Below are positions 1-64,000 of a stretch of 64,000 nt of DNA, piece after piece. The notes beneath the pieces are model-generated. The model saw only the letters and a list, made by a program, of their open reading frames with translations. It made no database searches and was not told where the DNA came from. The stretch covers positions 2,257,501-2,321,500 of the forward strand of contig NZ_CP039650.1 of NCBI RefSeq assembly GCF_004923315.1, written 5' to 3'. The translations under genes and the position numbers were made by a program. This DNA comes from Azospirillum sp. TSA2s. GTDB lineage: Bacteria; Pseudomonadota; Alphaproteobacteria; Azospirillales; Azospirillaceae. The number at the start of each line of letters is the position of its first letter. The stretch's first letter is position 1.

Positions 1-310
1 CGGTCAGCGCGTCGGAGACGTCGCGGGTGGTCACGGAACCGTACAGGACGCCGGTCTCGGCGGCCTGACGGATCACGACGACCGACACGTTGTCCATCTT
101 GGTCGCAACCTGCTCGGCGTCCTTGCGGCGCTCCAGGTTCACGGCCTCAAGGTGGGCCTTCTGCTTCTCGAAGACGGCCAGGTTCGCCTTGGTGGCGCGC
201 ATGGCCTTCTTCTGCGGCAGCAGATAGTTGCGGGCGAAGCCGGGACGCACATTCACGACCTGACCCATCTGGCCGAGCTTCTCGACCCGCTCCAGCAGAA
301 TAACTTCCAT
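1..310 (-). CDS. rplI: 50S ribosomal protein L9 (3' end outside the window)
   Basis: L9 binds domain V of 23S rRNA near the L1 stalk and helps keep the reading frame. Translating back from the ATG at 310-308 gives 103 residues beginning [19 protein letters not shown], then the typical [14 protein letters not shown] segment and the long connecting helix rich in Lys, Glu and Ala. The C-terminal domain is cut off by the window start. The start codon overlaps the stop of the upstream DUF2232 gene by one base (TGATG), so the two are translationally coupled in the rpsF-rpsR-DUF2232-rplI operon. Family identity is clear from the N-terminal domain. Confidence 0.96.
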
Positions 311-1269
311 CACTCGTCCTCCTGACCGGGGGCCGCGGGGGAAAACCGGCGGCGCAGCCCGATCCATTGCTCGATCATGCCCAGGCCGACCAAAAGCAGG
401 ATCGGCCACCCGAAGAGAAACAGCATCATGTAAAAGCCAACCAGGATCAGCGTGCGCGCCGATTTGCTGCTGGCGAATACATGGACCACCGAAAGTCCGG
501 CAAAGGCGAAGGGTACCGCCAGGATCAGAGCCAGATTGACCGCCAGGAACCCGAAGGTTCCCGGTACGGCCGAGGCCGCCGCGACCGCCACCGCGAACAG
601 CGGCGCCAGCCAATGCGGCAATTCCAGCTCAGCCAGACGCATGGCAGGGCGCCGGTTGCGGCCGAACCGCATCAGCGCCCCCTGCGCCAGCACCGCATTG
701 ACGATCGTCATGACAAGCCATGAGACCGCAACCAGCCCCGGCAGGACGGCCGCTACCCAGAAATCCTCGGGATCCGGAACCGGCTGGCCCTGCGAACGGA
801 ACGCCGGCTCGACGACTCGGGCCAGGGTCTGCCGCATCAGCCCTTCCAACCCACCGGGCTGGTCGAGCGTCAGGATCACCGCGGCGAGCAGCGCCGCCAC
901 GCCCATCCCGGTCAGGCCCATCAGGACCCGGCCGGGCGGATACCATTCCAGGGTTCCATCCTCCCGCGTGCGCGCCAGCAGCGACTGCCGCACCACCAGG
1001 ATTGCCGGGGCGGCCCCGGTCACCAGGTAGGACAGCGCCACCAGCATGCTGCCGGAGGTGCCCAGCATCACCGCGGCGGCTCCGGCCAGACCGGCCAGCA
1101 TCACCGCCGGTGCCCCCAGCCACAGCCCCGTCATGAACAGCGGCAGGGGGGCCAGATAGCCCAGGATCAGCGCACCCATCCCGCCGAACGTCACCGACAG
1201 GTAGAAGAATGCGCTTGCCAGACCGCCGCCGACGGCGACCACCAGCGGTACGGCCGGACCCAAGGCCAT
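310..1269 (-). CDS. DUF2232 multi-pass membrane protein
   Basis: An integral membrane protein of about 319 residues with roughly eight hydrophobic segments and short loops, one charged loop around residues 95-115 ([18 protein letters not shown]). Members of DUF2232 (YybS-like) sit between rpsR and rplI in many alphaproteobacteria; no function is established. An upstream in-frame GTG at 1293 would add eight residues, but the ATG at 1269-1267 has AAGGGG about five bases upstream while the GTG has no Shine-Dalgarno sequence, so I chose the ATG. It follows rpsR after a short gap and overlaps rplI by one base. Confidence 0.85.
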
Positions 1270-1318
1270 GGAAACCCCTTGAAGAACCTTCACCGAAACA
1301 GTTCGGCCGTTGCCGGGC

Positions 1319-1588
1319 TTACTTCACCACGTAGGGGAGAAGGGCCAGGAAACGGGCGCGCTTGATGGCGCGGGCCAGTTCACGCTGCTTCTTCGTCGAG
1401 ACCGCGGTGATGCGGCTCGGGACGATCTTCCCGCGCTCGGAGATGAAGCGGGACAGCAGCTTGACGTCCTTGTAATCGATCGCCGGAGCATTCGCGCCCG
1501 AGAACGGGCAGGTCTTGCGGCGACGGAAGAACGGGCGGCGTGCGCCGCCGGTGCGGGCCGGAGCGCCCGTGGTCTGCTTGTCGGACAT
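1319..1588 (-). CDS. rpsR: 30S ribosomal protein S18
   Basis: S18 pairs with S6 on the small-subunit platform. The 89-residue product has the diagnostic [15 protein letters not shown] stretch followed by [34 protein letters not shown] sequence and a basic C terminus. The ATG at 1588-1586 directly follows the rpsF stop (TAAATG), so the genes are tightly coupled. GGGGAG near the end of rpsF is the likely ribosome binding site. Confidence 0.98.
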
Positions 1589-2029
1589 TTACGCGGTCTC
1601 CCCTTCGGCGGCGGCAACGTTTTCCTGGCGGCGCGGCGGACGCGGGCCACGGTCGTCGAAGCGACGCGGACCACGGTCGCCACGATCGCCGCGCTCACCA
1701 CGCTCGTTGCGGCTCTGCATCATCGCCGACGGGTTGGCATCGAGGGCGTCGACACGCACGGTCATGAAGCGCAGCACGTCTTCGCTGATGCTCATGTTCC
1801 GCTCCATCTCGGCGACGGCGGCGGCCGGAGCGTCGATGTTGAAGAGGGTGTAGTGACCCTTGCGGTTCTTCTTGATCTTGTAGGTGAGGGTCTTCAGACC
1901 CCAGTATTCGCTCTTGGCGATCGTGCCGCCGTTGTCGCGAACGATCTGGGCGAACTGCTCAGAGAGCTGCTCGGCCTGGGCGGCCGAAATGTCCTGGCGC
2001 GCGATCAGCACGCACTCGTAAAGTGCCAT
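1589..2029 (-). CDS. rpsF: 30S ribosomal protein S6
   Basis: S6 binds 16S rRNA as a heterodimer with S18. The product is 146 residues: an S6 ferredoxin-like fold ([15 protein letters not shown] at the start, the [15 protein letters not shown] segment in the middle) plus a C-terminal extension of about 45 residues rich in Arg, Asp and Gly ([14 protein letters not shown] and [13 protein letters not shown]), as is usual in alphaproteobacteria. An ATG twelve bases upstream is in frame, but it lies inside the GGGGAG Shine-Dalgarno sequence that serves the ATG at 2029, so the later start is preferred. It is the first gene of the rpsF-rpsR-DUF2232-rplI operon. Confidence 0.96.
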
Positions 2030-2449
2030 TGCACTCCCCATGGCTGTTCATGGTCCGGCGCTGTGCCCTATCCCTCATGGATCGGATCAGCTGCCCGGGC
2101 CTAGCCGACGGCGGACCGCCGGCAAGGAGTTATGAAGCGGCGCAGTATGCACAGGCCGGCGGTGGTAGCAAGCGGAAATCCGGGCCGGGCTGCGCCACCT
2201 TCCGGAAAAATCTATTCGCGTTATAGAGAGCTGCCCGGATGACCCCCGCTGCGCTGCATTGGGCATGGGGTGGACGGGGCGGGGCAGGGGTGGCTATCGC
2301 GCGGGATAAGCTCCGGCGCATTTGACCGAAGTGCATTGGATCGCTCCAGGCGCCATGTTCAGCCTGCCGTTTACAGCGGAGCTTGCGGTGCGTCGGTCGA
2401 CCGCGCGCTCCGTCGGCGGCGCTGACAGCCCGGTGCCTGGAGTAGCCCC
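2030..2449. other. divergent intergenic region between rpsF and an acyltransferase gene
   Basis: This 420-base stretch must hold the promoters of the ribosomal protein operon (minus) and the acyltransferase gene (plus). I see a possible minus-strand TATAAC -10 element near 2220-2225 but no convincing -35 partner, and a short GC-rich inverted repeat (CGGCGGACCGCCG) around 2109-2122. No ORF here has a ribosome binding site and recognisable protein features. No RNA gene was recognised. Confidence 0.4.
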
Positions 2450-3436
2450 ATGCGCAAGAACATGTTGCCGTATCATGTCGTGGAACTGAGGGGGCTGGCC
2501 TGCATCCTGCTGGTCGCCTACCACGTGGTTGGCATACCCGGGGCCGGCATGCAGGTGGCGGACGGGTCGGTGTACCGCTACGCCACCGACAGCTTCGAAC
2601 TGATCCGCATGCCGCTCTTCACCTTCATCTCGGGGCTCGTGTACGCCCTGAACCCGGCCACAGGCGACCGGCTGAGCACCTTCTTCGTCAAGAAGCTGCG
2701 CCGGCTGGGCTTTCCGTTCCTGGTGGTGTCCACTCTCTTCTATCTGCTGCAGACGCATGCACCGGGTGCGAACGGAACAGCGGCCCCCGATTCGATGTGG
2801 CGGATCTACGTCTTCTCCTATGCCCACTTCTGGTATCTGCAGGCGCTGTTCCTGATCTTCACGGGCGTCGCGCTGCTCGACGCGCTGCACGCGATGGACC
2901 GGCCAGGGGGCTTTGTGCTCGCCATGGCGGCTGCGGTGGTCATGTGCCTGACGGTCCACGTCGACTCGAACGTCTTGTCGGTGAACGAGGCCTGCTTCCT
3001 GTTGCCGCACTTCCTGCTGGGGGTGGGGGTGACCCGCTTCCGCGCCATGGTTTCCCGGTCGGCGATGGTTGGCGGCGCCGCTGCCGCGCTCGCCATCGGC
3101 GTTGCCCTGCATCAGGCGTCGCTGTGGGGCTATCTGCCCCATTTCGGCTGGAACAGCGGTGTCGCGCTGTTGTGCGGGATGGGTGGAGCGGTGACGCTGC
3201 TGCATGCCATGCCGTCGGGCCGGGTTTTCCGGATGGTGGGAGCCTCCTCCTACGCCATCTACCTGCATCACGCCCTGTTCGCCGCCGGCGCGCGGGTGGT
3301 GCTGCACCGGCTGGACGCCGGGGATGGCGTGATTTTCTGCGTGGCGCTGATCGCCGGCCTGATCGGCCCGATGGTGCTGGAGGCGTTGGCACAGATCAGG
3401 CCCTGGACCAGGGTGGCGCTGGTGGGCAAGGCATGA
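2450..3436 (+). CDS. acyltransferase family 3 integral membrane protein
   Basis: A membrane protein of 328 residues with about ten hydrophobic segments. It begins with the family hallmark (residues 10-24, VVELRGLACILLVAYHV), which holds the conserved Arg and the His of the putative catalytic centre. Acyltransferase-3 proteins move acetyl, succinyl or similar groups onto exported polysaccharides, lipids or glucans; the substrate cannot be told here. GGAG lies about nine bases before the ATG. The gene stands alone, divergent from the ribosomal operon and upstream of fabD, with no glycan genes nearby. An OpgC-like role is possible but unproven. Confidence 0.8.
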   Translation: MRKNMLPYHVVELRGLACILLVAYHVVGIPGAGMQVADGSVYRYATDSFELIRMPLFTFISGLVYALNPATGDRLSTFFVKKLRRLGFPFLVVSTLFYLLQTHAPGANGTAAPDSMWRIYVFSYAHFWYLQALFLIFTGVALLDALHAMDRPGGFVLAMAAAVVMCLTVHVDSNVLSVNEACFLLPHFLLGVGVTRFRAMVSRSAMVGGAAAALAIGVALHQASLWGYLPHFGWNSGVALLCGMGGAVTLLHAMPSGRVFRMVGASSYAIYLHHALFAAGARVVLHRLDAGDGVIFCVALIAGLIGPMVLEALAQIRPWTRVALVGKA

Positions 3437-3611
3437 CCGCGGCGCTTTGATTTGCGCCGCAGCATAAGGCGCAAGACCCGCAAGACCCGATTTGCGGTAC
3501 GTCTGGGTCAGCCCACGAACTACCCCTTCCGCACGGCGGTTTTTCGTGGGCCTTCTGCGTCAATACGTGGCCTTTTATCGCACCATTGTCGCTTTGGTCA
3601 TCGCGCGTCGC

Positions 3612-3639
3612 TTGACTTGCTCAAAAGTGAGGGTATGAC
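3612..3639 (+). promoter_or_regulatory. candidate sigma-70 promoter for fabD
   Basis: TTGACT at 3612-3617 and TATGAC at 3634-3639 are separated by 16 bases, matching 5/6 and 4/6 consensus positions. The element lies about 65 bases before the fabD ATG, in the only gap upstream of the fab cluster. Inferred from sequence only. Confidence 0.4.
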
Positions 3640-3702
3640 TGTCGCCCAATCCATGGTGCCGCCGCAGGGGCGGGGCGCATTCATCCAGGGTTTCACCGAA
3701 GC

Positions 3703-4644
3703 ATGACCAGGGCGTTCGTCTTTCCGGGGCAGGGCAGCCAGGCTGTCGGCATGGGCCGCGAACTCGCCGAAGCGTTCGAAGTCGCTCGTCACACCTTCGA
3801 AGAGGTGGACGACGCGCTGAACCAGCGGCTGTCGCGACTGATGGTCGAAGGCCCGGAGGCCGACCTTACCCTGACCGAGAACGCGCAGCCCGCCCTGATG
3901 GCGGTCAGCGTCGCGGTGATGCGGGTTCTGGCGAGCGAGGGCGGGGTCGACCTATCCAAGCATGCCACCTTCGTCGCCGGCCACTCGTTGGGCGAATATT
4001 CGGCGCTCTGCGCCGCCGGTGCCTTTTCGCTGGGCGACACAGCGCGCCTGCTGAAGCTGCGCGGGCAGGCGATGCAAAAGGCGGTTCCGGTCGGCAAGGG
4101 CGCCATGGCGGCCCTGCTGGGCGCCGACCTGGATCAGGCGCAGGCCATTGCCGCCGACGCCGCCCAGGGCGAAGTGTGCAGCATCGCCAACGACAACTCT
4201 GTCGGGCAGGTGGTGATTTCCGGCAGCGCCGACGCCATCGACCGGGCCATTGCGCTGGCGGCGGAACGCGGGCTGAAGCGCTCGGTGCGCCTGCCGGTGT
4301 CTGCTCCCTTCCATTGCTCGCTGATGCAGCCGGCCGCCGATGCGATGGCGGAGGCTCTGGCGAACGTCACGATCTCCGCTCCGGTGGTTCCGGTGGTGGC
4401 GAACGTCACCGCCTCGGCGGTTTCGGACCCCAACGCCATCCGCCGCCTGCTGGTCGAACAGGTGACCGGCATGGTCCGCTGGCGCGAATGCGTGCTCTCT
4501 ATGAAGGAGCAGGGTGTCGAGCGGCTGGTCGAGGTCGGGTCGGGCAAGGTTCTCGCCGGGCTGACCAAGCGCATCGACAAGGATCTGGCGGCGGTGTCGG
4601 TCGGAACGCCGGCCGATGTCGAGTCGTTCCTGAAGACCCTGTGA
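3703..4644 (+). CDS. fabD: malonyl-CoA:ACP transacylase
   Basis: FabD moves malonyl groups from CoA to acyl carrier protein to start each elongation cycle in the cytoplasm. The 313-residue product shows FPGQGSQAVGMG at residues 7-18, the nucleophile motif GHSLGEY with Ser95, and the catalytic His in SAPFH (His204), at the spacing and length usual for FabD. Downstream are fabG, acpP and fabF on the same strand, giving a standard fatty-acid cluster. A candidate promoter lies upstream. A short ORF at 3452-3706 ending at its start codon shows no protein features and is not annotated. Confidence 0.97.
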   Translation: MTRAFVFPGQGSQAVGMGRELAEAFEVARHTFEEVDDALNQRLSRLMVEGPEADLTLTENAQPALMAVSVAVMRVLASEGGVDLSKHATFVAGHSLGEYSALCAAGAFSLGDTARLLKLRGQAMQKAVPVGKGAMAALLGADLDQAQAIAADAAQGEVCSIANDNSVGQVVISGSADAIDRAIALAAERGLKRSVRLPVSAPFHCSLMQPAADAMAEALANVTISAPVVPVVANVTASAVSDPNAIRRLLVEQVTGMVRWRECVLSMKEQGVERLVEVGSGKVLAGLTKRIDKDLAAVSVGTPADVESFLKTL

Positions 4645-4685
4645 CCACTTCAGACCCGTGATACATCAGCCTCGTGAGGCCATCC

Positions 4686-5423
4686 ATGTTTGACCTGACC
4701 GGCAAGTCGGCCCTCGTTACCGGCGCGTCCGGCGGCATCGGCGCGTCGATCGCCCGTGCGCTGCATGCCCAGGGCGCCGCCGTCGCGCTGTCCGGCACCC
4801 GCGTCGCCCCGCTGGAGGCCCTGGCCGCCGAGTTGGGCGAGCGCGCCTTCGTCGTGCCCGGCAACCTGTCCGAGGCCGCGGCGACCGAGCAGCTGTTCAA
4901 GGACGCCGAGGCGGCCCTGGGCAAGATCGACATCCTCGTCAACAACGCCGGCCTGACCCGCGACCAGATCGCGATGCGGCTGAAGGACGAGGACTGGCAG
5001 TCGGTCATCGACGTGAACCTGACGGCGGCCTTCCGCCTGTCGCGGGCCGCCATGCGCGGCATGATGAAGCGCCGCTGGGGCCGCATCGTCAACATCACGT
5101 CGGTCGTCGGCGTCACCGGCAATCCGGGGCAGGCCAACTATGCCGCGTCCAAGGCCGGCCTGATCGGCATGTCCAAGTCGCTGGCCGCCGAGCTGGCCTC
5201 GCGCAACATCACCGTCAACTGCGTCGCGCCGGGGTTCATCACCACGGCCATGACCGACGCCCTGAACGACGAGCAGAAGCAGAAGCTGCTCCCCGCCATT
5301 CCGGCCGGCCGCATGGGCCAGCCGGACGAGATCGCCGCCGGGGTCGTGTACCTCGCGAGCGAGGAGGCCGCCTACGTCACCGGCCAGACGCTGCACATCA
5401 ACGGCGGCATGGCCATGATCTGA
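4686..5423 (+). CDS. fabG: 3-oxoacyl-ACP reductase
   Basis: FabG reduces 3-oxoacyl-ACP with NADPH. The 245-residue product is a classical SDR: cofactor motif TGASGGIG at residues 12-19, NNAG at 86-89, and the catalytic Ser139, Tyr152 and Lys156 (YAASK). A GTG twelve bases upstream is in frame, but GTGAGG there acts as a Shine-Dalgarno sequence for the ATG at 4686 and the resulting length matches known FabG proteins. It lies 41 bases after fabD, probably in one transcript. Confidence 0.96.
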   Translation: MFDLTGKSALVTGASGGIGASIARALHAQGAAVALSGTRVAPLEALAAELGERAFVVPGNLSEAAATEQLFKDAEAALGKIDILVNNAGLTRDQIAMRLKDEDWQSVIDVNLTAAFRLSRAAMRGMMKRRWGRIVNITSVVGVTGNPGQANYAASKAGLIGMSKSLAAELASRNITVNCVAPGFITTAMTDALNDEQKQKLLPAIPAGRMGQPDEIAAGVVYLASEEAAYVTGQTLHINGGMAMI

Positions 5424-5611
5424 TGAGGATCCGACGGGGCGGCATCGCCACGTGTGAAGAACGGCGCCAACCGGGCTCCCTCGCGGGTGCTGGTCAAGGC
5501 TGCTGAAATGTGTTATCGGACGGGGCTTTTCGCGGCAGGACGGCACGTTCTTCGCGTGTTGCTCCGACCGGATTATCCCGAGCGGTTTCAAGGATTGGAA
5601 GGTCTTAAAAG

Positions 5612-5851
5612 ATGAGCGACATCGCCGAGCGCGTGAAGAAGATCGTTGTGGACCACCTGGGTGTCGAGGAGTCGAAGGTGGTGGAGAACGCCTCCTTCAT
5701 CGACGATCTGGGCGCCGACAGCCTCGACACCGTCGAGCTGGTCATGGCCTTCGAGGAAGAGTTCGGTGTCGAGATCCCGGACGACGCCGCGGAGAAGATC
5801 CTGTCGGTGAAGGACGCCATCGACTTCATCAAGGCCAACGCCGCCGCCTGA
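5612..5851 (+). CDS. acpP: acyl carrier protein
   Basis: ACP carries growing acyl chains as thioesters on a phosphopantetheine arm. The 79-residue acidic protein has the attachment motif [11 protein letters not shown] with the modified serine at residue 37. GGAAGG precedes the ATG by about ten bases. The 188-base gap after fabG, larger than elsewhere in the cluster, suggests acpP may also have its own promoter, but I could not pick a convincing one. fabF follows. Gene identity is certain. Confidence 0.98.
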
Positions 5852-5978
5852 TCGGGCCGCGGGCATTGAGCCCCCGAGGGCCAGGCGAACCGCAATTGCG
5901 ATACCAGCAGCGCGGGGCCTGGCCGTCGACGACCAGATCGTCGACAGTTTATTCGAGGAAAGGTCAAGGAACAGCCTC

Positions 5979-7241
5979 ATGAGACGTGTCGTCGTCACCG
6001 GACTCGGTATGGTCACGCCGCTCGGCGTCGGCCACACGCTGAACTGGGAGCGGCTGATTTCCGGAACGTCGGGAATCCGCGGCATCACGGGGTTCGATGC
6101 TTCGGACCTGGCCTCCAAAGTCGCCGGGCAGCTCCCGCGCGGAACGGGTGAAGGCGAGTTCAACGCCGACTCCTTCGTTTCGCCGAAGGATCAGCGCAAG
6201 ATGGATGATTTCATCATCTTCGCCATCGCCGCGGCGCAGGAAGCAATCAAGGATTCGGGTTGGATTCCCCAGACCGATGAAGAGCGCGAGCGGACCGGCG
6301 TCATGGTCGGTTCGGGCATCGGCGGCCTTCCGGGCATCGCCGACGGCGCCGTGACCCTGCATGAAAAGGGTCCGCGCCGCCTGTCGCCCTTCTTCATCCC
6401 CGGCTGCCTGATCAATCTGGCCTCAGGCCACATTTCGATCCAGCACGGCTTCAAGGGCCCCAACCACGCGGTCGTCACCGCCTGCTCGACCGGCGCGCAC
6501 GCCATCGGCGATGCCGCCCGTCTGATCATGTGGGATGATGCCGACATCATGGTCGCCGGCGGCACGGAGGCGGCGGTCAGCCGTCTCGGTGTCGGCGGTT
6601 TCGCCGCCATGCGCGCGCTGTCCACCAACTTCAACGACACGCCCGAAAAGGCCTCGCGTCCCTATGACAAGGATCGCGACGGCTTCGTCATCGGCGAGGG
6701 TGCCGGTGTCGTCGTGCTGGAAGAGTTGGAGCACGCCAAGAAGCGCGGCGCCACCATCTATGCCGAGGTCGTCGGTTACGGCCTGTCGGGCGACGCCTAC
6801 CACATCTCCGCCCCGGCGGAAGACGGCAATGGCGGTTTCCGCGCCATGAAGGGTGCGCTGAAGCGCGCCGGCCTGAACCCGTCCGACATCGATTACGTCA
6901 ACGCCCACGGCACCTCGACGCCGCTCGGCGACGAGATCGAGCTGGGTGCGGTGAAGCGCCTGTTCGGCGACGCCATGAACAATCTGGCGATGTCCTCCAC
7001 CAAGTCGGCCATCGGCCACCTGCTGGGGGCCGCCGGTGCGGTTGAGGCGATCTACTCGATCAAGGCGATCAACCACGGCATCGTTCCGCCCACGCTGAAT
7101 CTCGAGAATCCCTCGGAAAGCTGCATGGGCGTCAATCTGGTGCCGAAGGTCGCGCAGGAGCGCCGCGTGCGTGCGGCGCTGTCGAACTCCTTCGGGTTCG
7201 GCGGCACCAACGCCTCGCTGGTGTTCAAGGAATTCGCGTAA
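5979..7241 (+). CDS. fabF: 3-oxoacyl-ACP synthase II
   Basis: FabF condenses malonyl-ACP with acyl-ACP chains. The 420-residue product has the full Cys-His-His triad of thiolase-fold condensing enzymes: Cys169 in TACSTGAHAIGDA, His310 in NAHGTSTPLGD and His347 in KSAIGHLLGAAGA. Length and motif spacing match FabF rather than FabH. AAGGA lies about 13 bases before the ATG. It follows acpP and precedes mltG by 48 bases; the acpP-fabF-mltG order is common in proteobacteria. Confidence 0.97.
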   Translation: MRRVVVTGLGMVTPLGVGHTLNWERLISGTSGIRGITGFDASDLASKVAGQLPRGTGEGEFNADSFVSPKDQRKMDDFIIFAIAAAQEAIKDSGWIPQTDEERERTGVMVGSGIGGLPGIADGAVTLHEKGPRRLSPFFIPGCLINLASGHISIQHGFKGPNHAVVTACSTGAHAIGDAARLIMWDDADIMVAGGTEAAVSRLGVGGFAAMRALSTNFNDTPEKASRPYDKDRDGFVIGEGAGVVVLEELEHAKKRGATIYAEVVGYGLSGDAYHISAPAEDGNGGFRAMKGALKRAGLNPSDIDYVNAHGTSTPLGDEIELGAVKRLFGDAMNNLAMSSTKSAIGHLLGAAGAVEAIYSIKAINHGIVPPTLNLENPSESCMGVNLVPKVAQERRVRAALSNSFGFGGTNASLVFKEFA

Positions 7242-7289
7242 GCGAAGCTCCCACCGACGTTGCGGTCTGCAGTCTTCAAGAGGTGAGCG

Positions 7290-8297
7290 ATGGGCTGGGG
7301 TCTCCGGATTTTCGCGGGGACGCTGGCCCTCGCGGTCGGTGCGGCGGGCGGAATCGGCGTCTGGGGTTACCAGCGCTATTCGGCCCCCGGACCATTGGAG
7401 CAGGCTGAGACGGTCGTCATCCCGCGCGGCAGCGGGCTTGAGGCCATTGCCATCACGCTGGGCGACTCCGGCGTGATCGGTTCGCCGCTGGTGTTCGTCG
7501 CCGCGGCCAAGCTGTCCGGCACCTTCCGAGAGTTGAAGGCCGGCGAATACCAGTTCCCCGCAGGAATCAGCATCGAAGGTGTCCTGGAGCAGATGCGCCA
7601 GGGCCGCACCGTCGTGCATCGCCTCACCGTGCCGGAAGGGCTGACCTCGGCCCAAGTGGTGGCGCTTCTGGAACGGGAAACCATGCTGACCGGCAACCTC
7701 GCGAAGCCGCCGAAGGAAGGCTCGCTCCTGCCGGAGACCTACCACTACGCCTATGGCGACAGCCGCAGCACCCTGATCGAGCGGATGCAGACGGCGATGA
7801 CCCAGACCTTGGCGGAGGCGTGGAAGACCCGTGACCAGAACCTTCCCTTCGAGACGCCGCAGCAGGCGCTGACCCTCGCGTCCATCGTCGAGAAGGAGAC
7901 TGGCATCGCTGCCGAGCGGCCCAGGGTGGCGGGGGTTTTCGTCAACCGGCTGGAGGCCGGTATGAAGCTGCAGTCGGACCCGACGGTGATCTACGCGCTG
8001 TCCGATGGCAGTGGAGAACTCGGCCGGGCGCTGACCCGCAACGACTGGAAGTTCGAATCGCCCTACAACACCTATGTGGCGACCGGCCTGCCGCCGGGTC
8101 CCATCGCCAATCCGGGCAAGGCGTCGATCCAGGCGGCGATGAAGCCTGAGCGGCACGAGTTCCTGTATTTCGTCGCCGACGGCACCGGCGGTCATGTCTT
8201 CGCCAAGTCGCTGTCCGACCATAACCGCAACGTCGCCAAATGGCGCGAAGTTCAGCAGAGCCGGCAGCCCGACCACGGCGAAACGTCATCGGAGTGA
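7290..8297 (+). CDS. mltG: endolytic murein transglycosylase MltG
   Basis: MltG cuts nascent glycan strands at the inner membrane and sets peptidoglycan chain length. The 335-residue product has an N-terminal membrane anchor (about residues 5-26), a LysM-like region, then the YceG domain with LTVPEGLTSAQV, SLLPETYHY and the catalytic glutamate in ASIVEKETG (Glu201). The C-terminal YNTYVATGLPPGPIANPG motif is also present. GAGG precedes the ATG. It is probably co-transcribed with fabF. Confidence 0.94.
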   Translation: MGWGLRIFAGTLALAVGAAGGIGVWGYQRYSAPGPLEQAETVVIPRGSGLEAIAITLGDSGVIGSPLVFVAAAKLSGTFRELKAGEYQFPAGISIEGVLEQMRQGRTVVHRLTVPEGLTSAQVVALLERETMLTGNLAKPPKEGSLLPETYHYAYGDSRSTLIERMQTAMTQTLAEAWKTRDQNLPFETPQQALTLASIVEKETGIAAERPRVAGVFVNRLEAGMKLQSDPTVIYALSDGSGELGRALTRNDWKFESPYNTYVATGLPPGPIANPGKASIQAAMKPERHEFLYFVADGTGGHVFAKSLSDHNRNVAKWREVQQSRQPDHGETSSE

Positions 8298-8421
8298 CGG
8301 CCGGGGAGTACAGCGGTCTGCGGCGGAGGGCCGATAACGATCCGCTTGGTTGCGTGAATTTCGCGAATTGTGCAGTCTTCGCATCGCAGCAAGCCCAACC
8401 ACCATTCCCTGGGGAGATGTG

Positions 8422-8712
8422 ATGAGCGTGGATGTCGAACGGCGCATCCGTGACCGCGCCTATGCGATCTGGCTGGAAGAGGGCCGTCCACACGGCCGCG
8501 ACGCCGACCACTGGTTCCAGGCCGAGCGCGCGATTCTGGCCGAAGCGGCGGCCGTTGCCGACGTCGCCTCGGTCGTCGCGGTGGTGAAGGCCCCGCGCAA
8601 GACCACCAACGCGAAGCCGCGGGCAGCGGTGAAGTCCATCGGACCGGAAGCCACGACTTCCGAGCCCCCCAAGGCGCGCAAGCCACGCAGCCGCAAGCCG
8701 GCTTCCGCCTGA
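8422..8712 (+). CDS. DUF2934 small protein
   Basis: A 96-residue protein whose first half matches the DUF2934 pattern (IRDRAYAIWLEEGRPHGRDA then HWFQAE at about residues 8-36). The second half is a low-complexity tail rich in Ala, Lys, Pro and Arg, likely disordered and possibly nucleic-acid binding. The function of DUF2934 is unknown. A longer reading from 8350 exists, but GGGGAG sits six bases before the ATG at 8422 and the conserved domain starts there. It lies 124 bases after mltG. Confidence 0.8.
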   Translation: MSVDVERRIRDRAYAIWLEEGRPHGRDADHWFQAERAILAEAAAVADVASVVAVVKAPRKTTNAKPRAAVKSIGPEATTSEPPKARKPRSRKPASA

Positions 8713-8738
8713 CCGGAGTTCGACGGAGCCCGCCGGGA

Positions 8739-8978
8739 TCAGGCGGCGTTGGAGGCCTGCGGCAATTCCAGGTTCGAGACGACCATCACCCCGGCGGTCG
8801 TGCCGTAGTTCTTGCGGGCGGCGCGCAATGCCTCCAGCGCCTCGATCAGGCTTTCCTCGGCGAAGCCCGGGGCCAGTCCGGCCAGTTCCCGCTCCGTCAA
8901 GTCGATGAAGGCGTCCAGCAGGCGCGCATGGATGCGGCTGGCCAAGCGGACTTCATCGGCGACCTTCTGTGCGGGCAT
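8739..8978 (-). CDS. hypothetical small protein
   Basis: A 79-residue, mostly helical acidic protein (EVRLASRIHARLLDAFIDLT, then LAGLAPGFAEESLIEALEAL) with no membrane segment or known motif. An AAGGGAG Shine-Dalgarno sequence lies seven bases before the ATG at 8978-8976, supporting translation. It converges on the DUF2934 gene. I do not recognise a family. Confidence 0.65.
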   Translation of the reverse strand: MPAQKVADEVRLASRIHARLLDAFIDLTERELAGLAPGFAEESLIEALEALRAARKNYGTTAGVMVVSNLELPQASNAA

Positions 8979-9679
8979 GGGTAGCTCCCTTGGTGTCGTG
9001 TGGGTCTAATGATCGGTAGAGCGTCTTCTCGGGATCGAATGTCCCGCGCGGCTGATTAGGCGTCGAATAGGGTTAAAAGAACTTTAAATGCTAGATATCT
9101 CCGGCAGGGATTAAGAATTACCACTTCGGATTCTAGGGAGCCGCCGGTTGCCTGCTATCTTTGATGACCGGATCATGCGGCCGCTCTAACCGCCACCAAA
9201 GAACTTCAGTGACCGGCCCCGCGCGACGACTCCGACGGCCCGCAATTATGCCGTGGACCGGCATTTTGGCGATCGCTGCAACCAAAAAGGCGGCCGCAGT
9301 TCATGAAGTGGATTTCATGGATGAGTCAGGTTGGGGACAGGGCGGCCGGGCTATTGTCCTTCTTGTGACGCGGTCGGGCCAGCCCCCCTGAAACACCGGC
9401 CCGTCACGAGAGCGTCTTCTTATCTGGTGTCTCTTCCCGATGGTCCCCTGCCATCGGATATGACCGTCCGGTTCTCCCGTTTGCCTCCGGACGGTACCTA
9501 TCGGCGGAGCGCGTCCGTGGCCAAATCCAAGGCCGACGTTGCCCCCCACCATAGGCCCCTGGCCTCGGGTGCGCTCCGCCGTCCCTTCTTTTCTCAGATG
9601 CCGTTCAGTGGCCTTGACGTGGCTGGGTCCACCCGGCTTTCTGGAAGCCGTCGAAGGCTTTCCCGGTAGCGTCCCGCCC
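8979..9679. other. 701-base intergenic region upstream of recG
   Basis: The part near 9060-9150 is noticeably more AT-rich than its surroundings (for example TTAAAAGAACTTTAAATG) and could carry promoters for the minus-strand small gene. Open frames of 76-195 codons cross the rest on both strands, but none has a good ribosome binding site plus recognisable protein features. No tRNA or terminator was recognised. Confidence 0.4.
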
Positions 9680-11761
9680 GTGCGTCCCGCCATCCTGTTT
9701 CCGCTGTTCAAACCGGTCACGGCACTCCCCGGCCTCGGCCCCCGTCTGGGCAAGCTGGTGGAGAAGCTTGCCGGCGCCCACGTCGTCGACCTGCTGTGGC
9801 ATCTGCCCTGCGGCGTCGTCGACCGCCGCTTCTCGCCGAAGATCGCGCAGGCGCCGCACGGGCGCATCGCCACCCTGACCGTGCGCATCGATTCGCACGC
9901 TCCGCCGGTGAACCCGCGCCATCCCTACAAGATCCGCTGCACCGACGAGACCGGCGTGCTGGAGCTGGTCTATTTCCATGTCCGCGGCGACTGGCTGTCG
10001 AAGCAGATCCCGGCCGGCACCACCATGGTGGTCTCCGGCAAGGTGGAGTGGTTCAACGACACCGCCCAAATCACCCATCCCGACGCCGTCGTCCCGGTCG
10101 ATGCCAAGGAAGAGCTGGAACTGGTGGAGCCGGTCTATCCGATGACCGCCGGCCTGCCGGCCAAGACCTTGCGCAAGGCGGTTCGCGCTGCGCTCAACGA
10201 CATTCCGGCGCTCGACGAATGGCAGGACCCGGCGTGGCTCGCCCGCCGGCAATGGCCGAGCTGGGCCGAGGCGCTGAAGCGCGCCCACACGCCGGAAGAC
10301 GAGGGCGACCTCGCCGCCACCGCGCCCATCCGCTGCCGCCTTGCCTATGACGAGCTGTTGGCGAACCAGCTGGCGCTGATGCTGGTGCGGGCGAGCCAGC
10401 GGCGCTTGGCCGGGCGGTCTACCGAGGGTGACGGCAGGCTCCGCCAAGCGGCGCTCGCGGCGCTGCCATTTTCCCTGACCGGTTCGCAGGCGGCGTCTCT
10501 GGAAGACATCTACGCCGACATGGCTGCGGAGCGGCGGATGCTGCGGCTCCTCCAGGGTGACGTCGGCAGCGGCAAGACCGTGGTCGCGCTGATGGCGATG
10601 CTGAACGCGGTGGAGACCGGCGCCCAGGCTGCGCTGATGGCCCCCACCGAGATCCTGGCCCGCCAGCATGCCGAAAGCCTCGCGCCGCTGTGCAAGGCCG
10701 CCGGCGTGGAGATCGGCCTGCTGACCGGCCGCGACAAGGGCAAGGCACGTCAGGCCGTTCTCGACCGGCTGGCGTCGGGCGAGCTGCCGCTGCTGGTCGG
10801 CACCCACGCCCTGTTCCAGGAGGATGTCGCCTTCAAGGATCTGGCGTTGGCGGTGATCGACGAACAGCACCGCTTCGGCGTCCATCAGCGCCTGCAGCTG
10901 TCGGCCAAGGGCCGGGCGGTGGATGTGCTGGTGATGACCGCCACCCCGATTCCGCGCACGTTGACGCTGACCGCCTATGGCGACATGGACGTGTCGCGCC
11001 TGACCGAGAAGCCGGCCGGCCGCAAACCGGTGCAGACCGTCACCATCGCGCTCGACCGGCTGGAGGAGGTGGTCCACGGCATCCAGCGCAAGGTGTCGGA
11101 AGGCGCGCGGGTCTATTGGGTCTGCCCGCTGGTCGACGAATCGGAGCAGAGTGACCTCGCCGCCGCCACCGAGCGCCACGCCTTCCTGCGCGCCACCTTC
11201 GGCGACCGGGTCGGGCTGGTCCATGGCAAGATGCGCGGGCCGGACAAGGACGCGGTGATGGCCGCCTTCGCCGAGGGCAGCCTGGACGTTCTGGTCGCCA
11301 CCACGGTGATCGAGGTCGGCGTCAATGTGCCCGAGGCGACCGTGATGGTGATCGAGCATGCCGAGCGCTTCGGACTCGCCCAGCTCCATCAGTTGCGCGG
11401 CCGGGTCGGGCGCGGCGAGAAGCCGTCGAGCTGCCTGCTGATGTTCGACTCGAACCTGACGGAGACGGCGCGGGCGCGGCTGAAGACCCTGCGCGACACC
11501 GAGGACGGCTTCGTCATCGCCGAGGAGGATCTGCGCCTGCGTGGCGCCGGCGAGGTGCTGGGCACCCGTCAGTCGGGCCTGCCGGGTTTCCGGATGGCCG
11601 ACCTCGCCGTGCATGGCGACCTGCTGGCGGTCGCGCGGGACGATGCCCGGCTGGTGGTGGACCGCGACCCCGACCTCGCCAGCCCGCGCGGGCAGGCGTT
11701 GCGGACCCTGCTCTACCTGTTCGAGCGCGACGCGGCGGCCAAGACCTTGCGGTCGGGGTGA
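9680..11761 (+). CDS. recG: ATP-dependent DNA helicase RecG
   Basis: RecG remodels stalled forks and branches Holliday junctions. From the GTG at 9680 the product is 693 residues, the usual RecG length: an N-terminal helical and OB-fold wedge domain (VTALPGLGPRLGKL near residue 10), Walker A GDVGSGKT at about 293-300, DEQH box at about 394-397, TATPIPRT, and the QLRGRVGRGE motif of the second helicase domain. The open frame extends upstream to 9539 but that part has no RecG-like sequence. Its last 49 bases overlap the convergent DUF502 gene. Confidence 0.95.
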   Translation: MRPAILFPLFKPVTALPGLGPRLGKLVEKLAGAHVVDLLWHLPCGVVDRRFSPKIAQAPHGRIATLTVRIDSHAPPVNPRHPYKIRCTDETGVLELVYFHVRGDWLSKQIPAGTTMVVSGKVEWFNDTAQITHPDAVVPVDAKEELELVEPVYPMTAGLPAKTLRKAVRAALNDIPALDEWQDPAWLARRQWPSWAEALKRAHTPEDEGDLAATAPIRCRLAYDELLANQLALMLVRASQRRLAGRSTEGDGRLRQAALAALPFSLTGSQAASLEDIYADMAAERRMLRLLQGDVGSGKTVVALMAMLNAVETGAQAALMAPTEILARQHAESLAPLCKAAGVEIGLLTGRDKGKARQAVLDRLASGELPLLVGTHALFQEDVAFKDLALAVIDEQHRFGVHQRLQLSAKGRAVDVLVMTATPIPRTLTLTAYGDMDVSRLTEKPAGRKPVQTVTIALDRLEEVVHGIQRKVSEGARVYWVCPLVDESEQSDLAAATERHAFLRATFGDRVGLVHGKMRGPDKDAVMAAFAEGSLDVLVATTVIEVGVNVPEATVMVIEHAERFGLAQLHQLRGRVGRGEKPSSCLLMFDSNLTETARARLKTLRDTEDGFVIAEEDLRLRGAGEVLGTRQSGLPGFRMADLAVHGDLLAVARDDARLVVDRDPDLASPRGQALRTLLYLFERDAAAKTLRSG

Positions 11762-12549
11762 TCGTCGCCGCCTTCCTGGTTGGGGCCATCCTGGTCGGGG
11801 CCGGCCGGCGGCTCCACCAGCGTCGGGCGCCGCTCGGGCGGGACGACGATGCCGCCGGACATCACCAGCTTCAGCCCGTCTTCGACGCTCATGTTCAGCA
11901 CGGTCACCTCGCGTCGCGGCACCATCGCCAGATAGCCGGCGGTGGGCGGCGCGCAGGGGATGAAGACGTTGACGAAATCGTCGGCCACGCCCGACAGCTG
12001 CAATTGCACCTCCGGATGGGCGGCGCCGGTTATGAAGCCCAGCGACCACACGCCGGGGCGCGGATACTGGATCGCTACCACCTCGCGGAAGGCATTGGAT
12101 TTCTTGGCCAGCACCGTCTCGAAGATCTGCTTCACCCCGCCATAGACGGAGCGGACGACCGGCATGCGCCCGACCACCCCCTCGCCGACGCCAAGAACCA
12201 GACGGCCGACATAGCCGGCGGTGAAGGCGCCGATCAGGGTGACGGCGACGATGACCACCAGCACACCGATGCCGGGAATCGAGAAGGGCAGGTAGTTTTC
12301 CGGATTGTAGGTGCTGGGGATCAGCGGCCGGATATAGCCGTCGATCAGCGAGACGAACCACCAGGCGATATAGACGGTGATGGCGATGGGGGCGGTCACC
12401 AGAATGCCGGCCAGGAAATAGGCGCGCAGCCTCCCCATGAACCCGATGCCCTCGCGGCGGTGCCGCGCCGGCTCTGCCGACTGGGCCTTCGTCTGGGCTT
12501 TCACCTGACCCTTGCCGGGGACCTTCGGTTCAGTCTGATCTCCGCTCAC
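11713..12549 (-). CDS. DUF502 membrane protein
   Basis: A 278-residue protein with a basic N-terminal tail, two membrane segments (about residues 43-68 and 90-120) and a conserved soluble domain containing RMPVVRSVYGGVKQIFET and FVNVFIPCAPPTAG, the signature of the DUF502 family. Function is unestablished. The start is a GTG at 12549; the tail before MGRLRAYFLAG is low complexity (repeated KAQ), so a later start is possible. The C-terminal tail, rich in Asp, Pro and Gly, is encoded inside the recG 3' end. Confidence 0.82.
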   Translation of the reverse strand: MSGDQTEPKVPGKGQVKAQTKAQSAEPARHRREGIGFMGRLRAYFLAGILVTAPIAITVYIAWWFVSLIDGYIRPLIPSTYNPENYLPFSIPGIGVLVVIVAVTLIGAFTAGYVGRLVLGVGEGVVGRMPVVRSVYGGVKQIFETVLAKKSNAFREVVAIQYPRPGVWSLGFITGAAHPEVQLQLSGVADDFVNVFIPCAPPTAGYLAMVPRREVTVLNMSVEDGLKLVMSGGIVVPPERRPTLVEPPAGPDQDGPNQEGGDDHPDRKVLAAASRSNR

Positions 12550-12631
12550 GCCCGCCCATCCGCCGATCGTCTGTCCGCGCCATAGTGGGGCAAGCGCGGC
12601 CCTCTCTCAACTGCCGTTTGGCGGTGATGGG

Positions 12632-13033
12632 TCAGCCGACCAGCGATCCGGCGATCACGCACAAGAGGGTGACGGCCCCAGCGATGGCGGCGCCGTCGAC
12701 ATGGTTGGGGAAGGCGCGCCAGAACTCTTCGCGCGACATCGGTTCCGGCGCGTCGAATTCGTCCATCGACAGGCCGGCGGCCATGCCGCCGCAGGTGCGG
12801 TCGGCGATGGCGCCGGACAGATGGGCCATGGCGACGGCCAGATAGCAGAACTTCACGAAATCCAGCAGGAAGCCCAGCGTGCTGTTCGCCTCGCCCAGCG
12901 GGCTGGCGGTGAAGCCGGTTGCAGCGACCGTGCTCGCCATGGCGATGGCCGCGGCGAAGGGGATCAGGGCGACCGCCAGCAGCCGTTGCGAATCGACGCG
13001 GCGGGCGGTGGGCACGGTGAACAGGCTGGTCAT
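12632..13033 (-). CDS. hypothetical membrane protein
   Basis: A 133-residue protein with three hydrophobic stretches (about residues 18-42, 53-78 and 112-132), the last two separated by an acidic segment with MSREEFWRAFPNHVDG. GGAG lies eight bases before the ATG. No family recognised. It precedes the DUF502 gene on the same strand by 82 bases and is divergent from the Crp/Fnr gene. Confidence 0.65.
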   Translation of the reverse strand: MTSLFTVPTARRVDSQRLLAVALIPFAAAIAMASTVAATGFTASPLGEANSTLGFLLDFVKFCYLAVAMAHLSGAIADRTCGGMAAGLSMDEFDAPEPMSREEFWRAFPNHVDGAAIAGAVTLLCVIAGSLVG

Positions 13034-13236
13034 GATCGGCGCTCCGGCAACGATGAACGGGGTGCGGTTGGGGGACGGGTCGGCGAGGCGTCGTTCCCTT
13101 CTGCGCGTTCGGCGTTAACGGAGGGTTGACACCGGCCATTGGTCACAGCGCCTTCCACCTTTGCGCAGGTCACGCTATCCTTTGGCGCAACAAACAGTCC
13201 GGGGCGGCTCCGGAACTTCCCGTGCCGAAGGCTGAA

Positions 13237-13983
13237 ATGACCAGATCCGACAGTCTGCCCGATGCGCTGCCCGACACCCCGGCCGATACTCCGGCCGCCG
13301 GGCTGGACCGCATCGAGTTGCTGCGTCCGCTTTCCGCCGATCAGCGTGCCGCGGTGGCACGCCAATGCCGCTGGCGCCGCTTCGCTCCGGACGAGCAGCT
13401 GATCGACCACTGGGCCGAGACCCGTGACGTCGGGTTCGTGGTGGAGGGGCGGGTGCGGGTGCTCAGCCACTCGGCCGGCGGGCGCGAGATCAGCTTCAGC
13501 GATATCGATGCCGGAGAACAGGTGGGAGAGATGTCGGCGCTGGACGGCCGGCCACGCTCCGCATCGGTGGTGGCGTTGGAGGAGGGGGCACTGATCGCCT
13601 TCCTGCCGGCGAAGCCCTTCCAGACCCTGGTGACCGCCCATCCGGAACTGGCGATGGCGATGATGCTGCGCCTGTGCGACAAGCTGCGTGGCGCCACCGA
13701 CCGCATCATGGAACTGTCGACGCTCGGCGCCAACAACCGGGTGCATGCTGAACTGCTGCGCCTTGCCCGGCGCGCATCGCTGCAGGGCTCGTCCGCGGTT
13801 ATTGCGCCGATCCCCGTCCATTCCGACATTGCCGCACGCGTCAGCACCACCCGCGAGACCGTGGCTCGCGTCTTGAGCGACCTGACTCGCGACGGGATGC
13901 TGGAACGTCGCTCCGACGCGCTGGTGGTGCGCGACCTTCCGCGGCTGGAGTTGCTGGTCGAGGATGTCCGCGGCGGCGCCTGA
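13237..13983 (+). CDS. Crp/Fnr family transcriptional regulator
   Basis: A 248-residue regulator with an N-terminal cyclic-nucleotide-binding-like beta-roll (about residues 30-140, including DIDAGEQVGEMSALDGRPRS) and a C-terminal winged helix whose recognition helix lies in ARVSTTRETVARVLSDL. No cysteine cluster typical of Fnr oxygen sensing is visible in the N terminus, so it is more Crp-like; the ligand cannot be inferred. Reading continues upstream to 13126, but CGAAGG precedes the ATG at 13237 at good spacing. An intrinsic terminator follows. Confidence 0.88.
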   Translation: MTRSDSLPDALPDTPADTPAAGLDRIELLRPLSADQRAAVARQCRWRRFAPDEQLIDHWAETRDVGFVVEGRVRVLSHSAGGREISFSDIDAGEQVGEMSALDGRPRSASVVALEEGALIAFLPAKPFQTLVTAHPELAMAMMLRLCDKLRGATDRIMELSTLGANNRVHAELLRLARRASLQGSSAVIAPIPVHSDIAARVSTTRETVARVLSDLTRDGMLERRSDALVVRDLPRLELLVEDVRGGA

Positions 13984-14012
13984 GGCGGGCCGAAAGCGGA
14001 CCCATAAAAAAG

Positions 14013-14060
14013 AAAAGGCCGCGGCCGCCCGAATGGTTGGGCTGTGCCGCGGTCGCCTTT
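14013..14060 (+). terminator. intrinsic terminator of the Crp/Fnr gene
   Basis: A stem of AAAAGGC plus CGCGGC pairs with GCCGCG and GCCTTT, with a second short GCCC/GGGC helix in the loop. It lies 30 bases after the stop, between convergent genes, and could work in both directions. Confidence 0.6.
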
Positions 14061-14094
14061 CAAACCCTCAGATTTTCTTATTCTTGCGCTGTGA

Positions 14095-14292
14095 TCAGCG
14101 ATGCAGAGACTGGAACAGGATCACCGCCGGGGTGGACTTCACCCATTCCGTCAGGAACGCACCGACCGGACGCAGCAGGATGGCGGCGGGGGTGGCTTCC
14201 AGCCAGTCGGCAACGAAATCGCGGACCGGATGCAGGGTCTGGTTGTCGCCATGGACGCCATGGTCGCCGTGATGAAGGCTGAGGATGCTCAT
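14095..14292 (-). CDS. mini-protein with doubled TPA repeat, copy 1
   Basis: A 65-residue protein of unknown function. After a His-rich N terminus (LHHGDHGVHGDN) it holds two near-repeats of about 21 residues, VRDFVADWLEATPAAILLRP and VGAFLTEWVKSTPAVILFQS, sharing the pattern F-x3-W-x3-TPA-x2-L. CGGAG lies six bases before the ATG. The adjacent upstream gene encodes a paralogue with the same doubled repeat, so both are likely real. The repeats are hydrophobic with a Thr-Pro-Ala turn, compatible with amphipathic or membrane-associated helices. No known family recognised. Confidence 0.7.
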   Translation of the reverse strand: MSILSLHHGDHGVHGDNQTLHPVRDFVADWLEATPAAILLRPVGAFLTEWVKSTPAVILFQSLHR

Positions 14293-14334
14293 GATCGACT
14301 CCGTTGAATTGGTGTTGCGCGGGGTGGCCGGGCG

Positions 14335-14529
14335 TCAGCGCTTCAGCAGGCTCAGGACGAAGCCGGCCGGGGTGGCGGCGGCCCATTCGCGCAGGAAGGC
14401 GCCGATCGGGCCAAGGACCAGATAGGCCGGGGTGGCTTCGAACCAGGCCACCGGGAATTCGGCGACGGCGTGCAGGGCGTCGTTCGAAGTGTGGTTGTCG
14501 GTGCCGGGCTGGAAAGTGGTGGTGGTCAT
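14335..14529 (-). CDS. mini-protein with doubled TPA repeat, copy 2
   Basis: A 64-residue paralogue of the next gene downstream. Its two repeats are VAEFPVAWFEATPAYLVLGP and IGAFLREWAAATPAGFVLSL, again F-x3-W-x3-TPA, and the protein ends in LLKR where copy 1 ends in LHR. An in-frame ATG twelve bases upstream exists, but GGAG between the two ATGs is spaced six bases from the one at 14529, which is therefore preferred. A candidate promoter lies at 14557-14583. The 42-base gap to copy 1 suggests one transcript. Confidence 0.7.
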   Translation of the reverse strand: MTTTTFQPGTDNHTSNDALHAVAEFPVAWFEATPAYLVLGPIGAFLREWAAATPAGFVLSLLKR

Positions 14530-14556
14530 TGTCGTCTCCATCGGGCTGTTGAGGAG

Positions 14557-14583
14557 ACTATATACTGGTATACCCAATGCCAA
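14557..14583 (-). promoter_or_regulatory. candidate promoter for the mini-protein pair
   Basis: On the minus strand, TTGGCA (14583-14578) and TATAGT (14562-14557) each match 5/6 consensus positions with a 15-base spacer. The 8-base palindrome GGTATACC (14567-14574) sits in the spacer and could be an operator. The site is about 28 bases before the ATG. Confidence 0.4.
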
Positions 14584-14789
14584 ATACGCTGCCTTTGCAT
14601 TGCTGGCTGCTGCAAAAATTACAGCTATACAGAGATTTCCTTCAGCCAATGGTCGAATACCAAATCAATCAGCATCACTGATTATTGCCGGTCGCCGGAA
14701 GCGCTCCGATTGTCCGGTGGCGCCGGTGAAATGTTTAGTCGCCCAACCAACGTCTTGACAGCGCCGGTTTGAAAAACGATTTCAGAGAC

Positions 14790-15230
14790 ATGGTTCAATA
14801 CATCGGTCCCGATCCGCTCCGCAGCCTGCACGAGGCCGTGCAAACCCTGCGGCGCGAGCCTTCCTCCGTCCCTGAAGCCTCGCGCACGGCAAAGCTGCTG
14901 GCGCAGGGCCGAGCCCGCATGGCACGGAAGGTGGGGGAGGAGGCGATCGAGGTGGCGATTGAGGCGATGCGCGGCGACCGCGGCGCACTGGTGATGGAGG
15001 CGGCCGACCTCTTGTATAATCTGGTCGTGCTGTTGGCCGACTTCGACATCGCCCCCGACGAGATCCTGGCTGAACTGCGGCGGCGCGAACTGGCTTTCGG
15101 CATCGCGGAAAAGCTTCCAAAATCCGAAGAACCGCCGAACGGTCCTGCAAGTTCCCCGGCCAATGGCTCCGCCGACGGTGTGGCGTCCAATGGCCAGAAG
15201 CCGGGTTCCGCAAAACGCTGCAAACGCTAA
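14790..15230 (+). CDS. phosphoribosyl-ATP pyrophosphohydrolase-like protein (HisE/MazG superfamily)
   Basis: The central part (about residues 35-105) matches HisE: TAKLLAQGRARMARKVGEEA with the metal-binding EExxE, then MEAADLLYNLVVLLADFDI and a final helix ILAELRRRE. HisE performs the second step of histidine synthesis by hydrolysing phosphoribosyl-ATP. A 40-residue tail rich in Pro, Ser and Asn follows, unusual for HisE. No his gene lies nearby, so this may be a second copy or a related house-cleaning pyrophosphatase. Start chosen at the ATG at 14790; a TTG at 14769 is also in frame and neither has a clear ribosome binding site. The stop overlaps the convergent kinase gene by four bases. 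Confidence 0.72.
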   Translation: MVQYIGPDPLRSLHEAVQTLRREPSSVPEASRTAKLLAQGRARMARKVGEEAIEVAIEAMRGDRGALVMEAADLLYNLVVLLADFDIAPDEILAELRRRELAFGIAEKLPKSEEPPNGPASSPANGSADGVASNGQKPGSAKRCKR

Positions 15231-16993
15231 ACGGCGTCGCTCTCCTGGGGGAAGACCAGATCGAACCGTGTGCCGGCTCCCCTGGTGAAATGATACTCGC
15301 CGCGTATTTGCCGGGCGAAGGCCCGGATCAGGTCCATGCCCATCGACCGCCGTCCGGGGGTGGAGGGATCCTCCGGCTCCGGGGCGCCGGTGCCGTCGTC
15401 CTGGATCGTCAGATGCAGCGATCCGTTCTCGGCCGTCACCACGATGTCGATGGTGCCGGTACAGCGGCCGGTGAAGGCGTGCTTGAAGGCGTTCGACACC
15501 ACTTCATTCAGGATCAGGGCGAAGGGCACCACCCGGTTGAGGTCGAGGCTGAGCGGTTCCACCCGATGCCTGATGGTGATGGTCCTGCCCGGGCGGCTGT
15601 GGAAGCTGTTCAAATGGCCGGCCAGCGCTTCGATGAAGCTGTCGAGCGCGACCGCCGATACGCCGGTGGCGCGGTAGATCTGCTCGTGGATCAGTCCCAT
15701 CGTGTTGATGCGGGTCAGCGCCTCGCTGAAGGGCGCCTCCAGTTCCGGCGCGCGCTGCGCCTGAAGTTCCAGCAGACTGAGGATCACCTGCAGATTGTTC
15801 TTCACCCGGTGATGGATGTCGCGCAGCAACACCTCCTTGTCGGCCAAGGCCTGGTCGAGGTGCCGGGTGCGTTCTGTGATCCGGTCCTCCAGCGCCTCGT
15901 TTGAGCGGCGCAATGCCTCCTGCGCCTCGGCGGCCTGACGCGAGCGGTGCAGCGCGATGCCGCCCAGCAGGACAAGCAATCCCAGTGCCGGGGTCGAGAA
16001 CAGTGCGTAAGGCATCACCCGGTCGCGCCAAGCCCTTTCGATGGAGCCGACGTCGGTGCCGTAGACCACATAGATCGGCAGGTCGGGTACCTTGCGGCGG
16101 GCCATCAGCCGCTCGACCCCGTCGGAGGGCGTCACCGCGCGGAAAACGCCGTTCCTGTCGGGGATCGAGATCAGTTCCGGCAAGCGCCCGATGTCGGTGC
16201 GGTCGGCTGAGGCGTTCTGCGGGGTACGGACCAGCACCTCGCCATCTTCGCGCATCAGCAGGATGACGTCGCTCGACCCTCGCAGGACCGAACGGTAGAA
16301 GTCGGCGAAATAGCTGGGCAGGAGTGAGATCTGCGCCACCCCCTGGAACTGGTGGTTCGACAGTTCCATCCGGCGGCTGAGGGTGAAGAAAATCTCGGAG
16401 TTGATCTTGCCCGTCAGCCGCGGGCCGATGTGGATGGCGCTGCCGGGGTTCAGAAGAGCGCGGAAATATTCGCGGTCGCTCGCGTTCAGCGGGCGCATCG
16501 GCCATTCGAAGCTGCTGACGCGGACGCGTCCGCTCTCGTCGGTGATCCAATAGGACTGCACCTCCGGCGTCTGGGCCGCCATGGCTTTCAGGCGTTCGTG
16601 CAGCAGGGGAGAACTGTCGATCCGGTCCCATCCCAGGTCATCGACCATCCATTCCATGTGCGACAGGGTGGCGGCATGGATGCCGAGCGTCTTGGCTGCA
16701 TGCTCCTCCAGTACGCGCGCGATCGCGGCGCTGCGGGTCTCCGCCTCGTCGATCACCTGGCTGCGGTATTGATAGGCCGCAAACACCAGCAGGGCGGCCG
16801 TAAGGGCGAGGGCCACCGCCAGCAGCGCCAGAATTGCCGGTGAAGCGGCCTTGCGTCCACCGCGGATGGTGCCCGGGGGTCCTGCGGCATGTGCATCCTG
16901 TTCGAAGCCGGCAGGGGTCATCGGGGGGAGGTCGTCCGTTTGCGGAGGGGTATGGCAGGGCTCAAGAATAGCGCAAAGGTCAACGCCCGTCAC
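15227..16993 (-). CDS. membrane sensor histidine kinase, HisKA_2/HWE type
   Basis: A 588-residue kinase: a hydrophobic helix (about residues 52-73), an extracytoplasmic Cache-like sensor (about 75-325, with LNASDREYFRALLNPGSAIH), a second membrane helix (about 328-348), a short coiled linker, then the phosphoacceptor DIHHRVKNNLQVILSLLELQ near residue 392 and a C-terminal ATPase domain (NEVVSNAFKHAF, DDGTG, GMDLI). Such kinases signal through unlinked response regulators and often sense small organic ligands. The listed GTG start is weakly supported; an ATG at 16921 (MTPAGFEQD) would also keep all domains. Confidence 0.85.
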   Translation of the reverse strand: MTGVDLCAILEPCHTPPQTDDLPPMTPAGFEQDAHAAGPPGTIRGGRKAASPAILALLAVALALTAALLVFAAYQYRSQVIDEAETRSAAIARVLEEHAAKTLGIHAATLSHMEWMVDDLGWDRIDSSPLLHERLKAMAAQTPEVQSYWITDESGRVRVSSFEWPMRPLNASDREYFRALLNPGSAIHIGPRLTGKINSEIFFTLSRRMELSNHQFQGVAQISLLPSYFADFYRSVLRGSSDVILLMREDGEVLVRTPQNASADRTDIGRLPELISIPDRNGVFRAVTPSDGVERLMARRKVPDLPIYVVYGTDVGSIERAWRDRVMPYALFSTPALGLLVLLGGIALHRSRQAAEAQEALRRSNEALEDRITERTRHLDQALADKEVLLRDIHHRVKNNLQVILSLLELQAQRAPELEAPFSEALTRINTMGLIHEQIYRATGVSAVALDSFIEALAGHLNSFHSRPGRTITIRHRVEPLSLDLNRVVPFALILNEVVSNAFKHAFTGRCTGTIDIVVTAENGSLHLTIQDDGTGAPEPEDPSTPGRRSMGMDLIRAFARQIRGEYHFTRGAGTRFDLVFPQESDAV

Positions 16994-17393
16994 TCAACAA
17001 CCATGTCGCGATAAAACTGCATACAAATTCTCTGGATGATCGACATCTTCCGTATCGCTTCGATCCTGGGCGTCGATCGACGGCCCGAATTCGATGCCCC
17101 TGAAAATGAGCATCCCGGTGAATCGAAAAGGCGAGAATGCCATGGCGGCACCGGCCGGGCAGGGACGCTGTGGTCGTCGACGTTTTGCACCCTTACTTTC
17201 CGGATACTGCGCTATGCACTGTCGTAATAAATCATTGCACAACATTGGCTCTGCCGTACATGACTCTTCGTTCATATGCGACAAATTGAAACGAATGCTG
17301 GCAATCCGCCTTATCGGTCTTGGAAGCTTCACCGTACGGTGGTTCCATTGCAGCAGGCATAGGCGATCACGCATAGTGTGACGGGGGCGGCGG
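16994..17393. other. intergenic region between two divergent sensor kinases
   Basis: A 400-base divergent control region, less GC-rich than its flanks. A weak plus-strand promoter candidate is TTGCAG (17348-17353) and CATAGT (17372-17377) with an 18-base spacer, ending 17 bases before the hybrid kinase ATG; the imperfect dyad TCAC-N7-GTGA overlaps its -10. Short ORFs here lack ribosome binding sites and recognisable features. Confidence 0.35.
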
Positions 17394-19163
17394 ATGGCGG
17401 GGATGGACGGGGGGCTGGACGACGAACTGCTGTTCGGCCCGGAGGACGGCGCCGCGACGGTGGCAAGTTCTCAACGGCCGTCCGGTACGCCCTGGCCCGT
17501 CCTGGTGGTGGACGACGATCCCCAGGTTCACGCCATGACCGCGGTGCTGCTGCGCGACTTCGACTTCGACGGACGCCCGTTCGAGGTGGTGAGCGCCCTG
17601 TCGGCGGAAGAGGCGAAGGCGGTCCTCGCCCAGCGGCCCGACCTGCCCATCGCCCTCCTCGACGTGGTGATGGAGACGGAGGATGCCGGCCTGAAGCTGG
17701 TCCGCCACATCAGGGAGGAATTGGGCAACCGCCGCATGCGGATCATCCTGCGCACCGGCCAGCCGGGTCAGGCGCCGGAGCGGGACGTCATCGTCGGCTA
17801 CGACATCAACGACTACAAGGCCAAGAGCGAGCTGACCGCGCAGCGTCTGTTCACCACGCTGGTCAGCGGGCTGCGCGCCTGGCGCGACATCGTGACGATC
17901 GAGCGCAACAGGCAGGGGCTGGAACGGATTCTCAGCGCCTCCGCCCCGCTGTTCGAGATGCGGCCGATGCGCGCCTTCGTCGAACGGCTGGTGGAGCAGA
18001 TCGCCCGCGTCGTCGATCACGGCAGCACGCCGGCGGTTCTGGCCTGCCGTCCGGTCGACCGCGCCGACGGCAGCCGGACGGTCGCCGTGGTGGCGGGATT
18101 GGGGGTCTTTTCCGGCTGCATCGGGCTGCCGGTGGCAGATGTCCTGTCGAACGGCGCGGCGGCGGAAGTGGCGGACGCCCTGCTGACCCAGCGCAACCTC
18201 TATCACGACGGCCATTGCGTCCTGGTCTTCCGCACGCGCGAGCATGGCGTGACCGTCTTCTGGCTTGAACGGGCGGAGCCCTACACCGCGGACGAGCACC
18301 GCCTGCTGGAGCTGTTCTGCAACCGTGTCGCCATCGGCTTCGACAACGTCTGCCTGTATGAGGAGCTGGTGGCGCTGAACCACTCGCTGGAGCAGCGGGT
18401 GGAGGAGCGCACGCTGGAACTGGCCGCCAATCAGAAGGCGCTGATCCTAGCCAAGGAACGGGTGGAGCGGGCGCTGGAGCGCGAACTGCTCGCCCGCGAC
18501 CGGCAGCGCCAGTTCCTGGGCATGGTCAGCCACGAATTCCGCACGCCGCTCGCCATCATCGACAGCGCGGCGCAGCTGCTGGCGATGCGGGCCGGGCAGG
18601 TGGAGCCGGAGATGCTGGAACGGCTGGCGGTGATCCGGAGCAGCGTGCAGCGTCTGACCGGCCTGATCGACGCCCATCTGACCGACGAGCGGCTGCAGAC
18701 CAACGCCCTTGTGCCGGAGCGGGCCGAGGTCGACTTGGCCGACCTGATCGCCAATGTCGTCCGGCCTTTCCGCGTCGCCTATCCCGACCGTGAATTCCAG
18801 ATGACCCTGGCCGGTTTGCCGCGGCGGGCGGAGGTCGACGCCAACCTGATCGCCCTGGTCCTGACCAATCTCGTCAACAACGCCGTCAAATATTCCGGTC
18901 CGGGCGAAGCGATCCATCTTCACGGCGATACCGACGGCGCCATGGCGGTGATCGAGGTGACCGACCATGGCCGCGGCATTCCCGAACCGGAGCTTCCCCG
19001 CCTGTTCGACCGCTTCTTCCGCGGGTCGGGCGCGTCCGGCGTGCCGGGCACCGGCATCGGTCTGCACACGGTGCAGCAGATCGTTCATCTGCATGGCGGC
19101 GCCGTCGCGGTCGACAGCACGCTGGGAAAGGGATCGACCTTCCGGGTCGTGCTTCCCGTGTGA
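17394..19163 (+). CDS. REC-DUF3369-histidine kinase hybrid
   Basis: A cytoplasmic 589-residue protein with no membrane segment. Residues 35-160 form a receiver domain (VLVVDDD, phospho-acceptor Asp90 in ALLDVVM). A DUF3369 GAF-like region spans about 165-325, a coiled coil about 330-375 (LEQRVEERTLELAANQKALI), a HisKA domain with His380 in VSHEFRTPLA, and an ATPase domain (NLVNNAVKYS, DHGRGIP, GTGIGL). It can thus receive a phosphate and also pass one on. It lies upstream of the siaB/siaC-like genes on the same strand with 102 bases between, partly filled by a hairpin. Partners are not evident from sequence. Confidence 0.88.
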   Translation: MAGMDGGLDDELLFGPEDGAATVASSQRPSGTPWPVLVVDDDPQVHAMTAVLLRDFDFDGRPFEVVSALSAEEAKAVLAQRPDLPIALLDVVMETEDAGLKLVRHIREELGNRRMRIILRTGQPGQAPERDVIVGYDINDYKAKSELTAQRLFTTLVSGLRAWRDIVTIERNRQGLERILSASAPLFEMRPMRAFVERLVEQIARVVDHGSTPAVLACRPVDRADGSRTVAVVAGLGVFSGCIGLPVADVLSNGAAAEVADALLTQRNLYHDGHCVLVFRTREHGVTVFWLERAEPYTADEHRLLELFCNRVAIGFDNVCLYEELVALNHSLEQRVEERTLELAANQKALILAKERVERALERELLARDRQRQFLGMVSHEFRTPLAIIDSAAQLLAMRAGQVEPEMLERLAVIRSSVQRLTGLIDAHLTDERLQTNALVPERAEVDLADLIANVVRPFRVAYPDREFQMTLAGLPRRAEVDANLIALVLTNLVNNAVKYSGPGEAIHLHGDTDGAMAVIEVTDHGRGIPEPELPRLFDRFFRGSGASGVPGTGIGLHTVQQIVHLHGGAVAVDSTLGKGSTFRVVLPV

Positions 19164-19191
19164 TGCAGCCTGATGTCGCGCCTGCCCGAAA

Positions 19192-19226
19192 GACTATGGC
19201 CCTTTTCCAAGGGAAATGACATAGTC
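19192..19226 (+). repeat. hairpin between the hybrid kinase and siaB-like gene
   Basis: GACTATG (19192-19198) pairs with CATAGTC (19220-19226), and inside it CCCTT (19200-19204) pairs with AAGGG (19209-19213) around a TTCC loop. No T run follows, so it is more likely an RNA-stability, attenuation or operator element than a strong terminator. Confidence 0.55.
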
Positions 19227-19265
19227 GGCTAACTCCCGGCACCTGTGGAACCTCAGGCCACAACC

Positions 19266-19817
19266 ATGCTCGCTCAACAATATGCGTCGATTAAACGCGA
19301 TCTCGACGAGCGGGGGATCGTGTTCTCTTTCAGCGGATACTTGTCGGAAGGGATACTTTATTCCCTCGGCGAAGCACTGCGTGAGAAAATGGCGCTGGAG
19401 GAGGCCGATGGCCCCACCATCCGCCGCGTCTTCTCGGTCTTCGTCGAGCAGATGCAGAACATCATCCGCTATTCCGCGGAAAAGATGTCGGGCAGCGCCG
19501 GCCGCGCGGTGGAACTCAGTGCCGGCATGGTCACCATCGGGATGGAGGGCGGCAAGGTCTTCATCGTCTGCGGCAACACCGTGCGCAACAGCGAGGTTCC
19601 TCGCCTGAAGGAGCGGCTGGACCATCTGAAGAGTCTGGATCGCGACGGCATCAAGACCTATTACCGCGAACAGCTTCGAGAGGAGCCGGACGACGGCAGC
19701 CGTGGCGCGACCTTGGGGCTGATCGAGATCGCACGGCGGGCCAGCGACCCCATCGACTATGATTTCGATGCGATGGACGCGGACCGCAGCTTCTTCTGCC
19801 TCAAGGTCCGCGTGTGA
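19266..19817 (+). CDS. siaB: SiaB-like protein kinase
   Basis: The 183-residue protein resembles SiaB, the kinase that phosphorylates SiaC in the Pseudomonas aeruginosa SiaABCD pathway: the N-terminal DERGIVFSFSGYLSEGILYS segment, the FVEQMQNIIRYSAE helix corresponding to the N-box region of anti-sigma-like kinases, and GATLGLIEIARRASDP near the C terminus are family features. It directly precedes the siaC-like gene. A GTG at 19245 would add seven residues; the ATG at 19266 has AGG upstream and starts where family members usually start. Assigned by family pattern and context, not by measured activity. Confidence 0.78.
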   Translation: MLAQQYASIKRDLDERGIVFSFSGYLSEGILYSLGEALREKMALEEADGPTIRRVFSVFVEQMQNIIRYSAEKMSGSAGRAVELSAGMVTIGMEGGKVFIVCGNTVRNSEVPRLKERLDHLKSLDRDGIKTYYREQLREEPDDGSRGATLGLIEIARRASDPIDYDFDAMDADRSFFCLKVRV

Positions 19818-19840
19818 GCGGCCGAACCGAGCGATACGAC

Positions 19841-20239
19841 ATGGACAGCCTGATCATCCCCGCCACCGGACGCACGCCGGGCGTCTCCTTCGATTTCTCC
19901 GTCGGCCATTTACGCATGACCGGAGAATCGTACCCGGACGACGTCGCCGGTTTCTTCGGTCCGGTGTTCAACGCATTGCGCGGCTTTCTCGACCGTCCGG
20001 ACGGCGGCGCCATCCGCTTCGACATGGAGCTTCTCTATTTCAACAGCTCCAGCGCCAAGGCGCTGATGAACATCTTCCAGATGCTGGAGACGGTGGCCCG
20101 GGGCGGGCGGCCGGTGACGGTGACCTGGTGCGTCGAGGAGAATGACGAATCGATGCGCGAACTCGGCGAGGACTTTGCCGAGGATTTGCGGCATGTCGTC
20201 TTCCAGATGCGGGAGTTGCCCGCCGGCGGGGCTCCGTGA
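19841..20239 (+). CDS. siaC: SiaC-like regulatory phosphoprotein (DUF1987)
   Basis: A 132-residue DUF1987 protein: IIPATGRTPGVSFDFSVGHL at the start, GESYPDDVAGFFGPVF, and the conserved loop YFNSSSAKALMNIFQMLE (residues 66-83). In P. aeruginosa SiaC, a threonine in this loop is phosphorylated by SiaB and dephosphorylated by SiaA, and the unmodified form activates the diguanylate cyclase SiaD. Here the loop reads NSSS, with serine at residue 69 at or next to the expected site. A GTG at 19814 overlapping the siaB stop (GTGA) is an alternative start. The stop overlaps the following kinase gene by four bases. Confidence 0.82.
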   Translation: MDSLIIPATGRTPGVSFDFSVGHLRMTGESYPDDVAGFFGPVFNALRGFLDRPDGGAIRFDMELLYFNSSSAKALMNIFQMLETVARGGRPVTVTWCVEENDESMRELGEDFAEDLRHVVFQMRELPAGGAP

Positions 20240-21285
20240 GCTTCAACCTCTTCGCCGCGGAGGAGGAGGCGCTCGCCAAGGCCCGCACGCTGGAGACGAG
20301 GCTGGGCGCGCTGGCGCCCGATTGCCTGCCGGAGTTCCGCGACCTGATCGCCGCCTTCGAACTCAGCACGCGGGAGCAGCAGTGCCTCGTGCGGGTCAGC
20401 GACCGGCTGCAGGCCCAGTTGAGCGACGCCAACCACGAGTTGGAGCGGCGGCGCAGCGAGGCGGAGGCGGCGCTGGACAGGCTGCGCGAGGCGCAGGAGG
20501 CGATGATCCGGTCGGAAAAGCTGGCCTCCCTCGGTGCGCTGGTCGCCGGTGTGGCCCACGAGATCAACACGCCGGTCGGCATCGCCGTTTCCTGCGCCTC
20601 GCATCTGGCCGACGCCACCCTGGTGATGCGCCGGCGGGCCGCCGAAGGCGAGCTTGGCAAGGCGGAGTTCGCCCGCTATCTCGCCACCGCGACCGACACC
20701 ACCGACCTGATCCTCGGCAACTGCGAACGGGCGGCGCAGTTGATCGCCGGCTTCAAGCAGGTTGCGGTCGACCGTGCCAGTGCCGAACGGCGCCGTGTCA
20801 ACCTCGCCGCCTACATCCGGGACACGCTGGTCAGCCTGCAGCCGAAGCTGCGGCCATCGGGCCATGCGGTCGCGGTGAACTGCCCGGCCGACCTGGAACT
20901 GGACAGCTATCCCGGCGTGCTGTCGCAGATCCTGTCCAATCTGGTGATGAACGCGCTGACCCATGCGTTCGCCGACGGACGGGCAGGGGACATGACGATC
21001 ACGGTCGACTGTCCCGATCCCGACACCGTCCGCCTGTGCTTCACCGACAATGGGCGCGGCATGATCGAGGAGCATCGCGCCAGGGTGTTCGAGCCCTTCT
21101 TCACCACCCGGCGCGGTCGCGGCGGCAGCGGGCTGGGGTTGCACATCGTCCACAATCTGGTGGTCGGTGCGCTGATGGGTTCGATCACCGTGGACAGCGC
21201 GCCGGATCGCGGCACCAGCTTCACCCTGCTGTTCCCCCGCCGCACGCCTAATCGGGCGTCGCCGGGCCAGGGTTTTCCGGACTGA
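20236..21285 (+). CDS. soluble histidine kinase linked to SiaC
   Basis: A 349-residue kinase without membrane segments. Residues 1-90 are helical with a coiled coil (HELERRRSEAEAALDRLREA). The phosphoacceptor is His108 in GVAHEINTPVG, followed by a DHp helix pair and an ATPase domain (NLVMNALTHAF, DNGRGM, FEPFFTTRRG, GSGLGLHIVHNLV). It starts with GTG overlapping the siaC stop (GTGA), so the two are translationally coupled. It occupies the place of siaD in Pseudomonas, which suggests that unphosphorylated SiaC controls this kinase; that is inference. Its 3' end meets the OmpR-type regulator gene with one base between stops. Confidence 0.86.
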   Translation: MSFNLFAAEEEALAKARTLETRLGALAPDCLPEFRDLIAAFELSTREQQCLVRVSDRLQAQLSDANHELERRRSEAEAALDRLREAQEAMIRSEKLASLGALVAGVAHEINTPVGIAVSCASHLADATLVMRRRAAEGELGKAEFARYLATATDTTDLILGNCERAAQLIAGFKQVAVDRASAERRRVNLAAYIRDTLVSLQPKLRPSGHAVAVNCPADLELDSYPGVLSQILSNLVMNALTHAFADGRAGDMTITVDCPDPDTVRLCFTDNGRGMIEEHRARVFEPFFTTRRGRGGSGLGLHIVHNLVVGALMGSITVDSAPDRGTSFTLLFPRRTPNRASPGQGFPD

Positions 21286-21286
21286 C

Positions 21287-22045
21287 TCACCCCTGCGCGG
21301 CGCCCACCACCCGGATCGGCGCGGAGAAGACATAGCCGACCCCGTGCACCGACTTGAGCGGGGCCGGGCCGCCGATGGCGCCCTCCACCTTGTGGCGCAG
21401 GCGCCCGACGACGGTGTCGATGGAGCGGTCTTCCGGGTTCCAGCGGCGGTTGTAGAGCGCCTGCGAGATCTGGTCGCGCGTCGCCGGCTTGCGGGCCTGT
21501 GCGGCCAGCAGGCTGGTCAGCTTCATCTCCATGCTGGTCAGGCTGATGCGGATTCCGGCTGGGTTGGTCAGGCTCCATTCCGTGGGGTCCAGCGACCAGC
21601 GCGCCTCGTCGGCAGAATCGCCGGCCTCGCCGCCTGCGGTCCCGTTGGCGGCCTGGATCGCCGTTTCCGCGGCGCGCTCGCTCAGGCGGCGCAGCAGCGA
21701 TTTCACCTGCGCTTCCAGTTCGCGAAGCTCGACCGGCTTCACCAGATAGGCGTCGGCGCCGATCTCCAGCCCGACCACGCGGTCGACGGTGGAACTGCGG
21801 GCGGTCACCATGATGATGCCGGCGCCATGGCTGTCGCGCAGCCGGGCCGCGATCTTGAACCCGTCCTCGTCCGGCAGGTTCACGTCCAGGATGATGATGG
21901 CGGCGTTGCGGTTCCGCAGCAGCCGGTCCAGTTCCGCCCCATCGCGTGCGCCGATTGCATCGAATCCGCAGCTCGACAGATACTCGACCATGTCGGACCG
22001 CAGGGAATTCTCATCTTCGACCACGACGATCGTCGGACCTGCCAT
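21287..22045 (-). CDS. OmpR-family response regulator
   Basis: A 252-residue regulator: receiver domain (VVVEDE at residues 7-12, phospho-acceptor Asp54 in IILDVNLPDEDGF, Lys103 in YLVKPVE), an acidic linker (about 128-150), and a winged-helix DNA-binding domain (TSMEMKLTSLLA, RSIDTVVGRLRHKVE, SVHGVGYVF). GGGGAG lies six bases before the ATG. It is convergent with the SiaC-linked kinase and downstream of the siaA-like gene, so it is a natural partner for that kinase. Phased direct repeats about 100-140 bases upstream may be its own binding site. Confidence 0.9.
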   Translation of the reverse strand: MAGPTIVVVEDENSLRSDMVEYLSSCGFDAIGARDGAELDRLLRNRNAAIIILDVNLPDEDGFKIAARLRDSHGAGIIMVTARSSTVDRVVGLEIGADAYLVKPVELRELEAQVKSLLRRLSERAAETAIQAANGTAGGEAGDSADEARWSLDPTEWSLTNPAGIRISLTSMEMKLTSLLAAQARKPATRDQISQALYNRRWNPEDRSIDTVVGRLRHKVEGAIGGPAPLKSVHGVGYVFSAPIRVVGAAQG

Positions 22046-22146
22046 GCCGTGCTCTCCCCAATCACCACTTCAGCGGGTGCAGCATACCCTAGGATGCCTA
22101 AATTTTGAAAGAAACTCGGCAGGCTTCTGCCGTTCGCGACGGGTTG

Positions 22147-22186
22147 CCGTCACAACCTGTCACAAAAAATAGCATCTCTGTAACAG
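22147..22186 (-). promoter_or_regulatory. helically phased direct repeats upstream of the OmpR-type regulator
   Basis: GTCACAA occurs at 22149-22155 and again at 22159-22165 (10-base period), and a related GTAACA lies at 22180-22185, 21 bases from the second. All three face the same side of the helix, the pattern expected of OmpR-family sites. The region lies between the siaA stop and the regulator start. Confidence 0.45.
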
Positions 22187-22208
22187 ATTTGAGGGGGGGT
22201 CAGGAGTT

Positions 22209-23807
22209 TTACGCAGCGTAGCGGCTGGATCCGGCGCCGGAAACGGCGGCTGCGTCGGTCAGCCGCACGCGGAAGCCGAACAGGGTGATGTCGTCCCGCT
22301 GCTCGCGGTTGCCCTGGAACCGCTCCAACGAGCTTTCCAGCTCGGACTTCAGCCGGTCGAGCGGTCCGTCGCCGCCCTGGCTCAGCAGCTGGCGCAGCCT
22401 GCTCCGGCCGAAACCGCGCCCATGCTCACCGCCATTCTGATCCACCAGCCCATCGGTGCCGATGAGGAAGGTCTGGCCGGGGCGCAGTGCGATGCTGTGG
22501 TTGGTGAAGGGCGAATCGGAAGTACCTGGGGCAGCGCCCGGGGCGTCTTCGGGGACCGGCCCGCTCGCGGTGGGGCGATAGCCCAGGCTCAGGCGATCGC
22601 CGCGCAGCTCCGTCACCTCGCCGCCGGTCACCATCAGCAGCGGAACGCGGGCGCCGGCGAAGACCAGCCGTCCTTCGGCCGGACGGATGTGGCACAGCCC
22701 CAGGTCAAGACCATTGTCGAAGCAGTCCATCCCGCTGCGCGCCTTCCCCTCCTGGTGCAGGGCGGCGCGGACCATGCGGTCGACCGCGGCCAGCACCGCC
22801 GCCGGATCGTCCGCACCCATCTGGTCCAGCGCATTGTTCAGCATCGCGCTGGCGGTCATCGTCATGAAGGCGCCGGGCACGCCATGGCCGGTGCAGTCGG
22901 CCACCGCGACCACGAAGCCGTCCGCCACCTCGCGGCAGACATAGAAATCGCCGCTGACCACATCGCGCGGGCGCCACAGCACGAAATGCTCGGTCAGCCC
23001 GGCCGACAGCGCATCGGCCGACGGCAGGATGGCGGACTGGATCAGTTGGGCGTAGTTGATGCTGTCCATGATGGCGCGGTTGGTGGCGGCCAGCGCCTCC
23101 GTCCGTTCGCGGACCCGGCATTCCAGGGTGCTGGTATGGTCCTGCACCGTCGCCGCCATCCGGTTGAAGCCGTCGGCCAGCACGCCGATCTCGTCGCTCC
23201 GCCCGGCATCCATGCGGGCGCCGTAATCACCGCGCGCCATGGCGCTGGCCAACTGGGTCAGCCGCCGCAGCGGCCGCAGCACCATGCGGTTCAGCGTCAG
23301 CCCCAGCGCCGCCATCGCACCCAGCAGTGACAGCAGCAACAGCCCGGCCACCGGAGCCAGCGCGTTCAACGTCGCCTGCCGCACTTCGGCCGTCGAATAG
23401 ACGATGCGCAGATGCCCGACCGTCTGCACCCGTCCCTCGCGCCCATGCAGGACGATGGGGCGCTCGACCGTGATTCGACCGGCGCCGTCCCCGATGTCTC
23501 CCGACGAGGTGCGTGCCAGCGGTTCCTCGCGGTCGCTCTCGAAGACGGCGATGGAGCGGATGGCCGGATCGCGGACGGTCAGCGCCTCGATCATGCGCTC
23601 GGCGCTGCGGTTGTCGAGTTCCCACACCGGGCCGCTCAGCGCGTCGGCCTGGGTGGCGGCGACCAGTTCCGCCCGGTGCAGCAGATCCTGGTGGCGCTGC
23701 CCCTCGACGATCTGCTCGGACAGCAGCATGGCGGCGGCACCGATGCTCGCCGTCGTCAGCAGGATGGCCCCGGCCACCCGCGCCAGCAGGGAGGATCGCC
23801 GCCTCAC
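22209..23807 (-). CDS. siaA: SiaA-like HAMP-PP2C protein phosphatase
   Basis: A membrane protein of about 532 residues: a signal-anchor helix (about 8-30), a periplasmic segment (about 30-135), a second membrane helix (about 145-168), a HAMP domain (about 170-222, with VLRPLRRLTQLASAMARGDY), a coiled coil and a SpoIIE/PP2C phosphatase domain (RDVVSGDFY, VAVADCTGHGVPGAFMTM, GTDGLVDQNG with metal-binding aspartates). This architecture is that of SiaA, which removes the phosphate from SiaC. The GTG at 23807 overlaps the upstream stop (GTGA); an in-frame GTG at 23831 would overlap further. It is coupled to a solute-binding protein gene and may receive its signal through it. Confidence 0.84.
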   Translation of the reverse strand: MRRRSSLLARVAGAILLTTASIGAAAMLLSEQIVEGQRHQDLLHRAELVAATQADALSGPVWELDNRSAERMIEALTVRDPAIRSIAVFESDREEPLARTSSGDIGDGAGRITVERPIVLHGREGRVQTVGHLRIVYSTAEVRQATLNALAPVAGLLLLSLLGAMAALGLTLNRMVLRPLRRLTQLASAMARGDYGARMDAGRSDEIGVLADGFNRMAATVQDHTSTLECRVRERTEALAATNRAIMDSINYAQLIQSAILPSADALSAGLTEHFVLWRPRDVVSGDFYVCREVADGFVVAVADCTGHGVPGAFMTMTASAMLNNALDQMGADDPAAVLAAVDRMVRAALHQEGKARSGMDCFDNGLDLGLCHIRPAEGRLVFAGARVPLLMVTGGEVTELRGDRLSLGYRPTASGPVPEDAPGAAPGTSDSPFTNHSIALRPGQTFLIGTDGLVDQNGGEHGRGFGRSRLRQLLSQGGDGPLDRLKSELESSLERFQGNREQRDDITLFGFRVRLTDAAAVSGAGSSRYAA

Positions 23808-24592
23808 GCGATGATTCCGCTGCGCCGCCACAGGGTCTCCAGCCGTCCGTCCGCCTCCAGCCGGTCCAGCAGCGCATCGAGCCAGCCGGCGGTGATCTTG
23901 CGGTCGCGCCGCGTCAGGATGGTGTGCTCGTAAATCTGGTCGGTGCGCTCGGACACCAGGACCTGCCGGGCCAGGTCCGGCTCGCGCTGCAGGAAGCGGG
24001 TCAGGAAGGAGCGGGTGACGATGGCGAGGTCGGCCCGACCGGCGACGACGCTGCGGACATTGCCCTCATGCGTTACCGTGACACGGGTGTGATGGCGCTG
24101 TTCCAGCCGCTTGGGATCGGCCTCGAAGTCAGCGAAGGCGTAGTGATAGCCCAGCCGCCCGAGGATCGACTTGCCGCTCAGGTCGTCGAAATAATGCTGG
24201 TCTATTCCCGGCGCTGCCCTGGCGACGAACACCTCCGCATCGCGAAGGAAAGAGCGGGAGGCATCGACCGGACGATCCTGCCAGCCCCAGTTGCGGCACT
24301 CAAAGGCGATCATGTCGAACCGCCCCTGTTCCAGATCGTCATAGCGCCGCTGCGGAGCGGTCCTCACCATGTCGAACCGGAATTCATCCTGCGCGGCGTT
24401 GAACAGGTCCAGCAGGTCGCGCGTGACGCCGCCGCCCGATTCGTCGACATAGGGCGGAAATTCGTAGGCGCCGACTCGGATGACGGTGGGGGTCTGGTGC
24501 GCCGCCGCCGGCCGGGAGACCAGGAAGGGCAGGGCGGAAAGAAGAGGCAGCGCGGTCCTTAAAACCCTGCGGCGGGATAGCGGCCCCGTCAT
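23804..24592 (-). CDS. periplasmic solute-binding protein (SBP_bac_3-like)
   Basis: A 262-residue exported protein. The N terminus (LSRRRVLRTALPLLSALPFL, then AAAH) resembles a Tat signal peptide with a twin-arginine motif. The mature part is a type 3 amino-acid-binding fold: IRVGAYEFPPYVDESGGGVT, DMIAFECRNWGWQDRPVDAS and GRADLAIVTRSF. No ABC permease or ATPase gene is adjacent; instead the stop overlaps the start of the siaA-like phosphatase by four bases. A role as a ligand-sensing partner of SiaA rather than in transport is likely but inferred. GGAGAGG precedes the ATG. Confidence 0.8.
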   Translation of the reverse strand: MTGPLSRRRVLRTALPLLSALPFLVSRPAAAHQTPTVIRVGAYEFPPYVDESGGGVTRDLLDLFNAAQDEFRFDMVRTAPQRRYDDLEQGRFDMIAFECRNWGWQDRPVDASRSFLRDAEVFVARAAPGIDQHYFDDLSGKSILGRLGYHYAFADFEADPKRLEQRHHTRVTVTHEGNVRSVVAGRADLAIVTRSFLTRFLQREPDLARQVLVSERTDQIYEHTILTRRDRKITAGWLDALLDRLEADGRLETLWRRSGIIA

Positions 24593-24721
24593 CGCGCCCC
24601 TCTCCTGTAACCCCTATTCGCGTAAGGGTCAGTCTACCCCCGTATGCACCCATGCCGCAATGCGGGACATTCCCCTATCAGGGCAGCACCCCGGATAGTG
24701 CCAGACTGTCCATGCCCATCC

Positions 24722-26503
24722 TCAGGCCGCCTCGGTGGCGCGCTCCTGCTCGCGGTCGGCCAGTTCGGCGATCTCGTGGCCGCTCAGGGTCTCACGCTCC
24801 AGCAGGGCCTGTGCGATCCCGTCCAGTGCGTCGCGGTTGGTGCGCAGCAGGCGGCGGGCATGCTCCATGCCTTCGTCGGTGAGGCGGCGAACCTCCTCGT
24901 CGATGCGCCAGGCCGTCCGTTCCGACCGCGCACCCGGTTCCGCCGCCGCATGGGCGACAAAGCCGATCTCCTCGCTCATGCCCCAGGCGGTGACCATGCG
25001 GCGGGCCAGATCGGTGGCGGCGCGGAAGTCGGCCTCGGCCCCGGTGGTGACGTGTTCGGGACCGAAAGCCATCTCCTCCGCCGCGCGGCCGGCCATGGCG
25101 ACGGCGATGTCGGCCATCAGCTTGGCGCGCGAAACCGAGACCCGGTCGCCCTCCGGCAGCCGCACCACCATGCCCAGCGCGCCGCCGCGCGGGATGATGG
25201 TGGCCTTGTGGATCGGGTCGGCCTGCGGGCAGCGCAAGGACACCAGCGCGTGGCCGGCTTCATGCACCGCGATCAGCCGCCGCTCGTGCGCCGTCAGGGC
25301 GAGGCTGCGGCGTTCCGTTCCCATCAGCACGCGGTCCTTGGCGGCTTCATAGTCCGCCATGGTGACGACGACGCGGCCCTGGCGCGCCGCCGACAGCGCC
25401 GCCTCGTTGGTGAGGTTGGCGAGTTCCGCGCCGGAGAAGCCCGGCGTGCCGCGCGCCACGGTCCGCGCGCAGACGTCGGGGGCCAGCGTCAAACGGCCGG
25501 CATGGACGCCCAGGATGGCTTCCCGCCCCGCCACGTCGGGCAGGCTGACATGGATGTGGCGGTCGAAGCGGCCGGGGCGCAGCACGGCGGGGTCCAGCAT
25601 CTCCGACCGGTTGGTGGCGGCGATCACCACCACCTCGCCACCTTCGACGATGCCGTCCATCTCCACCAGAAGCTGGTTCAGCGTCTGCTCGCGCTCGGAA
25701 TGGCTGGTCGATTCGCCGCGCTTGCCGGCCAGCGCGTCGATCTCGTCGATGAACAGGATGCAGGGGGCATTGGCGCGGGCGGTCTTGAACAGGCTGCGCA
25801 CGCGCGCCGCGCCCAGACCGACGAACATCTCGACGAAATCCGACCCCGACGCGGCGAAGAACGGCACGCCGGCCTCGCCCGCCGCCGCCTTCGCCAGCAT
25901 GGTCTTGCCGGTGCCGGGCGGACCGACCAGCAGGATGCCCTTCGGCACGCGGGCGCCAGCCATGGCGAAGCGGCGCGGGTCCTTCAGGAACTGCACCGTC
26001 TCGCGCAGCTCCTCCTTCGCCTCGTCGACGCCGGCCACGTCGGCGAACACCGTGTTGGTGTCCTCCGGCCGCACGCGGGTGGCACGGCCCATGCCGAAGA
26101 ACTGCCCGCCGCTCATCAGCAGCCCGCCGATCAGCAGGGCCACCACCACGAAGGGCGCGGCGCGGTCCAGCACGCCCACCGTCTGCGCCATCAGCCCGCC
26201 GGGCCCCTCTTCGAAGGAGATGGCGACCGAGTGGGCGCGCATTTCCTTCAGCAGATCGTCGGTGACCGGCATGACCACGCGGTAGCGGCTGCCGTCGGCG
26301 GCGACCGCATGACCGGTGCCGTTGGCGAAGGTGATGGAGCTGATCTCCCCACGGCCCGCCTGCTCGATCAGCGCGCTGTAGGTGGCCGGCCGCTCGTCCG
26401 CCCGCTGGTGGTGATCGTACCAGGCGGCGAAACCGAGCCACGCGGCGAGCAGGGCGGCCAGGACGGCAAGTGCGATCAACGGGCGTTTCGGCAGCGTGGG
26501 CAT
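24722..26503 (-). CDS. FtsH-like AAA zinc protease
   Basis: A 593-residue membrane protease with two N-terminal membrane helices (about 8-27 and 116-134) around a short periplasmic domain, an AAA module (Walker A GPPGTGKT at 194-201, Walker B ILFIDEID at 249-256, pore loop FVEMFVG, arginine-finger region [19 protein letters not shown]) and a zinc protease with HEAGH at 414-418. FtsH degrades membrane and regulatory proteins. It is shorter than canonical FtsH, lacks the neighbours (tilS, folP) usual for the housekeeping gene, and is probably a second copy. GGAG lies six bases before the ATG. Confidence 0.88.
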
Positions 26504-26771
26504 ATCGGCTCCGCGAAGGAAAAAGGACTGGCTTTCGATCTATGCCATTGATGGAAGCATTGATGCTGGACGGCGGGCCGCCGCGGCAACCGATAAGGGC
26601 CCGCGTCCCTTCTTTGACACCGTAAGCGCTGCGTTTGCGGAATGGCTCCTTTCGGATTCCACGGAGATCTCAAGCGGTTGCCGATAGGCTTCAGTTCGGA
26701 CAGTATGGCATTCCAACCAAAACGCATCTCCCGCCGAACCGCACCGCCAAAAAGATAAGGACCATACCGAC

Positions 26772-27593
26772 ATGGCCGAGGCCGCCGCGGCGCCCGCCCT
26801 CCAGCTGGAAGGCGTGACCTGCACCTTTCCCTCACCCGACGGCCGGGGACGTTCCTACACCGCCGTACAGGGCGCCAGCTTCACCGTCGCCGATGGGGAG
26901 TTCGTGTCGATCGTCGGCCCGACCGGCAGCGGCAAATCGACGATGCTCAACGTCGCCGCCGGCCTGCTGAAGCCCAGCGAGGGCCGCGCGCTGTCCTTTG
27001 GGCAGCCGGTGACCGGCATCAATCCCAAGGCCGGCTACATGTTCCAGGCCGAGGCGCTGATGCCGTGGAAATCGGCGCTCGACAATGTCGCCGCCGGACT
27101 GGAATTCCGCGGCGTCTCGAAGTCCGAAGCGCGGGACCGCGCGCGGCCTTGGCTGTCCCGCGTCGGGCTGGAGGGATTCGGCGACCGTTTCCCGCACCAG
27201 CTGTCGGGCGGCATGCGCAAGCGCGTGGCGCTGGCCCAGACGCTGATCGTCGATCCCAAGATCATCCTGATGGACGAACCCTTCTCGGCGCTCGACGTCC
27301 AGACCCGCCAGATGATGGAGAACGAGCTGCTCGACCTGTGGGCGGCGGACCGCAAGTCGGTGGTCTTCATCACCCACGACCTGGAGGAAGCGATCGCCAT
27401 GTCCGACCGGGTGCTGGTGTTGTCCGCCGGGCCGGGGGCGCGGCTGATCGGCGAATACCGCATCGATCTGGACCGTCCGCGCGACGTGGCGGAAATCCGC
27501 ATGACCCCGCGCTTCCTAGCATTGCACCAAGAGATCTGGTCGCAGCTGCGCGACGAGGTGCTGAAGGGCTACGCCCAGACCAAGCTGCGGTGA
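26772..27593 (+). CDS. ABC transporter ATP-binding protein (nitrate/sulfonate/taurine type)
   Basis: The 273-residue ATPase powers the importer formed with the next two genes. It has Walker A GPTGSGKST at 49-57, a Q-loop (MFQAEALMPWKS), the signature LSGGMRKR, Walker B IILMDEPFSALD and the switch His in VFITHDLEEA. The MPWKSALDNVAAGL segment is typical of the nitrate/sulfonate/taurine/pyrimidine-precursor family. The substrate cannot be settled from the ATPase. It starts at ATG 26772, 268 bases downstream of the divergent FtsH-like gene. Confidence 0.9.
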   Translation: MAEAAAAPALQLEGVTCTFPSPDGRGRSYTAVQGASFTVADGEFVSIVGPTGSGKSTMLNVAAGLLKPSEGRALSFGQPVTGINPKAGYMFQAEALMPWKSALDNVAAGLEFRGVSKSEARDRARPWLSRVGLEGFGDRFPHQLSGGMRKRVALAQTLIVDPKIILMDEPFSALDVQTRQMMENELLDLWAADRKSVVFITHDLEEAIAMSDRVLVLSAGPGARLIGEYRIDLDRPRDVAEIRMTPRFLALHQEIWSQLRDEVLKGYAQTKLR

Positions 27594-27598
27594 CGAAT

Positions 27599-28399
27599 AT
27601 GAGATCCCACGCCAAACGCCTGCCCAGCCGTCCGGTCATCCTGCTGCTTCAGTTGGGCGTCCTGATCGCCTTCTTCCTGATCTGGCATGTCCTGACCGAC
27701 ACCAAGATCCTCAGCCCCTTCTTCTTCGGCACGCCGGGAGCGGTGCTGGCCCGCACCTGGGCCGATTTCGCCTCGGGCGTCATCTGGTACCATCTCGGCA
27801 TCACGCTGCTGGAAACGGCGCTGGCCTTCGTCATCGGCACGGTGGCGGGCATCGCCTTCGGCTTCTGGTTCGCCCGCGCGCCGTTGGTCTCCATCGTCTT
27901 CGACCCCTACATCAAGGCGGCCAACGCGCTGCCCCGCGTGGTGCTGGCGCCGATCTTCGCGCTGTGGCTCGGGCTCGGCATCTGGTCGAAGGTGGCGCTG
28001 GGGGTAACGCTGGTCTTCTTCATCGTCTTCTTCAATGTCTATCAGGGCGTGAAGGAGGTCAGCCCGGTGGTCCTGGCCAACGCCCGCATGCTGGGCGCCA
28101 GCTCCCGCGACCTGTTCCGCCACGTCTATCTGCCCTCGGCCCTGTCCTGGGTCTTCTCCTCGCTGCACACCGCCGTCGGCTTCGCCATGGTCGGTGCGGT
28201 GGTGGGCGAGTATCTGGGCTCCGCCGCCGGGCTGGGCTACCGCATCCATCAGGCGGAGGGCGTATTCGACACCGTCGGCGTCTTCTCCGGCATGCTGGTG
28301 CTGACGATCTTCGTCGTCCTGATCGACACCGCCGTCACCATGATCGAAAAGCGGCTTCTGCACTGGCGCCCGCAGGATACCAGCGGCGGGCAGCACTGA
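27599..28399 (+). CDS. ABC transporter permease (binding-protein-dependent)
   Basis: A 266-residue permease with six membrane segments and the EAA cytoplasmic loop (ANARMLGASSRDLFRHVYLP) that contacts the ATPase. It belongs to the SsuC/TauC-like group. The ATG at 27599 has GGTGA upstream; a GTG at 27590 overlapping the ATPase stop (GTGA) is an alternative and would couple translation. The open frame extends further upstream inside the ATPase gene but that is overlap only. The binding protein gene follows after 35 bases. Confidence 0.9.
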   Translation: MRSHAKRLPSRPVILLLQLGVLIAFFLIWHVLTDTKILSPFFFGTPGAVLARTWADFASGVIWYHLGITLLETALAFVIGTVAGIAFGFWFARAPLVSIVFDPYIKAANALPRVVLAPIFALWLGLGIWSKVALGVTLVFFIVFFNVYQGVKEVSPVVLANARMLGASSRDLFRHVYLPSALSWVFSSLHTAVGFAMVGAVVGEYLGSAAGLGYRIHQAEGVFDTVGVFSGMLVLTIFVVLIDTAVTMIEKRLLHWRPQDTSGGQH

Positions 28400-28434
28400 A
28401 ATCCCACAGGGAAATTCAAAAAGGGAGGAAACCA

Positions 28435-29478
28435 ATGAAATTCAAATCGCTGATCGCGGCCGCTGCGGTCGCCCTGTCCATGGGAACATTGGCGTTGGGA
28501 ACCGCCGGACTGGCCGCGGCGCAGGACAAGCTCGAGAAGACCGACATCAAGATCGCGGTCGGCGGCAAGCCGCTGCTCTATTACCTGCCGCTGACGCTGG
28601 CCGAGCGGCTGGGCTACTTCAAGGATGCCGGACTGAATGTCGAGATCAGCGACTTCGGCGGCGGCGCCAAGAGCCTGCAGGCCCTGATCGGCGGCTCGGC
28701 CGATGTCGTCACCGGCGCCTACGACCACACCATCCAGATGCAGGCCAAGGGCCAGCCCATCGTCGCGGTGACGCAGCTCGGCCGCTATCCCGGTATCGTG
28801 CTGGCCGCCGTCAACAAGGCCGGCACCGTCAAGTCGGTGAAGGACCTGAAGGGCAAGAAGGTCGGCGTGACCGCCCCCGGCTCCTCCACCAACTTCATGC
28901 TGAACTATGTCCTGACCTCTCTGGGCATGAAGCCGGAGGACGTGTCGGTCATCGGCGTCGGCGGCGGCCCCAGCGCCATCGCCGCGATCAAGCGCGGTGA
29001 GATCGACGCCATCGTCAACCTCGACCCGGTCATCAGCCAGGCCGAGGCCGATGGCGACATCACCGTGCTGGCCGACACCCGGACCGCCAAGGGCACCATG
29101 GAGGTCTATGGTGGCCCCTATCCGGCCGCCGTGCTCTACGCCAAGCCGGACTTCGTGAAGGAGAACCCGAAGACCACCCAGGCGCTGACCGACGTCTTCG
29201 TCCGCACCATGCTGTGGCTGAACAAGGCCAGCACGGAGGATGTGCTGAAGGTGCTGCCGCAGGAGTATTTCCTGGGAAACCAGAATCTCTACGCCAAGGC
29301 TTTCGAGCATTCCAAGCCGACCTATTCGCCCGACGGCCGCTTCACCCAGGACGGTGCCGAAGCCGCGCTGAAGGTGCTGAAGGCCTTCGATCCGGCGGTG
29401 GCGTCCGCCAACATCGACCTGTCCAAGACCTACACCAACCAGTATGTCGAGGACGCCCTGAAGCGCCTGCAGAAGTGA
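28435..29478 (+). CDS. ABC transporter substrate-binding protein (NMT1/THI5-like)
   Basis: A 347-residue exported protein with a Sec signal peptide (about residues 1-29, cut after LAAAQ). The mature protein has the NMT1/SsuA-type fold: GKPLLYYLPLTLAERLGYFK, DVVTGAYDHTIQMQAKGQ and VGVTAPGSSTNFMLNYVL. Members bind alkanesulfonates, nitrate, pyrimidines or aromatic acids; no residue pattern here decides. GGGAGGAA precedes the ATG. A strong terminator 30 bases after the stop closes the three-gene operon. Confidence 0.88.
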   Translation: MKFKSLIAAAAVALSMGTLALGTAGLAAAQDKLEKTDIKIAVGGKPLLYYLPLTLAERLGYFKDAGLNVEISDFGGGAKSLQALIGGSADVVTGAYDHTIQMQAKGQPIVAVTQLGRYPGIVLAAVNKAGTVKSVKDLKGKKVGVTAPGSSTNFMLNYVLTSLGMKPEDVSVIGVGGGPSAIAAIKRGEIDAIVNLDPVISQAEADGDITVLADTRTAKGTMEVYGGPYPAAVLYAKPDFVKENPKTTQALTDVFVRTMLWLNKASTEDVLKVLPQEYFLGNQNLYAKAFEHSKPTYSPDGRFTQDGAEAALKVLKAFDPAVASANIDLSKTYTNQYVEDALKRLQK

Positions 29479-29507
29479 GCCTGCCGACCGCTTGAGAATA
29501 TCCATGG

Positions 29508-29539
29508 AAAAGGGCGCGGCAGGATGTCGCGCCCTTTTT
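29508..29539 (+). terminator. intrinsic terminator of the ABC importer operon
   Basis: AAAAGGGCGCG (29508-29518) pairs perfectly with CGCGCCCTTTT across a nine-base loop and runs into a T stretch. It has A and T runs on both sides and lies between convergent genes, so it may also end transcription of the thioesterase gene. Confidence 0.88.
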
Positions 29540-29598
29540 CTATGCTGCGCCGCCAGTCGGACCGGACGAAAGCGAACGACTCAAGGACCGGGCCTTCC

Positions 29599-29994
29599 TC
29601 ACTCCGGCGGCACTTCGCGCGGCTTGCGGTCCTCGCCGATGGCGACATAGGTGAACACGCCCTCCGTCACCTTGATCGGGTCGGAGCCGGAGCGTTCGCG
29701 CCGCACCCAGGTCTCGATGCGGACGCGCAGCGACGTGCGGCCGACCTTCTCGATGCGGGCGAAGCAGCTGACCTCGTCGCCGACGAAGACCGGCTTGTGG
29801 AAGGTCATCGCCTCGATCCCGACGGTGGCGACGCGGCCATGGCTGCGCCGCACGGCCACCGTTCCGCCGGCCAAATCCATCTGCGCCAGCAGCCAGCCGC
29901 CGAAGATGTCGCCGTTCGGATTGGTGTCCGCCGGCATCGCGATGGCCCGCAGGGCAGGGCCATTGTCGAAGTCGTATGTGTCCGCTGCGCTCAT
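29599..29994 (-). CDS. acyl-CoA thioesterase, YciA-like hotdog family
   Basis: A 131-residue single-hotdog protein. MPADTNPNGDIFGGWLLAQM contains the catalytic-region Asn/Asp pattern of YciA/ACOT enzymes, which hydrolyse acyl-CoA thioesters in the cytoplasm, and FHKPVFVGDEVSCFARIEKVGRTS-type sequence forms the core strand. GGAGGAAGC precedes the ATG. It is divergent from parE by 108 bases. Acyl-chain preference is not predictable. Confidence 0.87.
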   Translation of the reverse strand: MSAADTYDFDNGPALRAIAMPADTNPNGDIFGGWLLAQMDLAGGTVAVRRSHGRVATVGIEAMTFHKPVFVGDEVSCFARIEKVGRTSLRVRIETWVRRERSGSDPIKVTEGVFTYVAIGEDRKPREVPPE

Positions 29995-30102
29995 GCTTCC
30001 TCCGGCGTCACGAAAAATTCCTGCCCCAAAGCCTGTGGCACCGCACTATAAACGGCCCAGGACGCGCTTGCGCACCCCTGACGAAATTCCTATCATCCCG
30101 TC

Positions 30103-32091
30103 ATGAGCGATCTTTTCGAGAACACGGCCCCCAAGGCCGACAGCTATTCCGCCCAGGACATCGAGGTTCTGGAGGGGCTGGAGCCTGTCCGGCGCCGGCC
30201 GGGCATGTATATCGGCGGAACCGACGACCGTGCGCTGCACCATCTGGTGGCCGAGGTCCTGGACAACGCCATGGACGAGGCGGTGGCAGGGCATGCCAGC
30301 CGAATCGACCTGGAGCTGGCCGCCGACTATACGGTGATGGTCCGCGACAACGGGCGCGGCATCCCCATCGACGACCACCCGAAATATCCGGGCAAGTCGG
30401 CGCTGGAGGTCATCATGACCACGCTGCACTCCGGCGGCAAATTCTCCAACAAGGTCTATCAGACCTCGGGCGGCCTGCATGGCGTCGGCCTGTCGGTGGT
30501 GAACGCCCTGTCGGACCGGCTGACCGTCGAGATCGCCCGCGAAAAGCAGCTCTACGTTCAGGAGTACAGCCGCGGCCTGCCGCAGGGGCCGCTGGCCCAT
30601 CGCGGCAACGTCAACCGGCGCGGCACCACCATCCGTTTCCACGCCGATCCGGAAATCTTCGGCGAGACCGCTCACTTCGAACCGCATCGGCTCTATCGGC
30701 TGGCGCGCTCCAAGGCCTATCTCTACCGCGGCGTCGAAATCCGCTGGAGCTGCGAACCCTCCCTGCTGTCGGTCGACGCCACCACGCCCGCTTCGGAGAC
30801 CCTGCATTTCCCCGGCGGGCTTCAGGATTACCTGAACGCCGCGCTGAAGGACCGCAAGACGCTGACGCGGGCGCCCTTCGCCGGCGCGCTGGACTTCCCC
30901 AACGGCCAGGGTCGGGTGGAATGGGCGGTGGCGTGGCCCGACGATGACGAGGGCTTCTCGCACACCTACTGCAACACCGTGCCCACCCCGCAGGGCGGCA
31001 CGCACGAGGCCGGCCTGCGCACCGCGCTGACCCGCGGCCTGAAGGCCTATGGCGAGCTGACGAACAACAAGCGCGCCGGGCAGGTCACCGCCGACGACGT
31101 GATGGGCGACGCCTGCGTCCTGCTGTCGGTCTTCATCCGCGAACCGCATTTCCAGGGCCAGACCAAGGAAAAGCTGGTGACGGCGGAGGCGCAGCGCCTC
31201 GTCGAGACCGCGGTGAAGGACCATTTCGACCACTGGCTGTCCGGCGACCCGCAGAGCGCCAACGGCCTGCTCGAACGCCTGATCGAAAAGGCCGAGGAGC
31301 GGGCGCGCCGCAAGCAGTCCAAGGAGATGACGCGCAAGTCGGCCACCCGCCGCCTGCGCCTGCCCGGCAAGCTGGCCGACTGCTCGCGCAACTCCCCGGA
31401 GGGCACCGAGCTGTTCCTGGTGGAAGGCGATTCGGCCGGCGGTTCCGCCAAGCAGGCGCGTCAGCGCGAGACCCAGGCCATCCTGCCGCTGCGCGGCAAG
31501 ATCCTGAACGTCGCCAGCGCGTCCGTCGACAAGATGAAGGCCAACCAGGAGCTGAACGACCTGACCCAGGCGCTGGGGTGCGGCATCGGCAAGGACTTCT
31601 CGACCGACAAGCTGCGCTACGAGCGGGTCATCATCATGACCGACGCCGACGTCGACGGCGCCCACATCGCCTCGCTGCTGATGACCTTCTTCTATCGCGA
31701 GATGCCGGGGCTGATCCAGGAGGGCCACCTCTACCTCGCCCTGCCGCCGCTCTACCGCCTCAGCCACGGCAACAAGCAGGTCTACGCCCGCGACGACGCC
31801 CACAAGAACGAGTTGCTGTCGAAGATGTTCAAGGGCAAGAAGCCCGACATCAGCCGCTTCAAGGGCCTGGGCGAGATGATGCCGGCCCAGCTGCGCGACA
31901 CGACGATGGACCCGTCCAAGCGCTCGCTGCTGCGCGTGGTCGTGCCCAATGCCGCGGATCCGGAGGAAAAGCCGGAATGCGAGCGTACCAGGTCGCTGGT
32001 GGAAGACCTGATGGGCAAGCGGCCGGAACTGCGCTTCAAGTTCATCCAGGACAACGCGAAGTTCGTGAAGGCCGACGACATCGACGTGTGA
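30103..32091 (+). CDS. parE: DNA topoisomerase IV subunit B
   Basis: ParE is the ATPase subunit of the enzyme that unlinks daughter chromosomes. The 662-residue product has the GHKL ATPase domain (VRRRPGMYIGGTDDRALHHL, DNAMDEAV, DNGRGIPIDDHP, GGLHGVGLSVVNAL), the transducer domain, and the TOPRIM domain (VEGDSAGGSAKQARQRETQA, MTDADVDGAHI). The length and the sequence KQARQRETQAILPLRGKILN fit ParE rather than the longer GyrB. The partner gene parC is not in the window. Confidence 0.93.
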   Translation: MSDLFENTAPKADSYSAQDIEVLEGLEPVRRRPGMYIGGTDDRALHHLVAEVLDNAMDEAVAGHASRIDLELAADYTVMVRDNGRGIPIDDHPKYPGKSALEVIMTTLHSGGKFSNKVYQTSGGLHGVGLSVVNALSDRLTVEIAREKQLYVQEYSRGLPQGPLAHRGNVNRRGTTIRFHADPEIFGETAHFEPHRLYRLARSKAYLYRGVEIRWSCEPSLLSVDATTPASETLHFPGGLQDYLNAALKDRKTLTRAPFAGALDFPNGQGRVEWAVAWPDDDEGFSHTYCNTVPTPQGGTHEAGLRTALTRGLKAYGELTNNKRAGQVTADDVMGDACVLLSVFIREPHFQGQTKEKLVTAEAQRLVETAVKDHFDHWLSGDPQSANGLLERLIEKAEERARRKQSKEMTRKSATRRLRLPGKLADCSRNSPEGTELFLVEGDSAGGSAKQARQRETQAILPLRGKILNVASASVDKMKANQELNDLTQALGCGIGKDFSTDKLRYERVIIMTDADVDGAHIASLLMTFFYREMPGLIQEGHLYLALPPLYRLSHGNKQVYARDDAHKNELLSKMFKGKKPDISRFKGLGEMMPAQLRDTTMDPSKRSLLRVVVPNAADPEEKPECERTRSLVEDLMGKRPELRFKFIQDNAKFVKADDIDV

Positions 32092-32136
32092 CGGCGGCGG
32101 CCTGAGGCGCGGAGGCGCGAGATCGGCGGAGGCATT

Positions 32137-32775
32137 GTGGAGCTGTCGAGGAACCTGCTGGAACGGGCGTTCGAGCTGATGGGTGACCTTGCCGCACAGG
32201 ACGGCAAGGTCATCGACATCGCGGTTTACGGCGGATCGTGCCTTTTGCTTGCCGGCAACATCCGCGACGTGACGCGAGACGTCGACGCGGTTTTTCTCAG
32301 CGAACGCAGCCGCGGTTACCAGTTGGCCGATGCTGTCGGGCGCCGTCTCGGCCTACCCGACGACTGGCTCAATCAGGCGGTGAAGAACGTCGCTCCGCCG
32401 AAGGGCAATCCTCAGCCGAACCTGCTTCCGTTCGGGGAGTTTCCCAAACAGGGGCCGGTCGGTCTTCGCGTCTACCTGCCGACCCCGGAATACATGTTGG
32501 CGATGAAGTTGCTTGCCAGCAGGCTTGACGATCCCGAAGGTCTGGCCCGGGACAGGCGGGACCTCTATTTTCTGATGGATGTCACAGGCTTGGCAACGCC
32601 AGAGCAGTTGGCCGAACTCGTGACGCTCTGCTATCCGCAGGTTCCCGGAATAAATGCGCGCATCGCCGCCAAGATCGAGGATATCGTTCAAGGTTACGCC
32701 GACCGGGGGTGCGAGAATGACCGACAACCTGAACCGCCGTCCTGGAACGCTGGGCGCGGCCATCCGACGTTATAA
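32137..32775 (+). CDS. DUF6036-type nucleotidyltransferase (possible toxin)
   Basis: A 212-residue protein with the minimal nucleotidyltransferase motif: GGS at about residues 32-34 followed by RDVTRDVDAVF, giving the metal-binding Asp-x-Asp pair. The remainder (YMLAMKLLASRLDDPEGLAR, DRRDLYFLM) matches DUF6036/AbiEii-like proteins. Relatives include toxins that modify tRNA ends; others are uncharacterised. GGAGG precedes the GTG start by four bases. Its last 59 bases overlap the next gene in another frame, a tight coupling typical of toxin-antitoxin and other two-gene modules. It follows parE by 45 bases. Confidence 0.75.
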   Translation: MELSRNLLERAFELMGDLAAQDGKVIDIAVYGGSCLLLAGNIRDVTRDVDAVFLSERSRGYQLADAVGRRLGLPDDWLNQAVKNVAPPKGNPQPNLLPFGEFPKQGPVGLRVYLPTPEYMLAMKLLASRLDDPEGLARDRRDLYFLMDVTGLATPEQLAELVTLCYPQVPGINARIAAKIEDIVQGYADRGCENDRQPEPPSWNAGRGHPTL

Positions 32776-33193
32776 ATCCGGACAGCAAACCTTCTCGGTG
32801 GCGTTGGGCGAATTCCTCGACGAATTCTACATGGACCGCGACGAGGCCAGCCGGTATGCCCGGGTCCAGGAGTCGCCGGAACTGCTCGGCGACGACGTCT
32901 TCGACGCCTATGCCGGAGCGGTGGGCGAACATCTGGTGCGCCGCTGGCATCTCGGCAAGCCGCCGGACTGGACCGAGGAACCCTGCCGCTTCCTTCGCCG
33001 CCCCTGGTTTCCGCCTGGGGTGCAGGCGGAAAAGCCGATCCTGCTGGTCGAAAGCCCGATGGCGTTCCGCCGCCGGATGCTGTTTGTCGAAGCCGAGCCT
33101 TTGCGGCGGGCGCGGATGCCGCATGACGACCGCTGGCGTGCGTATGAATACCTCAGAACCGGCATGATGCCGGACGGCGACGGCCAGCTCTGA
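32717..33193 (+). CDS. hypothetical partner of the nucleotidyltransferase
   Basis: A 158-residue soluble protein with no recognised family. It starts with a basic N terminus (NLNRRPGTLGAAIRRYKSGQ), then an acidic helical part (FLDEFYMDRDEASRYARVQE) and a C-terminal half rich in Trp, Pro and Arg. The ATG lies inside the nucleotidyltransferase gene in another frame, 59 bases before that gene's stop, so the pair is almost certainly co-translated. An antitoxin-like role is possible from context alone. Confidence 0.62.
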   Translation: MTDNLNRRPGTLGAAIRRYKSGQQTFSVALGEFLDEFYMDRDEASRYARVQESPELLGDDVFDAYAGAVGEHLVRRWHLGKPPDWTEEPCRFLRRPWFPPGVQAEKPILLVESPMAFRRRMLFVEAEPLRRARMPHDDRWRAYEYLRTGMMPDGDGQL

Positions 33194-33318
33194 AGGTCGG
33201 ATGGAAATTCCCAAATTCGTTTCGCCGTTTTGGGGAATGCGTCCACTGGGCTATCATTCGCGATGCCGCCAATCCGGGAGACCGTCTCGCGGACCACGGC
33301 CCGACCCGCAGGAGGCGC

Positions 33319-34125
33319 ATGCCCCCCTTGACCCATTCCGGTGCTGACAATCCACTCGATCCCATCCCGCCCGAGATGGTCGCCGACGCGTTGTCGGCGT
33401 TGACCCCATTCGTCACCGACCTGTTCGTCCCCCGCTACCGGCCTTGCGAGGTCGGGCGCTGGCGGTTGCAGGTGGCGCCGATCCTGCTCAGTGCCGGCTA
33501 CTGGAGCCCGGCGCTTATGACGACCGATATGGCTGCCCTGCTGCGGCGCGAGGCGGACGGCGAGTATCGCTGCTGGATGTCGATGACGCCGATGGAGATC
33601 GAAAGCCAGGAAATCGGCGTCCGCGCCGCCACCGGCCATACGGTGGTGATGGGCATGGGCATGGGCTGGGCGGCGGTGAACGCGGCCCTGCGGCCGGAGG
33701 TGACGCGGGTCACGGTGGTCGAACTGGATCCCGACGTGATCGAAGTGAACCAGCGCGTCGGCCTGCTTGACCAGCTTCCGGCCGACGCCCTGGCCAAGAT
33801 TTCCATCTTCAACGCCGATGCGCTGGAATACCGCACCGACGAGCCGGCCGAGACGCTGATGACCGACATCTGGTTGCCGATCAACGGCGACGAGCGGATG
33901 GAGCAGTCCCGGATCATGGCGTGCAACACCGGCGCCCGGCGGGTCTATGTCTGGGGCCAGGAACTCGTCATCGCCCGCCGCGCCCGCGCACTCGGGCTGG
34001 AATTGACCGACGAGACCGTGGCGCGGATCGTCGCCGAATTCGATCTTCCGCTGATCGGGACGGAGTTTCCCGGCTATCCCGCTCTGATCGCCCGGGCTGC
34101 GGATAAATGGCTGAAGGACGTGTGA
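33319..34125 (+). CDS. spermidine synthase/methyltransferase-like Rossmann protein
   Basis: A 268-residue protein with a nucleotide-binding core like that of class I SAM-dependent enzymes: VVMGMGMGWAAVNAALRPEV, then VVELDPDVIEVNQRVGLL where the acidic Glu/Asp would bind the ribose, and a later strand with Asp in ADALEY. The spacing resembles spermidine synthase, but the catalytic Asp motif of true polyamine synthases is not evident. A perfect AGGAGG precedes the ATG. It stands alone between the nucleotidyltransferase pair and a lipoprotein; substrate unknown. Confidence 0.62.
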   Translation: MPPLTHSGADNPLDPIPPEMVADALSALTPFVTDLFVPRYRPCEVGRWRLQVAPILLSAGYWSPALMTTDMAALLRREADGEYRCWMSMTPMEIESQEIGVRAATGHTVVMGMGMGWAAVNAALRPEVTRVTVVELDPDVIEVNQRVGLLDQLPADALAKISIFNADALEYRTDEPAETLMTDIWLPINGDERMEQSRIMACNTGARRVYVWGQELVIARRARALGLELTDETVARIVAEFDLPLIGTEFPGYPALIARAADKWLKDV

Positions 34126-34214
34126 CGCTCAGGCCACGCACCGGGCTGACCCTCTCGTCCGGTGCGGCGCCGCTCCCCATATCGGGGGCAGAGACACCAA
34201 CGGACGATCACATC

Positions 34215-34769
34215 ATGCGCATGCTCCCGCCGCTCGCCGCCCTCCTGCTGGGCGCTTCGACTCTCGCCGCCTGCACCAACGAGCGGGTGGTGGCGAGCGA
34301 GCCGGCTCCCGCCTACACGCTCAGCGAAGTCGCCTATGCGGCGGGCAACCGAGACCTGCGGGTGGTGCTGCACGGCGATCCCTTCGGTCTGCCGCCGGAG
34401 CGCTTCGCGGAGAAGGTGCTGCCGCACATGCAGAACCGCGTGATGGGTGTGAAGACCAATTTGACCACCACGCCCAACGATACGGCGCGGCGCGACTACA
34501 AGGTGGTGCTGGCCTTCAACGTGGCGGAAAACACGCTGAACTCGGAGCTTTGCACGAACGGCCCGATCCGGACCTCGCCGCCGGGCGGGGCCATCGTCGT
34601 GCAGGGGGCATTCTGCCGGTCGGGTGCCGCGCTGACCTCCGCCACCGGCTGGCTCGACCGGCCGCAGGGGCCGGACGATCCGGATTTCCGCAGCCTGATC
34701 AGCGACATGACCTTCTCGCTGTTCCCCAGCCCGCGGGCGGACCTGTTCTGCAACGGACCCAATTGCTGA
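34215..34769 (+). CDS. putative lipoprotein
   Basis: A 184-residue protein with a short lipoprotein signal (MRMLPPLAALLLGASTLAAC, lipobox LAAC with the modified Cys at residue 20). The mature part has no recognised domain but contains four further cysteines, including CNGPNC at the very C terminus, so disulphides in the periplasm are plausible. The open frame extends upstream to 34107, but the signal peptide fixes the start near 34215 (an ATG at 34221 is also possible). Function unknown. Confidence 0.65.
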   Translation: MRMLPPLAALLLGASTLAACTNERVVASEPAPAYTLSEVAYAAGNRDLRVVLHGDPFGLPPERFAEKVLPHMQNRVMGVKTNLTTTPNDTARRDYKVVLAFNVAENTLNSELCTNGPIRTSPPGGAIVVQGAFCRSGAALTSATGWLDRPQGPDDPDFRSLISDMTFSLFPSPRADLFCNGPNC

Positions 34770-34775
34770 GCAGGC

Positions 34776-35492
34776 TCAGTCCCGCAGCAGCCAGTCGCGC
34801 ATCAGCGCGGTGACCGCCTGCGGCTGCTCCATCGCCGAAAGATGGCCGCAGTCTTCGATCAGCACCAGCCGGGCGCCGGGGATGGCGTCCGCCATCTCCT
34901 CGTGCAGGGCCGGTGGCGTCAGGATGTCCTGTCGCCCGCAGATCACCAGAGTCGGGCAGCGGATGGCCGCCAGCCCGGGCCGGCTGTCCACCCGGTTGAT
35001 GATCGCCTCCTGCTCCCGCGCATAGCCATCGACGCCCACGCGCTCCATCTGCGCCAGGACAGAACGGACCAATCCGTCATCGGCCAATCGGTCCGGGTGG
35101 ATCAGGCGGGGCAGGGCGGCACGGATCACCTGCCCATAGCGCCCCTGCCGGGCGAGCGCCACCGCCTCCCGCCGGGTTGCCGTCGCCTCTGCCGTGTCGG
35201 GTCGGGCGTTGGTGTCGAGCAGGGCCAGCCGCTCCACCCGCTCCGGCGCGCGGCGCAGGATCTCCAGCGCGACATAGCCGCCCATCGACAGGCCGGCGAC
35301 GGCAAAGCGTTCCGGCGCCTGGGCCAGCACCTTGTCGGCCATCGTCGCGATGCTGGGGCAATCCGCCAGTTCGACCACCTGCGGGGTGGCGATGTCGCCG
35401 AGGTGCCGGACCTGATGGTCCCACAGCGCCGCGTCCAGCGGCATGCCGGGCAGCAGGATCAGGGCAGGGCGGCTGGCGGGATTCGAGGACAT
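34776..35492 (-). CDS. alpha/beta-hydrolase
   Basis: A 238-residue alpha/beta-hydrolase with oxyanion segment LILLPGMPLDAALWD, nucleophile Ser69 in GLSMGG, an acid in the CGRQDILTPP loop and the catalytic His in CGHLSAMEQP. This pattern is shared by many small esterases and carboxylic ester hydrolases, so no substrate is claimed. It lies 16 bases downstream of the isochorismatase-like gene on the same strand, likely co-transcribed, and faces the lipoprotein gene. Confidence 0.85.
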   Translation of the reverse strand: MSSNPASRPALILLPGMPLDAALWDHQVRHLGDIATPQVVELADCPSIATMADKVLAQAPERFAVAGLSMGGYVALEILRRAPERVERLALLDTNARPDTAEATATRREAVALARQGRYGQVIRAALPRLIHPDRLADDGLVRSVLAQMERVGVDGYAREQEAIINRVDSRPGLAAIRCPTLVICGRQDILTPPALHEEMADAIPGARLVLIEDCGHLSAMEQPQAVTALMRDWLLRD

Positions 35493-35508
35493 GCGGCTTC
35501 TCCTGCGC

Positions 35509-36054
35509 TCACTTCACCAGTGCGCTGACGACCTTGAAGACCGGCGTGCCGGCCCGTTCCATCCACTCGAACAGCACCATCTCGGTGGTGACGATGGTCA
35601 CGCCGGCGGCACGCATCCGCTCCACCGCCATGGCGTGGTTGGCGGGGGTGCGCGACGCCGCCGCGTCGGCGACCAGATAGACCGCGTGGCCCTGCTGGCG
35701 CAGCCCCAACGCGGTCTGCATCACGCAGACATGCGCCTCCGTGCCGCACAGCACGATCTGCGGGCGATTCAACGCCTCGACCGCCGCATTGAAGGCCGGC
35801 TCGCCGGTGCTGCCGAAGGTGATCTTCTCGATCACCGGCGTGCCTTCCGGCAGGTGGGCGCGTACCGCGTCCACCGTCGGCCCCAGGCCGCGCGGATATT
35901 GCTCGGTGACCAGCACAGGCACCGACAGGGCGGCGGCCCCCTTCAGCAGCATCGCGGCGTTGCGGACGACGCGCTCGGAGTCGTGGATGGCCGGCAGGAG
36001 CCGTTCCTGCACATCCACCACCACCAGCACCGATTCCTGGGCACGAAGAATCAT
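35509..36054 (-). CDS. isochorismatase-family cysteine hydrolase
   Basis: A 181-residue hydrolase with the family triad Asp14 (VVVDVQE), Lys77 (VIEKITF) and Cys110 (GTEAHVC), plus the non-proline cis-bond region before the Cys. Related enzymes include YcaC and nicotinamidases; the substrate is undetermined. Reading extends upstream to 36111, but the conserved fold begins at the ATG at 36054. It leads a two-gene unit with the alpha/beta-hydrolase. Confidence 0.85.
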   Translation of the reverse strand: MILRAQESVLVVVDVQERLLPAIHDSERVVRNAAMLLKGAAALSVPVLVTEQYPRGLGPTVDAVRAHLPEGTPVIEKITFGSTGEPAFNAAVEALNRPQIVLCGTEAHVCVMQTALGLRQQGHAVYLVADAAASRTPANHAMAVERMRAAGVTIVTTEMVLFEWMERAGTPVFKVVSALVK

Positions 36055-36217
36055 CAAATGCTCTCGACCGTTCCATTTGAAGCGGACAGCCCCCGATCGG
36101 GGCGCCGGCAAGCGCCGCGACTCGCGGTACTGCCGGACGACAGCCTAGCGCAGAGCGCCGAATTCGCCAACGCAGTGTGTTTTCGCGCCAATTTTCGGTT
36201 TCGGAACATCGGATCTA

Positions 36218-36245
36218 TTGACATGCAGCTTTGACTTCCTATTCT
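36218..36245 (+). promoter_or_regulatory. candidate sigma-70 promoter of the DEAD-box helicase
   Basis: A perfect TTGACA (36218-36223), a 16-base spacer and TATTCT (36240-36245, 4/6). It gives an untranslated leader of roughly 60 bases before the helicase ATG at 36312. Confidence 0.5.
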
Positions 36246-36311
36246 TCGGCCTCATCCAGGCATCGGGCGTCGAACGCTCGATTTCCGCACTCCAGAACAG
36301 AAACAGGTTGG

Positions 36312-37871
<1,560 letters not shown>

Positions 37872-37875
37872 GCCC

Positions 37876-38118
37876 GTGCAGACCATCTTCGTCATGGTCA
37901 AATGCGATCTCGGTCGCGCCTATGAAGTCGCCGATCAGGCGGTGCAGCTGATCGAACAGGTGTCGGAGGTGCATTCCATCTCCGGCCAGTATGATCTGCT
38001 GATGAAATGCTACCTGAAGCAGGACGACGACATCGGCCGCTTTGTGACGGAGCATGTGCAGACGCTTCCCGGCGTCCGCGACACCTTCACGCTGATTGCA
38101 TACAAGGCGTTCGCGTAA
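37876..38118 (+). CDS. stand-alone Lrp/AsnC ligand-binding (RAM) domain protein
   Basis: An 80-residue protein consisting only of the effector-binding RAM domain of Lrp/AsnC regulators (EVADQAVQLIEQVSEVHSIS, GQYDLLMKCYLKQDDDIGRF, LPGVRDTFTLIAYKAF) without the helix-turn-helix. Such proteins bind amino acids or related ligands and can modulate full-length Lrp proteins by mixed oligomers. The GTG start lies four bases after the helicase stop, with GAGGAGGG in the end of the helicase gene, so the two are co-expressed. A strong terminator follows. Confidence 0.85.
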   Translation: MQTIFVMVKCDLGRAYEVADQAVQLIEQVSEVHSISGQYDLLMKCYLKQDDDIGRFVTEHVQTLPGVRDTFTLIAYKAFA

Positions 38119-38135
38119 GGGCAGTGACTTCCGAC

Positions 38136-38169
38136 AAAAAAAGGCCGGGCGTGGAGCCCGGCCTTTTTT
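38136..38169 (+). terminator. intrinsic terminator after the helicase/RAM operon
   Basis: AAAAAAAGGCCGGGC (38136-38150) pairs with GCCCGGCCTTTTTT (38156-38169) around a GTGGA loop. With A and T runs on both sides it should work in both directions between the convergent operons. Confidence 0.92.
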
Positions 38170-38181
38170 CATGGAGTTCGG

Positions 38182-38601
38182 TTACTTGCCCGGCCCGCAT
38201 CCCGGCCCCACCCCCGGATCGCCGGCAAAGCTCCCGTCGTCCACCTGCTTGTCCGCGCCGTAATCCGGATTGATCCCCGCGGCCAGCGCCGCCAGCCGGT
38301 GGGCGGTCGCCACATGCGCCTCGCGCTCAACCGCGCGGTAATGGTCGATCACCTGTTCTCCGAACCCGGTCAGCACCGTGCCGCCGCCATGCTTGCCGCC
38401 GACCGCGGCGCTCACAACCGGCTCGCGGAAGATGCGGTTCAGGTCGTCCACCAGCAGCCACGCCCGCCGGTAGGACATGCCCAGCGCCCGCCCGGCGGCA
38501 GAGATGGAGCCAGTCTCGCGGATCCGCTCCAGCAGAGCGATCTTGCCGGGACCGATCGAGCCGCCGGTCTCGAAATCGATGCGGATCCGCATGCGGGTCA
38601 T
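38182..38601 (-). CDS. ModE-type winged-helix protein lacking molybdate-binding domains
   Basis: A 139-residue protein whose first 100 residues match the N-terminal DNA-binding domain of ModE: GPGKIALLERIRETGSISAA, GMSYRRAWLLVDDLN and GGKHGGGTVLTGFG. The molybdate-binding di-MOP region of full ModE is absent, replaced by a Gly/Pro-rich tail. Such short forms regulate molybdenum or sulfur-related genes or act without ligand. It lies 17 bases downstream of the cysteine synthase-like gene on the same strand. The ATG at 38601 was chosen because GGGGAG lies upstream and the domain begins there. Confidence 0.82.
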   Translation of the reverse strand: MTRMRIRIDFETGGSIGPGKIALLERIRETGSISAAGRALGMSYRRAWLLVDDLNRIFREPVVSAAVGGKHGGGTVLTGFGEQVIDHYRAVEREAHVATAHRLAALAAGINPDYGADKQVDDGSFAGDPGVGPGCGPGK

Positions 38602-38618
38602 GGCGGCCGGCTCCCCGG

Positions 38619-39746
38619 TCAGCGTCCGGCCGTTTCCAGCCCGTCGCCGCTCCATGCGCCGGTCCGGAAGAAGCCGTCGATCCGTTCGCACCACGGGTCG
38701 ATGTCAAACCCGTTCGCCTGCAGCCAATCGCGGTTGAAGTAGGTTCCCATATAGCGGTCGCCGGGATCGCAGATCAGCGTGGCGACGCTGCCCTGCCGGC
38801 CCTCGCGCATCATTTCGGCGATCAGCTCGATGGAGCCCACCAGATTGGTGCCGGTCGAGCCGCCGCAGGCGCGGCCCAGCCGCTCGCGCAGCACCCAGAC
38901 GGCGGCGATGCTGGCGGCATCGGGCACGCGGATCATCCGGTCGATCACCGTCGGCTGGAAGGACGGCTCCACCGACGGCCGCCCGATGCCCTCGATGCCG
39001 GACCCCCGTCCGACGCTGGCCTTCGGGTCGTTGTCGCGGAATCCGGCGAAGAAGGCGGAATGCTCCGGATCGGCGACGCACACCCGCGTCGGCAGCCGGC
39101 GATAGCGCACATAGCGCCCGAAGGTGGCCGAGGTGCCGCCGGTGCCGGCGCCGCAGACGATCCAGTCCGGTACCGGATACGGCTCCTGCGCCAGCTGTTC
39201 GAAGATCGACTGGGCGATGTTGTTGTTGCCGCGCCAGTCGGTGGCGCGCTCCGCATAGGTGAACTGGTCCATGAAATGGCCGTCGCAATCGCGGGCCAGT
39301 CGCTGCGCCTCGGCACAGACTTCCGATGCGCGCTCCACCATATGGCAGCGGCCGCCATAGAACTCGATCTGCGCGATCTTGGCCGGCGAGGTGTTGCGCG
39401 GCACCACGGCGACGAAGGGCAGCTCCAGCAGCTGGGCGAAATAGGCTTCCGACACCGCCGTCGATCCCGACGACGCCTCGATCACGGTAGTGCCCTCGCG
39501 CACCCAGCCGTTGCAGATGGCGTAGAGGAACAGCGACCGCGCCAGCCGGTGCTTCAGGCTGCCGGTGGGGTGTGTCGATTCGTCCTTCAGGTACAGCGTG
39601 ATCCCCTGCGCTGCCGGGACCGGCAGCCGCAGCAGGTGGGTGTCGGCGGAGCGGTTCACGTCCGCCTCGAGTCGGCGCAGCGCCTCGTCGAGCCAGCCCC
39701 GGCGGGCGGAGGTGGGGGTGGTCTGAGCGGGGGAGGGGGCGGTCAT
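38619..39746 (-). CDS. PLP-dependent cysteine synthase family protein (Cds1-like)
   Basis: A 375-residue fold-type II PLP enzyme: the PLP lysine is Lys65 in TGSLKHR, the substrate loop is [10 protein letters not shown], and the phosphate-binding glycine loop is [13 protein letters not shown]. Compared with CysK/CysM it has an N-terminal extension and a longer C-terminal part ([36 protein letters not shown]), a pattern like Cds1-type cysteine desulfhydrases. It may release sulfide from cysteine or act as a synthase; sequence alone does not decide. It heads a two-gene unit with the ModE-type protein, and a palindrome lies 48 bases upstream. Confidence 0.85.
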
Positions 39747-39793
39747 GGAGTCCTGTCCGACAATTCGCTGGCCCCATCCATAGCGCGGAATTT

Positions 39794-39811
39794 TACCGAA
39801 TGCATCCGGTA
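39794..39811 (-). promoter_or_regulatory. 18-base palindrome upstream of the Cds1-like gene
   Basis: TACCGAATGCATCCGGTA pairs at 8 of 9 positions about a central ATGCAT. It is adjacent to a minus-strand TATTCT that could be a -10 element, a typical arrangement for a repressor operator. The cognate regulator is unknown. Confidence 0.5.
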
Positions 39812-39838
39812 GAATACCCTCCCCACCGCAACGGGCGG

Positions 39839-41527
39839 TCAGCCCTGGCGGATGCGGGCGACGAAGGCGGAGACTTCGCTCAGCATGCGGTCGGCGCGCT
39901 CACCCACCGCACGGGCCGCGGCGGCAACCTCGGCGGAGGCCTGCCCGGTGGCGGTGGCGTGGCTGCACACCAGATTCAGGCTGTCGGACACCGAACTGAC
40001 GCCCTGCGCCGCCTCGTTGACGTTGCGGCTGATGTCGCGGGTCGCCGCTCCCTGTTCCTCGATGGCGGCGGAGATGCTGGACGCGACGCTGTTCACGGTC
40101 TCGATGGCGCCGCCGACCCCGCGCATCGCTTCGACCACCGACGAGGTGGCGTCGGTCATGGCGGCGATCTGCGCCTGGACATCGTCGGTGGCCTTGGCGG
40201 TCTGGTTGGCGAGGTTCTTCACCTCGCTCGCCACCACGGCGAAGCCCTTGCCGGCCTCTCCGGCGCGGGCGGCCTCGATGGTGGCGTTCAGGGCCAGGAG
40301 GTTGGTCTGCTCGGCGATGGAGCGGATCAGGTCGACCACCTCCACCGTGCGCCGGGCGACGCTGTCCAGCTGCTCGATCAGGGCATAGGTGCGGCGGACA
40401 TCCTCCACCGCACGGGCCGAGCCGGTCGTCGATTCGGCGATCTGCTGGGCGATCTCGCGGATGGAGGCGGCCAGTTCCTCGGTGGCGCCGGCCACCGCCT
40501 GGACATTGCCGGAGGTGGTCCCCGCGGCACGGGCGGCGCCGTCCATCAGCCGGGTGGTCTGTTCCGCCCCGCTGCTCATGGCGCCCGACGTGTGGGTCAG
40601 CTGACCCGCCGACTCGGCGACAGAGCGGACCAGCGCACCGACCGTGCCTTCGAACTCGTCGGCCAGCCGCTTCATGGTGGCGCGACGGGCCTCGTCGGCT
40701 TCACGTTCCAGCGCGGCATGGCGGCGGCGCAGATCTTCCGCCTCGATGGCGCTGAGACGCAGGGTTTCCACCGAGCGGGCCAGCGCCCCCACCTCGTCGG
40801 CGCGGTCGGTGCCGGCGACCTGGGCGGCGAGATCGCCCTTGGCGATGCGGCCGGTGGCGGAGGCGATGCCGTCGAGACCCTTGCCGATGCGCGACACCAA
40901 CTGGAAGCCGAACAGCCCCAGCACCAGCGCGGCCGCCAGCGTCACCGCCAGGGTCTCGATCAGCGTGCTGCGGAAAGCGGCGTCGACATCGTCGATGTAG
41001 ACTCCGGTGCCGATCATCCAGCCCCACGGCTCAAAGATCGCGGCATAGGCCAGCTTCGGAAACGGTTCGGTGCCGCCGGCCTTGGGGAAGTTGTAGATCA
41101 GCGTGCCGTCGCCGCTGCGCGCCGAGTCGATCAGTCCGCGGATCACCAGCACGCCGTTGCTGTCCTTGAAATCGGCCAGCTTGCGGGTGCCTTCCAGGTC
41201 GGGGCGGACGCCGTGGAACACGTTGGTGCCGTCGAACTCGTAGCCGAACATGTATTCGTTGCCGAAGAAGCGCAGGGCCCGCAGCGCAGACTTCGCGCGG
41301 GTCTGCGCCTCTTCCCGGCTGAACTCGCCCTTGGCGGCGCGCGCGTCATAGGATTTCATGATCGACAGCGAGGTCTGCACCACCGCCTCGATGGATTTGT
41401 GGTATCCCTCGACCATCGTCTCGCGCTTCGACGTCGCCGACCAGATGCCGGCCACCAGGATGGTGGCGAGGAACAGCCCCTGAAGGATCAGGAGCTTCGC
41501 CTTGATGCTGTTGAGTTTGGTGAACAT
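39839..41527 (-). CDS. methyl-accepting chemotaxis protein with Cache sensor
   Basis: A 562-residue chemoreceptor: membrane helix (about residues 9-29), an sCache_2-type periplasmic domain (about 30-185, with [20 protein letters not shown] and [15 protein letters not shown]), a second helix (about 190-210), HAMP (about 211-265) and the signalling domain with the conserved tip [20 protein letters not shown]. It signals to CheA/CheW. The open frame continues far upstream (to 42109) but the receptor starts at the ATG at 41527, preceded by GGGG. The gene is divergent from the DUF6065 gene; ligand unknown. Confidence 0.92.
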
Positions 41528-41617
41528 TGCCCAGCCCCACACGATACGCGCGCCACCGCGACCGTCGCCTGCGGGCACGGCATAGTGCGCTTCGCTAATT
41601 GATGTAACTCTAATGCG

Positions 41618-41634
41618 AAGTATGACACATACTT
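41618..41634. promoter_or_regulatory. perfect 7-3-7 palindrome between the chemoreceptor and DUF6065 genes
   Basis: AAGTATG-ACA-CATACTT is a perfect inverted repeat about 91 bases from the chemoreceptor ATG and 128 from the DUF6065 ATG. It is flanked by a second dyad (CTTCGC ... GCGAAG). A protein-binding site for divergent control is likely; the factor is unknown. Confidence 0.5.
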
Positions 41635-41761
41635 GGGTACTCCGCGACCGCGTAATCTCTAACGGGGAACTAGGAATAATCCGGATGGACAGGCGGCCGG
41701 TTGTGACCATCGCCAGCCTCAGGGTTACACCGGATGGCGAAGTCTGGCAGGATGCGGCGCC

Positions 41762-42493
41762 ATGACGCTGACCGCTTATCCGCTTTCGGGCGTGCTGCCC
41801 GACATCCGCCCGGCCCGTCCGACCCGCGACTGGATCGACGCCCTGCCGGAGCAGTACGGCTATCGCTGCCTGCCGCTCAACATCGCCAGCATGCATGGGT
41901 GGGAGGTCTGCTGCCCCGTGAGGGTGACGGCGGTGTGGGACGGCGGCACCGGGTTGGAGGCCATCACCGTCACCGCGGAGGAGCAGCACCCTCTGCTTCC
42001 CGCCAGCCATTTCGGCAGCGGCGTGCTGACCTTCCACGTCGCGGCTCTGTTCCGCACGCCGCCGGGCGTCAACCTGATGGTCACCGGACCGCTGAACCAG
42101 CCGAAGCACGGCATCATGGGCCTGTCGGGCATCATCGAAACCGACTGGTCACCGTACCCCTTCACCATGAACTGGAAATTCACCGCGCCCGGCGTGCCGG
42201 TCACCTGGGAGAAGGGCGAACCCTTCGCCCATCTGATGCCGATCCAGCGTGGTCTGGTGGAAAGCCTGACGCCCGAGGTCCGCGACCTCGACAGCGATCC
42301 GGAGACGGCGGCGCAGTACCGTGCCTGGGCAGCCTCGCGCAGCCAGTTCAACAATGACCTGCAGACGCCGGGAAGCGCCGCCGCGCAGGAACGCTGGCAA
42401 AAGGGCTATTACCGCGGCAAACAGCCGGACGGTAGCGACGGCCCGCCCGGCCACGAAATCAAGGTCCGGGCGAAGCCGTTTCCAGACAAGTAG
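41762..42493 (+). CDS. DUF6065-like protein
   Basis: A 243-residue soluble protein beginning [20 protein letters not shown] and containing [20 protein letters not shown] and [20 protein letters not shown], which I associate with the DUF6065 family; the function is unknown. It has no signal peptide. A frame-shifted reading of similar length starts at 41734, but this frame has the conserved-looking protein. Its stop directly abuts the convergent gmk stop. Confidence 0.7.
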
Positions 42494-43141
42494 TTACAGC
42501 GTGTCCTGAATGCTGCGCACGAATTCCGGCAGGCCGACCTGACGGCGGCGGCGCAGCCGTTCGGCGTGCAGGATCGCTTCCACCGCGGCGATGCTTTCAT
42601 TCACGTCGCTGTTGACGATGACATAGTCGTATTCCGGCCAGTGGCTGATCTCGTTGGACGCCTTCGCCATGCGGTTGGCGATGACCTCCTCCGAATCCTG
42701 GCCACGGCCGCGCAGGCGGCGTTCCAACTCACCGACCGATGGCGGCAGGACGAAGACGCTGACCAGATCGTCGCGGGCGTTCTGCGCCAGTTGCTGCGCG
42801 CCCTGCCAGTCGATGGCGAACAGCACGTCGCGGCCGGCGCCCAGCGCATCCTCCACCGCCACCCGCGGCGTGCCATAGCAGTTGCCGAAGACACGGGCAT
42901 GCTCCAGCAGGTCGCCGGTCTCCGCCATGCGATCGAAGCGCTGCTGGTCGATGAAATAGTAATCCAGCCCTTCGGCTTCGCCGGGGCGCATCGGCCGGGT
43001 CGTCACCGATACCGACATGGTGATGCCGGCATCGCGCTCCAGCAAGCCGCGGGCGATGGTGGTCTTGCCGGCACCCGACGGGGAGGACAGCACCAGCATC
43101 AGGCCGCGCCGGTGGATCAGGGAGGTGTTGGTCGCAGCCAT
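42494..43141 (-). CDS. gmk: guanylate kinase
   Basis: Gmk phosphorylates GMP to GDP. The 215-residue product has the P-loop SSPSGAGKTT near residue 18, the GMP-binding segment SVTTRPMRPGEAEGLDYYFI and the DWQGAQQL motif. A GTG nine bases upstream is in frame; GAGTGA before the ATG at 43141 favours the ATG. It lies 22 bases after yicC, a pairing common in proteobacteria. Confidence 0.96.
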   Translation of the reverse strand: MAATNTSLIHRRGLMLVLSSPSGAGKTTIARGLLERDAGITMSVSVTTRPMRPGEAEGLDYYFIDQQRFDRMAETGDLLEHARVFGNCYGTPRVAVEDALGAGRDVLFAIDWQGAQQLAQNARDDLVSVFVLPPSVGELERRLRGRGQDSEEVIANRMAKASNEISHWPEYDYVIVNSDVNESIAAVEAILHAERLRRRRQVGLPEFVRSIQDTL

Positions 43142-43163
43142 GGCGCTCACTCGGTGTTGATGA

Positions 43164-44072
43164 TTACTCGATGTTCTGGACCTGCTCGCGAAGCTGCTCG
43201 ATCGAGGCTTTCAGCGACAGGCCGATGCGGGTCAGTTCGACGTCCGCCGACTTGGAGCAGAGCGTGTTGGCCTCGCGGTTGAACTCCTGGCACAGGAAGT
43301 CGAACCGGCGCCCGATCGCCCCGCCCTCCGCCATCAGGTCGCGCGCGGCCTGGATATGGGCGCGCAGCCGGTCCAGCTCCTCGCGCACGTCGGCCTTGCC
43401 GATCAGGATCGCCGCCTCCTGCGCCAGCCGGTCTTCCGACAGGGCGGGGAAGGATCCAAGGATCGCGGCGACCTGGGCGCGCAGCTTCTCGCGCAGCGCC
43501 TCCGGCTGGGTGGAGGCGCAGGCCGACGCCGCGTCCACCAGCCGGGCGATCTCGTCGAGATGGCCGTTCAGAACCTCGGCAATGCGCGCACCCTCGGCAA
43601 GGCGGTTGACCACCAGCTGGTCGACCAGCTTGGCCAGATCGCCCTTCAGCGCCGATTCGACGCGCTCGCGCGCCTCGGTCTCATCCTCTTCCACCGGCTC
43701 GATGATGCCGCGCACCGCCAGCAGCGAATCCAGCCGCGGCGGGGCGGCGCCGGCCCCCTCGATCTCCCGCGCGATCTCCAGAACCTGAGCCAGAAGCTCG
43801 CGGTTGATGCGCAGTTGGGAGACCGCCTGGGCGCGGTTGACGGTCAGCGTCAGGTTGACGTTGCCGCGGGCCAGCCGCTTGGGCAACTCGGCTCTCGCCA
43901 CCGCCTCGACGCTGTCGAAGCCCGACGGCAGGCGGCAGCGCAGATCCAGGCTGCGGCCATTGACGCTCTTGGCCTCGAAGGTCCAGGAATAGCCGTCGCC
44001 GTGCCCGTCGACGCGCGAGAAACCGGTCATGCTGGCAATGACGGGGCGATGGGCTGGCAAAGGCGGCCTCAT
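43164..44072 (-). CDS. yicC: YicC family endoribonuclease
   Basis: YicC proteins are endoribonucleases acting in RNA decay. The product shows the N-terminal SMTGFSRVDGHGD, the central EVKS-like WTFEAKSVNGRSLDLRCRLP and the C-terminal GRRFDFLCQEFNREANTLCS with metal-binding residues. I chose the ATG at 44072 because relatives have a few residues before SMTGF; the ATG at 44030 would begin exactly at MTGF. The open frame runs up to 44219 but the extra part is not family-like. gmk follows. Confidence 0.9.
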   Translation of the reverse strand: MRPPLPAHRPVIASMTGFSRVDGHGDGYSWTFEAKSVNGRSLDLRCRLPSGFDSVEAVARAELPKRLARGNVNLTLTVNRAQAVSQLRINRELLAQVLEIAREIEGAGAAPPRLDSLLAVRGIIEPVEEDETEARERVESALKGDLAKLVDQLVVNRLAEGARIAEVLNGHLDEIARLVDAASACASTQPEALREKLRAQVAAILGSFPALSEDRLAQEAAILIGKADVREELDRLRAHIQAARDLMAEGGAIGRRFDFLCQEFNREANTLCSKSADVELTRIGLSLKASIEQLREQVQNIE

Positions 44073-44172
44073 TTGAAAAGCGGTGTCGATTTGTTTCGTG
44101 CTTATAAACGCGACATCACCCCACAACAAGCTTCGGCGCCATCGGGCAGCCGGCGAACAGGGCGGAACCTCC

Positions 44173-44934
44173 ATGAAACAGCCGCGCTCCATCGTCATCA
44201 CCGGCGCTTCCAGCGGCATCGGCGAGGCCCTGGCAGCCCTTTATGCCGCGCCGGGAATAGCCCTGGCGCTGACCGGCCGCGACTCCGCGAGGCTGGCGGC
44301 GGTGGCCGGGCGCTGTCGCGCCGCCGGCGCCCTTGTGGAGACGGCGGTGATCGACGTGGCCGACCGTGCCGCCATGGCCGGTTGGCTGGCTCAGGTCGAT
44401 GCCGCAACGCCGGTCGATCTGCTGATCGCCAACGCCGGCATGTCGGCCGGCACCGGCGACGGCGGTGAGACGGAGGAGCAGGCCCGGCGCATCCTGGCGG
44501 TCAACATCGACGGCGTGCTGAACAGCATTCATCCGCTGCTTCCGGCGATGCGGGCGCGGCGGCGCGGCCAAATCGCCATCATGGCGTCGCTTGCGGGATT
44601 CCGCGGCCTTCCCGGCGCGCCGGCCTATTGCGCCAGCAAGGCGATGGTCCGGGTCTATGGCGAGGCGTTGCGCGGCGATCTGGCGGGGGAGGGAATCGGC
44701 GTGTCGGTGATCTGCCCCGGCTTCGTCAAAAGCCGGATGACGGCGGTGAACCGCTTCCCGATGCCGTTCCTGATGGAAACCGATGCCGCCGCCCGCGTCA
44801 TCCGCCGTGGGTTGGAGCACAACAAGGCGCGAATCGCCTTTCCCTGGCCGATGGTGGCCGCCGTCTGGCTGCTGGCCCTGCTTCCCCCGGCCTGGACCGA
44901 CGGTCTGCTGCGGCAGGCGCCGCGGAAGCCCTAG
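44173..44934 (+). CDS. short-chain dehydrogenase/reductase
   Basis: A 253-residue SDR: TGASSGIG near residue 10, NAGMSAG, the catalytic Ser in MASLAGF and the YCASK motif. The C-terminal part ends in a hydrophobic segment (WPMVAAVWLLALLPPAW) that may anchor it to membrane, as in some lipid-active SDRs. Substrate unknown. The start at 44173 follows GGCGGAACCTCC; upstream reading to 44083 overlaps nothing SDR-like. It is divergent from yicC. Confidence 0.85.
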   Translation: MKQPRSIVITGASSGIGEALAALYAAPGIALALTGRDSARLAAVAGRCRAAGALVETAVIDVADRAAMAGWLAQVDAATPVDLLIANAGMSAGTGDGGETEEQARRILAVNIDGVLNSIHPLLPAMRARRRGQIAIMASLAGFRGLPGAPAYCASKAMVRVYGEALRGDLAGEGIGVSVICPGFVKSRMTAVNRFPMPFLMETDAAARVIRRGLEHNKARIAFPWPMVAAVWLLALLPPAWTDGLLRQAPRKP

Positions 44935-45015
44935 GTCCCTGCGCTTGGCGGTCAGTTCAACGGCAGCCTATGTGCCGGTGCGTCGAGCCCTGTAAAGTAC
45001 CGAAGCCTCTTCAGC

Positions 45016-45098
45016 CGTCATTCCCGCGAAGGCGGGAATCCAGTCTGTTCAGGCGCTTGCATCGAAAACTCTGGTTCCCCGCATCCGCGGGGATGACG
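45016..45098. repeat. mirrored REP-like repeat pair
   Basis: Two 28-base units in opposite orientation: 45016-45043 (starting CGTCATTCCCGCG) and 45071-45098 (whose complement starts CGTCATCCCCGCG), identical at 23 of 28 positions. Each folds into its own hairpin (8-base stem on the left, 7-base on the right), and one base pair differs by a compensating T-A to C-G change. The two also pair with each other. This resembles dispersed proteobacterial REP elements of the TTCCCGCGAAGGCGGGAA type. Confidence 0.75.
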
Positions 45099-45170
45099 TC
45101 CGATAAAGTGCGACTCCGGTACGGCAGGCGCCGCGCAAGCCGTGACCGCTGCCGTCAATCCACCTTGGAC

Positions 45171-46457
45171 TCAATCCACCTTGGCGTGCGCGATGGCTTC
45201 GCGGACGCTGACGCCCTTGCGCATGATGTTGTCGACCGCGCGGCCCTGGACCAGATTGATCCCCATCTTGTGGGCATAGACCAAGCTTGTCACGCTGTCG
45301 CAGCGTGCCAGGATGAACTTGCAGCGGTCCTGCTCGGCGATGCGCTCGCGGAAATACTTCTCGAACTGCGGGTCCATCTCCAGCATGTCGTTGGACCAGA
45401 AGATCTTGGCATAATCGGCGTTCAGATATTCCAGATCGAAGTTCGTCACCCAGAACGGGTTCAAGCCGTCGACAGCGATCTGGTACCGGCGGTCCTGTGC
45501 GAACTCCACCACCTCATTGAACAGCGACAGATTCTCGATCAGGTCGCCCTTCGATACCTCGAGCACCACCTGCCCGCGGAAATCGATCGGCAGCCGCTCG
45601 TCGAACTTCACGAAGCCGGTGGAAATGACGGTCGACAGGTTGATGTTGATGCCGATCCGCCGCCCGCGCATGAAGCTCAGGCCATGGTTCAGCGCGCGAA
45701 GCACCGACTGGTCGAGATTGGCGGTGAAGTAGTTGAACAGCCACTTGTTGGCGGTGATGTCGTAATCGGGGCACAGCCGCTCCTGGAGCAGCTTGATGGA
45801 GATGTAGAGTTCATAATACTCCATCTCCGCATCGCCGCCGCCGATGTTGGCGATGCCCTGGTTGAACAGAAAGGGCGACAGGTCGAACATCTGCATCGAG
45901 CGTTCGAGCTTGCCCAATTCTTCCAGCGTGATAGGCGGCTTGGTCTCGGTGACGTGTTGCCCGGTCTCGTTCGCCTGCAGTTCTTCGATGAAACGGATGA
46001 CGTTGATGAAGTTCAACGCCAGTTCCATGATCGAATAAAGCGAATATTCCTTGTAGGGGTTCGGCCCGGTCAGCGTCGTCTTCGACAGGAAGACCTGTTC
46101 CACCGTCTGGCAGACGTCGGTGACGCCGGTCAGCTTCAGCCCCTTGTAGAGGACGATGACATCGCCGTTGGAAATGTTGAAGGACTGCAGATAGGAGGCC
46201 TTGGTCGCCAGTTCCTGGATGATGGAGCGGACCATCATCTGGCTGGTCGGATCGCGGTCCTTCAGAAGCGACAGATGCATGTGGATCAGCCGCATGCCCT
46301 GCAATTCGTTCTTCGCCGACCGCAGCAGGTTCAGGAGCTTGTCGTTGTCGAATTCCGGCTTCTGGTCCTTGGCGGCGGCGACGGCGGCCTGCTTTTCCGT
46401 GGTGGAAAGCCGGACACGGTCCCGTCCCAGAGGTGGTCTGCCGCCAAACCTGCTCAT
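45171..46457 (-). CDS. degenerate EAL-domain protein
   Basis: A 428-residue soluble protein. The C-terminal 250 residues follow the EAL phosphodiesterase fold (ININLSTVISTGFVKFDERL, VVLEVSKGDLIENLSLFNEV, YQIAVDGLNPFW), but the EAL signature itself and the DDFG-type metal site (here AVDGLNPF) are changed, so catalysis is unlikely. The N-terminal part (about 1-170) is helical and conserved-looking without a known domain. It may bind c-di-GMP or a protein partner. The ATG at 46457 was chosen from AAGG just upstream; longer reading to 46595 is basic low-complexity. It is preceded by an AT-containing control region and followed by the REP pair. Confidence 0.78.
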   Translation of the reverse strand: MSRFGGRPPLGRDRVRLSTTEKQAAVAAAKDQKPEFDNDKLLNLLRSAKNELQGMRLIHMHLSLLKDRDPTSQMMVRSIIQELATKASYLQSFNISNGDVIVLYKGLKLTGVTDVCQTVEQVFLSKTTLTGPNPYKEYSLYSIMELALNFINVIRFIEELQANETGQHVTETKPPITLEELGKLERSMQMFDLSPFLFNQGIANIGGGDAEMEYYELYISIKLLQERLCPDYDITANKWLFNYFTANLDQSVLRALNHGLSFMRGRRIGININLSTVISTGFVKFDERLPIDFRGQVVLEVSKGDLIENLSLFNEVVEFAQDRRYQIAVDGLNPFWVTNFDLEYLNADYAKIFWSNDMLEMDPQFEKYFRERIAEQDRCKFILARCDSVTSLVYAHKMGINLVQGRAVDNIMRKGVSVREAIAHAKVD

Positions 46458-46741
46458 ACCTTGCTCACTCCCACAACAAGCGTCACGCCTGCCAACCACC
46501 CGTGTCTTCGGCCACTCGTTGTCCGGCAGCCTTTCTCTTTGCGTCCGGGCGCTTCCGCCCGGCCGTCTCCGGCGGCCCGCGAACCGGCCGGGCATGCCTG
46601 ATCCGTCCGATCCTACGAAGCCGAACCGATCTTAACGGTAACTTTCTTTAAAAAGCCCTTAAGGCTAAAGTCCGGGCGCAGGAGGCACCCGGACCGCCGC
46701 AAAAGGCGCCGCAATCATCGAAGCGACGCCATCCGAAAAGG

Positions 46742-47932
46742 TCAAGTTTCGGATTCGGCCGAATCGGTCGTCTGGCGCGGTTCGCCAGCAGGAACGATGC
46801 GGACGCGACGGTCTATGACCGCAAGTCCGATCTTCCCGTGCTTCAATGCGAGCGCATCATTGCCGAACAGTTCGCGACGCCAGCCCTGCATCGCCGGAAT
46901 CTCTGCCCGATCATCGGCCGCCAACGCCTCCAGATCGGATGAGGACGCCACCAACTTCGCCGCGACATTGTTCTCGTCGCACTTCATCTTCAGAAGCACG
47001 CGCAACAATTCGACGATCGGTTGCAATCCGGGCGGCGGTTCCTCGCGCGGTTCGACGCGGGGCAGGGCGCTGTCCGGCAGGTCCAGCCCCGCCTGCACCG
47101 CGGCCAGCACGTCGGCGCCCTGGCGTCCCTCGGCGAAGCCGCGGCCCAGTCCGCGGGTGCGGGCGAGGTCGTCGACGGTGGTCGGCGCGTGGGCGGCGAT
47201 CTCCAGCAGCGCCTCGTCGCGCAGCACGCGGGAGCGCGGCTGGTCGCGGCGCTGGGCCTCGCGCTCGCGCCATGCCGCGAGCTCCTTCAGGATGGCCATG
47301 AAGCGCGGCTTGTTGGTCCGCACCTTCAGCCGCATGTAGGAGCTTTCCGGATCGACCTGATAGGTCGCCGGGTCGGTCAGGATCGCCATCTCCTCTTCCA
47401 GCCAGTGCGAGCGGCCGGAACGGGCGAGACGGCGCTTCAGCTTCTCATAGGCCGGGCGCAGGTGGATGACGTCGGACAGGGCGTAGGTCAGCTGGCGGTC
47501 GGTCAGCGGCCGGTGCGACCAGTCGGTGAAGCGGCTGGACTTGTCGATGCGGGCGCCGGCCAGCTTGGTCACCAGCGTCTCGTAGCCGACGCTCTCGCCG
47601 AAGCCGCAGACCATCGCCGCGACCTGGGTGTCGAACAGCGGATGCGGGATCTGGCCGGACAGGTGCCAGAAGATCTCCACATCCTGGCGAGCGGCGTGGA
47701 ACACCTTCAGCACCGACGGGTCGCTCATCAGCGCGAACAGCGGCGCCAGGTCGATGCCTTCGGCCAGCGGGTCGATGGCGACCGCGCCGTCGGGCCCGCC
47801 GACCTGCACGAGGCACAGTTGCGGCCAATAGGTCTTTTCCCGCAGGAACTCGGTGTCGACCGTGATGTACTCGGCCCCTGCCAGCGACTGACAGAAGGCC
47901 TGAAGGGCGTCGGTTGTCGTGATGAGCGTCAT
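46742..47932 (-). CDS. rnd: ribonuclease D
   Basis: RNase D trims tRNA 3' ends. The 396-residue product has the DEDD exonuclease core: Asp26 and Glu28 in ITVDTEFLRE, HAARQDVEIF, FDTQVAAM and YALSDVIHLRPAYEKL, followed by an HRDC domain (about 210-290). A longer reading to 48001 exists, but the family begins at the ATG at 47932 (GAAGC upstream). It is divergent from aspS by 343 bases. Confidence 0.93.
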   Translation of the reverse strand: MTLITTTDALQAFCQSLAGAEYITVDTEFLREKTYWPQLCLVQVGGPDGAVAIDPLAEGIDLAPLFALMSDPSVLKVFHAARQDVEIFWHLSGQIPHPLFDTQVAAMVCGFGESVGYETLVTKLAGARIDKSSRFTDWSHRPLTDRQLTYALSDVIHLRPAYEKLKRRLARSGRSHWLEEEMAILTDPATYQVDPESSYMRLKVRTNKPRFMAILKELAAWREREAQRRDQPRSRVLRDEALLEIAAHAPTTVDDLARTRGLGRGFAEGRQGADVLAAVQAGLDLPDSALPRVEPREEPPPGLQPIVELLRVLLKMKCDENNVAAKLVASSSDLEALAADDRAEIPAMQGWRRELFGNDALALKHGKIGLAVIDRRVRIVPAGEPRQTTDSAESET

Positions 47933-48275
47933 GGTTGCTTCATACACGACCGTGCGGGTGCGCGAAAGTCCGCCGACGCGCGGAGCCGATGCGCGTTGCA
48001 AAAGGATATGTCGGGCGGGCGGCGGGCCGGATTTTCCCGCTCCACTTATCCCGCGGCCAAGGCGGTGTTAAACTGCGGTCCGGCAGCCGGCCTGCCGGCG
48101 GATGGAACGGTTGAACAGGGTGGCCCAGGATGTTTCAAACCGTTCCAAACGTTCCATCCGGGCTCCCGCCGCACTGCGCTGCACCCTATCGCGGCTTGAC
48201 TTTCGCGCGCGTCCGGTGTGGTGTGTCGAACCGCTTTTTCCGCCGGAATCCGCCCTTTTCAAGGTGTTTCGACCC
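47933..48275. other. divergent intergenic region between rnd and aspS
   Basis: A 343-base control region. It holds the inverted repeat at 48104-48146 (listed separately) and TTGACT near 48197-48202 as a possible aspS -35, without a clear -10. The aspS open frame continues through much of it, but that part (from 48102) is not aspartyl-tRNA-synthetase sequence. Confidence 0.4.
48104..48146 (+). repeat. inverted repeat upstream of aspS
   Basis: GGAACGGTTGAACA (48104-48117) is mirrored by TGTTTCAAACCGTTCC (48131-48146), pairing over about 13 bases with small bulges. A further AACGTTCC follows at 48148-48155. It lies 130-170 bases before the aspS ATG and could be a leader hairpin or operator. Confidence 0.5.
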
Positions 48276-50102
48276 ATGCACCCCTACCGCACGCACACCT
48301 GCGGCCAGCTTCGTGAAGAGAATGCCGGTGAAACCGTCCGCCTGTCGGGCTGGATGAACCGGAAGCGCGACCATGGACAGCTGCTGTTCATCGACCTGCG
48401 CGACCATTACGGCCTGACGCAGTGCGTGGTCGATACCTCCAACCCGGCCTTCGAGGTCGCCAACCGGCTGAAGCTGGAATCGGTCATCACCGTCACCGGC
48501 AAGGTGGTGAAGCGCACGGCCGAGACCATCAACGACAAGCTGCCCACCGGCCGCATCGAACTGCAGATCGCCGAGCTGACCGTGGAAGGCGAGGCGGAGC
48601 AGATTCCGCTGCAGGTCAACCAGGACACCGATGCCGGCGAGGACGTGCGCCTGCGCTACCGCTTCCTCGATCTGCGCCGCGAGCGCATCCACGAGAACAT
48701 CATGCTGCGTTCGCGCGTGATCGCCTCGGCGCGCCGCCGCATGATCGACCAGGGCTTCACCGAGTTCCAGACGCCGATCCTTACCGCCTCCTCGCCCGAA
48801 GGCGCGCGTGACTATCTGGTGCCCAGCCGCAACCATCCCGGCAAGTTCTACGCCCTGCCGCAGGCGCCGCAGCAGTTCAAGCAGCTGCTGATGGTCGCCG
48901 GCTTCGACCGCTACTTCCAGATCGCCCCCTGCTTCCGCGACGAGGACGCCCGCGCCGACCGCAGCCCGGGCGAGTTCTACCAGCTCGATTTCGAGATGTC
49001 CTTCGTCACCCAGGAAGACGTCTTCGCCGCCATCGAGCCGGTGCTGCACGGCATCTTCGAAGAGTTCGGCGGTTTCCGCCGCGAGTCGAAGCCGGTCATC
49101 GACGGGCTGCCCTTCCGCCGCATCTCCTTCGCCGAATCGATGCTGAAGTACGGCAACGACAAGCCGGACCTGCGCAACCCGCTGGTCATCACCGACGTGA
49201 CCGAGGTGTTCAAGCGCGACGACGTGGAATTCCGCGCCTTCAAGCAGACGCTGGAGAAGGGCGGCGTCGTCCGCGCCATCCGCGCCCCGAAGGTCTCCGA
49301 TCGTCCGCGCAGCTTCTTCGACAAGCTGAACGACTGGGCCCGCGGTCTCGGCGCCCCCGGCCTCGGCTACATCGTCATGGAAGCCGGTGGCGGCAAGGGT
49401 CCGATCGCCAAGTTCGTACCGGAGGCGGCGCAAGCCCAACTGCGTGAGCTGGCCGGTCTCGAGGACGGCGACGCGATCTTCTTCGTCTGCGATCAGGTGG
49501 GCCCGGCGGCCAAGCTGGCCGGCCTCGCCCGCACCCGCATCGGCGAGGAACTGGACCTGATCGAGAAGAACGCCTTCCGCTTCTGCTGGATTGTCGACTT
49601 CCCGATGTACGAGCTGGACGAGGAGACCAACAAGGTCATCTTCAGCCACAACCCGTTCTCCATGCCCCAGGGCGGCCTGAAGGCGCTGGAGACGATGAAC
49701 CCGCTCGACATCAAGGCCTACCAGTACGACATCGTCTGCAACGGCGTCGAACTGTCCTCCGGCGCCATCCGTAATCACCTGCCGGAGGTGATGTACAAGG
49801 CCTTCGAGATCGCCGGCTATCCGCCGGAGGAGCTGGAAGCCCGATTCGGCGGCATGCTGAGCGCGTTCAAGCTGGGTGCCCCGCCGCACGGGGGTTCGGC
49901 CCCGGGCATCGACCGCATCGTCATGCTGCTGGCCGACGAGCCGAACATCCGCGAGGTCATCGCCTTCCCGCTGAACCAGCGCGCCGAAGATCTCCTGATG
50001 CAGGCCCCGGCGCCGGTCGACACCGCCCGTCTGAAGGAACTGCACCTGAAGCTCGACCTGCCGAAGCCGAAGGTCGCCGCCCCGTCTGCGCCGCAGGCGT
50101 AA
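48276..50102 (+). CDS. aspS: aspartyl-tRNA synthetase
   Basis: AspRS charges tRNA-Asp (and in many alphaproteobacteria also tRNA-Asn). The 608-residue product has the N-terminal OB-fold anticodon domain ([20 protein letters not shown]), class II motif 2 ([20 protein letters not shown]), the bacterial GAD insertion and motif 3 ([20 protein letters not shown]). The family start [12 protein letters not shown] is at 48276 with AAGGTG upstream. A strong terminator follows. Confidence 0.96.
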
Positions 50103-50135
50103 AGGAACTTTCATCGGTCCTTGGCGGTTTGCTGA

Positions 50136-50172
50136 AAAGGCCATTCGGACGCTGGTCCGGGTGGCCTTTTTC
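50136..50172 (+). terminator. intrinsic terminator of aspS
   Basis: AAAAGGCCA pairs with TGGCCTTTTT, and inside it CGGAC pairs with GTCCG around a GCTG loop, followed by T residues. It lies 34 bases after the stop. Confidence 0.88.
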
Positions 50173-50174
50173 CT

Positions 50175-50203
50175 TGTCAACATGCGCGTGCGGGGCTATG
50201 TAA
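50175..50203 (+). promoter_or_regulatory. candidate promoter for rpsB
   Basis: TTGTCA (50175-50180, 5/6) and TATGTA (50198-50203, weak) with a 17-base spacer, right after the aspS terminator. A leader of about 135 bases before the rpsB ATG would result, long enough for S2-mediated control. Confidence 0.35.
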
Positions 50204-50343
50204 GCGCCGTCGTCAAAACCTCACGCGGGCTGGCGGACCCTCGGTTTTACTCCGATGGCCCGATCCGGTGTCTTCAGCCATGGTTTCCATGCGCTGTCGA
50301 CAATGCCCGCGGCGGAGCAACCGGAAAAAGGGATTTTTTCCAC

Positions 50344-51126
50344 ATGACCATGCCCACCTTCACCATGCGCCAGCTGCTGGAAGCCGGTGTCCACTTCGGT
50401 CACCACACCCGCCGCTGGAACCCGAAGATGAACCAGTACATCTTCGGCGTCCGCAATGGCGTGCACATCATCGACCTCGAGCAGACCGTCCCGATGCTGC
50501 ACCGCGCCCTGCAGGCCGTGCGTGACGTCGTCGCCGGCGGCGGCCGCGTCCTGTTCGTCGGCACCAAGCGCCAGGCCCAGGAGCGCATTGCCGAGGCTGC
50601 CGCCAAGTGCGGTCAGTACTACGTCAACCACCGCTGGCTCGGCGGCATGCTGACCAACTGGAAGACGATCTCCCAGTCGATCAAGCGCCTGCGCGAGATG
50701 GAAGAGCGTCTGGGTGGCGACACCTCGGGCCTGACCAAGCGCGAAGTGCTGGAGCTGACCCGCGAGCGCGACAAGCTGGAGCGTGCGCTGGGCGGCATCA
50801 AGGAGATGGGCGGCCTCCCGGACGTCATCTTCATCATCGACACCAACAAGGAGTCGATCGCGGTCAAGGAAGCCAACAAGCTGGGCATCCCGGTCATCGC
50901 GGTCCTCGACAGCAACTCCGATCCGGACGGCGTGGCCTTCCCGATCCCCGGCAACGACGACGCGCTGCGCGCCATCGAGCTGTACTGCGACCTGACGGTC
51001 GGCGCCGTGCTTGACGGCCTGCAGGCCGAGATGAGCGCCGCCGGCATCGACGTCGGCGCCGCCGAGGACGCCCCGGCCGAGCAGCTGCCGGAGGAAGAGA
51101 CCGCCGCCGAGACCGCCCAGGCCTGA
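50344..51126 (+). CDS. rpsB: 30S ribosomal protein S2
   Basis: S2 bridges the small-subunit head and body. The 260-residue product has [36 protein letters not shown] and [17 protein letters not shown], and an acidic Ala/Glu-rich C-terminal tail. AAGGGA precedes the ATG at 50344; a second ATG at 50350 is equally in frame. The open frame goes back to 50161 without S2 sequence. A terminator separates it from tsf, which probably allows partial read-through. Confidence 0.96.
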
Positions 51127-51141
51127 CCCTGACGGTTCAAG

Positions 51142-51182
51142 GGCAGCCGGGCCTTATGACCTATGGCCCGGCTGCCTTTTTT
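51142..51182 (+). terminator. intrinsic terminator between rpsB and tsf
   Basis: A perfect 12-base stem, GGCAGCCGGGCC (51142-51153) with GGCCCGGCTGCC (51165-51176), an 11-base loop and six T residues. It may set the excess of S2 over EF-Ts. Confidence 0.92.
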
Positions 51183-51275
51183 ATGGGCTGGCTTTTTTCT
51201 GGGTTGCCACCCGTTTTGACTTTGTGACTCAATCCGATCCGCCTGCCGGATCGCTTGGAAGGAAGAGGGCGCAAC

Positions 51276-52208
51276 ATGGCCGAGATTACCGCCTCGCTCG
51301 TCAAGGAACTGCGCGAGAAGACCGGCGCGGGCATGATGGACTGCAAGAAGGCGCTGAACGAGACGCAGGGCGACCTCGAGGGCGCCGTCGACTGGCTGCG
51401 CAAGAAGGGCCTCGCCGCCGCTGCGAAGAAGTCGGGCCGCGTCGCCGCCGAGGGTCTGGTCGCCGTCGCCACCGCCGGCACCAAGGGTGCCGTCGTCGAG
51501 GTGAACGCCGAGACCGACTTCGTCGCCCGCAACGACAAGTTCCAGGCTTTCGCCGCCAAGGCCGCCGAGCTGGCGCTGACCTCTGCCGGCGACGTCGAGG
51601 CACTGAAGGCCGCCACCTATCCGGGCACCTCGCACACCGCCCAGGATGAGCTGACCAGCCTGATCGCCACCGTCGGCGAGAACATGAACCTGCGCCGCGC
51701 CGTCACCCTGTCGGTCTCGGCCGGTGTCGTCGTCAGCTACGTCCACTCGGCCATCGCGCCGGGCCTGGGCAAGATCGGCGTTCTGGTGGCTCTCGAGTCG
51801 ACCGGCGACACCGCCAAGCTGGCCGACCTCGGCAAGCAGATCGCCATGCACATCGCCGCTGCCCGCCCGGACGCGCTGGACATCGCCGATGTCGACAGCT
51901 CGTCGCTGGAGCGTGAGCGCAACGTGCTGGCCGAGCAGGCCCGCGCTTCGGGCAAGCCGGAGAACATCATCGAGAAGATGGTCGAAGGCCGCGTCCGCAA
52001 GTACTACGAGGAAGTCTGCCTGCTGGAGCAGACCTACGTGATCGACGGCGAGACCAAGGTCCGCAAGGTGGTGGAGAACGCCGCCAAGGACATCGGCGCT
52101 CCGGTCAAGGTCACGGCCTTTACCCGCTTCGCGCTGGGCGAGGGCATCGAGAAGGCCCAGTCGGACTTCGCCGCCGAGGTCGCTGCCGCTGCCGGCGGTC
52201 AGGGCTGA
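51276..52208 (+). CDS. tsf: elongation factor Ts
   Basis: EF-Ts exchanges GDP for GTP on EF-Tu. The 310-residue product has the UBA-like N terminus ([20 protein letters not shown]), the conserved TDFVARND motif and the C-terminal [10 protein letters not shown] segment. GGAAGGAAGAGGG precedes the ATG at 51276; an ATG at 51255 is in frame but lies before this ribosome binding site. pyrH follows after 67 bases. Confidence 0.96.
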
Positions 52209-52275
52209 GACCGGTAAGGTCGAACGCTAAAGGTCCGTACGCCGCATTCTGAAACAGCAAGGGAGCGTTCCCCCC

Positions 52276-53031
52276 ATGGTCGAAACCACCGGGACCACCG
52301 CGCCGGCCGAGGGCGTCCGCTACAAGCGCGTCCTCCTCAAGGTGTCGGGCGAAGCGCTGATGGGTCAGCGCGACTATGGTCTGGACCCGGAGATGGTGAA
52401 TCGCATCGCCAACGAGGTGAAGGCGGTCATCGGGCTTGGCGTCCAGGTCTGTCTGGTCATCGGCGGGGGGAACATCTTCCGGGGTGTGAAGGGTGCGGCG
52501 AGCGGCATGGAGCGTGCTTCGGCCGACTATATCGGCATGCTCGCCACCGTGATGAACGCGCTCTCGATGCAGAGCGCGCTCGAACGGATGGGCGTCAGCA
52601 CGCGGGTGCAGTCGGCCATTCCCATGGCGACGGTCTGCGAGCCCTATATCCGGCGCCGCGCCGTCCGCCACATGGAAAAGGGCCGGGTGGTGATTTTCGC
52701 CGCCGGCACCGGCAACCCCTTCTTCACCACCGACACCGCCGCGGCGCTGCGCGCGTCCGAAATGGGCTGTGACGGTCTGCTGAAGGGCACGCAGGTCGAT
52801 GGCGTCTATACCGCCGATCCGAAGAAGGATCCGACGGCGGAGCATTACGAACGCCTCACCTACATGGATGTCCTGACCAAGGATCTGCAGGTGATGGACG
52901 CTTCGGCGATCGCGCTGTCGCGCGAGAACCACATTCCCATTCTGGTCTTCTCGATCCACACGCCCGGCGCCTTCGCCGAAGTGATGCAGGGCCGTGGCAA
53001 GCACACCATCATAACGGAAGAAAGGGAGTAG
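52276..53031 (+). CDS. pyrH: uridylate kinase
   Basis: PyrH makes UDP from UMP as a hexamer with amino-acid-kinase fold. The 251-residue product shows [27 protein letters not shown], and [20 protein letters not shown]. An N-terminal extension of about 15 residues is slightly longer than usual. GGGAGCG precedes the ATG. frr begins five bases after the stop. Confidence 0.95.
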
Positions 53032-53035
53032 GCCC

Positions 53036-53593
53036 GTGGCTGCGCCCGACCTATCGGATCTGAAGCGCCGCATGGAAGGCGCGCTTGACTCGTTTCGCAA
53101 GGAACTGGGCGGTCTGCGCACCGGCCGCGCCTCGTCCAATCTGCTCGAACCGGTGATGGTGGAGGCCTATGGCAGCCGCATGCACCTGCGCGAGGTCGCG
53201 ACGGTCTCCGTTCCGGAGCCGCGCCTGATCTCGGTCCAGGTGTGGGACCGTGGCATGACCAAGGCGGTCGAGAAGGCCATCCGCGACAGCGGCCTGGGCC
53301 TGAACCCGCAGGCCGAAGGCCAGGTCATCCGCGTGCCGCTGCCCGATCTGACGCAGGAGCGCCGCGCCGAGCTGGCGAAGGTCGCCCACAAGTACGCCGA
53401 GCAGTGCCGCGTCGCCATCCGCAACATCCGTCGTGACGGCATGGACGGCCTGAAGAAGGCTGAGAAAGCCAGCGAGATCACCCAGGACGAGCACAAGGTC
53501 CAGGCGGACAAGGTGCAGGTGCTGACCGACCAGCACATCAAGCTGGTCGACGACTCGCTTGCGCAAAAAGAAAAGGAAATCATGCAGGTCTGA
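53036..53593 (+). CDS. frr: ribosome recycling factor
   Basis: RRF splits post-termination ribosomes with EF-G. The 185-residue product has the three-helix-bundle signature ELGGLRTGRASSNLLEPV and RIPLPDLTQERR-like VPLPDLTQERRAELAKV. It begins with GTG at 53036 after AAAGGGAG and is five bases downstream of pyrH; uppS begins seven bases after its stop, forming a tight operon. Confidence 0.96.
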   Translation: MAAPDLSDLKRRMEGALDSFRKELGGLRTGRASSNLLEPVMVEAYGSRMHLREVATVSVPEPRLISVQVWDRGMTKAVEKAIRDSGLGLNPQAEGQVIRVPLPDLTQERRAELAKVAHKYAEQCRVAIRNIRRDGMDGLKKAEKASEITQDEHKVQADKVQVLTDQHIKLVDDSLAQKEKEIMQV

Positions 53594-53599
53594 TCCGGA

Positions 53600-54340
53600 A
53601 TGCGCGACGCGGACGACAACCGGTCCAACACGGCCCCAGGGCATGTCGCCATCATCATGGATGGCAACGGGCGCTGGGCCAAGGCGCGTGGCCTGCCGCG
53701 CACCGCCGGTCACAAGAAGGGCGTGGACGCCGTCCGCCGCACCGTGGAAGCGGCGCGCGAACTTGGCATCGGCACTCTGACGATCTTCAGCTTCTCCTCG
53801 GAGAACTGGCGCCGGCCGGAGGAAGAGGTCAGCGACCTGATGGGTCTGCTGCGCTTCTACCTGCGCAGCGAAGTCGCCGAACTGCACCGGGCGGGCGTTC
53901 GCCTGCGGGTGATCGGCGACCGCACGCGGCTGTCGGAGGACATCAACCGGCTGATCGACAATGCCGAGGGCCTGACCCGCGACAACCGGGTGATGACGCT
54001 GGTGGTGGCTCTCAGCTACGGCTCGCGCCTGGAAATCGTCCATGCGGCTCGCCGGCTGGCGGAAGAAGTGGCGGCCGGTCGCCTGTCGCCTGAGGCCATT
54101 GACGAAGACGCGCTGTCGGCGCGGCTCTACACGGCCGACATACCCGACCCCGACCTGATCATCCGCACCAGCGGCGAGAAGCGGATCAGCAATTTCCTGC
54201 TGTGGCAGGCGGCCTATGCCGAGCTGGTCTTCGTCGATACGCTCTGGCCCGATTTCACCAAGCGCGATCTGGAGGCGGCGATTGAAGAGTTCCACCGACG
54301 GGAACGCCGCTTCGGCGCCACCACCGCCGGGTCCCGCTGA
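53600..54340 (+). CDS. uppS: undecaprenyl pyrophosphate synthase (isoprenyl transferase)
   Basis: UppS builds C55 lipid carrier from farnesyl and isopentenyl pyrophosphates. The 246-residue product contains HVAIIMDGNGRWAKARG with Asp21, FSFSSENWRRP and the C-terminal RTSGEKRISNFLLWQAAYAE motif, in which RTSGE binds pyrophosphate. It starts seven bases after frr and its 3' end overlaps the preferred cdsA start. Confidence 0.96.
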   Translation: MRDADDNRSNTAPGHVAIIMDGNGRWAKARGLPRTAGHKKGVDAVRRTVEAARELGIGTLTIFSFSSENWRRPEEEVSDLMGLLRFYLRSEVAELHRAGVRLRVIGDRTRLSEDINRLIDNAEGLTRDNRVMTLVVALSYGSRLEIVHAARRLAEEVAAGRLSPEAIDEDALSARLYTADIPDPDLIIRTSGEKRISNFLLWQAAYAELVFVDTLWPDFTKRDLEAAIEEFHRRERRFGATTAGSR

Positions 54341-55172
54341 CACGCCGGATTCGCTCGCAGTGCCGGCCAGGCCATCCAGGGCAGGGGACCTCAAGGTTCG
54401 TGTCCTGTCGGCATTGGTCATGGCGCCGGTCGTGCTGGGTGCCGTCTGGATTGGCGGCTGGGTGTTCCATGCCCTGATCGCCTTCGGATCGGTGGTCGCC
54501 GTATCCGAATGGACCAGCATCGTTCCCAGCGCCCGCCGCTTGCCGGCCCGCATCATGGCGGCGGTCGGCATCCTCGTGGCAGTGATGGCGCAGATCGCCG
54601 CCGGTCCGGCCGCAGGGCTGGGGGCGGCTGCAGCCTTCGCCGTTCTGACCGCCATTGTCGGTGGCGGCGCCGACCGCAACCTGCTCGGTTTTGGCGTGCT
54701 TTATGTCGCTGTCGGCATGGCCGGCCTGATGTGGCTGCGTGATCTGCCGGAGTCCGGGCTGTCGCTCTTCCTGTTCGTCCTCATTGCCATCTGGGCAACC
54801 GACATCGGGGCCTATGCCGCGGGCCGCAGCATAGGCGGGCCTAAGCTGGCGCCGCGCATCAGCCCCAAGAAGACCTGGGCCGGCCTGATCGGCGGCATGG
54901 CGTCTTCGGCGCTTTTCGGCTGGCTGGTGGCTCTGGCCTTCGGAGCGGCGCGCCCGGACATCGCTCTGGCGGTGGGCGCTGCCGTCGCCGTGGTCGGGCA
55001 AGCCGGCGACCTGTTCGAATCGGCGATCAAGCGGCGTTACAATGTGAAGGACAGCGGTCAGCTCATTCCCGGGCATGGCGGCATCCTCGACCGCATCGAC
55101 GGGCTTCTGGCCGCGGCCCCGGTGCTGGCCCTGTTTCACGCGGCCGTTGGATCGGTTCTGTCATGGTGGTGA
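54282..55172 (+). CDS. cdsA: phosphatidate cytidylyltransferase
   Basis: CdsA makes CDP-diacylglycerol for phospholipid synthesis. The product is a membrane protein with about eight hydrophobic segments and the signature [13 protein letters not shown] ... [20 protein letters not shown] ... [13 protein letters not shown]. The start is uncertain: the TTG at 54282 has GGAGG six bases upstream and overlaps uppS; a GTG at 54360 would give a shorter tail without a ribosome binding site. The proline-rich N-terminal extension from TTG is plausible but not conserved. It overlaps dxr by ten bases. Confidence 0.92.
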
Positions 55173-56371
55173 AAGCGGGAGCGGGGCCTGAGGCGCCGCG
55201 CAGCGTAACGATCCTCGGGTCCACGGGCTCGGTCGGAACGCAGACGGTGGACCTCGTCTCCCGCGATCCGGAGCGCTTTCCGGTGGAGGCGCTGACCGCG
55301 AACCGCAACGTCACTCTGCTGGCTCAGCAAGCCCGGCAGTTGAACGCCCGCTTGGCCGTGGTCGCCGAACCTGCCGCCTATGCCGAGTTGAAGAGCCTGC
55401 TCTCCGGCACCGGCATCGAGGTCGCCGCCGGGTCCGAAGCGGTTGCCGCCGCGGCGGAGCGTCCAGCCGACTGGGTGATGGCCGCCATCGTCGGCGCCGC
55501 CGGTCTCGAGCCGACGCTCGCAGCGGTGCGGCGTGGCGCCATCGTCGCCTTTGCCAACAAGGAGGTGCTGGTCTGCGCCGGCGCCTTGATGATGGAGGAG
55601 GTGAAGGCCCACGGCGCGACGCTGCTGCCGGTCGACAGCGAGCATTCCGCCATCTACCAGGTCTTCGATTTCGACCGAACCGACAGCGTTGCCCGCCTGA
55701 TCCTGACGGCGTCGGGCGGTCCCTTCCGCACCAGGGATCGCGCCTTCATGGCGGCTGCGACGCGGGAGCAGGCGGTCGCCCATCCGACCTGGGACATGGG
55801 CGCCAAGATTTCGGTCGACAGCGCCACGATGATGAACAAGGGGCTGGAGCTGATCGAAGCCCACTTCCTGTTCGGCATACCGGAAGAGCGCATCGATGTG
55901 CTGGTCCACCCGCAGTCGGTCATCCATTCGCTGGTCGAATATGTCGACGGCTCGGTTCTGGCGCAGCTCGGCACGCCCGACATGCGCACGCCGATCGCCT
56001 ATGCGCTCGGCTGGCCCGCCCGCATCGCCACGCCGGCGGAGCGGCTCGATCTGGTCAAGGCGGCGACGCTGACCTTCGAGGCTCCTGATCCCGTGCGTTT
56101 CCCTGCACTGAGGCTGGCCCGGGCCGCCTTGCAAAGCGGGGGGGGCGCTCCTACTATACTCAGTGCCGCCAACGAGGTGGCCGTCCAGGCGTTTCTCGAC
56201 CGCCGGATCGGCTTCCTCGACATCGAACGGATCGTCGAGGAGACGTTGACGGCGTTGCCCCACCGCCCGCTGCGCGATCTCGCCGCCGTGCGGGAGGCCG
56301 ACGCGGATGCGAGGCGGGACGCCGCCTGCCGTGTTGCGGCCATCGGTGCGACGGCGGTTGGCAGCCGATGA
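55163..56371 (+). CDS. dxr: 1-deoxy-D-xylulose 5-phosphate reductoisomerase
   Basis: Dxr makes 2-C-methylerythritol 4-phosphate, the committed step of the non-mevalonate isoprenoid pathway. The 402-residue product has the NADPH motif [24 protein letters not shown], the metal site in [11 protein letters not shown] and the flexible loop with [20 protein letters not shown]. Its ATG lies inside the end of cdsA. rseP follows after 36 bases. Confidence 0.96.
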
Positions 56372-56407
56372 TCCGCGTTCGAGGCGCTGGAAGGCGCAAG
56401 GGTTGAT

Positions 56408-57541
56408 ATGGACGTTATCGGCGGTTTCTGGACCTCGGTGCTGGCCTTTCTGCTGGTCCTCACCGTGCTCGTCTTCGTGCACGAGCTTGGTCACTATCTG
56501 ATCGCGCGCCGCAACGGCGTGCGGATCGAAACCTTCTCCATCGGCTTCGGACCGGAACTTTTCGGCTTCACCGACCGGGTGGGCACCCGCTGGAAATTCA
56601 GCGCGCTGCCGCTCGGCGGCTACGTCAAGATGTTCGGCGATGCCGATCCGGCCAGCACCCCGGGTGCGCATCTGACCGCCATGTCGGCGGAGGAGCGCGC
56701 GGTGTCCTTCCACCACAAGCGGGTGGGGCAGCGTGCAGCCATCGTGGCGGCCGGACCGATCGCGAATTTCGTCTTCTCCATCGTCGTTCTTTCCCTGCTG
56801 TTCATGACCGCCGGCCAGTCCTTTACCCCGCCGGACGTCGGTGGCATTCAGCCCGGCAGTGCGGCGGAACGCGCCGGCATCCAGCCGGGTGATCTGATCC
56901 TGTCGGTCGACGGCACCGGGGTTCAGCGATTCGAAGAGATCCGGCAGATCGTTTCGATCCGCCCGGGCGAGCCGCTGGCCATCGAACTGAAGCGTGATGG
57001 ACGGGTTATGACCCTGACCGCCACGCCGGAGTCGCAGACGGTCACCGACCGACTCGGCAATGCTCACCAGATCGGCCTGCTCGGGATCAGCCGCGGCAGC
57101 GTCGGCATGATGCGTCATGATCCCGTGACCGCTGTCTGGCAGGCGGGACGTGAAGTCGCAGGCATGATCACCGGCACCTTCACCGCACTGGGCCAGATGG
57201 TCCAGGGATCGCGTGGGACGGAGGAGTTGGGCGGCCCGCTGCGCATCGCCCAGATGTCGGGCGAGGTGGCGCAATCCGGCTGGTATCCGCTGGTCTGGTT
57301 CATGACGTTCCTGTCTGTGAACCTGGGCCTCATCAACCTGTTTCCGGTTCCGATGCTGGATGGCGGCCACCTGCTTTTTTACGGCATCGAAAAGCTGCTC
57401 GGTCGGCCGCTTGGAGCGCGAGCGCAAGAATACGGTTTCCGAATTGGATTGGCCTTGGTATTAACGCTCATGGTCTTCGCCACGTGGAACGACCTTGTTC
57501 AATTGCGCGTGGTCGATTTCTTCCGGGGACTGGTTTCCTAA
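56408..57541 (+). CDS. rseP: RseP site-2 intramembrane zinc protease
   Basis: RseP cleaves membrane-bound anti-sigma factors and signal peptides. The 377-residue product has HELGH at 25-29 in the first membrane helix, a PDZ domain (about 118-200, GGIQPGSAAERAGIQPGDLI), and the second metal motif NLFPVPMLDGGHL in the third helix. Length suggests one PDZ domain, shorter than the two-PDZ E. coli enzyme. bamA follows after 27 bases. Confidence 0.95.
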   Translation: MDVIGGFWTSVLAFLLVLTVLVFVHELGHYLIARRNGVRIETFSIGFGPELFGFTDRVGTRWKFSALPLGGYVKMFGDADPASTPGAHLTAMSAEERAVSFHHKRVGQRAAIVAAGPIANFVFSIVVLSLLFMTAGQSFTPPDVGGIQPGSAAERAGIQPGDLILSVDGTGVQRFEEIRQIVSIRPGEPLAIELKRDGRVMTLTATPESQTVTDRLGNAHQIGLLGISRGSVGMMRHDPVTAVWQAGREVAGMITGTFTALGQMVQGSRGTEELGGPLRIAQMSGEVAQSGWYPLVWFMTFLSVNLGLINLFPVPMLDGGHLLFYGIEKLLGRPLGARAQEYGFRIGLALVLTLMVFATWNDLVQLRVVDFFRGLVS

Positions 57542-57568
57542 AGCCAGCCCCTTGCCAGGGAGCGTGAT

Positions 57569-59908
57569 TTGCCGGTGTCGAGCAAAGTTCTGGTGGCGGG
57601 CCTGATGGCCGGCTGCGCCATGACGACGGTGTCTGTCGCCCTCGCCCAAACCGCCGCCTCGCCCGGTCGGGCTCAGGCGGTCACCGGGTCCACGGTCACC
57701 CAGGTGTTCAGTGGCGGTACGGTGCGCGACATCCGGGTCGAAGGCACCCAGCGAATCGAACCCTCCACGGTCCGCTCCTACCTGACCGTCCAGCCCGGCG
57801 ACCCGTTCGATCCCGACCGGATCGACCAGTCGCTGAAGTCGCTGTTCAACACCGGCCTGTTCGCCGACGTCGTGCTGAAGCGCGAAGGCGACACGCTTGT
57901 GGTGACGGTGGCGGAGAATCCGATCATCAATCGCATCGCGTTCGAGGGCAATCGGCGCATCGAGAAGGATACGCTGGAGAAGGAAATCCAGTTGCGTCCG
58001 CGCGTGGTCTATACCCGAACCCGGGTCCAGTCCGACGTCCAGCGCATCCAGGAGATTTACCGGCGGCAAGGCCGATTCGGTGCGACCGTCGAACCGAAGA
58101 TCATCCAGCTCGACCAGAACCGTGTCGATCTGGTGTTCGAGATCAATGAAGGCGTGCGCACCGGCGTGCGCGGCATCACCTTCATCGGCAACGAGCATTT
58201 TTCGGACGGAACCCTGCGCGAGAACATCCAGACGAAGGAATCCGCTTGGTGGCGGTTCCTGTCGTCGGATGACAATTACGATCCGGATCGCCTGAACTAC
58301 GATCGCGACCTGCTGCGCCGCTACTACCTGAAGGAAGGCTATGCCGATTTCCGCGTCGTGTCGGCGGTCGCCGAACTGACCCCGGACAAGTCGGATTTCT
58401 TCATCACCTTCACCATCGAGGAAGGCGAGCGCTACAAGTTCGGCAAGGTCGACATCAAGACCTCGCTGAAGCAGCTCGACCCCGCGGTTCTGCAGAACAG
58501 CGTCACCACCACCGAAGGCGACTGGTACAACGCCCAGAAGGTGGAAGACACCATCACGAAGCTGACCAACGCGGTCGGCGATCTACAGTATGCGTTCGTC
58601 GATGTCCGTCCGCGGATTTCGCGCAATCGTGAAACCCACACCATCGACATCACCTACGAGATCAACGAGGGTCCGCGCACCTTCGTTGACCGCATCGATA
58701 TTTCCGGCAACGTCCGGACGCTCGACAAGGTGATCCGCCGCGAGATGCTGCTGTCCGAAGGCGACCCCTTCAACGCGTCGAAGCTGAAGCGGTCGGAGCA
58801 GCGCATCAAGGATCTCGGCTTCTTCGAGCGCGTGAACATCACGACGTCCGAGAGCAGCGCGCCGGACCGGACCGTCGTCAACGTCGACGTGGCCGAACAG
58901 TCCACCGGTGAAATCTCCATCGGTGCGGGCTTCTCGACCTCCGACGGCCCGTTGGGTGACTTCTCGATCCGCGAGCGCAATCTCCTTGGCCGCGGCCAGG
59001 ATCTGCGTCTGGGTGCCACACTGTCCGGCCGGCGCCAGCTGTACGATATCTCCTTCACGGAGCCGTACTTCATGGACCGCGACCTGTCGGCCGGCGTCGA
59101 CATCTTCCGGACGCGCTACAACTACCAGGATGAGAGCTCCTTCAACGAGAAGAATACCGGCTTCGCCCTGCGCCTCGGCTATCCGCTGACCGAGCGTCTG
59201 CGCCAGCGCGTTTACTATCAGCTGCAGGACACGCTGATCGAGGAAGTGCCGACCACCGCGTCGAAGTACATCCAGGAGCAGCGCGGTGAGCGTCTGACCT
59301 CGCTGATCGGCCAGGAGCTGACCTACGACGTCCGCAACAGCAAGCTGACGCCGACCGAGGGGTATTTCGTCCGCCTGACCAATGACATCGCCGGTCTCGG
59401 TGGGTCGGTGCGCTTCCTGCGGAACAAGCTGGCTGCCGGCTACTACCTGCCGCTCGGCGAGGACCAGTGGGTGCTCAGCACCACCGGCGAAATCGGCTAC
59501 ATCCACGGCCTCGGCAAGAAGGTTGACCTTGGCGACCGCTTCTTCATCGGCGGCGACACCCTGCGCGGCTTCAACACCGCCGGTATCGGCCCGCGCGACA
59601 TTTCGACCGGCGACGCGCTGGGCGGCACGCGCTATGCCCGCGCCTCGGTGGAAATGAGCTTCCCCTTCGGCCTGCCGGAGGAATTCGGTCTGCTCGGCCA
59701 TGCCTTCACCGATGTCGGCACACTGGGCAAGGCCGACATCAGCGATCCGAACGTGAAGGATGACGAGAGCATCCGCGTCTCCATCGGCACCGGCGTGTCG
59801 TGGAAGTCGCCGTTCGGCCCCATCCGGCTCGATGTCGCCCTGCCGATCCGCAAGGAAGGCTACGACAAGAAAGAGCTTATCCGCTTCAGCTTCGGAACCA
59901 GGTTCTAA
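57569..59908 (+). CDS. bamA: outer membrane protein assembly factor BamA
   Basis: BamA inserts beta-barrel proteins in the outer membrane. The 779-residue product has a signal peptide (about residues 1-27, ending ALAQ), five POTRA domains (from about 40 to 425, for example IRVEGTQRIEPSTVRSYLTV and IAFEGNRRIEKDTLEKEIQL), and a 16-strand barrel with the IGGDTLRGF motif and a C-terminal phenylalanine (RFSFGTRF). The start is a TTG at 57569 preceded by GGGAG; no other start keeps the signal peptide as well. skp starts one base after its stop. Confidence 0.96.
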   Translation: MPVSSKVLVAGLMAGCAMTTVSVALAQTAASPGRAQAVTGSTVTQVFSGGTVRDIRVEGTQRIEPSTVRSYLTVQPGDPFDPDRIDQSLKSLFNTGLFADVVLKREGDTLVVTVAENPIINRIAFEGNRRIEKDTLEKEIQLRPRVVYTRTRVQSDVQRIQEIYRRQGRFGATVEPKIIQLDQNRVDLVFEINEGVRTGVRGITFIGNEHFSDGTLRENIQTKESAWWRFLSSDDNYDPDRLNYDRDLLRRYYLKEGYADFRVVSAVAELTPDKSDFFITFTIEEGERYKFGKVDIKTSLKQLDPAVLQNSVTTTEGDWYNAQKVEDTITKLTNAVGDLQYAFVDVRPRISRNRETHTIDITYEINEGPRTFVDRIDISGNVRTLDKVIRREMLLSEGDPFNASKLKRSEQRIKDLGFFERVNITTSESSAPDRTVVNVDVAEQSTGEISIGAGFSTSDGPLGDFSIRERNLLGRGQDLRLGATLSGRRQLYDISFTEPYFMDRDLSAGVDIFRTRYNYQDESSFNEKNTGFALRLGYPLTERLRQRVYYQLQDTLIEEVPTTASKYIQEQRGERLTSLIGQELTYDVRNSKLTPTEGYFVRLTNDIAGLGGSVRFLRNKLAAGYYLPLGEDQWVLSTTGEIGYIHGLGKKVDLGDRFFIGGDTLRGFNTAGIGPRDISTGDALGGTRYARASVEMSFPFGLPEEFGLLGHAFTDVGTLGKADISDPNVKDDESIRVSIGTGVSWKSPFGPIRLDVALPIRKEGYDKKELIRFSFGTRF

Positions 59909-59909
59909 G

Positions 59910-60554
59910 ATGCAATCCACCCTGTCGAAGACGCCGTTCCGCGTCGCCGCCCTGTCGGCCGTTACGGCTGCCGGTCTCCTCTTTGCCGCGACCTCGGCCA
60001 TGGCCCAGGCGGCTCCGGCCCAATCGGCACCCAAGACCGACGCCCCGAAGGCCGAAGTCCCGGGTCCGGGTGCGGAGCTCAAGGCGCCTGTCATCGCAGT
60101 GATCGACGTCCAGAAGATCATGCAGGAATCCGCCGCGTCGAAGGGCATCACCAAGTCCTTCGAATCACTGCGCGATTCCTACCAGAAGGAAATTTCCGCG
60201 CTGGAGGACAAGCTCCGCAAGAACGAGGACGAACTGCGCAAGCAGCAGACCGTCCTGTCGCCGGAAGCTCTCGCCAACAAGCGCCGCGATTTCGAAAAGC
60301 AGGTCGCCGACGTGCAGAAGACGGTTCAGAACCGCAAGCGCGCTCTGGAGACCAGCCTGAACGAAGCGATGGCCGTCGTTCACAAGACGATGGTCGAGGT
60401 GGTCGCCGATATCTCCCGCGAGCGCGGCGCGAACCTCGTTCTGGCTCGCCAGCAGTTCGTTCTGGTCGACACGCAGCTCGACGTCACCGACGCGGTGATG
60501 GAGCGCGTGAACAAGAAGCTGCCGCAGGTCGCGCTGAACGTCCCCAAGCAGTGA
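59910..60554 (+). CDS. skp: OmpH/Skp-like periplasmic chaperone
   Basis: Skp carries unfolded outer-membrane proteins to the Bam complex. The 214-residue product has a signal peptide (cut near SAMAQ at residue 33), a spacer rich in Ala/Pro, the conserved start of the trimer body (VIAVIDVQKIMQESAASKGI) and a long coiled tentacle (SYQKEISALEDKLRKNEDEL). The ATG at 59910 follows bamA closely, indicating co-transcription. A long hairpin follows in the gap where lpxD might have been expected. Confidence 0.9.
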   Translation: MQSTLSKTPFRVAALSAVTAAGLLFAATSAMAQAAPAQSAPKTDAPKAEVPGPGAELKAPVIAVIDVQKIMQESAASKGITKSFESLRDSYQKEISALEDKLRKNEDELRKQQTVLSPEALANKRRDFEKQVADVQKTVQNRKRALETSLNEAMAVVHKTMVEVVADISRERGANLVLARQQFVLVDTQLDVTDAVMERVNKKLPQVALNVPKQ

Positions 60555-60564
60555 TGCTTGTCTG

Positions 60565-60609
60565 AACAGGGCCGTCGCCGTCCCGAGCGGGGACGGTGGC
60601 GGCCCTGTT
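60565..60609 (+). terminator. long hairpin after skp
   Basis: A 20-base arm starting AACAGGGCCG (60565-60584) pairs with the arm ending CGGCCCTGTT (60590-60609) around a five-base loop, with two wobble pairs. No T run follows, so it may be a factor-dependent pause, an mRNA 3' stabiliser or a weak terminator between skp and fabZ. Confidence 0.55.
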
Positions 60610-60769
60610 CCGTTTCCGGGTTCGGCGGTTGCGGTCGCCGCGGAAATGGGGCAAGAAGGCGGAGCAAACAATAAGGCACCGGTGTTCCTTATCGGGGCGG
60701 CGGTGCCCGTTCCCTTCAAACAGGGAATGCTAAACTCTATCGTTTGGTGGAAAGGCGGGCGGCCGGGCA

Positions 60770-61252
60770 ATGGACGTGACGGCGGACAACAACGCGCAAA
60801 GCAACAAGATCGACGACATCGACATCACGCGGATCATGAAGATGATCCCGCATCGTTACCCGATCCTGATGATCGACCGGGTGATCGATGTGACGCTGGG
60901 CGAAGGCGCCACCGGCGTGAAGAACGTCACGATCAACGAGCCATTCTTCCAGGGCCACTTCCCGTCGCGCCCGGTCATGCCCGGCGTGCTGATAATCGAG
61001 GCGATGGCCCAGACCTCCGCCGTGCTGGTCGTGGCGACCCTGGGTCCCGACGCCGAAGGCAAGCTGGTCTATTTCATGACCGTCGACGAGGCTCGCTTCC
61101 GCCGCCCCGTCACCCCTGGCGACACCATCCACATCCACGTCACCAAGCAGCGTCAGCGCGCCAACGTGTGGAAGTTCAAGGGCGAGGCCAAGGTCAATGG
61201 CGTCCTCGTCGCTGAAGCCGTCTATTCCGCCATGATTCTGGACGAAAAATGA
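60770..61252 (+). CDS. fabZ: 3-hydroxyacyl-ACP dehydratase FabZ
   Basis: FabZ dehydrates 3-hydroxyacyl-ACP. The 160-residue product has a hotdog fold with catalytic His in the motif [20 protein letters not shown] and the N-terminal [13 protein letters not shown]. It begins the lipid A block: its stop overlaps the lpxA ATG (ATGA). The 215-base gap upstream holds the long hairpin. Confidence 0.96.
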
Positions 61253-62043
61253 CCGTTACCATCCATCCGTCCGCCATCGTCGATCCCGCTGCCAAGCTGG
61301 GGGAGGGGGTCAGCATCGGCCCCTTCTGCGTCGTCGGTCCCGACGTCACACTGGGCGACGGCGTTCGGCTGGTTTCGCATGTTGCGGTCGACGGGCGCAC
61401 CAGCATCGGCGCCGAAACCGTCATCTATCCCTTCGCGTCCATCGGGCACCGGCCGCAGGATCTGAAGTTCCATGGCGAACCGTCGGAACTCGTCATCGGC
61501 GCCCGTAACCAGATCCGCGAACATGTGACGATGAACCCGGGCACCGAGGGCGGCGGCATGATCACCCGCGTCGGTGACGACGGGTTGTTCATGATGGGCT
61601 CGCACGTGGCCCACGACTGCGTCGTCGGCGACCATGTCATCATGGCCAACAACGCCACTCTGGGTGGTCACGTCACGCTGGGTGACTATGTCATCATCGG
61701 CGGACTGTCTGCGGTGCGCCAGTTCGTGCGTATCGGCTCCCATGCCATGATCGGCGGCATGTCGGGCGTCGAGAACGACGTGATTCCCTTCGGCCTGGTC
61801 ATGGGGGACCGCGCCCGGCTGGCCGGCCTGAATCTGGTCGGCCTGGAGCGCCGCGGCTTCAAGAAGGATGACATCCACGCCCTGCGTGCCGCCTATCGCA
61901 TGCTGTTCGGTCCGGAGGGGACCTTCGCCGAGCGGGTGGATGAGGTCGGTCGCGATTTCGGCGAGCGTGCGCTGATTTCGGACGTTCTCTCCTTCATCCG
62001 GGCCAAGGAAGCCCGGTCTCTCTGCCAGCCGCGCGAGAGCTGA
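61249..62043 (+). CDS. lpxA: UDP-N-acetylglucosamine acyltransferase
   Basis: LpxA adds the first acyl chain to UDP-GlcNAc for lipid A. The 264-residue product is a left-handed beta-helix of hexapeptide repeats ([20 protein letters not shown]), the catalytic His region [16 protein letters not shown], and the helical C terminus ([10 protein letters not shown]). Its ATG overlaps the fabZ stop. lpxI follows after 12 bases. Confidence 0.96.
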
Positions 62044-62055
62044 GGCGACCGGCCA

Positions 62056-62913
62056 ATGGCCGATACTACAAAAGGCACCGGATCGCCGCCAGCGGGTCCG
62101 AAGCTGGCGATCCTGGCCGGTGGCGGTACTCTCCCGGCCCGCATCGCCAATGCGGTGCGCGGGCAGGGGCGTGAGGTCTTCATCGTGGCCTTCGATGGAC
62201 ACACCGATCCCGAGACGGTTGCCGGGGCGCCCCATGTCTGGAGTCGCTTCGGTGCCGCCGGCACGATCCTGCGGCGTCTGCATGAGGAGGGCGTGGGAGA
62301 GGTCGTTCTTGCCGGACCGGTGAGGCGTCCCTCTTTCACCGAACTGATGCCGGATTGGCGCACCGCGCGTTTCCTTGCCCGCGTCGGCACCCGCGCGCTC
62401 GGCGATGACGGCCTGCTGCGCGCCGTTGTGCGCGAAGTCGAGGATGACGGGTTCCGTGTGGTCGGATTGCATGACCTGCTGAAGGATCTGCTGACCGTTG
62501 CCGGACCGGTCGGCCGTCTCGCGCCCGACGCGGACGCGGAGCGGGACATTGCCCGTGCGGTCGAAGTCGCCCGCGCAATGGGGGTGCTGGACGTTGGGCA
62601 GGGTGCGGTGGTTCAGCAGGGAATCGTTCTGGCGGTCGAGGCGATCGAGGGAACCGACGCCATGCTCGATCGCTGTGCCGCATTGGCGCGTCCGGGGCCC
62701 GGTGGCGTGCTGGTCAAGGTGAGGAAGCCGAAGCAGGATCGCCGCATCGACCTTCCCACCATGGGCGTCACCACGGTGGAAAAGGCTGCAGCGGCCGGTC
62801 TGCGGGGGATCGCGGTCGAGGCTGGCGGAAGCCTGCTGGTGGACCGACCTGCGGTGGCGGAGGCGGCGGATCGTCTCGGCCTGTTCGTTGTCGGCATCGA
62901 GATTCCGCAATGA
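62056..62913 (+). CDS. lpxI: UDP-2,3-diacylglucosamine diphosphatase LpxI
   Basis: LpxI hydrolyses UDP-2,3-diacylglucosamine to 2,3-diacylglucosamine 1-phosphate and replaces LpxH in alphaproteobacteria. The 285-residue product has LAILAGGGTLPARIANAV, GEVVLAGPVRRPSFTELMPD and the C-terminal ADRLGLFVVGIE. The stop overlaps the lpxB ATG (ATGA). Family identity is clear from motifs and position. Confidence 0.93.
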   Translation: MADTTKGTGSPPAGPKLAILAGGGTLPARIANAVRGQGREVFIVAFDGHTDPETVAGAPHVWSRFGAAGTILRRLHEEGVGEVVLAGPVRRPSFTELMPDWRTARFLARVGTRALGDDGLLRAVVREVEDDGFRVVGLHDLLKDLLTVAGPVGRLAPDADAERDIARAVEVARAMGVLDVGQGAVVQQGIVLAVEAIEGTDAMLDRCAALARPGPGGVLVKVRKPKQDRRIDLPTMGVTTVEKAAAAGLRGIAVEAGGSLLVDRPAVAEAADRLGLFVVGIEIPQ

Positions 62914-64000
62914 GTGGCCCGCTTGCGGCCGATGACGGTCCGACACTGTTCCTGATTGCCGGCGAGCCGTCCGGCGACGCGCTGGGCGCCCGGCTGATGG
63001 CTGCGGCCAAGCGGCTGACCGGCGGAACGGTGAGGTTCGTCGGCATCGGCGGCGAGAAGATGATGGCGGAGGGGCTGGTCAGCCTCTTTCCTATGGCTGA
63101 ACTGACCCTGTTCGGCATCTTCGAACTGCTGCCGCACCTGCCGAACCTGATCCGTCGCATCGACCAGACGGTCGCTGAGGTCATCCGTATACGTCCCGAC
63201 GCCGTGGTCGGTATCGACTCGCCGGGCTTCACCGTGCGCGTGGCAAAGAAGGTGCGTGCGGCGGCACCCGCCATCCCATTGATCCACTATGTCGCACCGA
63301 CGGTTTGGGCCTGGAAGCCGAAGCGTGCGGCGAAATATGCCGCCATCTACGATCATCTGCTTGCTGTGCTTCCCTTCGAGCCGCCCTATTTCGAGAGGGA
63401 GGGGCTGGCTTGCACCTTCGTCGGCCATTCGGTGGTCGAGGGCGGGGCAGGGAAGGGCGATGGTGCCGGCTTCCGTAATCGTCACGGCATTGCGTCGACC
63501 GACCGCGTGGTCGCGGTTCTTCCCGGCAGCCGCAAAGGCGAAGTGTCGCGGCTGCTGCCGGATTTCCGTGCGACGCTGGAGCGGTTGCAACCGACCCACC
63601 CGACTTTAGTGGCGGTGATCCCGACAGTGGCCACGGTACGCGACCGGGTGGCGGCGGCGATCGCCGACTGGCCGGTTCGAACTGTGCTGTTGGAAGGCGA
63701 CGCCGAAAAATACGATGCCTTCGCCGCGGCGGAAGCGGCACTCGCCGCGTCCGGCACCGTTTCTCTGGAGTTGGCTCTTGCGCGGCTGCCGACGGTCATC
63801 GCCTATCGGCTGAACCCGGTGACGGTCGCGCTCTATAGGCGTCTGATCCGGGTGAAATACGTCAACCTCGTCAACCTGATGCTCGATCGGATGCTGGTTC
63901 CCGAACTGCTGCAGCAGGATTGCCGGCCGGAAAGACTGGCCACCGAACTGGGCCGCCTGCTGGATGATCCGGCGGCACGTCAGGTGCAGATCGATGGCGT
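62910..64000 (+). CDS. lpxB: lipid-A-disaccharide synthase (3' end outside the window)
   Basis: LpxB joins 2,3-diacylglucosamine 1-phosphate with UDP-2,3-diacylglucosamine. About 363 residues are visible: LFLIAGEPSGDALGARLMAA, the DSPGFTVRVAKKVR segment, HYVAPTVWAWKPKRA and AVLPGSRKGEVSRLLP with the nucleotide-binding loop. The gene runs off the window in frame with no stop. ATG overlaps the lpxI stop. Confidence 0.96.
   Translation, partial: MSGPLAADDGPTLFLIAGEPSGDALGARLMAAAKRLTGGTVRFVGIGGEKMMAEGLVSLFPMAELTLFGIFELLPHLPNLIRRIDQTVAEVIRIRPDAVVGIDSPGFTVRVAKKVRAAAPAIPLIHYVAPTVWAWKPKRAAKYAAIYDHLLAVLPFEPPYFEREGLACTFVGHSVVEGGAGKGDGAGFRNRHGIASTDRVVAVLPGSRKGEVSRLLPDFRATLERLQPTHPTLVAVIPTVATVRDRVAAAIADWPVRTVLLEGDAEKYDAFAAAEAALAASGTVSLELALARLPTVIAYRLNPVTVALYRRLIRVKYVNLVNLMLDRMLVPELLQQDCRPERLATELGRLLDDPAARQVQIDG

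Follow-up and report, generated by a model that had tools for sequence, protein, structure and literature searches.

A SiaABC-type locus of Azospirillum sp. TSA2s with a probable histidine kinase output

Introduction

Which enzyme does SiaC control at a locus that encodes SiaA-, SiaB- and SiaC-like proteins and a histidine kinase, without a diguanylate cyclase? The question is raised by a 64,000-nucleotide stretch of the Azospirillum sp. TSA2s genome (contig NZ_CP039650.1), hereafter the window. In the available parts of PMC8457831 and PMC7647112, SiaC of Pseudomonas aeruginosa is the activator of one c-di-GMP enzyme, SiaD, whose stalk it binds. The accessible text of PMC8457831, the one article in the literature searched that names DUF1987, also makes the general suggestion that DUF1987 proteins modulate adjacent proteins. 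The merging of PP2C-STYK-STAS modules with c-di-GMP enzymes has been noted (PMC9239204, in part), and the accessible portion of section 10 of that article says nothing of a kinase as a target of SiaC. In the literature searched, which covers few subscription papers, we found no report of a link between SiaC and a histidine kinase (PMC12834913, PMC9756655 and PMC7278518, in their accessible parts, included) and no paper treating DUF1987 together with a histidine kinase.

A preliminary description of the window had suggested that SiaC partner switching there feeds a two-component system rather than c-di-GMP synthesis. Judging from sequence and from analogy with SiaD, we give a probability of roughly 0.77 to a SiaABC partner switch with a histidine kinase output, in which SiaC would clamp the stalk of the kinase and phosphate would pass first to the REC domain of a hybrid kinase and, through it or directly, to an OmpR regulator.

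Results

The core of the locus is as first described, a SiaB-like kinase, a DUF1987 SiaC-like protein and a HAMP-PP2C SiaA-like phosphatase occurring together, and the profile searches proposed at that stage bear this out. The SiaB-family protein, a predicted Ser/Thr kinase of SiaC (19266..19817, forward strand), scored 209 bits against NF038262 (3e-62; cut-off 85) and also matched PF19788 and the SiaB structure 6kko_A (8e-20). The SiaC phosphoprotein (19841..20239, forward) cleared the cut-off of PF09345, formerly DUF1987, by a wide distance (129 bits against 24.5), matched SiaC of the PDB entries 6kko and 7e6g at 5e-23, and is 96% identical to its A. oryzae counterpart. The SiaA-like membrane phosphatase (22209..23807, reverse), with HAMP and SpoIIE/PP2C domains, matched structure 6k4e of the SiaA phosphatase from P. 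aeruginosa at 6e-62 and retains the active-site motifs in an alignment judged by eye. All three missed the narrower NCBIfam equivalog cut-offs (108 of 225 bits for SiaB NF038264, 93 of 150 for SiaC, 345 of 700 for SiaA NF038263) and are therefore family members, not orthologues of the P. aeruginosa proteins.

The soluble histidine kinase said to be coupled to siaC (here HKa; 20236..21285, forward) does overlap it by 4 bp (GTGA). It is sensorless: the Pfam scan returned HATPase_c (2e-25) and HATPase_c_2 and nothing further, and its H-box, HEINTP, was read from the sequence. The catalytic boxes are intact, H108, N239, D271, G273, G275, G297, G299 and G301 being invariant in 20 aligned sequences including that of the window. 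The neighbours first described were likewise recovered. An OmpR-family regulator with Response_reg and Trans_reg_C domains (21287..22045, reverse) lies tail to tail with the kinase gene, and a REC-DUF3369-HisKA-HATPase_c hybrid kinase (17394..19163, forward) lies upstream (DUF3369 7e-39, HATPase_c 1.5e-26, HisKA also matched), its REC match of 27.7 bits falling just short of the Pfam cut-off of 30.2. A periplasmic binding-protein-like gene, a candidate signal input (23804..24592, reverse), overlaps siaA by 4 bp (GTGA) and has weak Pfam matches (Phosphonate-bd 27.8 bits, cut-off 27; SBP_bac_3 23.5, cut-off 26.4). The reported lack of a GGDEF protein stood as well: none of the nine proteins between 15227 and 26503 carries this domain in the Pfam scan, and hence nothing there combines a stalk and a GGDEF domain beside SiaC as SiaD does. 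No second stalk-bearing frame at E < 1e-3 was found in 33 HKa regions, and the idea of a hidden GGDEF protein at the window locus was rejected on these two results.

The first 78 or so residues of HKa are homologous to the SiaD stalk that SiaC binds. The predicted SiaC-binding-type stalk (residues 2-78; 20239..20469, forward) matched a held-out stalk profile, built without histidine kinases, at 2.6e-13. The training sets held 45 stalks, one (L105) from Azospirillum, and, for the set A2, 37 stalks with none from Azospirillum; no test profile contained a histidine kinase, and since the stalks were excised by regular expression, divergent stalks are absent from the profiles. Run against the whole 8.1-Mb genome, a non-kinase stalk profile from other genera gave three matches below E 0.1 and no more, the best being HKa (9.4e-15) and the other two a histidine kinase and a GGDEF protein at a second SiaABC locus. 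Chance coiled-coil similarity was rejected on the held-out profile, on shuffled sequences and on this whole-genome specificity.

The stalk carries the pattern [LIVM]SDRx[QE] within a core motif, LVRVSDRLQ (residues 51-59; 20386..20412, forward), located by a motif-based alignment with SiaD of 7e6g, in which S55 of HKa pairs with S82 of SiaD and Q59 with Q86. The motif occurs once in HKa and twice in SiaD, and it is invariant except at position 52 in 20 Azospirillum kinases; just before it, Cys50 departs from the Arg of the other Azospirillum HKa copies. Among the 13 contact residues of SiaD given in the available part of PMC8457831, six are identical in HKa, including the key S82 and Q86; the changes are R74 to Glu, K77 to Cys, V78 to Leu, I81 to Val, Y85 to Leu, M88 to Gln and R90 to Ser. 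Identity over the 20-residue stretch around the motif is 7/20, and a PDB search with the HKa N-terminus did not recover SiaD. On the SiaC side, the Ser that takes the place of T68 (FNSSS) is the predicted phosphosite. The Y65, N67, S/T68, S69 and D114 positions are retained, R103 is replaced by Ser and D79 by Gln. Across the 110 SiaC proteins whose effector was classed, Y65 and N67 never vary, every protein has Ser or Thr at position 68, and 103 keep the Asp of D114.

The spacing between the motif Ser and the output domain mostly follows the heptad. It is 53 residues in all 33 kinases of the window type and in 19 of 20 from other families, the exception, L364, standing one heptad away at 46 (the values for L364, L356 and L362, 53 in the latter two, were counted by eye). 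For GGDEF outputs the distances are 21, 28, 35, 42 and 49, with 41 of 46 rows at 0 mod 7 and the others at 10, 10, 45, 45 and 53; L192 and L193 (45) and L189 (53) depart from 7n, and six proteins were left out. HPK1-type kinases show 23, 37 and 44, all 20 rows (19 genes) at 2 mod 7. Cyclases show 52, 59 and 66 in 8/8 of a first set; the 16 rows of a wider set are mixed, in part because motifs were wrongly picked and because a second subfamily has a spacing of 63. The regular expressions mis-pick motifs in L149, L190 and several cyclase rows. Because many copies are closely related, and some genes are counted twice (L136 and L280; L186 and L271; L217 and L123; L218 and L121), the independent lengths are few and are what counts. 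An AlphaFold2 model of HKa (mean pLDDT 80.5, pTM 0.58) has one helix from 28 to 136 bearing both S55 and H108, with a pLDDT of only about 54 over residues 91-110, which separate the motif from the His; kinases or kinase cores make up all of the 50 Foldseek matches listed for it.

Is the stalk tied to SiaC rather than to this kinase core? The window kinase profile was run on 248 genomes from the order to which G079 belongs, with up to eight candidates a genome scored. It gave full-length matches at 31 or more places and many more core-only matches, the core being fused to other N-termini. Twenty of 31 full-length loci (flanks up to 6 kb) were compared with 20 chosen core-only, stalkless ones (flanks up to 3.5 kb). 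The kinase carries the stalk in all 20 of the former, each of which has siaB and siaC upstream on the same strand, whereas siaB, siaC or a stalk was found in 0/20 of the latter. siaC immediately adjoins the kinase in 19/20 stalk-bearing loci; in L364 a stalk-bearing class III cyclase (motif FFSD, found by eye and by script) stands between the two. siaA lies within the region taken in 3/20 of these loci from other families. Weak matches to the siaA model in seven stalkless loci, between 1e-6 and 1e-12 and in six cases lying on the frame of the kinase itself, were read as not being SiaA genes.

The same genome contains two such loci, which between them account for its two matches each to SiaC and SiaB and its two close matches to SiaA. 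The second lies on contig 7 in the order siaA-siaB-siaC-HK-GGDEF and is accompanied by a periplasmic-type gene (281 aa, without a Pfam match) and a divergent OmpR regulator. Both its histidine kinase and its GGDEF protein carry the stalk. The kinase has the H-box HEFRTP, differing from the HEINTP type of the window, and is accompanied by a similar regulator.

Beyond this genome, PF09345 is present in 34/61 genomes comprising our own and its relatives, in 14/386 of the class and in 59/397 of the phylum (one below cut-off in each of the latter two). The survey of DUF1987 neighbours proposed in the preliminary description covered 127 SiaC loci: 120 survey regions, six named loci (L216-L221) and the window. 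Left out of the class and phylum regions were five SiaC matches, G449:C25, G580:C30 and partial or weak ones in G530, G479 and G199. The gene after SiaC was taken as the open frame whose start lies between -30 and +130 bases relative to the SiaC stop, motif-bearing if there was one and otherwise the longest, a rule that favours motif-bearing frames; it was a histidine kinase in 50 loci, a GGDEF protein in 35, an HD-GYP protein in 15, a class III cyclase in 10 and none of these in 17, the GGDEF loci L217 and L218 duplicating L123 and L121. Of the kinases, 33 belong to the window type, 15 to the contig-7 type and two to others; the 17 loci without a usable neighbour comprise four with SiaB, four with PP2C and nine with none. 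Pfam applied to 82 of the 127 neighbours (79 outside Azospirillum plus L105, L108 and the window) returned GGDEF for 35, HD_5 for 15, Guanylate_cyc for 10 and HATPase_c for 5. A profile scan of the named genome contigs yielded 28 loci, mostly from Azospirillum.

Twenty further stalk genes in SiaC-bearing genomes do not directly follow SiaC: seven PP2C proteins (one Pfam-checked), six HD-GYP proteins, five cyclases and two hybrid kinases (both Pfam-checked). The L271 and L280 regions also hold SiaC, and some of the others are on short contigs, so that their distance to SiaC is uncertain. The stalk is thus fused to GGDEF, HD-GYP, class III cyclase, several histidine kinase and PP2C outputs. In the phylum sample of 397 genomes, with up to 14 candidates a genome scored, stalk and SiaC occur together in 52, the stalk without SiaC in 2, SiaC without the stalk in 7 and neither in 336, a count that is partly circular because the SiaC neighbours used to build A2 came from this sample; neither the own-genome test nor the stalkless-kinase test has this circularity. 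In one of the two stalk-only genomes the match is a 33-residue frame with a stop, and the other is an 88%-complete assembly of some 390 contigs.

To which receiver does the kinase pass its phosphate? Across the 33 HKa loci, a total that counts the window and L125, the hybrid accompanies 32, the OmpR regulator 31, siaA 31 and the periplasmic gene 27, L108 having neither hybrid nor regulator; in L125, from another family, the kinase gene shares 4 bp with a REC-DUF3369-HK-REC gene. REC proteins related to the first 330 residues of the window hybrid are near 19/20 stalk-bearing kinases and 8/20 stalkless ones. Their outputs, mostly assigned by motif, are 13 kinases, 4 GGDEF and 2 unclear in the 19 stalk-bearing loci, and 3 GGDEF, 3 HD-GYP and 2 others in the 8 stalkless loci, these two being perhaps EAL, as we assume from a motif. 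Four of the 19 scanned (L347, L351, L352 and L355) have a REC domain and lack DUF3369. The frequency of REC proteins at both sets of loci and the overlap in L125 make the REC domain of the adjacent hybrid kinase the likeliest direct phosphotransfer target, followed by the OmpR regulator.

A link between this regulator and the system exists as well: in a genome-wide comparison its nearest paralogue is the contig-7 regulator (51%, 7e-70, against 39%, 2.6e-42, for the next, in a one-way search). SiaC might accordingly bind the stalk while the main partner of the kinase is the convergent OmpR regulator, the REC-DUF3369 hybrid forming a parallel branch. We hold this arrangement to be possible but doubtful: the pairing of the two regulators as nearest paralogues speaks for it, as does the presence of a regulator in 31 of the 33 HKa loci and in 16/20 stalk-bearing loci of other families, but the REC protein is slightly more constant and also stands beside eight stalkless kinases, none of which has an OmpR regulator match in the region taken. 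Moreover, among paralogues of the kinase core of the hybrid the contig-7 HEFRTP kinase ranks second (41%), and therefore the regulator may be a companion of that type of core; as the closest relative of this core, that kinase was rejected, another standing at 43%. The OmpR regulator noted in the preliminary description thus keeps its place in the system and is probably not the only or the first target.

Discussion

Gene content, stalk homology, partial conservation of the contact residues, co-occurrence and synteny are the basis in hand for a SiaABC switch with a kinase output. In the proposed scheme, SiaC would be phosphorylated by SiaB at the Ser that stands in for T68 and dephosphorylated by membrane-bound SiaA, which may respond to a signal from the periplasmic protein coupled to it. 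In its unphosphorylated form SiaC would clamp the kinase dimer on its coiled-coil stalk, at RVSDRLQ, like SiaC on SiaD, and the clamp may alter the state of the kinase through the helix that runs into the phospho-His helix. The first recipient of phosphate would be the REC domain of the neighbouring hybrid, and the OmpR regulator would receive it directly or through the hybrid. Ser/Thr partner switching thus probably feeds directly into two-component His-Asp signalling here. The earlier proposal to this effect gains support from the stalk homology found with kinase-free profiles, from the 20/20 against 0/20 contrast and from the single stalk in each of the 33 regions, binding of SiaC to HKa being what we infer from them. 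Its second half, two-component signalling rather than c-di-GMP synthesis, probably applies at this locus, but an involvement of c-di-GMP may not be absent everywhere: the GGDEF protein on contig 7 bears a stalk, and a REC-GGDEF gene follows the kinase in 4/20 loci of related families (three of the four Pfam-checked).

By analogy with SiaD, unphosphorylated SiaC most likely switches the kinase on. SiaC could instead be an anti-kinase, so that the activity of SiaB, and not of SiaA, would turn the output on; a clamp on a coiled coil could lock either state, and the sequence is silent on whether kinase or phosphatase activity is favoured. SiaD, the relative with biochemistry, is however activated (PMC8457831, in the part available), and we regard inhibition as unlikely. 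Activation of the kinase by SiaC remains our preferred sign. Coiled coils are common in histidine kinases, and 7/20 residues match SiaD around the motif, but that an ordinary two-component kinase with a generic coiled coil merely neighbours siaBC by chance is highly improbable given the specificity of the stalk profile in the genome and against shuffles, the strict association of siaB-siaC with the stalk in the controlled comparison, a gene order retained in most of the 33 HKa loci, and a stalk without SiaC in just 2/397 genomes, one of these a truncated frame.

The window system probably works like SiaABCD of P. aeruginosa but falls outside that class, since it lacks the diguanylate cyclase that defines SiaABCD and has a histidine kinase as its output instead. 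As far as the accessible parts of PMC8457831 and PMC7647112 describe it, SiaABCD shares with the window a SiaA-type PP2C phosphatase, a SiaB-type kinase, a SiaC with an N-(S/T)-S phosphosite region, and an effector with an SDRxQ stalk encoded beside SiaC. It differs in that its effector is a diguanylate cyclase with two motifs, whereas that of the window is a histidine kinase with one; moreover, at the window, siaA lies on the opposite strand with its coupled periplasmic-type gene, and a REC hybrid and an OmpR regulator are present. The HsbA-HsbD and BgrV-BgrR pairs (according to the part of PMC8457831 available) resemble our proposal in that a STAS-like phosphoprotein controls a signalling enzyme; their outputs, however, are diguanylate cyclases and their controller is a STAS domain, not SiaC. 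The suggestion in that article that DUF1987 proteins modulate adjacent proteins becomes testable at this locus.

The proposed control would be a direct and testable link from Ser/Thr partner switching to a His-Asp phosphorelay, and it would explain how a kinase without a sensor domain can be controlled. CheA is an example of a sensorless two-component kinase driven by a partner protein. Like such kinases, HKa has no sensor of its own and would be controlled by another protein; unlike them, its proposed controller is Ser/Thr-phosphorylated SiaC and its docking site a SiaD-type stalk. The SiaC-type docking stalk is now seen on kinases, cyclases, hydrolases and phosphatases, beyond one c-di-GMP enzyme, and its short motif may serve as a predictor of SiaC targets across genomes. 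We find it fairly probable that SiaC and the stalk serve generally as a detachable input module, a clamp under phosphorylation control that acts on at least five output enzyme classes through heptad-phased coiled coils, and that one SiaC can drive two outputs. The examples behind this last point are the SiaABC-HK-GGDEF locus of the present genome and the SiaBC-cyclase-HK locus L364 from another family.

Loci with other possible outputs

The genome of Azospirillum sp. TSA2s carries a second SiaABC locus, on contig 7, in which a histidine kinase and a GGDEF protein lie in tandem on the minus strand (L084:4263-5983). Both bear the stalk, the N-terminal segment homologous to the part of SiaD bound by SiaC in P. 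aeruginosa. This stalk-bearing pair was present in 15 of 15 Azospirillum loci of the contig-7 type among those fetched, and such a locus possibly offers two outputs to a single SiaC. L364, from a family other than the window's, is a double-output locus of a second kind, with a cyclase and a kinase instead of a kinase and a GGDEF protein: downstream of siaB-siaC, on the minus strand, come first a class III cyclase and next a histidine kinase, both bearing the stalk. Within the genus, in one locus (L105:3800-10606, minus strand) the gene after SiaC encodes not a kinase but a class III nucleotide cyclase with the stalk; the locus adjoins an ORF that, judged by eye, resembles a transposase.

The stalk was also found on PP2C (SpoIIE) phosphatases in L263, L264, L266, L272, L273, L274 and L276, an assignment confirmed by Pfam for L266, and SiaC was absent from the fetched regions of these seven loci. 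These phosphatases may take part in feedback or in a cascade of partner switches.

Features of the window locus

Residue 50 of the sensorless kinase HKa (20383-20385), aligned with K77 of SiaD, is Cys in the window and Arg in the other Azospirillum copies listed. The N-terminal part of SiaA (22209-23831, minus strand) matched the YfiR-associated kinase and DgcN/YfiN models, far under the cut-offs, perhaps owing to its HAMP domain alone. If real, the match hints at a periplasmic partner, in agreement with the coupled periplasmic binding-protein-like gene (23804-24592, minus strand). Directly upstream of the REC-DUF3369 hybrid kinase lies a dCache HisKA_2/HWE-type kinase (15227-16993, minus strand), which has a counterpart in the fetched flanks of only 8 of the 32 other HKa loci.
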